DNA of 37,264 nt, from positions 1 through 37,264 of the forward strand of contig JACOVA010000102.1 in the NCBI GenBank assembly GCA_016177575.1, given 5' to 3'. The notes beneath the pieces were generated by a model that saw only the letters and a list, made by a program, of their open reading frames with translations, was not told where the DNA came from and searched no databases. Both the position numbers and the translations under genes were made by a program. The stretch is from Betaproteobacteria bacterium (GTDB lineage: Bacteria; Pseudomonadota; Gammaproteobacteria; Burkholderiales; SG8-39). This document shows positions 1-37,264 of the stretch, one piece after another (position 1 is the stretch's first letter; every line of letters begins with the position of its first letter).

Positions 1-56
1 GCCAGCTTGAACACGGCTTCCGCGTAAGGGCGCGCGATGGTGCTCGGTTCCGCCAT
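1..56 (-). CDS. atpH: ATP synthase F1 delta subunit, 5' end only
   Basis: The first 18 codons of a gene that runs off the left edge. The reading begins [18 protein letters not shown], and the ARPYAEAVF segment is the usual start of the delta subunit (OSCP) that joins F1 to the stator b subunits. The ATG shares one base with the atpF stop (TGATG, 54-58), so translation is probably coupled. Identity rests on this short N-terminus plus its place directly after atpF. Confidence 0.9.
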   Translation of the reverse strand, partial: MAEPSTIARPYAEAVFKL

Positions 57-526
57 CAGAGTTGCTTCCTGATGCCGTCGAGCAGATCGGCGTGCGCCTT
101 GGCGTCGACTTCGCGCCGCAGGATCTTTTCCGCCCCGGCGACCGCGAGCGCGGCGACATGCTCGCGCAGCTGCTCGCGCGCGCGCGCCACCGCCTGCTCG
201 ATGTCGGCCTTGGCGGCGGCCTTCTCGCGCTCGCCTTCGGCCTTGGCGGTGGCCTTCGCCTCCGCCACCACCTGCGAGGCGCGCTTCTCGGCCTGCACCA
301 CGATCTCGGCGGCGCGCCCGCGCGCTTCCTGGATCGCTTCCTCGGACTGGCGGGCCGAAACCTCGAGCGATTGCCTGCCCTGCTCGGCGGCGGCGAGGCC
401 GTCCGCAATGGTTTTCTGCCGCGCCTCGATCGCACGCAGCATGTAGGGCCAGACGACCTTCGCCGTAAACCAGATGAACAGCGCAAACGTCAGCGCCTGG
501 GCGATCAGCGTCAGATTGAAGCTCAT
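56..526 (-). CDS. atpF: ATP synthase F0 subunit b
   Basis: 156 residues, the same length as E. coli AtpF. An N-terminal membrane helix (about residues 5-27) is followed by a long, charged, Ala/Glu/Lys/Arg-rich region of coiled-coil type (about 30-140), the peripheral stalk that holds F1 static against the rotating c-ring. The start [14 protein letters not shown] is typical of beta- and gammaproteobacteria. A purine-rich ribosome site (AAGGGG) lies just upstream of the ATG. It sits 25 bp after atpE and overlaps atpH by one base within the atp operon. Confidence 0.97.
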
Positions 527-551
527 GACCGACCCCTTCGGGAACGACCGT

Positions 552-875
<324 letters not shown>

Positions 876-1700
876 TCAGTGATGCTCGTGGGCCATGGCG
901 ATGTAGACCACCGACAGCATCATGAAGATGTAGGCTTGCAGCGCCACGATCAGAATGTGAAAAATCGCCCAGCCGAGACCGAACATGGTGGCCACGAGCG
1001 TGCCGAAAAGGCCGGTCGCGGCCAGCAGCCACAGCAGCAGGAAAATGATCTCACCCGCGTACATGTTGCCGAACAGCCGCAGCGAATGCGACAGCGGCTT
1101 GGACACGTACTCGATGAAATTGAAAAGAAGGTTGAAGAACACCAGGAACGGCGACGCCCACAGCGGCTTGACGCCGAAGGGCGCGCAGCAAAGCTCGTGA
1201 ATCCAGCCCCCCAGGCCCTTGGCCGCGATCGAGAACCAGATCATCAGCAGCCAGACCGAGAGCGCCAGCGCGAAGGTGGTGTTGACATCGGCGGTCGGCA
1301 CCGGGCGCCAGGCGTGCAGGCCGAGCCATTCCAGCGGCCCGACGACAATATCGATCGGCAGGAAATCCATGGCGTTCATCACCAAGACCCAGACAAATAC
1401 CGTGAGCGCCACCGGGGCGACGAAACGATTGCGGTCGCCGTGGTGAAAAACGCCCTTCACCTGGTTGTCGACGAACTCGAACAGCAGCTCGACGAAGGCC
1501 TGGCGCCGGTTCGGCACGCCGGAGGTTGCGCCCCGCACCACCCACCAGATGAGGCCGAGCACGATGCTGCCCATGAGGGCCGCCGTCACCAGCGAATCGA
1601 CGTTCAGCGCCCAGAAGCCACCGTCTCCCACCGGCTTCGCGAGAAAGGTCAGGTGGTGCTGGATGTAGTTTGTCGCGTTGAATTCTTTGCCGGATGCCAT
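876..1700 (-). CDS. atpB: ATP synthase F0 subunit a
   Basis: 274 residues (E. coli 271), polytopic membrane protein providing the two half-channels for protons. The stator arginine sits in [13 protein letters not shown], the family's most conserved segment, and the protein ends with a histidine-rich tail (AHEHH). The start at 1700 ([14 protein letters not shown]) was chosen because the open frame upstream overlaps atpI and resembles no AtpB. The ATG is only 2 bases after the atpI stop, indicating coupling. Confidence 0.96.
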
Positions 1701-1702
1701 CG

Positions 1703-2080
1703 CTAATCGTAGTCGCGCACAAAGAACGCCATCGAAAATATCAGTACCGTCGCAATGAACGATCCAAAGAACGCGCCGGCGACGACCTCGTCGTAGACCG
1801 CCATCACCAGCCACAGCAGGACCACGATCAGGCCGATCTTGACCGCTTCGGCCCGCAACGCCCCGACCAGGATCCCCCCCGCTGACTTCGCGCTACCCCT
1901 CGCTGCCACGTACGCGGATGCCATGCCGGCACATACGCTGACCGCTCCTCCCAAGGCCGCGGAAAACGCGCCGTGCGCTCCGACCCAGAATCCTGCGATC
2001 AGCGTCAGCGCCGCCGTAGCGATGAGCTGCCACTGCAGCACGGTGCGAATTGGCCTCGAAAGTATATTCGTCTGAGGCAC
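1703..2080 (-). CDS. atpI: ATP synthase protein I
   Basis: Small membrane protein, up to 125 residues, with about four hydrophobic segments. It is the AtpI accessory protein that in other bacteria helps c-ring assembly and is first in the atp operon, as here. The start is uncertain. The longest reading begins at GTG 2080, but a good promoter (2061-2090) has its -10 inside codons 5-7 of that reading. The next in-frame GTG at 2041 ([12 protein letters not shown], 112 residues) is preceded by GAGG and would be the first start on that transcript. An intact gene is clear; its N-terminus is not. Confidence 0.85.
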
Positions 2081-2090
2081 TTCGGGTCAA
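2061..2090 (-). promoter_or_regulatory. predicted sigma-70 promoter of the atp operon
   Basis: On the minus strand TTGACC (2085-2090) and TATACT (2061-2066) are separated by 18 bases, each matching 5 of 6 consensus bases. It lies just after parB and directs transcription into atpI-atpB-atpE-atpF-atpH. Its position implies that the atpI start at 2080 is upstream of the transcription start. Confidence 0.55.
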
Positions 2091-2122
2091 CGTGTTGCGG
2101 CGCAAAAATCCGGCAGCCGATG

Positions 2123-2968
2123 TCAGCGCAGCTTCTTCAGCAACTGGTCCAGATGGTCGAGTCCCGAGTAGCGCACGAGGATCGTGCCGCTGCCCTTGCG
2201 CCCGGGACGGATCTGCACCGTGGTGCCAAGGCGCTGCGAGACCTCTTCCTCGAGGCGCGCGAGATCGCGGTCCGTTCTCTGCCTGCGGCGCGCCGCCGGT
2301 GCGCGCAGCAGCCTCGCTGCCAGCGCCTCGCTCTCGCGCACCGACAGGCCGCGCGCGGCAATACGGTTCGCGGCCTCGATCTGGCGCGCCGCATCGAGCG
2401 AGAGCAGCGCGCGCGCGTGTCCCATCTCGAGCGCCCCCTGCAGCAGCATTGCCTGCACGGGCTTCGCCAGCTTGAGCAGGCGCAGCAGGTTGGTGGTCGC
2501 ACTCCTCGAGCGCCCGATGGCGTCGGCGGCCTGCTCGTGGGTCATGCGGAATTCCTCCACCAGGCGCTGCAATCCGCCCGCTTCCTCGATCGGGTTCAGG
2601 TCTTCGCGCTGGATGTTCTCGATCAACGACATGGCCAATGCGGCGCTGTCCGGAACCTCCCGCACCAGCGCGGGGATCTCCGTCAGCCCCGCCATCTGCG
2701 CCGCGCGCCAGCGGCGCTCGCCGGCGATCAGCTCGTAGCGCTCCCGCGCGCCGTCGAGCGGCCGCACCAGCACCGGCTGCACCACGCCCTGGGCGCGGAT
2801 CGATGCCGCGAGCTCGCCGAGCGCCTGCTGGTCCATGCGCGTGCGCGGCTGGTAGCGGCCCGGCCGGATCGAATCCACCGCAAGCGTCGCCGTCGCGTCC
2901 CTGCGCGTGCTCTCGTCGCCGCCGAGCAGCGCGTCGAGCCCGCGGCCCAGCCCTTTGGGCTTGTTCAT
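2123..2968 (-). CDS. parB: chromosome partitioning protein ParB
   Basis: 281 residues. Starts MNKPKGLGRGLDALL, the usual N-terminus of chromosomal ParB that contacts ParA. The CTP-binding motif GERRWR is at residues 83-88 and ENIQREDLNPIEEA at 117-130. A helix-turn-helix (about 135-180) binds parS, and a C-terminal dimerisation region follows. ParB loads at parS, spreads as a CTP-dependent clamp and helps recruit SMC. The ATG overlaps the parA stop by 4 bases (ATGA). Two matching parS sites lie about 3.3 kb away at 6248-6302. Confidence 0.97.
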   Translation of the reverse strand: MNKPKGLGRGLDALLGGDESTRRDATATLAVDSIRPGRYQPRTRMDQQALGELAASIRAQGVVQPVLVRPLDGARERYELIAGERRWRAAQMAGLTEIPALVREVPDSAALAMSLIENIQREDLNPIEEAGGLQRLVEEFRMTHEQAADAIGRSRSATTNLLRLLKLAKPVQAMLLQGALEMGHARALLSLDAARQIEAANRIAARGLSVRESEALAARLLRAPAARRRQRTDRDLARLEEEVSQRLGTTVQIRPGRKGSGTILVRYSGLDHLDQLLKKLR

Positions 2969-3726
2969 GGCGTTCCCTTCAGAATTTCCGCGGTCAGCGC
3001 GACGTAGGCCTGCGCTCCCTTCGAAGCACTGTCCCAGACCACCGCGGGCGCGCCGTAGCTCGGCGCCTCAGCCAGGCGCACGTTGCGCGGCACCAGGGTG
3101 CGATAGACCTTGTCGCCGAAATGCTCCTCCAGCTGCTGCGAGACCTGGTGCGCGAGCGTGTTGCGCGGGTCGAACATGGTGCGCAGCAGCCCCGCGATCT
3201 CGAGCCGCGGGTTCAGATTGGCGCGCACCCGCTTGATCGTGCCGACCAGATCGGAGAGGCCTTCGAGCGCGTAATACTCGCACTGCATCGGGATCAGCAC
3301 CTGCTCGGCCGCGGTCAACGCGTTCACGGTCAGCAGGCTGAGCGACGGCGGGCAATCGATCAGGATGAAATCGTATTCGCCGGCGAGGCGCTCGAGCGCC
3401 GTGCGCAGCCGGGCCTGGCGATTGGGCAGCTCGACCAGCTCCACTTCGGCCCCCGCCAGCTCGCGGTTGGCGGGGATGAGGTCGAAGCCGCTCTCGACGC
3501 GCATGCGGATACTGGCGGCATCTCCGAGCCCGAGCAGGACGTGATAGACCGTGCGCGCGAGCTTTCTCTTGTCGACGCCGCTGCCCATGGTCGCGTTGCC
3601 CTGCGGATCGAGGTCCACCAGCAGCACGCGCCTGGCCGATTGCGCCAGCCCGGCGGCGAGATTGACGCTGGTGGTGGTCTTGCCGACGCCGCCCTTCTGA
3701 TTGGCGATCGCGATGACGCGCGCCAC
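2965..3726 (-). CDS. parA: chromosome partitioning ATPase ParA (Soj)
   Basis: 253 residues. The deviant Walker A motif KGGVGKTT is at residues 11-18, DLDPQGNAT follows, and the Walker B-like ILIDCPPSL is mid-protein. This is the short chromosomal ParA/Soj type without an N-terminal DNA-binding extension; it binds DNA nonspecifically as an ATP dimer and is released by ParB, moving origins. The open frame runs far upstream through rsmG, but homology starts at ARVIAIANQ, so GTG 3726 is chosen, 2 bases after the rsmG stop. Confidence 0.96.
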   Translation of the reverse strand: MARVIAIANQKGGVGKTTTSVNLAAGLAQSARRVLLVDLDPQGNATMGSGVDKRKLARTVYHVLLGLGDAASIRMRVESGFDLIPANRELAGAEVELVELPNRQARLRTALERLAGEYDFILIDCPPSLSLLTVNALTAAEQVLIPMQCEYYALEGLSDLVGTIKRVRANLNPRLEIAGLLRTMFDPRNTLAHQVSQQLEEHFGDKVYRTLVPRNVRLAEAPSYGAPAVVWDSASKGAQAYVALTAEILKGTP

Positions 3727-3728
3727 GG

Positions 3729-4361
3729 TCAGCAAGCCACGCGGCAAAGAACGAGGTGGCGCTCGGCTTGCAGCAGCGGCACCGCAAGCCGGCGCACATC
3801 GCTGCAATCGCAGTTCGCGGGCACCTGCGCCAGCTCGTCCCCGGGAAAAGCGCCCTTCATCGCCGCGAGCACGCCGCCGGGCGCGGCGAGGTGGCCGCAG
3901 GCGGCGAGGAACTGAGCCAGGCCGGCGAAGCCGCGCGTGATCACCACCGCGAAGCGTTGCGCGGGGCGCCAGCTCTCGGCCCGCCCGACGTGCACCGTCG
4001 CGTTGGCGAGCTCCAGCTCGATCACCGCCTGGCGCAGGAACGCGCCCTTCTTGTGATTGGCGTCGTTGAGCGTCACGCGTCGCTGCGGCTCGGCGATCGC
4101 CATCGGTATGCCCGGCAGCCCGCCGCCCGAGCCGATATCGGCGAGCGCGCCGGCGAGCCCCGTCAGCTCGCGCAGCGCGGCGAGCGAATCGAGCAGGTGA
4201 TGGCTCACGGCCTGCAGCGGATCGCGGATCGCGGTCAGGTTGTGGGTCCGGTTCCATTTCGCGAGCAGCTCGAGGTAGGCCATCAGCTTCGCGGCGGCGC
4301 CCGAGGGCAGCGCCAGTGCGAGCTCGCTCAGGCCGCGTTCGAGCGCGGCGCGCGGCGTCAT
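3729..4361 (-). CDS. rsmG: 16S rRNA (guanine527-N7)-methyltransferase RsmG (GidB)
   Basis: 210 residues (E. coli 207). Rossmann-fold methyltransferase with the SAM-binding loop [11 protein letters not shown] at residues 74-84, and NLTAIRDP upstream as in other RsmG proteins. It makes m7G527 in the 530 loop of 16S rRNA; loss gives low-level streptomycin resistance in several bacteria. The ATG overlaps the mnmG stop by 4 bases, the classic gidA-gidB pairing, and parA follows after 2 bases. Confidence 0.96.
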
Positions 4362-6214
4362 GCGCTCCTTTTCTGGCGCGGGCTGCGACGCACTTCCCTT
4401 CTTCCCTTGCGCTTCAGGTGTACGAGCAGGAGCGAGATCGCCGCCGGCGTGACGCCGGACATGCGCGCCGCCCGGCCGATCGTCTCCGGGCGGTGCCGCT
4501 GCAACGCCTGCCGCACTTCGGTCGAGAGCCCGCGCACCTCGCGGTAATCGATATCCGCCGGCAGCAGCGTCCTTTCCTGTGCCCTGAGCCGCTCGACCTC
4601 CTCCTGCTGCCGGGCGATGTAGCCTTGATACTTGGCCTGGATCTCGACTTGTTCCGCGACCGATGAATCAATATTCTCACCGACTGTAGATGAGAATAAC
4701 GAAAGCGAGCGGTAACTTACATTCGGTCGCCGCAGCAGCTCGTACAGCGAGTGCTCGTTCACCCAGATGGACTTCAGACGCTCGCTCTCGCGCGCGATCG
4801 CCTCGCGCTTGCGGCTGAACGCGTCCCAGCGTGCGTCATCCACCAGCCCGAGCGTGCGCCCGGTTTCGGTGAGCCTCAGGTCGGCGTTGTCCTCCCTCAG
4901 CATCAACCGGTACTCGGCGCGGCTGGTGAACATCCGGTAGGGCTCGCTGACACCGCGGGTGATCAGATCATCGACCAGGACCCCGAGATAGGCCTCGTCG
5001 CGCCGCGGGCACCACGGCGCCTTGCCTTGCACCTGCAGCGCGGCGTTCAGGCCCGCGAGCAATCCCTGCGCGGCGGCCTCTTCATAACCGGTGGTGCCGT
5101 TGATCTGGCCGGCGAAGAACAGGCCCGCGACGGTCTTGGTCTCGAGCGAGGCGCGCAGATTGCGCGGGTCGAAGTAGTCGTACTCGATGGCATAGCCAGG
5201 ACGCAGCAAATGCGCGTTCTCGAGTCCCCGAATCGAGCGCACCAGGGCGAGCTGCACGTCGAACGGCAGGCTGGTGGAGATACCGTTCGGGTACATCTCG
5301 CTCGTCGTGAGGCCCTCCGGCTCGAGGAAGATCTGGTGGCTCGCCTTGCCGGCGAAGCGGTGGATCTTGTCCTCGATCGAGGGGCAATAGCGCGGTCCGA
5401 CGCCCTGGATCACGCCGGTGAACATCGGCGAGCGATCCAGGCCGCCGCGGATGATTTCGTGCGTGCGCTCGTTGGTGTGCGTGATCCAGCACGGCAGCTG
5501 ACGCGGGTGCATGTCGCGGCGGCCAAGAAAAGAGAACGCTGGCTCGGGCGAGTCCCCCGGCTGCGGCTCGAGCAGCGAGAAGTCGACCGTCCTGCCGTCC
5601 AGCCGCGGCGGCGTGCCGGTCTTGAGCCGCCCGACCGGCAGCTTCATCTCCCGCAGGCGTGCTGCCAGGGTGGTCGCCGCCGGGTCGCCCGCGCGTCCGG
5701 CCCGGTAGCTCTGCAGGCCGACATGGACTTGGCCGGCGAGAAACGTTCCGGCGGTCAGCACCACCGCGCGGCCGCGGAATCGCACTCCGATCTGGGTCAC
5801 CACTCCGGCGGCCCGGTCGCCTTCCAGCAGGATGTCGTCGACCGCTTGCTGAAACAGGGTGAGGTTCGCCTGCCGCTCGAGGCGCGTGCGGATCGCCTGC
5901 CGGTAAAGCAGCCGGTCGGCCTGCGCGCGCGTGGCACGCACCGCCGGCCCCTTGGACGAATTCAAGGTGCGGAACTGGATTCCGGCCTCGTCGGTGGCAA
6001 GGGCCATCGCGCCCCCGAGCGCATCGATCTCCTTTACCAGGTGTCCCTTGCCGATGCCCCCGATCGAGGGGTTGCACGACATCTGGCCCAGCGTCTCGAT
6101 GCTATGGGTGAGGAGCAGCGTCTTGCAGCCGACCCGGGCCGCAGCGAGCGCTGCCTCGGTGCCGGCGTGGCCGCCACCGACGACGATGACGTCGAATTCG
6201 GCCGGGAATTGCAT
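4358..6214 (-). CDS. mnmG: tRNA U34 carboxymethylaminomethyl-modification enzyme MnmG (GidA)
   Basis: 618 residues (E. coli 629). The FAD-binding [10 protein letters not shown] is at residues 11-20, [13 protein letters not shown] follows near 50, and [13 protein letters not shown] lies in the FAD domain. The C-terminal helical domain contacts tRNA and MnmE. With MnmE (also in this window) it installs the cmnm5 group on wobble uridine 34. Start [10 protein letters not shown] at 6214 was chosen because the longer frame reads into the parS region. First gene of the mnmG-rsmG-parA-parB run. Confidence 0.97.
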
Positions 6215-6247
6215 AGGGATGAGGATGCGGGGCGAATGATACGTGAA

Positions 6248-6263
6248 TGTTCCACGTGAAACT
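6248..6263. promoter_or_regulatory. parS centromere site 1
   Basis: TGTTCCACGTGAAACT matches the conserved bacterial parS palindrome TGTTTCACGTGAAACA at 14 of 16 positions, with the central CACGTG intact. It lies just upstream of mnmG, 7 kb from dnaA and near the parA and parB genes, a usual place for the site where ParB loads. Confidence 0.9.
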
Positions 6264-6286
6264 AGGCGAGTCCGTCCCACGGCCGA

Positions 6287-6302
6287 GGTTTCACGTGGAA
6301 CA
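6287..6302. promoter_or_regulatory. parS centromere site 2
   Basis: GGTTTCACGTGGAACA, again 14 of 16 to the parS consensus. It is the reverse complement of site 1 except at one end base, so the two sites form an inverted pair 23 bp apart in the mnmG to MFS gap. Confidence 0.9.
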
Positions 6303-6395
6303 GCCGCAGGTTACCGTAATGCTGCACTGCAGCATCCCGCTTCCTCATGCGACAATCGCGCCCTTTTCCCCGTTCGCTGCAGCCAGGCTCGCCCG

Positions 6396-7580
6396 GTGAT
6401 CTCCCTTGCACGCTACTCCGCCCTGCTCGCGCAGCCCGTGCTGCGCTCGACGATTGCCGCGTCCTTTCTGGGACGCCTGCCGATCGGAATCACGGGCCTC
6501 GCGATCCTGATGTCCGCCCAGAGCAGCACCGGTTCGTTCGCGCGCGGCGGCGCCGTCGCGGCCTGCTATACGGCCGGATTGGCGAGCCTCGCGCCGCTGC
6601 TCGGCCGCCTGATTGACCGCTATGGGCCGCGCTACGTGCTGCTCGCCTGCGCCTTCGCCTTTCCTTCGGCGCTTGCGGCGCTGATCGCAGCGCTCGCGGC
6701 GCGCACGCCGCTCTGGATTGCGTTTGCGCTCGCCGCCATCGCGGGCGCGTGCTTCCCGCCCATCACCGTGTGCATGCGGACATTCTTCAAGCAGCGGCTG
6801 AAGGACGATGCGCTGCTCGCTGCCGCCTACTCGCTCGAGTCGGTGCTGATCGAGACCATCTTCATCCTCGGTCCGCTGCTGGTGGCGCTGCTGGTCGCGC
6901 TCGTTTCGCCCGCCTCGGCGGTGCTGTTCGGCGCCGCCTGCGGCTGCGCGGGCGCGCTGCTGTTCAGGCGCTCCGCGGGACTCGCGCAATGGCGCATCGA
7001 GCCCGCCAGGCGCGCGCGCCTGTTCGGCCCGCTCGCCGAGCCGGGATTCGTGCCCTTGCTCGCCGTGGTGCTCGGCTACGCGAGCGCCTTTGGCCTGGTC
7101 GAGATCGCGACCATCGCCTACGCAGCCGAGCTCGGCCGCCCGGCGCTCGCCGGGGTCCTGCTCGGCATCATGAGCGTCGGCAGTGCCGCCGGTGGACTGG
7201 TGTACGGCAGTCGCAGCTGGCATCTGCCGCTCGCGCGCCAGTTCCCCCTTACGCTCGCGCTGATGGGACTCGGCGTGGCGCCGCTCGCACTGCCGGCGCC
7301 CTACTGGGCGTTCGCGCTCTGGTGCCTGGCGGCCGGCATCGCCATGGCGCCGGCGCTGATCATGCAGGCGATGCTGGTGGCCAGGATCGCGCGCGCCGAG
7401 CACTCGACCGAAGCCTTCACCTGGTCGGCGACCGGCCTGCTCGCCGGCGTCGGCGTCGGCCTCACGGCGGGCGGCCTGCTGCTCGAGCATGCAAGCTCGC
7501 CGGCGGTATTCGTCGCCGCGGCGGCGATGTCGCTCGGGGCCGGCGCGCTCGCCACGCGCCTGGTCAGAACCGGGCCCTGA
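6396..7580 (+). CDS. major facilitator superfamily transporter
   Basis: 394 residues with about 12 hydrophobic segments and a cytoplasmic loop GRLIDRYGPRY resembling MFS motif A between helices 2 and 3. Substrate cannot be told from sequence; the overall look is of a small drug- or metabolite-efflux type MFS protein. GTG 6396 (ISLARYSALLAQPVL) was chosen because homology-like sequence begins there and the longer frame from 6243 would translate the parS sites. It converges on pckG with a single base between the stop codons. Confidence 0.85.
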   Translation: MISLARYSALLAQPVLRSTIAASFLGRLPIGITGLAILMSAQSSTGSFARGGAVAACYTAGLASLAPLLGRLIDRYGPRYVLLACAFAFPSALAALIAALAARTPLWIAFALAAIAGACFPPITVCMRTFFKQRLKDDALLAAAYSLESVLIETIFILGPLLVALLVALVSPASAVLFGAACGCAGALLFRRSAGLAQWRIEPARRARLFGPLAEPGFVPLLAVVLGYASAFGLVEIATIAYAAELGRPALAGVLLGIMSVGSAAGGLVYGSRSWHLPLARQFPLTLALMGLGVAPLALPAPYWAFALWCLAAGIAMAPALIMQAMLVARIARAEHSTEAFTWSATGLLAGVGVGLTAGGLLLEHASSPAVFVAAAAMSLGAGALATRLVRTGP

Positions 7581-7581
7581 A

Positions 7582-9432
7582 TCAGGCGGCGAGTTTCTGG
7601 TGCATGCGGCCGCGGCGCGTCTCGAGCGCCTGCGGCAGGCGCCCGGCGAGCTTGCGGAACAGCTCGTCGTGCGACTTGAGCTCCTCGCCCCAGAGCTTCT
7701 CGTCCACGCGGGTGATTTCCTCGAAGCGCCCGCGCTCGAATTTTTCCATCCCGCTCCAGCTCAGGTCCTCGTAGCGCGGGATTACGCCGAGCAGGGTCTC
7801 GACCCCCTGCGCGCTGCCGCGGCAGCGCTCCACGATCCACTGCAGCACGCGCATGTTCTCGGCGTAGCCGGGCCAGATGAATTTTCCGCTCGCATCCTTG
7901 CGAAACCAGTTGACGCGGAAGATGCGCGGCGGCCGCGCCACTGCCTTGCCCATCTTCAGCCAGTGGGCGAAGTAATCGCCCATGTGATAGCCGCAGAAGG
8001 CGAGCATCGCCATCGGATCGCGCCGCACCACGCCGACCTTGCCGGTGATCGCGGCGGTGGTCTCGGAGCCGAGCGTCGCCCCCATGTAGACGCCTTCTTC
8101 CCAGCTGCGGGCCTCGACCACCAGCGGCACGGTCGAGGAGCGCCGGCCGCCGAAGATGAAAGCCGAAATCGGCACACCTTGCGGATCCTCCCAGCGCTCG
8201 TCCATCGATGGGCATTGCGAGGCCGCCACGGTAAAGCGCGCATTCGGGTGCGCCGCGGCGCGCCCGCAGCCCGGCGTCCAATCGTTGCCCTGCCAGTCGA
8301 TCAGCCGGGCGGGCGCCTCCTTGGTCATTTCTTCCCACCATACGTCGCCTTCCGGGGTCATGGCGACGTTGGTGAAGATGACGTTGCGGCGCAGCGTCTG
8401 CATCGCGTTCGGATTGGTCGCCTCCGACGTTCCAGGCGCAACCCCGAACAGCCCCGCCTCCGGGTTGAGGGCGTAGAGCCGGCCATCGGCGCCCGGCTTG
8501 ATCCAGGCGATGTCTTCGCCGATCGTGGTCACCTTCCAGCCGGCGAAAGCCGCGGGCGGTATCAGCATCGCGAAGTTGGTCTTGCCGCAGGCGCTCGGAA
8601 ACGCCGCCGATACGTAGTGCTTCTCGCCCTGCGGCGATTCGACCCCCAGGATCAGCATGTGCTCGGCCAGCCAGCCCTCGTCGCGCGCCATGACCGAGGC
8701 GATGCGCAGCGCGAGGCACTTCTTGCCGAGCAGCGCGTTGCCGCCGTAGCCGGAGCCGTAGGACCAGATCTCCCGGCTCTCGGGAAAGTGCACGATCCAT
8801 TTCTCCTTCTCGTTGCACGGCCAGGCGAGGTCGGCGCGCCGGGCGCCGAAGCTGTCGACCAAGGGCGCGCCGACCGAGTGCACGCAGGGCACGAACGCGC
8901 CGTCTGCACCGAGGTGCTCGAGCACCGCGCGCCCCATGCGCGTCATCAGCTTCATGTTCACCACCACGTAGGCGGAGTCCGAGATCTCCACTCCGATCTG
9001 CGCGATCGGCGAGCCGATCGGGCCCATCGAGAAGGGGACCACGTAGAGGGTGCGTCCGCGCATGCAGCCGTCGAACAGGCGCGCGAGCGTGGCGCGCATC
9101 TCCGCAGGCTCGATCCAGTTGTTGGTCGGACCGGCATCCTCCCGGCGGGCTGAGCAGATGAAAGTGCGGTCCTCCATGCGCGCGACGTCCGAGGGGTGCG
9201 AGCGCGCCAGATAGCTCCCCGGCCGCAGCGTCTCGCTCAGTTTGACGAGGCTGCCCGCGGCCACCAGCCCTTCGCACAGCCGGTCATACTCGGCCTGCGA
9301 GCCGTCGCACCACACCACCCGCTCCGGCTTGGCAAGCCGCGCCATCTTGTCCACCCAGTCCCGAAGCTTTGCGTGCCGCACCCATGCCGGGGCCTGCGCT
9401 GGGTGGGATTCGGGGGCTGGGCGATCGCTCAT
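7582..9432 (-). CDS. pckG: phosphoenolpyruvate carboxykinase (GTP)
   Basis: 616 residues, the normal size of the GTP-dependent family (the ATP-dependent enzyme is about 540 and unrelated in detail). It converts oxaloacetate plus GTP to PEP, CO2 and GDP, the entry to gluconeogenesis. The P-loop is in [13 protein letters not shown] with the reactive Cys of this family; IGEDIAWI carries metal-binding acid residues; [14 protein letters not shown] and FRVNWFRKD are substrate and nucleotide segments. Start [11 protein letters not shown] at 9432 has AGGAG upstream. It sits alone, downstream of a predicted promoter and a leader hairpin. Confidence 0.96.
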
Positions 9433-9451
9433 CGAGGTTGCTCCTGAAACG

Positions 9452-9479
9452 AAAACGGCCCTGGGCAATGCGCGGGCCG
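9452..9479 (-). terminator. terminator-like hairpin in the mnmE-pckG gap / pckG leader
   Basis: On the minus strand a 6-bp GC stem CGGCCC/GGGCCG (arms 9474-9479 and 9456-9461, 12-base loop) is followed at once by TTTTCGTTT. It could end the mnmE transcript. It lies only about 20 bases before the pckG start, too close for a promoter after it, so pckG transcripts should carry it as well. Confidence 0.5.
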
Positions 9480-9491
9480 GATGGGGTTTGC

Positions 9492-9520
9492 GGTATAGGC
9501 AAATTTTACCCCGCCGCCAA
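9492..9520 (-). promoter_or_regulatory. possible pckG promoter
   Basis: On the minus strand TTGGCG (9515-9520) and TATACC (9492-9497) are 17 bases apart, each 4 of 6 to consensus. This would start transcription near 9485 and give a leader of about 50 bases containing the hairpin at 9456-9479. Weak evidence. Confidence 0.3.
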
Positions 9521-9580
9521 TGAGCCGCGGAACGCCGGACCTGCCAAACACTTTCCCGTTTATTTACAAGTAGATAGCTA

Positions 9581-10933
9581 CTACTTGCCGATGCAGAAGC
9601 GGGCGAAGATCTCCCCCAGCAGGTCGTCGGCGCTCACCCGGCCGCTGATCTCTCCGAGCGCCTCCTGCGCCAGGCGCAGCTCCTCGGCGAAGAATTCCCA
9701 GTGCGCGGGCTGGTCCACGGCGGCGGTCAGATGCGCCTGCGCGGCGCGCAGCGCGCGCAGATGCCGCTCGCGCGCGAGGAACACCGATTCGCCGCGCGCC
9801 TGCCAGCCGGCCGCCTCGAGAATCGCCGCGCGCAGCGCGTCGATCCCGGCACCGGTCTTCGCCGAGACGTGCACCTCCGCGCCGTGCCGCCCCGGCACGG
9901 CGCCGGCGACGAGGTCGATCTTGTTGACCACCGTGACGCGCGCCGCGCCGGCGGGCAGCTCGCCCTCGGGGGCCTCCATGCGGCCGGCCTCGAGCACCAC
10001 CAGCACGACATCGGCACGCTGCATTTCCTGCCGCGTGCGCTCGATGCCGAGGCGCTCGACCTCGTCGCGCGACTCGCGCAGCCCGGCGGTATCGACGACC
10101 ACGATCGGCACGCCCTCGATCTGGATCGGCTCGCGCAGCGCGTCGCGCGTCGTGCCCGGCACCGCGGTGACGATGGCGCGCTCCTCGCCCGCGAGCCGGT
10201 TGAGCAGGCTCGACTTGCCGACGTTCGGCCGCCCCGCGAGCACGACATGGATCCCGGTGCGAAGCAGGCTTCCCTGGCTGCTCTTCGCGAGCACCTCCTC
10301 GAGCGCGGCGCGCAGGCGCGAGAGGCGTGCGAACGCGTCGTCGCGGTGCAGCGCGTCGACCTCCTCGTCCGGGAAATCGAGCATGGCCTCGGTGAGCGCG
10401 CGCAGCCCGGTGAGCGCGTCGACCAGTGCGGCGACCGCGGCGGAGAAATCGCCGCTGAGCGAGCGCAGTGCCGAGCGCGCGGCCTCGCGGCTCGCCGCGT
10501 CGATCAGGTCGGCGACCGCCTCGGCCTGCGCCAGATCGAGCCGGCCGTTGAGGAAGGCGCGCCGCGTGTACTCGCCCGGCTCGGCGAGGCGCGCTCCGGC
10601 ATCGAGGACCGCGCCGAGCAGCGCGTGCATGACCACCGGTCCGCCGTGGCCCTGCAGCTCGAGCACCGCCTCGCCGGTATAGGAGCGCGGCGCCGGGAAA
10701 TAAAGCGCGATGCCCTCATCGACGCGCTCGCCGCGCGCGTCGCGAAAGAAGCAGTGCAGCGCCTTTCTCGCCTGCGGCAGCCGCCCGAGCAGCACGCGCG
10801 CGATCTCGGGCACTTTCGGCCCGGAGACGCGCACGATGCCGATGCCGCCCCGGCCGGCCGGGGTTGCGAGCGCCGCGATGGTGTCGGGGATTACGGGCAG
10901 GGGACTGCGGCCAGAGCGCTCAGCGCTTGGCAT
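9581..10933 (-). CDS. mnmE: tRNA modification GTPase MnmE (TrmE)
   Basis: 450 residues. An N-terminal tetrahydrofolate-binding domain ([16 protein letters not shown] near 24-39) and a helical region surround a Ras-like G domain: GRPNVGKS 234-241, GTTRD 260-264, DTAG 281-284, NKID 337-340. It ends in the diagnostic C-I-G-K with the essential cysteine. It works with MnmG in cmnm5U34 synthesis. The only start before the conserved N-terminus is ATG 10933, which overlaps the yidC end by 14 bases, so it is probably translated from the yidC transcript. Confidence 0.97.
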
Positions 10934-12593
10934 GGGCAGGCTTGTCGCGATCGAACATGCGCTGGATCTGCCATTGCTGAAGGATGGAGAGGATGTTGTT
11001 GACCAGCCAGTACAGCACCAGCCCGGCCGGGAAGAAGAAGAAGAACACGCTGAAGATGAAAGGCATGATCTGCATCACCTTCGCCTGCACCGGATCGGGC
11101 GGCGTCGGGTTCATGCGCGTCTGCAGGATCATGGTCCCGGCCATCAGGATCGGCAGCACGTAGTAGGGGTCGAGCGCCGACAGGTCCGTGATCCAGAGCA
11201 CGAACGGCGCGTGCCGCAGCTCGATCGCCGCGAGCAGCACCCAGTAAAGAGCGATGAACACCGGGATCTGCACCAGGATCGGGAAGCAGCCGCCGAGCGG
11301 GTTGATCTTCTCGGTCTTGTAGAGCTCCATCATCGCCTGATTCATCTTCTGCCGATCGTGCTCGTACATCTCGCGCAGCTTCTGCAGCCTGGGCGTGATC
11401 AGCTTCATCTTCGCCATCGACTTGTAGCTCGCCGCCGAGAGCGGGAAGAAGATCAGCTTGATCAGCACCGTGAGCAGGATGATGGCGACGCCCCAGTTGC
11501 CGCTCAGGGCGTGAAACTTCTCCAGCAGCCAGAACAGCGGCCAGGCGATGATCGTCAGCCAGCCGTAATCGACCACCAGGTCGAACCCCGGCGCGACCGC
11601 GACCAGGCGGCGCTGCTCCTGCGGGCCGGCGTACAGCGGCACTGCGACCGTGGCGCTCGCCCCGGGCGCGAGGCTGCCTGCGGCCAGGCGCACATAGCCC
11701 GCGTAGGTGCCGTCCGGCCGCCTGAGGACGGAGTAATCGCGCTCCGCCTTGGGCGGCGGAATCCAGGCGGCGACAAAATAGTGCTGCACATAGGCGAGCC
11801 AGCCGTCGCTCGCCTGCTTGACGTGGTCCGGCTTGCCCTTGTCGACATCGGAGAGCTGCACCTTCTGGAATTTCTTCTCCTCGGTGTAGACCGCGAAGCC
11901 GTTGAAGCTCTGCGCCCCGAACGACGCCGCCAGGGTATTGGCGTCCGCCGAGGGCTTGCCGTCGTGCGTCAGCTGGAAATAGGCGTAGGGGGTCACGGGG
12001 CCGGAGCCCGCGTTACGCATCTCGAGCGCGACCTCGATGAGGTAGCTGTCGCGCCTGAACCGGTACACCTTGTCCACCACGACCCCGTCGGCGCCCTGCC
12101 CGGTCAGTCGGACCTCGAGCGTGTCCTGCCCGTCAGCGAGCGTGCTGCTGCCCGGCCGCAGCGTCCATTGCGTCTGGTGATTCGGCCCGGAGGTCAGCCC
12201 GCTTTGCGCCTCGAAGCGATGCTCCGGGCCGAGCAGCACGAAGTGCTTCGCCGAGTCCTTGGCCTCCTTGTGCTTGAGCAACTCGACGCGCTTGAGCGTG
12301 GCCCCGAAGCTGTCGATCTCGGCAGCGAAAAGATCGGTGCGCGCCACGATGGTTTCGCCCCTGGCCGCCGCGGGCGCAGCAGCAGGCACCCCGGCCTCCG
12401 GCGCGCGCACTCCCGCCGGCGCCCCTGGTACCGCCGCCGGCGCGGCGCCGGGCTTGGCGGGGGCCGGAGTCGCCGGTACGGCCTGCGGCGCCGGCGCCGC
12501 AGGCTTGGGGCGGTGCTCCTTCTCCCAGGCGTCCCACAGCATCAGTAGCGAGAAGCCGAAGATGAAAAGCAGGATGAGCCGTTGGGTGTCCAT
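10920..12593 (-). CDS. yidC: membrane protein insertase YidC
   Basis: 557 residues, Gram-negative type. One N-terminal helix ([15 protein letters not shown], about 5-21), an Ala/Pro/Gly-rich linker (about 30-85), a large periplasmic beta-sandwich domain, then the conserved five-helix insertase core with KLIFFPLS and GCFPILVQIP. It inserts and folds inner-membrane proteins, including F0 subunit c, alone or with SecYEG. ATG 12593 was chosen; a second ATG at 12596 is adjacent. Both overlap the yidD stop. Confidence 0.97.
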   Translation of the reverse strand: MDTQRLILLFIFGFSLLMLWDAWEKEHRPKPAAPAPQAVPATPAPAKPGAAPAAVPGAPAGVRAPEAGVPAAAPAAARGETIVARTDLFAAEIDSFGATLKRVELLKHKEAKDSAKHFVLLGPEHRFEAQSGLTSGPNHQTQWTLRPGSSTLADGQDTLEVRLTGQGADGVVVDKVYRFRRDSYLIEVALEMRNAGSGPVTPYAYFQLTHDGKPSADANTLAASFGAQSFNGFAVYTEEKKFQKVQLSDVDKGKPDHVKQASDGWLAYVQHYFVAAWIPPPKAERDYSVLRRPDGTYAGYVRLAAGSLAPGASATVAVPLYAGPQEQRRLVAVAPGFDLVVDYGWLTIIAWPLFWLLEKFHALSGNWGVAIILLTVLIKLIFFPLSAASYKSMAKMKLITPRLQKLREMYEHDRQKMNQAMMELYKTEKINPLGGCFPILVQIPVFIALYWVLLAAIELRHAPFVLWITDLSALDPYYVLPILMAGTMILQTRMNPTPPDPVQAKVMQIMPFIFSVFFFFFPAGLVLYWLVNNILSILQQWQIQRMFDRDKPAHAKR

Positions 12594-12823
12594 CATTCGC
12601 GTTCCGGCACCGGATCGAAGCCGCCCGGATGCCACGGGCCGCAGCGACAAACGCGGCGCGCCGCGAGCCAGCCGCCGCGCAGCGCGCCGTGGCGCTGCAG
12701 CGCCTGCTCGGCATACTCGGAGCAGCTCGGGTGGAAGCGGCAAGCCGCCGGCAGCAAGGGGCTGACGAAGTACCGGTAAGCGCGAACCAGCGCCCGCAGG
12801 GCCTCGCTCGGCTGCAGGCTCAT
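12593..12823 (-). CDS. yidD: membrane protein insertion efficiency factor YidD
   Basis: 76 residues. Shows the family's [11 protein letters not shown] motif and the C-terminal GGFDPVP motif, plus an amphipathic N-terminal stretch ([13 protein letters not shown]). YidD is a small membrane-associated helper of YidC. Its ATG overlaps the rnpA stop by 4 bases and its stop overlaps the yidC start, the standard rnpA-yidD-yidC arrangement. Confidence 0.96.
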
Positions 12824-13176
12824 CGCTCCAGCCCGGAGAACATTTCGCGCAGCCGCGCCAGCATCAGCGCGCCCGGCGTGGCGCCGTAGGGCGGCCGCAC
12901 CAGCACGTCGAGCGCCCCGAGGCGGGCCTGCTCGAGGCGAAAAGCCTCGCGGATACAGCGCTTGATCCTGTTGCGCATGGTGGCCCTTGCAGCGTGCTTG
13001 CGTGAGATGAGGATGCCGAGGCGCGGCGGCCCTTGCGCGCGAGACGAGAGGTAGAACGTATAGCCTGCCTTGCTCCGCCTCGCACCTTCGCGCAGCAGGC
13101 GCTCGAAATCGGCGCGGCGGCGAAGACGCCGTTCTGCGCCGAGGCCGAGACGTGCCCGCTTGCCTTTGCCGAGCAC
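12820..13176 (-). CDS. rnpA: ribonuclease P protein component
   Basis: 118 residues, basic. The RNR motif lies in [13 protein letters not shown], with [15 protein letters not shown] at the N-terminus and YTFYLSS in the first strand. It binds the RNase P RNA and the pre-tRNA 5' leader. The open frame extends upstream through rpmH in another frame; GTG 13176, 14 bases after the rpmH stop, is the only start giving a normal length. Only a weak ribosome site is visible, so coupling to rpmH is likely. Confidence 0.93.
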
Positions 13177-13190
13177 GTAGGGCCGCGAGC

Positions 13191-13325
13191 CTACACGGCG
13201 AGGCGCTTGCGGCCCTTTGCCCGCCGCGCGCGCAGCACCGCTCGCCCGGTGCGCGTACGGCTGCGTGCGAGGAAGCCGTGTCGCCGTGCGCGGCGCGTCT
13301 TGGAAGGCTGGTAGGTTCGCTTCAT
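13191..13325 (-). CDS. rpmH: 50S ribosomal protein L34
   Basis: 44 residues, too short for simple ORF screens. The sequence begins [18 protein letters not shown] and ends [10 protein letters not shown], matching the highly conserved, very basic L34. It lies 5' of rnpA and divergent from dnaA as in most bacteria. A good promoter lies about 30 bp upstream. Confidence 0.98.
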
Positions 13326-13353
13326 CGGCCTGCTCGATCGGAAAAAGGGCGGT

Positions 13354-13383
13354 ATTAGAGCCCGCGCGCTGAAGCCTTGTCAA
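13354..13383 (-). promoter_or_regulatory. predicted promoter of rpmH-rnpA-yidD-yidC-mnmE
   Basis: On the minus strand a perfect TTGACA (13378-13383) and TCTAAT (13354-13359, 5 of 6) are 18 bases apart. This would start transcription near 13347, about 20 bases before rpmH. Confidence 0.65.
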
Positions 13384-13408
13384 ATCTAGCTTTTTTTCTT
13401 GCTTGCGC

Positions 13409-13417
13409 TGTGGATAA
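13409..13417 (-). promoter_or_regulatory. DnaA box, perfect match
   Basis: TTATCCACA on the minus strand (TGTGGATAA on plus), identical to the consensus DnaA box. It is the only exact copy I found in the window. It overlaps the predicted -35 element of dnaA, suggesting autorepression, and may also belong to the origin. Confidence 0.8.
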
Positions 13418-13439
13418 CGCAATACGGAACGGGTAAAAT
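13411..13439 (+). promoter_or_regulatory. possible dnaA promoter
   Basis: TGGATA (13411-13416, 4 of 6) and TAAAAT (13434-13439, 5 of 6) lie 17 bases apart, upstream of dnaA. The -35 is embedded in the DnaA box. The predicted start is near 13446. Confidence 0.4.
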
Positions 13440-13466
13440 TCATGCTCGCCACGGCCGACGACATAG

Positions 13467-14801
13467 ATGCAGAATCTCTGGCACGCTTGCCTGCGCCGGT
13501 TGGAGCAAGAGCTGCCCGCGCAGCAGTTCAACACCTGGATCCGACCCCTGCTGCCGGAGTCCGCCGCGGCGGGATCCGCTACCCTCGTGCTGAGCGCGCC
13601 CAACCGGTTCGTCATGGAGATGGTGCGCGAGCGTTTTGCCGGGCGCATCGGCCGGCTCGCCGCCGAGGCCGGCGGGCGCGAGATCGACGTCAAGCTGGTG
13701 CTGGCGCGCGCTGTCGAGCCGGCGCGCCGTAGCGCTGCTCCGGCGGCCGAGCGCCCGGGCGCGGCGCAGGTGGCGCCGGACCGGGCGCGGCTCAACCGCA
13801 ATTTCAACTTCGAGAATTTCGTCACCGGCAAGGCGAACCAGCTGGCGCGCGCGGCGGCGCTGCAGGTGGCCGAAAATCCCGGCATTTCCTACAACCCGCT
13901 GTTCATCTACGGCGGCGTCGGGCTGGGCAAGACCCACCTCGTGCAGGCGATCGGCAACCACCTCAGCACCGAGCACCCGCAGGCGAGGATCCGCTACATA
14001 CACGCCGAGCAGTATGTGACCGACGTGGTGCGGGCCTACCAGCAAAAATCCTTCGAGGAGTTCAAGCGTTACTACCACTCGCTCGACCTGCTGCTGATCG
14101 ACGACATCCAGTTCTTCTCCAACAAGGACCGCACGCAGGAGGAGTTTTTCTACGCCTTCAATGCCCTGGTCGAGGCCCACAAGCAGATCGTCATCACCTG
14201 CGACACCTATCCCAAGGAGATCGCAGGAATGCAGGAGCGCCTCATCTCGCGCTTTGGCTGGGGGCTGACCGTGGCGATCGAGCCGCCCGAGCTCGAGATG
14301 CGGGTCGCGATCGTGCTGAAGAAGGCGGAAGCCGAGTCGCTCGAGCTGCCCGAGGACATCGCCTTCTTTATCGCCAAGCACATACGCTCCAACGTGCGCG
14401 AGCTCGAGGGCGCGCTGAAGAAGGTGCTCGCCTTCGCGCGCTTCAGCGGCAGGGAGCTGTCGCTCGAGCTGGCGCGCGAAGCGCTGCGCGACATCCTGCA
14501 TGTGGCCACGCGCCAGATCAACGTGGAGGGTATCCAGAAGACGGTGGCGGAGTACTTCAAGATCAAGATCTCCGACATGCATTCCAAGCGCCGCAACCGC
14601 AACGTCGCCCGGCCGCGCCAGGTGGCGATGGCGCTCGCCAAGGATCTGACGCAGATGAGCCTGCCGGAGATCGGCGAGGCCTTCGGCAACCGCGACCACA
14701 CCACCGTGCTGCACGCCTGCCGCACCATCGCCTCGCTGCGCAAGAAGGATCTCGGCCTGAACCGCGACTACCACCTGCTCGAGCAGGTGCTGAAGGGATG
14801 A
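13467..14801 (+). CDS. dnaA: chromosomal replication initiator DnaA
   Basis: 444 residues (E. coli 467; the difference is a short domain II linker). Domain I is residues 1-80 ([22 protein letters not shown]). The AAA+ domain has Walker A GGVGLGKT at 149-156 and Walker B LLIDDIQ at 209-215. The C-terminal domain carries the DnaA signature [15 protein letters not shown], which reads the DnaA box. It opens oriC and loads DnaB. No clear Shine-Dalgarno is visible before the ATG. First gene of dnaA-dnaN-gyrB. Confidence 0.98.
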
Positions 14802-15027
14802 AAACCGGCACCGGCAAGGGAAAGCTGTGCGCGGACGCGGTACAGAATGTGCATAACCCTGCGCCCGGACGCGCGCGCCGCAATCACCCACAACGACCCA
14901 CAGCGCGCTCCACAGCTTGCGCACGCCCAGAATGCGCGCCAAGGCCCTCGGCGCGCGGCGCTTTTCGACTTATACAGTCCGGCCGGGCGCTCTATTAGTT
15001 GTTACTAGTTATATACAAGGAACAACA
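14802..15027. other. dnaA-dnaN intergenic region, candidate oriC
   Basis: 226 bp. Four DnaA-box-like sequences lie within 67 bp: TGTGCATAA (14848-14856, 8 of 9), TCACCCACA (14884-14892, 7 of 9) and two 6 of 9 matches ending CCACA (14894-14902, 14906-14914). An AT-richer stretch (14960-15027) follows and could unwind. GTTGTT (14998-15003) and AACAAC (15021-15026) form an inverted repeat enclosing the dnaN ribosome site. The boxes are weak, so the origin could instead lie in the 141-bp rpmH-dnaA gap with its perfect box. Confidence 0.4.
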
Positions 15028-16134
15028 ATGCTTCTGGTAAAAGCCAAGCGGGACGAACTGCTCGGCCCGCTTTCTGCGGTCAGCGGCATCATCGAGCGTC
15101 GCCATACGCTGCCGATCCTGTCCAACGTGCTGATCGAACGCGGCGCCGGGGCGCTCGCGTTTCTCGCCACCGACATCGAGATCCAGATTACCGCGCGCGG
15201 CGCGATCGAGCCCGCAGCTGAGGCGCGCGCGGTCACCGTGGGGGCACGCAAGCTGGTGGACATCCTGCGCGCGCTGCCCGAGGGTGCCGAAGTGACCCTG
15301 CAGCAGCAGGACAAGCGCATGCTGGTGAAGGCGGGCAAGAGCCGCTTTGTCCTGCAGACGCTGCCGGCGGAGGATTTCCCGCGCCTGGCAAAGCCGGCCG
15401 GGGAAGTGGCGCGGTTCTCGCTTCAGCAGAAGGCGCTGCGCAGGCTGCTCGGCCTGGTGCAGTACGCCATGGCGCAGCAGGACATCCGCTACTACTTGAA
15501 CGGCCTGCTGATGGTGATCGAAGACAAGGTGCTCAAGCTGGTGGCGACCGACGGCCACCGCCTGGCGTTCGCGTCGCTGCCGCTGGAAGCGCAGCTGGCG
15601 CGGCAGGAGGTGATCGTCCCGCGCAAGACCGTGCTCGAGCTCGGCAAGCTGCTCGCCGACAGCGAAGCCGAGGTCAGGATCGAGCTCTCGGCGACCCAAG
15701 CCTGCTTCGCCTTCGGCACGGTCGAGCTGGTCTCCAAGCTGGTCGACGGCAAGTTCCCGGACTACACGCGCGTGATCCCGGTCGGGCACAAGAATCGGCT
15801 TTCGATCGGCCGCGAGGTATTGCGCCAGGCGCTGTCGCGCGCCGCGATCCTGTCCAACGAGAAGTTCCGCGGCGTGCGCTGGGTGCTCACCGATGGCAAC
15901 CTCAAGATCGTCTCCTCCAATACCGAGCAGGAGGAAGCTGAGGAAACGCTCGAGGTCGCCTACAAGGGCGATGCGCTCGACATCGGCTTCAACGTCAACT
16001 ACCTGCTCGACGTGCTCAACAATGTCGCCGCCAGCGAGGTCGAATGCAGGTTCGGCGACGCCGCCTCGAGCGCGCTCATGAGCTTTCCCGCCGAGGCGGA
16101 ATTCAAGTACGTCGTCATGCCGATGAGGATCTAG
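15028..16134 (+). CDS. dnaN: DNA polymerase III beta sliding clamp
   Basis: 368 residues (E. coli 366) with three repeated clamp domains. Starts MLLVKAKRDELLGPLSAV and ends KYVVMPMRI, the conserved C-terminus near the hydrophobic peptide-binding cleft. It dimerises into the ring that tethers polymerases and other repair enzymes to DNA. AAGG lies 8 bases before the ATG. The frame runs further upstream but reads into the intergenic region. gyrB follows after 3 bases. Confidence 0.98.
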   Translation: MLLVKAKRDELLGPLSAVSGIIERRHTLPILSNVLIERGAGALAFLATDIEIQITARGAIEPAAEARAVTVGARKLVDILRALPEGAEVTLQQQDKRMLVKAGKSRFVLQTLPAEDFPRLAKPAGEVARFSLQQKALRRLLGLVQYAMAQQDIRYYLNGLLMVIEDKVLKLVATDGHRLAFASLPLEAQLARQEVIVPRKTVLELGKLLADSEAEVRIELSATQACFAFGTVELVSKLVDGKFPDYTRVIPVGHKNRLSIGREVLRQALSRAAILSNEKFRGVRWVLTDGNLKIVSSNTEQEEAEETLEVAYKGDALDIGFNVNYLLDVLNNVAASEVECRFGDAASSALMSFPAEAEFKYVVMPMRI

Positions 16135-21031
<4,897 letters not shown>

Positions 21032-21122
21032 GGGCGGCGCGAAAGGCCGCAGAGGATACCTGCAAAGGGAGCGCCGTTACAACCCTGTGGCAAATTCCGC
21101 GACGCGCGCGCGTGCGCGCGCG

Positions 21123-21581
21123 CTACGACGGCAAGCGCGCCGTGACGGGCGAGAGCAGATCCTCGGCGATCAGGCGGCTGCTCGGGGTCTGCTGGTTCCA
21201 CAGCACCATGAGCACGATCAGCTTCAGTTGCTCGACCGTGAGTTCGCTGCCGGTGGCGGCGAGGGCGCGCTCGATCACGTGCTCGCGCGTCTGCGGGCTG
21301 AGAATTCCGGACTGCTCGAAGTGGATCAGCAGGCCGCGGCATTCGGCGTCGAGCTTGGCGAGCTCCTTGGGCGCATAGGCGCGGCAGGCGGCGCCCGACG
21401 CGGGCAACGGGGCAATCGACCGGTGCGGGCCGCGCACCACGCCGGCAAGCCAGGTGAGCGCCTCGCTGATGACGGAATCTTCGAAGCCGGCCGCAGAGAG
21501 CTTCTTCGCGACCCGCTCCTTTTCGTTGCACAGCTCGTTGTGCTGGCAGTTCTCGAACAGGAAGACGAGGATGTCGTACAT
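21123..21581 (-). CDS. smg: Smg family protein (DUF494)
   Basis: 152 residues beginning MYDILVFLFENCQ, the typical start of the Smg family found beside dprA in beta- and gammaproteobacteria. The C-terminal half (LTVEQLKLIVLMVLWNQ) is also family-typical. No catalytic motif is evident and the molecular function is not known. Downstream of dprA by 13 bases and upstream of the topoisomerase gene by 91 bp. Confidence 0.93.
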   Translation of the reverse strand: MYDILVFLFENCQHNELCNEKERVAKKLSAAGFEDSVISEALTWLAGVVRGPHRSIAPLPASGAACRAYAPKELAKLDAECRGLLIHFEQSGILSPQTREHVIERALAATGSELTVEQLKLIVLMVLWNQQTPSSRLIAEDLLSPVTARLPS

Positions 21582-21594
21582 CGTTGTTCTCTCC

Positions 21595-22698
21595 TCAGTT
21601 CAAGCGTTGATAGCGGCCGCCGGGCAGCGCGGCGATGCGCCCGGCGAGCTCGAGCCTCAGCAGCTCCGCCGCGACCCGCTCGGCAGGCAGCCCGGCGCGC
21701 GCGCAAAGCGAGTCCACATCCACCGGATCGAAGCCCATGCACTCGAGCAGCGGCTCTTGCGCCGGCCCTTCACCCGCGCGCGTCGCTGCGGCCGGGGCGC
21801 GCGTGGAGGCAAACCCGGTGCGGCGGAACGCGCCCAGCTCCGAGAGCACGTCCTCGGCCGACTCGGCGAGCTTGGCGCCCGACTTGATGAGCGCGTGGCA
21901 ACCTTTGGACAGCGGCGAGTGGATCGACCCCGGCACCGCGAACACCTCGCGTCCCTGCTCGGCCGCGGCGCGCGCGGTGATGAGAGAACCCGATGCCAGC
22001 GCGGCCTCGATCACCAGGCATCCCTGCGCGAGGCCGCTGATCAGCCGGTTGCGGCGCGGAAAATTGTGCCCGAAGGCCCTGGTGCCGAGCGCAAACTCCG
22101 ACACCAGCAGGCCCCGCTCGGCGATCTCGGCCGCCAGCGCCGCGTTCGCCGGCGGGTAGGCGACGTCAACCCCGGTTCCGAGCACCGCGACGGTCGAGCC
22201 CCCTGCCGCCAGGCCGCCGCGGTGCGCCGCGGCGTCGATGCCCTGCGCCAGCCCCGAGACGATCGTGAGCCCGGCGGCGCTGAAGCTGCGCGCGAACTGC
22301 TCCGCGTTGCTCGCGCCCTGTGCGGTCGCGTTGCGGCTGCCGACCACGGCGAGCGCCGGCCGGCTCAGCAGCTCGGTGCGGCCGCGGCAGTAGAGCAGCG
22401 CCGGAGGATCGGCGATCTCGAGCAGCAGCCTCGGATAGGCGGCGTCGGCGAGCGTGACGATCGTGCAGCCGGGCTGCTCGAGCCAGGCGAGCGCGTGCTC
22501 GACCGCGCGCGCCACGGCGCCGGAGTCGAGCGCCGTCAGCGCCTCGGGGCTCGCGAGGCGCGCAAGATCGGCGCGCTTCGCGCCGAGAACGTTTTCCGGC
22601 AGGCCGAAGCGCCCGAGCAGCTCGCGGATTGTTGCGGCGCCGAGGCCCGGCGTGAGCGTCAGTTGCAGCCAGCTCGCCAGCCCCGGGTCCTGCGTCAT
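21595..22698 (-). CDS. dprA: DNA-processing protein DprA (Smf)
   Basis: 367 residues. An N-terminal SAM/HhH-like region (LTLTPGLGAATIRELL) precedes the Rossmann-fold core with VVGSRNAT, SGLAQGIDAAAHRG and FPRRNRLISGL, then a C-terminal winged-helix-like domain. DprA protects incoming single-stranded DNA in transformation and loads RecA; it is also kept in species not known to be competent. The ATG has no Shine-Dalgarno on its own strand (the preceding bases are C-rich), so it may depend on translation of the upstream LysM gene, 18 bases away. Confidence 0.95.
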   Translation of the reverse strand: MTQDPGLASWLQLTLTPGLGAATIRELLGRFGLPENVLGAKRADLARLASPEALTALDSGAVARAVEHALAWLEQPGCTIVTLADAAYPRLLLEIADPPALLYCRGRTELLSRPALAVVGSRNATAQGASNAEQFARSFSAAGLTIVSGLAQGIDAAAHRGGLAAGGSTVAVLGTGVDVAYPPANAALAAEIAERGLLVSEFALGTRAFGHNFPRRNRLISGLAQGCLVIEAALASGSLITARAAAEQGREVFAVPGSIHSPLSKGCHALIKSGAKLAESAEDVLSELGAFRRTGFASTRAPAAATRAGEGPAQEPLLECMGFDPVDVDSLCARAGLPAERVAAELLRLELAGRIAALPGGRYQRLN

Positions 22699-22716
22699 GC
22701 AGGAGGGGGATTGTGG

Positions 22717-23784
22717 TTAGGGGTTCTGCACCACATCGAGAGGATTGACCGGCCTCGAGATGTTCATCACCAGCGCGTAGGATACCCGGTCGAAGACGCG
22801 GAACACAAACGCGAGTCCGTAGCGTTCGTTGGGCAGCGTGAGGGCGCCGGCCGAGGTGTCCCTCGGACGCGAGGCGTCGGCGACGGTGGCGCCGGGCCGG
22901 TACAGGGCCAGCACGTGACCGACCTCGAGTCCCTGCGATTTGCCGCGGTTGATCGAGATCACCGTCTGCGCGCCCGCTTCGCCGACGCGCGCGATCTTGC
23001 CGTACATCGAGATCACGCGTCCCTGAACTGCGCTCGACGGCGCGCGCGGGGCATAGGTCGGCACCTCGGCTTTGCCGGCCGGCACCAGCTTGTCGCCGAC
23101 ACCGATCTCCTGCGTGACGGAGGTGAGCTGGATGACCGCCGGCTCGCCCGCGCGCACGACGCGCGCCGTGCCCAGGTAGATCGCCTCGTAGCCGAGCGTG
23201 GTGTTGTTGTCCGGATCGACCAGCGGCGCGCCGCGCCGGTAGACGAACCAGGTGGCTTCCTTCGAATCGCCGATTCCCCTCACGAAGGCGCGATTGCCGT
23301 TTTCCAGAATCACGCGCGATTCCTCGGCGGCGACGATGCTCGGCGCCTGGTCCAGGCCGTCGGGTTCCACGACCAGGGGACGCGTCAGGAACGGCTCGAT
23401 GATCGCCGGCGGGATGCTCGGGATCGCGGCCTTCGCGGTCGACTCCGCGCGCACGCGCGGGCTCAGCTTCACCGTGCCGCCGCCGGCAAGCGCGAGCTGG
23501 CTGCGCGCGCGATCGAGCACGATCACGTTGCCCGGATAGATGCGGTGCGGATTCTTGATCTGGTCCTTGTTCATGTTCCAGAGCTCGGGCCAGCGCCACG
23601 GCGAGTCGGTGTAGCGCTGGGCGATTCCCCAGAGCGTGTCCCCCGGCACCACCACGTAGCGGTCCGGTGCGTCCGGTTTCATCGCCAGGGGCGTCTTCGG
23701 GGCTTGCGCAAAGGCCGGCGCCCCAACCGCCCAGGCCAGGACAAAAGCGAGCGTTGTGATAGACTTACGCCATTGGTCGTGCAT
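22717..23784 (-). CDS. exported LysM-domain protein
   Basis: 355 residues. Signal peptide MHDQWRKSITTLAFVLAWAV ending near APAFAQA, then one LysM domain (RYVVVPGDTLWGIAQRY to about residue 95) that should bind peptidoglycan, and a long C-terminal region without recognised motifs. It is the LysM protein commonly placed upstream of dprA in betaproteobacteria; the role is probably in the cell envelope. ATG 23784 was chosen over 23892 because the signal peptide begins there. Divergent from def across 143 bp of AT-richer DNA. Confidence 0.9.
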   Translation of the reverse strand: MHDQWRKSITTLAFVLAWAVGAPAFAQAPKTPLAMKPDAPDRYVVVPGDTLWGIAQRYTDSPWRWPELWNMNKDQIKNPHRIYPGNVIVLDRARSQLALAGGGTVKLSPRVRAESTAKAAIPSIPPAIIEPFLTRPLVVEPDGLDQAPSIVAAEESRVILENGNRAFVRGIGDSKEATWFVYRRGAPLVDPDNNTTLGYEAIYLGTARVVRAGEPAVIQLTSVTQEIGVGDKLVPAGKAEVPTYAPRAPSSAVQGRVISMYGKIARVGEAGAQTVISINRGKSQGLEVGHVLALYRPGATVADASRPRDTSAGALTLPNERYGLAFVFRVFDRVSYALVMNISRPVNPLDVVQNP

Positions 23785-23927
23785 AGGGCCCCCGATCGGT
23801 GGCTGACGTCCCAGGCTGGTTGTGCTTGCCGCTTGCGTACCCAAATGTAGCATAAAGCTCCGGCTGCTTAACCACAGTCTGAGATAATGCATGTAATCGA
23901 TTCAATTTGCAAACAATTTACTGATTT

Positions 23928-24431
23928 ATGGCGCTTCTGAGCATCCTTCGCTATCCGGACGCGCGTCTGCACAAGACCGCCGCGCCGGTCACGGTCTTCG
24001 ACGAGCCGCTGAAAAAGCTGGTGAGCGACATGGCCGAAACCATGTACGCCGCCCCCGGCATCGGGCTGGCCGCAACGCAGGTCGACGTGCACAAGCAGGT
24101 GATCGTCATCGACGTCTCGGAGCGGCGCGACTCGCTGGTGGTGCTGATCAATCCCGAGATCCTGGATGCGAGCGGCGTCTCCGACATCGAGGAAGGCTGT
24201 CTTTCGGTGCCGGGAATCTATGAGACGCTGGAGCGGGCCGAGCGCGTCAAGGTGCGCGCCTGCGACCGCAACGGCAATTCCTTCACGCTCGAGGCGCAGG
24301 GGCTGCTCGCGGTCTGCATCCAGCACGAGATGGACCATCTGAAGGGCAAGGTGTTCGTCGAGAGCCTCTCGCAGCTCAAGCAGCAGCGCATTCGCGCGCG
24401 GCTCGCCAAGCAGCTGCGCAAGAGCGCTTGA
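23928..24431 (+). CDS. def: peptide deformylase
   Basis: 167 residues (E. coli 169). All three metal-site motifs are present: GIGLAATQ at 44-51, EGCLSVPG at 89-96 (metal ligand Cys91), and QHEMDHLKG at 132-140 (ligands His133, His137, catalytic Glu134). It removes the N-formyl group from new proteins, the reverse side of the job of Fmt encoded next door. The leader is AT-rich with no clear Shine-Dalgarno. First gene of the def-fmt-rsmB run. Confidence 0.98.
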
Positions 24432-24438
24432 GCTCTTC

Positions 24439-25371
24439 CTGCGCCTAGCCTTCGCCGGCACCCCCGAATTCGCCGCGCGCGCGCTGGTGGCGCTGCTCGC
24501 CGCCGGGCACGAGCTTGCGCTCGTTCTCACTCAGCCGGATCGGCCGGCGGGCCGCGGACTGCGGCCCGCCGCGAGCGCGGTCAAGCGCCTGGCGCTCGAG
24601 CGCGCGTTGCCGCTGTTTCAGCCCGCGACGCTCAAGGACCCGGGCGCGCTCGAGCGGCTGGCCGCAACGCGGCCCGCAGCGCTGGTGGTCGCCGCCTACG
24701 GTCTGATGCTGCCGCCGCGCGCGCTCGAGCTGGCGCGCCACGGCGCACTCAACATCCACGCCTCCCTGCTGCCGCGCTGGCGCGGCGCGGCGCCGATCCA
24801 GCGCGCCCTGCTGGCAGGCGATCGCGAAACCGGAATCACGATCATGCAGATGGACGCGGGGCTCGACACCGGTCCGCTCATCGCGCAGCACAGGCTCGCG
24901 ATCGCGCCCGACGACGACTTCCAGAGCCTGCACGAGCGGCTGGCCGCGCTTGGCGCGGCAGCGATCGTGGCGGCGCTCGACGAGCTCGCAGCCGGGCGCA
25001 TGCGCGCTGTGGCGCAGGGCGAGGCGGGTGCGAGCTATGCGCACAAGCTCGGCAAGCACGAGGCCGAGCTCGATTGGTCCAGACCGTGCGCCGAGCTCGA
25101 GCGCAAGGTGCGCGCCCTGCGGCCCGCCCCCGGTGCCCGCTCGTGGCTGCGTGGCAGGGCGATCAAGCTGTGGCGCGCGCGCTGCGTACCCGGCGCAGGC
25201 CGGCCCGGCACCGTGCTCGAGTGCGGCGCCGCGGGCGTGCGCATCGCCTGCGGCGAAGGCGCGCTCGAGGCGAGTGAGCTGCAGCGCGCCGGCGGCGAGC
25301 GCCTGGCGGCGGCGGAGTTCCTGCGCGGCTTTGCGCTCGAGCGGGGCGAGCGCCTTGGCGCCGCTCGCTGA
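24439..25371 (+). CDS. fmt: methionyl-tRNA formyltransferase, apparent CTG start
   Basis: 310 residues if read from CTG 24439, giving RLAFAGTPEFAARAL, the conserved N-terminus. Catalytic residues then fall at Asn105, His107 and Asp143 (NIHASLLP, DTGPLI), within one of E. coli N106, H108 and D144. It formylates Met-tRNAfMet with 10-formyl-THF. No ATG, GTG or TTG lies in frame between the def stop (7 bases upstream) and GTG 24487, and a start at 24487 would delete the substrate-binding FAGTPEFA strand. A small sequence error in this short gap is the alternative. Overlaps rsmB by 17 bases. Confidence 0.93.
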   Translation: MRLAFAGTPEFAARALVALLAAGHELALVLTQPDRPAGRGLRPAASAVKRLALERALPLFQPATLKDPGALERLAATRPAALVVAAYGLMLPPRALELARHGALNIHASLLPRWRGAAPIQRALLAGDRETGITIMQMDAGLDTGPLIAQHRLAIAPDDDFQSLHERLAALGAAAIVAALDELAAGRMRAVAQGEAGASYAHKLGKHEAELDWSRPCAELERKVRALRPAPGARSWLRGRAIKLWRARCVPGAGRPGTVLECGAAGVRIACGEGALEASELQRAGGERLAAAEFLRGFALERGERLGAAR

Positions 25372-26641
25372 ATCGCTTGCTGCCGCCGCGGCGCGGGTGG
25401 CGCGGGTCGCGGCCGGCCGCAGTTTGGCGGCAGAATTCGAGCGCGCGCAAACGGACGGCGCGGCGGGCCGCGACGGCGCGCTCGCCGATCTGTGCTACGG
25501 CACGCTGCGGCGCTACGGCCGCTCGCAGGCGCTGGTGGCGGCGCTTTCGCGCCGCTCGCAGGCGACCGAGCCGCTCATCGAAGCGCTGCTGTGGTGCGCG
25601 CTGTACGCCCTGGAGTCGGGGCGCTACGCCGAATACACGGTCGTCGACCAGGCCGGGCGCGCTTGCGCGCTCCTGCAGCGCGGGCGCGCCAAGGGCTTTG
25701 TCAATGCGCTGCTGCGCAGCTTCCTGCGCGCGCGCGCCGGGCTCGAGGCAAGGCTCGGCGCCGACGCGGCGGCGCGCTACTGGCATCCGGCGTGGTGGGT
25801 CGAGCGTGTGCGCGCAGCCTATCCGGCCGACTGGCAAAGCGTGCTCGCCGCCGGCAACACCCACCCGCCGATGTGCCTGCGCGTGAATGCACGGCGCAAT
25901 TCGGCCGACGACTACGCCCGGCTGCTCGCGCTGCAGGGAATCGCCGCGCAGCGCGTCGCTCCCTCGGCGCTGCTGCTCGAACGGCCGCTGCAGGTTGCGC
26001 GGCTGCCCGGCTTTGCCGAAGGCCGGGTGTCGGTGCAGGACGCCGGCGCGCAGCGCGCGGCGCATTTGCTCGAGCTGCGCGCCGGCCAGCGCGTGCTCGA
26101 CGCCTGCGCCGCGCCCGGTGGCAAGAGCGCGCACATCCTCGAATGCGCGGACGTTTCGCTCACCGCGCTCGACGCAGACGCGACGCGCTGCGCGGGCGTG
26201 GCGCGCGAGCTGGCGCGGCTCGGGCTTGCAGCCGGCGGCGCGGAAGTGCAGGTGCGCACCGCAGACTGCACGGCGCTCGATGCCTGGTGGGATCGGCGCA
26301 GCTTCGAGCGCATCCTCGCCGACGTGCCTTGCTCCGCCTCCGGCGTCGCAAGGCGTCATCCCGACATCAAGTGGCTGCGCCGGCCCTCCGACATCGGCCG
26401 CTTCGCCGCGCGGCAGGTGCGGATTCTGGAAGCGCTTTGGCGCACCCTCGCTCCGGGTGGTAAATTGCTGTATGTCACCTGCTCGGTGTTCCCGCAGGAG
26501 AATGGCGCGGTCGTTGATGCCTTCGTTGCGCGCGCGCCGGGCGCGCGCCGCGCGCCGCTCGCGGACGGCGGCGCGGCGCAGCTGCTGCCCGGCCCCGGAC
26601 ACGACGGATTTTATTTCGCTCTGCTAGAGAAACCGACCTGA
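25355..26641 (+). CDS. rsmB: 16S rRNA (cytosine967-C5)-methyltransferase RsmB
   Basis: 428 residues from TTG 25355 (E. coli 429). An N-terminal NusB-like helical domain (AAGRSLAAEFERAQ, LCYGTLRRYG) is followed by a Rossmann methyltransferase: SAM loop DACAAPGGKSAHILE, catalytic motifs DVPCSASGVARRHPDIKW and VTCSVFPQEN, each with its cysteine. It makes m5C967 in 16S rRNA. GTG 25397 is a possible later start but would trim the N-terminal helix. It ends in TGATG with the next gene. Confidence 0.95.
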   Translation: MAPLAESLAAAAARVARVAAGRSLAAEFERAQTDGAAGRDGALADLCYGTLRRYGRSQALVAALSRRSQATEPLIEALLWCALYALESGRYAEYTVVDQAGRACALLQRGRAKGFVNALLRSFLRARAGLEARLGADAAARYWHPAWWVERVRAAYPADWQSVLAAGNTHPPMCLRVNARRNSADDYARLLALQGIAAQRVAPSALLLERPLQVARLPGFAEGRVSVQDAGAQRAAHLLELRAGQRVLDACAAPGGKSAHILECADVSLTALDADATRCAGVARELARLGLAAGGAEVQVRTADCTALDAWWDRRSFERILADVPCSASGVARRHPDIKWLRRPSDIGRFAARQVRILEALWRTLAPGGKLLYVTCSVFPQENGAVVDAFVARAPGARRAPLADGGAAQLLPGPGHDGFYFALLEKPT

Positions 26642-27255
26642 TGAAGCTGTTCGTCGCGCTCGTGTGCGCCGCCGCGCTCGCGACCGCGCCGCCAGCGGTT
26701 GCCGACGAGATCGAGGTCATCGACGCGCGCCTGACCGCGGCCGAGGAGGGATTCGTGCTCGCGGCCGATTTCGCGTTCGAGCTCAACCCGCGCCTGGCGG
26801 AGACGGTGGCGAACGGCGTGCCGCTGTATTTCGTGGTCGAGTTCGAGCTCACCCGCCCGCGCTGGTGGTGGTTCGACGAGAAGGCGGCAAGCAAGCGCCT
26901 GCAGCTGCGGCTTTCCTACCATGCGCTATCGCGCCAATACCGGCTCTCGACCGGCGTGCTGCAGCAAAACTACGCGACGCTCGAGGAGGCGCTGAATATC
27001 CTGCGCCGGCTGCGCAACTGGCCGGTGATCGAGCGCGGCGCCGGGCTTGCGCAGGCCAGCTACGCGGGTGCGCTGCGCATGCGGCTCGACGTCACCCTGC
27101 TGCCGAAGCCGTTCCAGCTGAGCGCGCTCACCAGCCGCGAGCTCAACCTCGAGTCGCAGTGGAAGCGGTTCATCTTTCGCCCGCCGGTCGCGGTTCCGTC
27201 GCCCGCGCCGGCTGCGGCCGATGGCCGCGAGCCGAACGGGGCGGAGGGGCGATGA
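26641..27255 (+). CDS. exported DUF4390 protein
   Basis: 204 residues. A signal peptide (about 1-21, cleavage near PPAVADEI) is followed by a domain of alternating strands with FELTRPRWWWFDEK and LSYHALSRQYRLS, features of the DUF4390 family. The family is found between rsmB and the ntrY-like kinase in betaproteobacteria; its function is unknown. It overlaps rsmB by 1 base and the kinase gene by 4 bases (ATGA), so it is made together with the two-component system and may act with it in the periplasm. That link is inference. Confidence 0.88.
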   Translation: MKLFVALVCAAALATAPPAVADEIEVIDARLTAAEEGFVLAADFAFELNPRLAETVANGVPLYFVVEFELTRPRWWWFDEKAASKRLQLRLSYHALSRQYRLSTGVLQQNYATLEEALNILRRLRNWPVIERGAGLAQASYAGALRMRLDVTLLPKPFQLSALTSRELNLESQWKRFIFRPPVAVPSPAPAAADGREPNGAEGR

Positions 27256-29351
27256 GGCTGCTGCTGTTTCTGGGCGCGGCGCTCGCGGGCGTGCTGCTGT
27301 TCCTGCTCGCTACCGCGAGCGGCAATACGACCCTGTTCGCGCGCCATTACCCGCTGCTGCTCGGCCTCAACGCGGCGCTCGCGGCGCTGCTTGCGGCGCT
27401 GGTCGCCTGGCAGGTCGCGGTCCTGTGGCGCAAATACCAGGACAGGGCTTTCGGCTCGCGCCTCACCGTGCGGCTGCTGCTGATGCTGGCGCTGATGGCG
27501 CTCGTGCCGGGCGCGCTCGTCTACACCGTGTCGGTGCAGTTCCTCGCCAAGAGCATCGAATCCTGGTTCGACGTCAAGGTGGATGCCGCGCTCGAGGGCG
27601 GCATCAACCTCGGTCAGGCGGCGATCGACCGCATGCTGGGCGAGCTGCAGACCAAGGCGCGCGCGGTTGCCCTGGAACTTGCCGACCTTCCGGCCGCGCA
27701 GCAGGTGGTGCTGCTCGGCAGGCTGCGCGACCAGGCCGGCGTGCAGGAGGCGGTGGTCGTCAACGCGGGCGGGCGGCTGATCGCGAGCGCAAGCGAGGAC
27801 GTTTCGCGGCTGGTTCCCGAGCTGCCGACGCAACAGGCGCTGCTGCAGGCGCGCAGCGGTCGAGCCTATGCGGCGGTGGATGCGCCCGCCGGCAAGCCGC
27901 TGGCGTTGCGTGTGGTGGTGGCGGTACCCGGCCTGACCTTGACCGAGGAGCCGCGCTTCGTGCAGCTCAGGCAATGGGTGCCGGAGCAGTTCGGCCGCAG
28001 CGCCGAGGCGGTCGAGGCGGCCTACCGCGACTACCGCGAGCTGGCGCTCTCGCGCCAGGGCCTGAAGCGCATCTACATCGTCACTCTCACGCTCGCGCTC
28101 TCGATGGCGCTGCTGGTGGCGATCGCCCTCGCCGTGATCCTCGCCAACCGGCTCGCCGCGCCGCTTGCCAATCTCGCCCAGGCCACGCAAGCGGTGGCGC
28201 GCGGGGATTTCAGCCGCCGGGCGCCGGTGACGAGCCGCGACGAGCTGGGCGTGCTCACCGAGTCGTTCAATTCGATGACGCGCCAGCTCGACGACGCCCG
28301 CAGCGTGGTCGAGGCCAACCGCATGGCGCTCGAGGGCGCCAAGGCGCGGCTGGAAAACATCCTCGCCAACCTTTCCGCGGGCGTGCTGGTATTCGACCAC
28401 GCGCTCGAGCTGTCCATTTCCAACCACGGCGCGCATTCGATCCTCGGCGCCGAGCTGGAGGCCTTCGCCGCGCGCATGCGTGCTTATTTCCGCTCGCACG
28501 GCGAACGCGCGTGGCAGCTCGAGCTTGAGTTGAAGGGCACCGCCAAGACGCTGCTGGTGCGCGGCACGGCGCTGCCGCAGGACCAGGCCGGAGGCTTCGT
28601 GCTGGTGTTCGACGACATCACCCAGCTCATTCAGGCGCAGCGCGCCACCGCCTGGGCCGAAGTGGCGCGCAGGCTCGCGCACGAGATCAAGAATCCGCTC
28701 ACGCCGATCCAGCTCTCCGCGGAGCGGCTCGAAATGAAGCTCGCGGGCAAGCTCGGGCCCGAGGACGCCGAGGCGCTCGCGCGCGCGACGCGGACCATCG
28801 TCAACCAGGTTACGGCGCTGAAGAGCATGGTCGACGACTTCCGCGACTACGCCCGCCTGCCGGCGCCCGTGCTGGCGGGGCTCGATCTGAATCCGCTCGT
28901 CGCCGAGGTGCTGGCGCTGTACGAAAATTCGAGTGCGCCGATCGCGAGGAAGCTCGCCCCTGCTTTGCCGCAGGTGTGGGCCGATTCGGCGCAGATCCGG
29001 CAGGTGCTCCACAATCTGGTGCAAAACGCGCAGGCTGCGCTCGAAAACCGCAGGAATTCCGGCGCAGCGCCCGTGATCGAGGTGTGCACCGAGCTCGCGG
29101 GCGACAGGGTGCGGCTCACGGTCGCGGACAACGGCGGCGGCTTTCCCGAGGAAATGATGGCTAGAATCTTCGAGCCCTATGTCACCACCAAGCCGCGCGG
29201 AACCGGCCTCGGCCTCGCGATCGTGAAAAAGATCGTCGACGAGCATCACGGCGAGCTGGCGATCGAGAACCGCTTCGCCGTCGGCGCATCGGTGAGCGTG
29301 CTGCTGCCGCTGGCGGGCGGCGCGGGCGCGGCCTCCGAGGCGGCGGCCTAG
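27252..29351 (+). CDS. NtrY-like sensor histidine kinase
   Basis: 699 residues. Three N-terminal hydrophobic segments (about 1-20, 35-55, 75-95), a periplasmic sensor region (about 100-270), another membrane helix (about 275-300), HAMP (RGDFSRR, DELGVLTESFN), a PAS-like segment, then the kinase core: H box AHEIKNPLTPIQLSAERL with His477, N box LVQNAQAALENR, G boxes DNGGGF and RGTGLGLAIV. It resembles NtrY of nitrogen and redox control, but the signal here is unknown. The partner regulator starts 4 bases after its stop. Confidence 0.93.
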   Translation: MRLLLFLGAALAGVLLFLLATASGNTTLFARHYPLLLGLNAALAALLAALVAWQVAVLWRKYQDRAFGSRLTVRLLLMLALMALVPGALVYTVSVQFLAKSIESWFDVKVDAALEGGINLGQAAIDRMLGELQTKARAVALELADLPAAQQVVLLGRLRDQAGVQEAVVVNAGGRLIASASEDVSRLVPELPTQQALLQARSGRAYAAVDAPAGKPLALRVVVAVPGLTLTEEPRFVQLRQWVPEQFGRSAEAVEAAYRDYRELALSRQGLKRIYIVTLTLALSMALLVAIALAVILANRLAAPLANLAQATQAVARGDFSRRAPVTSRDELGVLTESFNSMTRQLDDARSVVEANRMALEGAKARLENILANLSAGVLVFDHALELSISNHGAHSILGAELEAFAARMRAYFRSHGERAWQLELELKGTAKTLLVRGTALPQDQAGGFVLVFDDITQLIQAQRATAWAEVARRLAHEIKNPLTPIQLSAERLEMKLAGKLGPEDAEALARATRTIVNQVTALKSMVDDFRDYARLPAPVLAGLDLNPLVAEVLALYENSSAPIARKLAPALPQVWADSAQIRQVLHNLVQNAQAALENRRNSGAAPVIEVCTELAGDRVRLTVADNGGGFPEEMMARIFEPYVTTKPRGTGLGLAIVKKIVDEHHGELAIENRFAVGASVSVLLPLAGGAGAASEAAA

Positions 29352-29355
29352 CGCC

Positions 29356-30603
29356 ATGGCACGGATCCTGGTCGTAGACGACGAGGTCGGCATCCGCGAG
29401 CTGCTTTCGGAAATCCTCGCCGACGAAGGGCACCAGGTTCTGCTGGCCGAGAGCGCGGGCGAGGCGCGGCGGCTGCGCGAGCGCAGCCGCCCCGATCTGG
29501 TGCTGCTCGACATCTGGATGCCCGACACCGACGGCATCTCGCTGCTCAAGGAATGGGCTGCGAGCGGGCAGCTCGGCATGCCCGTGATCATGATGTCGGG
29601 TCACGGCACGATCGAGACCGCGGTCGAGGCGACGCGCATCGGCGCCCTCGACTACCTCGAGAAGCCGATCGCCCTGCAGCGGCTGCTCGCGACCGTGAAG
29701 CGGGCGCTGCGCAACCGGGAGGCGGCCACGCCGCGCGACCTGTCGCTCGCCACGCTCGGCCGCTCACCCGCGCTCGCGGAGACGCGCAAGCGCCTGGCGC
29801 AGTTCGCCCAGGCCGCCGCGCCGCTGCTGCTGCGCGGCGAGCGCGGCATGCGCCCCGAGCTGTTCGCGCGCCTGCTCGCCGCCGCGGGGGCGCCGTTCGT
29901 GGAAGGTCCGGAGCTGCTGACCGAAGCATCCTCGGAGATGCTGGCGCGCGCCGCGGGCGGAATCCTGTTCGTTGGCGACCTGTCCCGGCTCGGACGCGGA
30001 GAGCAGAAGGGCCTGGAGTTCCTGCTCGCGCGCGCCGACAAGCACAAGGCGCGCGTGGTCTCGTTCTCGCCGCTCGATGCGCGCGCGCTGACGGAGAAGC
30101 ACGAATTCGACGCCGAGCTGGTGGCGTGCCTCTCGGAGCTCGTGCTCAAGCTGCCGGCGCTGCGCGATTTCGCCGAAGACGTGCCCGATCTTGCCGCGCT
30201 CATGCTGTTGCAGCTGGTGGAGTCGCGCGCCTGTCCGCCGCGGCGCCTGTCGGTGGCGGCGCTGAACGCCCTGCGCCACCATTTCTGGCCGGGCAACATC
30301 GTCGAGCTGGAAAGCGTGGTGAAGAATCTGGCGCTCGGCGCGCTCGAGGAGGACATCGGGCTCGAGGACGTCGAGCGGGTGCTCAGCGCGCACGCGCAGT
30401 CGTCGCCGCCGCCCGAGATCGCGCTCGACCGGCCCTACCGCGAGGCGCGCGAGGCGTTCGAGCGCCTGTATTTCGAGTATCTGCTGGCGCGCGAGAACGG
30501 CAGCATGTCGAAAGTGGCCGAGCGCTCGGGCCTCGAGCGCACCCACCTGTACCGCAAGTTGAAAGCTCTCGGCCTGCCGGTCGGCCGGCGCGAGGAAAGC
30601 TAG
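29356..30603 (+). CDS. NtrX-like response regulator with degenerate AAA+ domain
   Basis: 415 residues. The receiver is intact: VVDDE at 6-10, phospho-acceptor Asp52 in LLDIWMPD, Lys103 in LEKPI. The centre (about 134-345) has the layout of a sigma-54 activator (GRSPAL, LPALRDFAEDVPDLA, FWPGNIVELESVV) but Walker A reads GERGMRPE instead of GESGTGKE, GAFTGA is absent, and Walker B reads ILFVGDL. The C-terminal Fis-type helix-turn-helix (GSMSKVAERSGLERTHLYRK, about 382-401) is intact. It should bind DNA and respond to the adjacent kinase but not hydrolyse ATP or drive sigma-54. Its stop overlaps the Thx stop. Confidence 0.9.
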   Translation: MARILVVDDEVGIRELLSEILADEGHQVLLAESAGEARRLRERSRPDLVLLDIWMPDTDGISLLKEWAASGQLGMPVIMMSGHGTIETAVEATRIGALDYLEKPIALQRLLATVKRALRNREAATPRDLSLATLGRSPALAETRKRLAQFAQAAAPLLLRGERGMRPELFARLLAAAGAPFVEGPELLTEASSEMLARAAGGILFVGDLSRLGRGEQKGLEFLLARADKHKARVVSFSPLDARALTEKHEFDAELVACLSELVLKLPALRDFAEDVPDLAALMLLQLVESRACPPRRLSVAALNALRHHFWPGNIVELESVVKNLALGALEEDIGLEDVERVLSAHAQSSPPPEIALDRPYREAREAFERLYFEYLLARENGSMSKVAERSGLERTHLYRKLKALGLPVGRREES

Positions 30604-30695
30604 AGCTTCTTCTTCTTCGCGCGGTGCGGGCGCCGCTTGCCGTAGCTGCCCTTGTAGATCTTGCCGCGCCTGGTGCGCTTGTCGCCCTTGCCCAT
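30600..30695 (-). CDS. 30S ribosomal protein Thx
   Basis: 31 residues, very basic: MGKGDKRTRRGKIYKGSYGK, then a Pro-His-Arg turn and a lysine-rich end. This matches the bTHX/Thx family, a small protein in the head of the 30S subunit. The Shine-Dalgarno AGGAAGG overlaps the metH stop and lies 4 bases before the ATG. It follows metH by 10 bases, and its stop overlaps by 4 bases the end of the convergent response-regulator gene. Too short for ordinary ORF screens. The ribosomal role is known from Thermus; here it is inferred. Confidence 0.92.
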   Translation of the reverse strand: MGKGDKRTRRGKIYKGSYGKRRPHRAKKKKL

Positions 30696-30705
30696 CGCTG
30701 CCTTC

Positions 30706-34422
<3,717 letters not shown>

Positions 34423-34441
34423 CGAGCTTCCCAGAAACAGA

Positions 34442-34474
34442 AACGCCCGCTCAGCTTTCGCAGAAACGGGCGTT
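34442..34474 (-). terminator. Rho-independent-type terminator in the metH leader
   Basis: On the minus strand AACGCCCG (34467-34474) pairs with CGGGCGTT (34442-34449) across a 17-base loop that holds a small GC-GAAA-GC hairpin, followed by TTCTGTTTCT. It ends about 20 bases before the metH ATG, so no promoter can sit between. The 5' arm CGCCCG is also complementary to CGGGCG inside the upstream aptamer (34525-34530), making an alternative antiterminator pairing possible. Confidence 0.7.
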
Positions 34475-34484
34475 GGCACGTCTC

Positions 34485-34553
34485 TTTAGCGGAACTTGTT
34501 TTTCCCCGCGTCTCGGCGGATCGGCGCCCGCAAGCTGAACATCAAATCGGCGC
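34485..34553 (-). promoter_or_regulatory. SAM-II type riboswitch aptamer upstream of metH
   Basis: Read on the minus strand: P1 GCGCC (34549-34553) pairs with GGCGC (34524-34528). The loop starts GATTTGA (34542-34548), as in SAM-II. AGCTTG (34531-34536) pairs with CAAGTT (34493-34498) as the pseudoknot helix, with one G-U. GCTAAA (34485-34490) ends the motif. These are the conserved elements of the SAM-II (metA) class, known mainly from alphaproteobacterial methionine genes. Unusual: a hairpin CCGC/GCGG (34516-34519, 34506-34509) is inserted in the loop that is normally short. Identified from memory of the consensus, not by a model search. Confidence 0.75.
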
Positions 34554-34560
34554 AGCAGGC

Positions 34561-34566
34561 ATTCTA
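34561..34566 (-). promoter_or_regulatory. -10 element of the metH promoter
   Basis: TAGAAT on the minus strand, 5 of 6 to consensus. Transcription would begin near 34554, exactly where the riboswitch P1 helix starts. No convincing -35 is visible at 16-18 bases upstream. Confidence 0.45.
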
Positions 34567-34582
34567 GCATCCGCGCGCCCGG

Positions 34583-35557
34583 TCAGTGCAGCTGCGGCTT
34601 GCTGAGGAAATCGCTGCGGTCGGCCGAGCGCAGCGCCAGGCGCTGCAGCGCGCCGCGGCGCGAGACCGTCAGCGCGACCTCGGTGCCGGCGGGCCCGAGG
34701 CTCCACAGCTTGCGAAACAGCGCCGCCAGACCGGTGACGCGTTCGCCGGCCACCTCGAGCACCAGGTCGCCGAGTGCTACGCCGCCGCGCTCGGCCGGGC
34801 CGCCCGGGGCGAGCCCGCCGATCACCACCTGCCCGTCGACCTCGGTGGCGTAGATGCCGAGCCAGGGGCGGGGCGCGCGCGCGGGGCGGCCGAGCGCGAG
34901 CATATCCTCGAGGATCGGCTCGAGCAGCTCGACCGGCACGAACATGGTGCCGTCGACCGCCCTGCCGCCGACCGCCTCCTGCACCAGCAGCGAGCCGATG
35001 CCGAGCAGCCGCCCGTCCTCGCCGAGCAGCGCCGCGCCGCCCCACTGCGGATGCGCGGGCGCGGTAAAAATCGCGTTGTCGAGGACGTACTCCCAGTAGC
35101 CGGCGAACTCGCGCTTGGCGACGATCTTCACCTTGAGCGAGTGGGCGCGGCCGCCGTGACCGATGACGATCGCCGCCGCCCCCGGCACGGCCGCGGCGGC
35201 AGGGGCGCGCGCGAGCGGCCGCACGCCGAGCGCGGCGAGCGGCAGCACCAGGCCGAAGCCGCTTGCCTGGTCGTAAGCGAGCGCATGTCCGGCAACGACG
35301 GTGCCGCGATTGGTGGCGAGCCAGATCGACTGCGCCTCGGTGATCAGATAGCCGATCGTCAGCACCAGCCCGTCCTCGCGGATGACGACGCCGTTGCCCG
35401 CGCGTTCGGTTCCGAGGATGGCCGCGGTGAAGGCGCCCTCTGGAATCTCGGCGCGCAGCATCACCACCGAATCGAACGCCGATTCGAGATCGAAGCGCGT
35501 CTGCGCCGGGTCCGGCTGCAGGGTGGCGGGAAACGCCCAGTTGCTGGTCTCGGCCAT
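34583..35557 (-). CDS. S1C-like PDZ protein lacking the catalytic triad
   Basis: 324 residues. A trypsin-like double barrel (about 25-215) of DegP/HtrA type is followed by a PDZ domain (about 233-315, PWLGIYATEVDG, GGPAERGGVALGDLVL). The catalytic positions appear lost: the His segment reads LVLTIGYLITEA (about 64-75), the Asp segment AYDQASGFGLV (about 94-104), and the Ser segment HPQWGGAA (Trp172 where GNSGG has Ser). There is no signal peptide, so it is probably cytoplasmic. It may be a binding or scaffold protein. Divergent from the thioesterase gene by 27 bp. Confidence 0.85.
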   Translation of the reverse strand: MAETSNWAFPATLQPDPAQTRFDLESAFDSVVMLRAEIPEGAFTAAILGTERAGNGVVIREDGLVLTIGYLITEAQSIWLATNRGTVVAGHALAYDQASGFGLVLPLAALGVRPLARAPAAAAVPGAAAIVIGHGGRAHSLKVKIVAKREFAGYWEYVLDNAIFTAPAHPQWGGAALLGEDGRLLGIGSLLVQEAVGGRAVDGTMFVPVELLEPILEDMLALGRPARAPRPWLGIYATEVDGQVVIGGLAPGGPAERGGVALGDLVLEVAGERVTGLAALFRKLWSLGPAGTEVALTVSRRGALQRLALRSADRSDFLSKPQLH

Positions 35558-35570
35558 GCGCGTGTGCTGA

Positions 35571-35577
35571 TATTATC
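35571..35577. promoter_or_regulatory. possible overlapping divergent -10 elements
   Basis: TATTAT on plus (35571-35576) and GATAAT on minus (35572-35577), each 5 of 6 to consensus, overlap in the 27-bp gap between two divergent genes. Predicted start sites would fall within a few bases of each start codon, giving leaderless or nearly leaderless messages. No -35 elements are evident. Confidence 0.3.
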
Positions 35578-35584
35578 CGGCAGC

Positions 35585-36022
35585 GTGTCGGAAGAAGAGT
35601 TCGATTCGATCGAGGGAATCTTTCCCGTCCAGCTTCACTGGGGCGACTGCGATCCCGCGGGAATCATCTTCTACCCCACGTATTTCCGCTGGTTCGACGC
35701 CGCCACCTGGAGCCTGTTCGCCTCGGTCGGCTACCCGGCCAAGCGCATGCGCGCCGAGAACCTCGCGATGCCCCTGGTCGCCGCCGAATGCGAGTTCAAG
35801 AGCAGCGCCGGACAGCAGGACCGCGCCGAGGTGAAATCGCGCATCGTGCGCTGGGGCGGCAAGTCGTTCGTGGTACGGCACCAAGTGGTGCGCGAGGATG
35901 GCACGCTGCTCGCGACCGGGACGGAGACGCGCGTCTGGGGCCGTTACACCGACGGCCCGGGCACCCCCCTCAAGGGTCTGCCGATCGGCGAGGAACTCAA
36001 GGCACTGTTCCGCAAGCCATAG
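35585..36022 (+). CDS. acyl-CoA thioesterase, 4-hydroxybenzoyl-CoA thioesterase type
   Basis: 145 residues, single hot-dog domain. HWGDCDPAGIIFYPTYFRWFD near residues 18-38 carries the catalytic Asp (Asp23, equivalent to Asp17 of the Pseudomonas 4-hydroxybenzoyl-CoA thioesterase). YbgC-like thioesterases share this motif, so the substrate is not fixed. GTG 35585 was chosen because the motif lies close to it and it opens right after a -10-like element. It is followed after 8 bases by a pcaB-like gene, which hints at aromatic-acid metabolism. Confidence 0.88.
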   Translation: MSEEEFDSIEGIFPVQLHWGDCDPAGIIFYPTYFRWFDAATWSLFASVGYPAKRMRAENLAMPLVAAECEFKSSAGQQDRAEVKSRIVRWGGKSFVVRHQVVREDGTLLATGTETRVWGRYTDGPGTPLKGLPIGEELKALFRKP

Positions 36023-36030
36023 CGCGCGCC

Positions 36031-37264
36031 ATGAGCTCGACCGTCTTCGATTCGGCTCTTTACCGCGACATGTTCGGCAGCGCCGAGATGCGCGCCATCT
36101 TCTCCGACAGCGGGTTCCTCGCGCGCTGCCTCGAGGTGGAAGCTGCGCTGGCGCGCGCGCAGGCCGGGCTCGGCATGATTCCGGCGGCAGCGGCGAGCGA
36201 GATCAGCGCCAGGGCAAAGCCCGCCGTTCTGGACCTCGAGCGCCTGAAGCGCGAGACCGAGCTCGTCGGCTATCCCATCCTGCCCCTCGTCAAGCAGCTC
36301 GCCGCGGCCTGCGCGGGCGAGGCGGGGCGCTACGTGCACTGGGGTGCGACCACGCAGGACATCATGGACAGCGCGCTGGTCCTGCAGCTGCGCTCGGCGC
36401 TCGATCTGGTGGCAGCCGATCTGGCGGCGGTCTCGGCGGCGCTCGCAGCGCTCGCGCGTCGCCACCGCGACACGCCGATGGCGGGACGCACCCATCTGCA
36501 GCAGGCGCTGCCGATCACTTTCGGCTTCAAAGCGGCGGTGTGGCGCGCGCCCATCGAGCGCCACCGCGAGCGCCTTGCGCAGCTGCGGCCGCGCGTGCTG
36601 GTGGGGCAATTCGGCGGCGCGGCGGGCACCCTCGCCTCGCTCGGCGAGCAGGGGCTCGCGGTGCGCGCCGCGCTGATGCGCGAGCTGGGCTTGAGCGAGC
36701 CGGCGATTACCTGGCACGTCGCGCGCGATGGCCTGGCCGAAGCGGTGCTCTTCGCCGGTCTGGTCACGGGGTCGCTTGCCAAGATCGCCACCGATGTGAT
36801 GCTGATGATGGCGACCGAGCTGGGCGAAGCCTTCGAGCCCTTCGAGCACGGGCGCGGCGGCAGCAGCACCATGCCGCAGAAGACAAACCCGATCTCCTCG
36901 GAGCTGATCGTCGCCTGCGCGAAACTGGTGCGCCAGCACGGCGCGCTGATGCTCGATGCCATGGTGCAGGACTTCGAGCGCGCCACCGGCCCGTGGCACG
37001 CGGAGTGGATCGCGCTGCCCGAGAGCTTCATCGCCACGGCCGGGGCGCTCAGGCAGGCGAAGCTGATGCTCGCGGGATTGACGGTGGACTCCGCGCGCAT
37101 GCAGCGCAACCTCGGCATGACCTCGGGCCTGATCGTGGCCGAGGCCGTCATGATGGGGCTCGCGCCCAAGCTCGGCAGGCAGGACGCGCACGACATCGTC
37201 TACGACGCCTGCCGCGCGGCGGCCGAAAGCGGCCGCCCGCTGCTCGAAGTGCTCGCGGAGAACC
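36031..37264 (+). CDS. pcaB: 3-carboxy-cis,cis-muconate cycloisomerase-like protein, 3' end cut by window
   Basis: 411 codons are present and the frame is open to the window edge; the family is about 450 residues. Fumarase/aspartase superfamily: YVHWGATTQDIMDSAL near residue 95-110, GRTHLQQALP near 152-161, and the signature GSSTMPQKTNP near 276-288. These together fit PcaB of the protocatechuate beta-ketoadipate branch better than adenylosuccinate lyase. It makes 4-carboxymuconolactone from 3-carboxymuconate. No Shine-Dalgarno is visible 5' of the ATG; translation may couple to the thioesterase gene. Other lyases of the superfamily remain possible. Confidence 0.85.
   Translation, partial: MSSTVFDSALYRDMFGSAEMRAIFSDSGFLARCLEVEAALARAQAGLGMIPAAAASEISARAKPAVLDLERLKRETELVGYPILPLVKQLAAACAGEAGRYVHWGATTQDIMDSALVLQLRSALDLVAADLAAVSAALAALARRHRDTPMAGRTHLQQALPITFGFKAAVWRAPIERHRERLAQLRPRVLVGQFGGAAGTLASLGEQGLAVRAALMRELGLSEPAITWHVARDGLAEAVLFAGLVTGSLAKIATDVMLMMATELGEAFEPFEHGRGGSSTMPQKTNPISSELIVACAKLVRQHGALMLDAMVQDFERATGPWHAEWIALPESFIATAGALRQAKLMLAGLTVDSARMQRNLGMTSGLIVAEAVMMGLAPKLGRQDAHDIVYDACRAAAESGRPLLEVLAEN

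Follow-up and report, generated by a model that had tools for sequence, protein, structure and literature searches.

A SAM-II-type leader upstream of metH in a betaproteobacterium is most likely a transcriptional OFF switch

In SAM-II riboswitches, as set out in the report of the founding member, transcription starts a few nucleotides before P1 and a terminator lies before the gene, and the founding member discriminates strongly against SAH (PMC1273637). The same report places the class in alpha-proteobacteria and a few other lineages, with Bordetella bronchiseptica appearing in a figure legend. Occurrence in beta-proteobacteria is also given in PMC2704228 and, with terminators, in PMC2258182. 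The initial annotation of the locus described here had regarded SAM-II in a betaproteobacterium as a notable pair, a view that these three sources overtake; the occurrence is already published, and class and host are unsurprising to specialists. In S. meliloti, the SAM-II leader of metZ is predicted to terminate upon SAM binding, and under high SAM the short RNA from this leader goes up while metZ mRNA goes down (PMC9373788).

Several other described elements resemble this class. SAM-V has the pseudoknot core and a P3 hairpin between P1 and P2 that is followed by an A stretch, whereas SAM-II is described without P3 (PMC6061858); SAM-V is described as acting on the ribosome site. SAM-II long loops (RF01726) are a named expansion of SAM-II, listed for Bacteroidetes and marine samples (PMC2864571). 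In the accessible text of Leyn et al. (2014), SAM_alpha occurs only in Rhizobiales and Rhodobacterales, and a new pseudoknot element, “metXZ”, is reported from 34 betaproteobacterial metX/metZ leaders (PMC4239095). That element has a terminator and a possible antiterminator, but it is treated there as new and not as SAM-II, occurs once per genome and is not reported for metH. The same paper describes the SAH riboswitch (RF01057), a betaproteobacterial switch of the SAM cycle that has metH as a target in Comamonadaceae. The Rfam sRNA Bp2_287 (RF02424) goes back to Bp2_Cand287, which its founding paper places upstream of methionine genes, suggests to be a cis element, and counts among the candidates described as RT-PCR-verified (PMC3521395); in the available text of PMC10987360 and PMC6337395, Bp2_287 stands only in tables. 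Within the mostly open literature, and as far as its accessible text goes, we found no report of SAM-II on a betaproteobacterial metH and none equating SAM-II, the metXZ element and Bp2_287; the text available from PMC13273304 and PMC12452182 held nothing bearing on the SAM-II class of the leader. What we add is metH as a target, a P3-like insert in its leader, and evidence that Bp2_287 represents this element read from its other strand.

The window, by which we mean the whole 37,264-nt stretch of DNA that was analyzed, contains a minus-strand gap of 160 nt between an HtrA-like protease gene and metH. The features of this region are as follows.

34583-35557: HtrA-like protease gene (similarity below NCBIfam cut-offs)
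34566-34561, minus strand: -10-like TAGAAT, with TGC preceding (sequence)
34553-34549, minus strand: P1 5′ strand, GCGCC (sequence and Rfam alignment)
34548-34542, minus strand: conserved L1 segment, GAUUUGA (sequence, Rfam alignment and instance set)
34541-34532, minus strand: putative antiterminator 5′ strand, UGUUCAGCUU, inside the aptamer and overlapping both P2 5′ strands
34537..34540, minus strand: distal 5′ strand of pseudoknot P2, G-U(bulged)-U-C (columns C3, C5 and C6; covariation with 34480-34482)
34531..34534, minus strand: proximal 5′ strand of pseudoknot P2, CUUG (sequence and column-pair analysis)
34528-34524, minus strand: P1 3′ strand, GGCGC (sequence and Rfam alignment)
34503..34520, minus strand: P3-like inserted segment between P1 and the P2 3′ strand, a possible hairpin (fold of the insert)
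34495..34498, minus strand: proximal 3′ strand of pseudoknot P2, CAAG (sequence and column-pair analysis)
34490-34485, minus strand: conserved SAM-II core segment, GCUAAA (sequence, Rfam alignment and instance set)
34480..34482, minus strand: distal 3′ strand of pseudoknot P2, G-A-C (columns t3-t5; covariation)
34474-34442, minus strand: terminator-like hairpin of ~11 pairs with a loop of ~11 (hairpin search)
34457-34443, minus strand: putative antiterminator 3′ strand, AAGCUGAGCGGGCGU, which is the terminator loop plus 3′ arm (duplex and constrained folds)
34441-34434, minus strand: U-rich terminator tail, TCTGTTTC, ending ~11 nt before the ATG
30706..34422, minus strand: metH, cobalamin (vitamin B12)-dependent methionine synthase, the gene proposed to be regulated (NCBIfam PRK09490, 2085 bits)

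Reading the minus strand, we found every element of the initial annotation in its place, with AGCTTG (34536-34531) complementary to CAAGTT (34498-34493) and the metH ATG at 34422-34420. Its naming of the downstream gene agrees with the NCBIfam match, and the closest MetH relatives are betaproteobacterial by title, as it had said of the host. The leader shares with SAM-II the P1 stem, the GAUUUGA loop, the CUUG/CAA pseudoknot and GCUAAAG, as well as a -10 just before P1, a terminator and methionine genes downstream. It differs in having ~21 extra nt from P1 to the 3′ strand of the pseudoknot, in its short, bulged distal P2, and in its target, metH, where the accessible text of the SAM-II papers names metA, metX, metY and metZ.

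We assigned the class with covariance models. At curated cut-offs Rfam had no match in the window. A permissive Rfam scan returned five rows at E≤10, and here RF00521 (SAM_alpha) matched the 5′ half only, at 14.5 bits (E 0.52; cut-off 36), apparently owing to ~21 extra nt that separate P1 from the pseudoknot's 3′ half. Among ten orthologous metH leaders scanned, the three that are free of the insert scored 38.8 bits (L005), 38.7 bits (L008) and 33.2 bits (L009), the first two above the cut-off and the third below it, while SAM_alpha did not match any of the seven insert-bearing ones at E≤0.1. In the window's own genome, the leader of metZ reached 34.8 bits across the full RF00521 model, slightly under the cut-off. 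To avoid circularity, we built a model without metH, R2 (alignment A3), from 17 metX and metZ-like leaders only. R2 found one place per source in the 20 sources searched and gave the window a score of 55.7 bits. Run on the own genome, R2 matched the window at E 1.8e-14, a result that is more than chance, and the metH and metZ leaders were the only matches. The covariance-model scan proposed in the initial annotation gave no significant hit on the window alone, the outcome that it had named as refuting, but this is outweighed by L005, L008 and the metH-free model, and the SAM-II type that had been claimed holds. By its sequence, the metH leader is SAM-II-type, slightly enlarged by the insert.

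We take SAM to be the probable ligand. That a related pseudoknot aptamer senses SAH, or SAM and SAH together, is very unlikely; metH is a target of SAH riboswitches in Comamonadaceae (PMC4239095), which makes a by-product signal plausible, but GAUUUGA, GCUUGC and GCUAAAG of the leader are common to the consensus of RF00521, the family whose founder rejects SAH so strongly (PMC1273637). RF01057, moreover, had no match at the metH leader, and the genome has a separate SAH riboswitch. This copy lies on another contig (C41:29754-29837; 41.7 bits, above the Rfam cut-off) and is the sole match in the own genome, suggesting that both sensors coexist. Two further classes were considered and set aside: no SAM-V family (for SAM-V, presumably RF01826) was among the five Rfam rows for the window at E≤10, and a search of the own genome with RF01726, the long-loop form, gave nothing at E≤10. 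Relative to SAM-V, the metH leader also differs in its terminator and its SAM-II-type conserved letters.

To describe the distribution of the element we used a second model, R1, made from 10 leaders including the window and trained mainly on metH leaders. At E≤0.01, R1 had matches in 228 of 300 genomes from the window's order, very likely the Burkholderiales of GTDB, and in 34 of 41 relatives, commonly with one to four matches per genome. RF00521, by comparison, was searched in 120 genomes of the order and exceeded its cut-off in only 20 of them, with matches at E≤0.01 in 55. These figures suggest a widespread sensor, probably of SAM, for metX, metZ and metH in this order. From 258 loci, 175 of which (L084-L258) came from R1 matches, mostly the best-scoring, we collected 178 unique instances. 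The collection used a fixed-letter pattern that requires GATTTG and GCTAAA and that missed L136, L138 and L192, so the conservation of these letters is in part built into the set. For gene assignment we used tblastn with six reference proteins. The nearest recognized downstream gene was metZ-like in 75 instances, metX in 45 and metH in 40, and more rarely a MATE gene (7), metK (4; 3 adjacent and 1 at ~1.3 kb) or ilvA (1), with none of the references in 6; these shares are biased because the sampling favors metH and high scores (of the 40 metH rows, 10 came from a MetH protein search and 1 is the window). Five of the 75 metZ-like rows are at 33-36% identity and may be other members of the enzyme family. 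The names metX, metK and ilvA are our reading of translations, metZ was named by NCBIfam, and MATE by Pfam on L260. As far as the text description of the metXZ element allows a comparison, it is very probably the same RNA as the present leaders.

We then examined pairing in 171 distinct leaders by column-pair statistics, using corrected mutual information and 2000 shuffles. The top three variable column pairs were u4-E7 in outer P1 (126 of 171 paired, versus a shuffled mean of 52%) and, in the distal pseudoknot, C5-t4 (129 of 171 versus 53%) and C3-t5 (104 of 157 versus 42%); for each of the three, 0 of 2000 shuffles were as good, with the proviso that shared ancestry is still present in the shuffles. 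Rank four fell to C4-t4, which belongs to another register and was paired in 97 of 171 leaders, a level that 0 of 2000 shuffles reached. The strict register of distal P2, C4-t5 with C3-t6, was discarded, its pairing being at or under the shuffled level. The bulged register with C3-t5 would fit the alignment, though C4-t4 also beats shuffles. Inner P1 and proximal P2 are nearly invariant and so give no covariation signal in the set, but a leader from another family, L259, has P1 as GCGUC/GACGC in place of GCGCC/GGCGC, a compensatory change.

The initial annotation had proposed to look for covariation in metH leaders. Among these leaders alone, C5-t4 was paired in 33 of 39 (1 of 2000 shuffles as good), but the outer P1 pair was weak, being formed in 20 of 39 rows with 123 of 2000 shuffles as good, and the window itself does not form it. 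The six-pair P2 drawn earlier as AGCTTG/CAAGTT is possible in the window, yet it is largely specific to the window, and only 6 of 171 rows allow its fourth pair, C34534-G34495. The pair at the end of the third strand, G34531 with C/U, is possible in 139 of 171 rows. Judged from the alignment, the pseudoknot shared across the family consists of UUG/YAA and another short helix, 34537-34540 with 34480-34482, and a P1 and P2 pseudoknot of SAM-II type is supported by covariation.

The insert between P1 and the 3′ strand of the pseudoknot is at least 15 nt long in 36 of the 178 instances, the remaining 142 carrying 1 or 2 nt there. Insert-bearing leaders stand before metH in 20 cases, metX in 7 and metZ-like genes in 7, with no gene assigned in 2. 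All 36 inserts fold with at least 4 pairs, at a mean z of -1.84, and 14 of them are below -2. The insert of the window, with z -0.77, folds no better than shuffles, and neither do those of its close kin L004, L085, L086, L114, L115 and L117 (z -1.54 to 0.14). By eye, the insert stems of the close kin keep their pairing with changed letters (CCGC/GCGG versus CCAC/GUGG). The form in the window resembles a SAM-II core to which a P3 like that of SAM-V has been added, by analogy of place and with no claim of homology. It is conceivable that the insert leaders are a distinct SAM-II subclass between SAM-II and SAM-V, in which the P3-like hairpin would shift folding speed or affinity and the SAM range of metH would differ from that of metX or metZ in the same cell. 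We hold this idea only tentatively and think it rather improbable, somewhat more so given that the close-kin inserts fold no better than shuffles. The insert-bearing and insert-free leaders nonetheless offer matched forms for testing the role of the P3-like hairpin.

The position of the leader relative to its putative promoter and terminator is that of SAM-II. A terminator precedes the gene and a -10-like element lies near P1, and from this arrangement we infer that transcription starts at or just before P1. The 178 instances have an A/T-rich peak 13-18 nt 5′ of GATTTG, and a TANNNT begins 13 nt before P1 in 39 of them and 14 nt before it in 32; a simple promoter scan of the window leader found none. 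Within 200 nt downstream, 172 of the 178 instances have a terminator-like hairpin, compared with 21 of 174 control stretches taken from inside genes, whose composition may differ from that of leaders. This comparison supports the attenuation-type OFF switch that the initial annotation had proposed. A terminator was not found for six instances (L127, L135, L144, L243, L244 and L256), two of which, L127 and L243, are among the 40 metH leaders. L244, a metX leader, has a possible TTG start ~10 nt or less past GCTAAA, suggesting translational control. The terminator of the window was itself missed by the simple scan, which allows loops of 3-8, the loop here being ~11.

We next considered how the aptamer might communicate with this terminator. 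Two segments of the aptamer 5′ strand, UGUUCAGCUU (34541-34532) and GCGCC (34553-34549), have their complement in the terminator loop and 3′ arm (34457-34443). The energy of this duplex is -24.8 kcal/mol, with 0 of 100 shuffles as good. Constrained folds, in which pseudoknot and ligand are not counted, gave -45.7 kcal/mol for the terminator state (-43.9 with P1 enforced) and -43.2 kcal/mol for the antiterminator state, and in this model the two would be close enough in energy for ligand switching. A duplex between the 5′ half of the aptamer and the terminator's loop plus 3′ arm beat shuffles (at most 5 of 100) in 17 of 38 metH, 19 of 43 metX and 6 of 73 metZ-like leaders, and because only 17 of the 38 metH and 6 of the 73 metZ-like leaders do so, this antiterminator is not general. 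The metZ-like leaders are instead enriched for pairing of the GCUAAA segment with the terminator, either with its 5′ arm and loop (23 of 73) or with its loop and 3′ arm (15 of 73).

The initial annotation had placed the antiterminator elsewhere, between the 5′ arm of the terminator, CGCCCG (34472-34467), and CGGGCG (34530-34525) in the aptamer. The same riboswitch switching in this way, before the 3′ arm is made, is an alternative that we consider unlikely. The complementarity is real, it nests with the 3′-arm pairing (-39.8 kcal/mol), and its earlier formation is kinetically attractive, since pairing with the 3′ arm becomes possible only once the terminator has been transcribed and must win by competition. 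Against it, the pairing with the 5′ arm and loop is equalled by 17 of 100 shuffled aptamers, and it beats shuffles in 1 of 38 metH leaders, whereas pairing with the loop and 3′ arm does so in 17 of 38.

Our preferred reading for the window is the pairing with the loop and 3′ arm. Transcription would begin at or just before P1. When SAM is high, P1 and the pseudoknot would close and sequester the strand 34553-34531, the terminator (34474-34442) would form, and RNA polymerase would halt ahead of metH. When SAM is low, UGUUCAGCUU, aided by GCGCC, would pair with AAGCUGAGCGGGCGU, the loop and 3′ arm of the terminator, which would then be kept from forming, and metH would be transcribed. Since UGUUCAGCUU holds both 5′ strands of the pseudoknot, ligand binding and antitermination would be mutually exclusive. 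From the scores of the orthologues and of R2, the covariation and the terminators, we therefore read the leader as SAM-II-type and most likely a transcriptional OFF switch. That a SAM-II riboswitch, in a betaproteobacterial form with an inserted hairpin-like segment, turns metH off by premature termination at high SAM is in our judgement highly probable. What the computation shows is the elements themselves, the relatedness to SAM-II, the family covariation of the outer P1 pair and the pseudoknot, the terminator, and the complementarity that an antiterminator would need; which way metH is regulated, and how strongly, is inferred. We give almost no credence to a non-ligand attenuator or a chance assembly of motifs in a GC-rich leader. 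The whole leader of the window indeed has no folding advantage over shuffled sequence (z -0.39; equalled by 63 of 200 shuffles), as such an explanation would have it, but the presence of the element in 228 of 300 genomes, its target genes, the covariation and the terminators all speak against it.

The permissive scan of the window also raised the opposite strand. On the plus strand at 34440-34589, RF02424 matched with 26 bits (E 0.00035), outscoring the partial SAM_alpha match, and it also matched homologous leaders. Together with the RT-PCR verification described for its founder (PMC3521395), this could point to a functional RNA on the other strand, a Burkholderia-type sRNA Bp2_287. However, 26 bits is far under the cut-off of 70, and the -10, the pseudoknot covariation, the U-tailed terminator and the met genes are all on the metH-sense strand. 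In 120 genomes, 37 of the 41 listed RF02424 matches overlap a match of a SAM-II model, every one on the opposite strand and none on the same strand, and the remaining 4 have no such overlap; the 37 combine 29 of 41 by overlap with R1/RF00521 rows picked by eye and 8 of 12 by an R2 search of ten genomes. The sole RF02424 match above cut-off in these 120 genomes (L259, 1254-1456, minus strand; 107.5 bits) lies antisense to a riboswitch that carries the insert and precedes a metZ homologue. The founding paper itself suggests a cis element upstream of methionine genes (PMC3521395). We rejected the plus-strand sRNA on the strength of these opposite-strand matches and regard it as extremely improbable. 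RF02424, filed as an sRNA, appears from these overlaps to be modelled on the strand opposite a SAM-II-type riboswitch, a strand without the covariation and the met genes. SAM-II, the metXZ element and Bp2_287 are three filings of what is very probably one RNA.

Some instances stand before genes other than those of the main targets. In L163, L179 and L206 a SAM-II-type leader lies ~35 nt before an apparent metK (SAM synthetase), and in L195 ~63 nt before an apparent threonine dehydratase gene, ilvA. In L260, L273, L145, L196, L212, L219, L230, L233 and L238, all from the window's order, the leader is followed by a gene for a small protein and then by a MATE-family transporter gene. The small proteins are ~105-115 aa long and mostly start with M[FY]DC, and the two that were scanned had no Pfam match. 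Leader, small protein and MATE gene may form a SAM-regulated operon outside methionine synthesis, judging by gene order; a literature search on SAM riboswitches with MATE gave nothing of use. Closely spaced SAM-II-type matches were seen in L260 (192-354), L261 (199-357), L263 (3-165 and 917-981) and L273 (202-441), and tandem SAM-II has been reported before (PMC9481103). In L260, a terminator-like hairpin comes after the first match, and the second sits ~60 nt ahead of an ATG.
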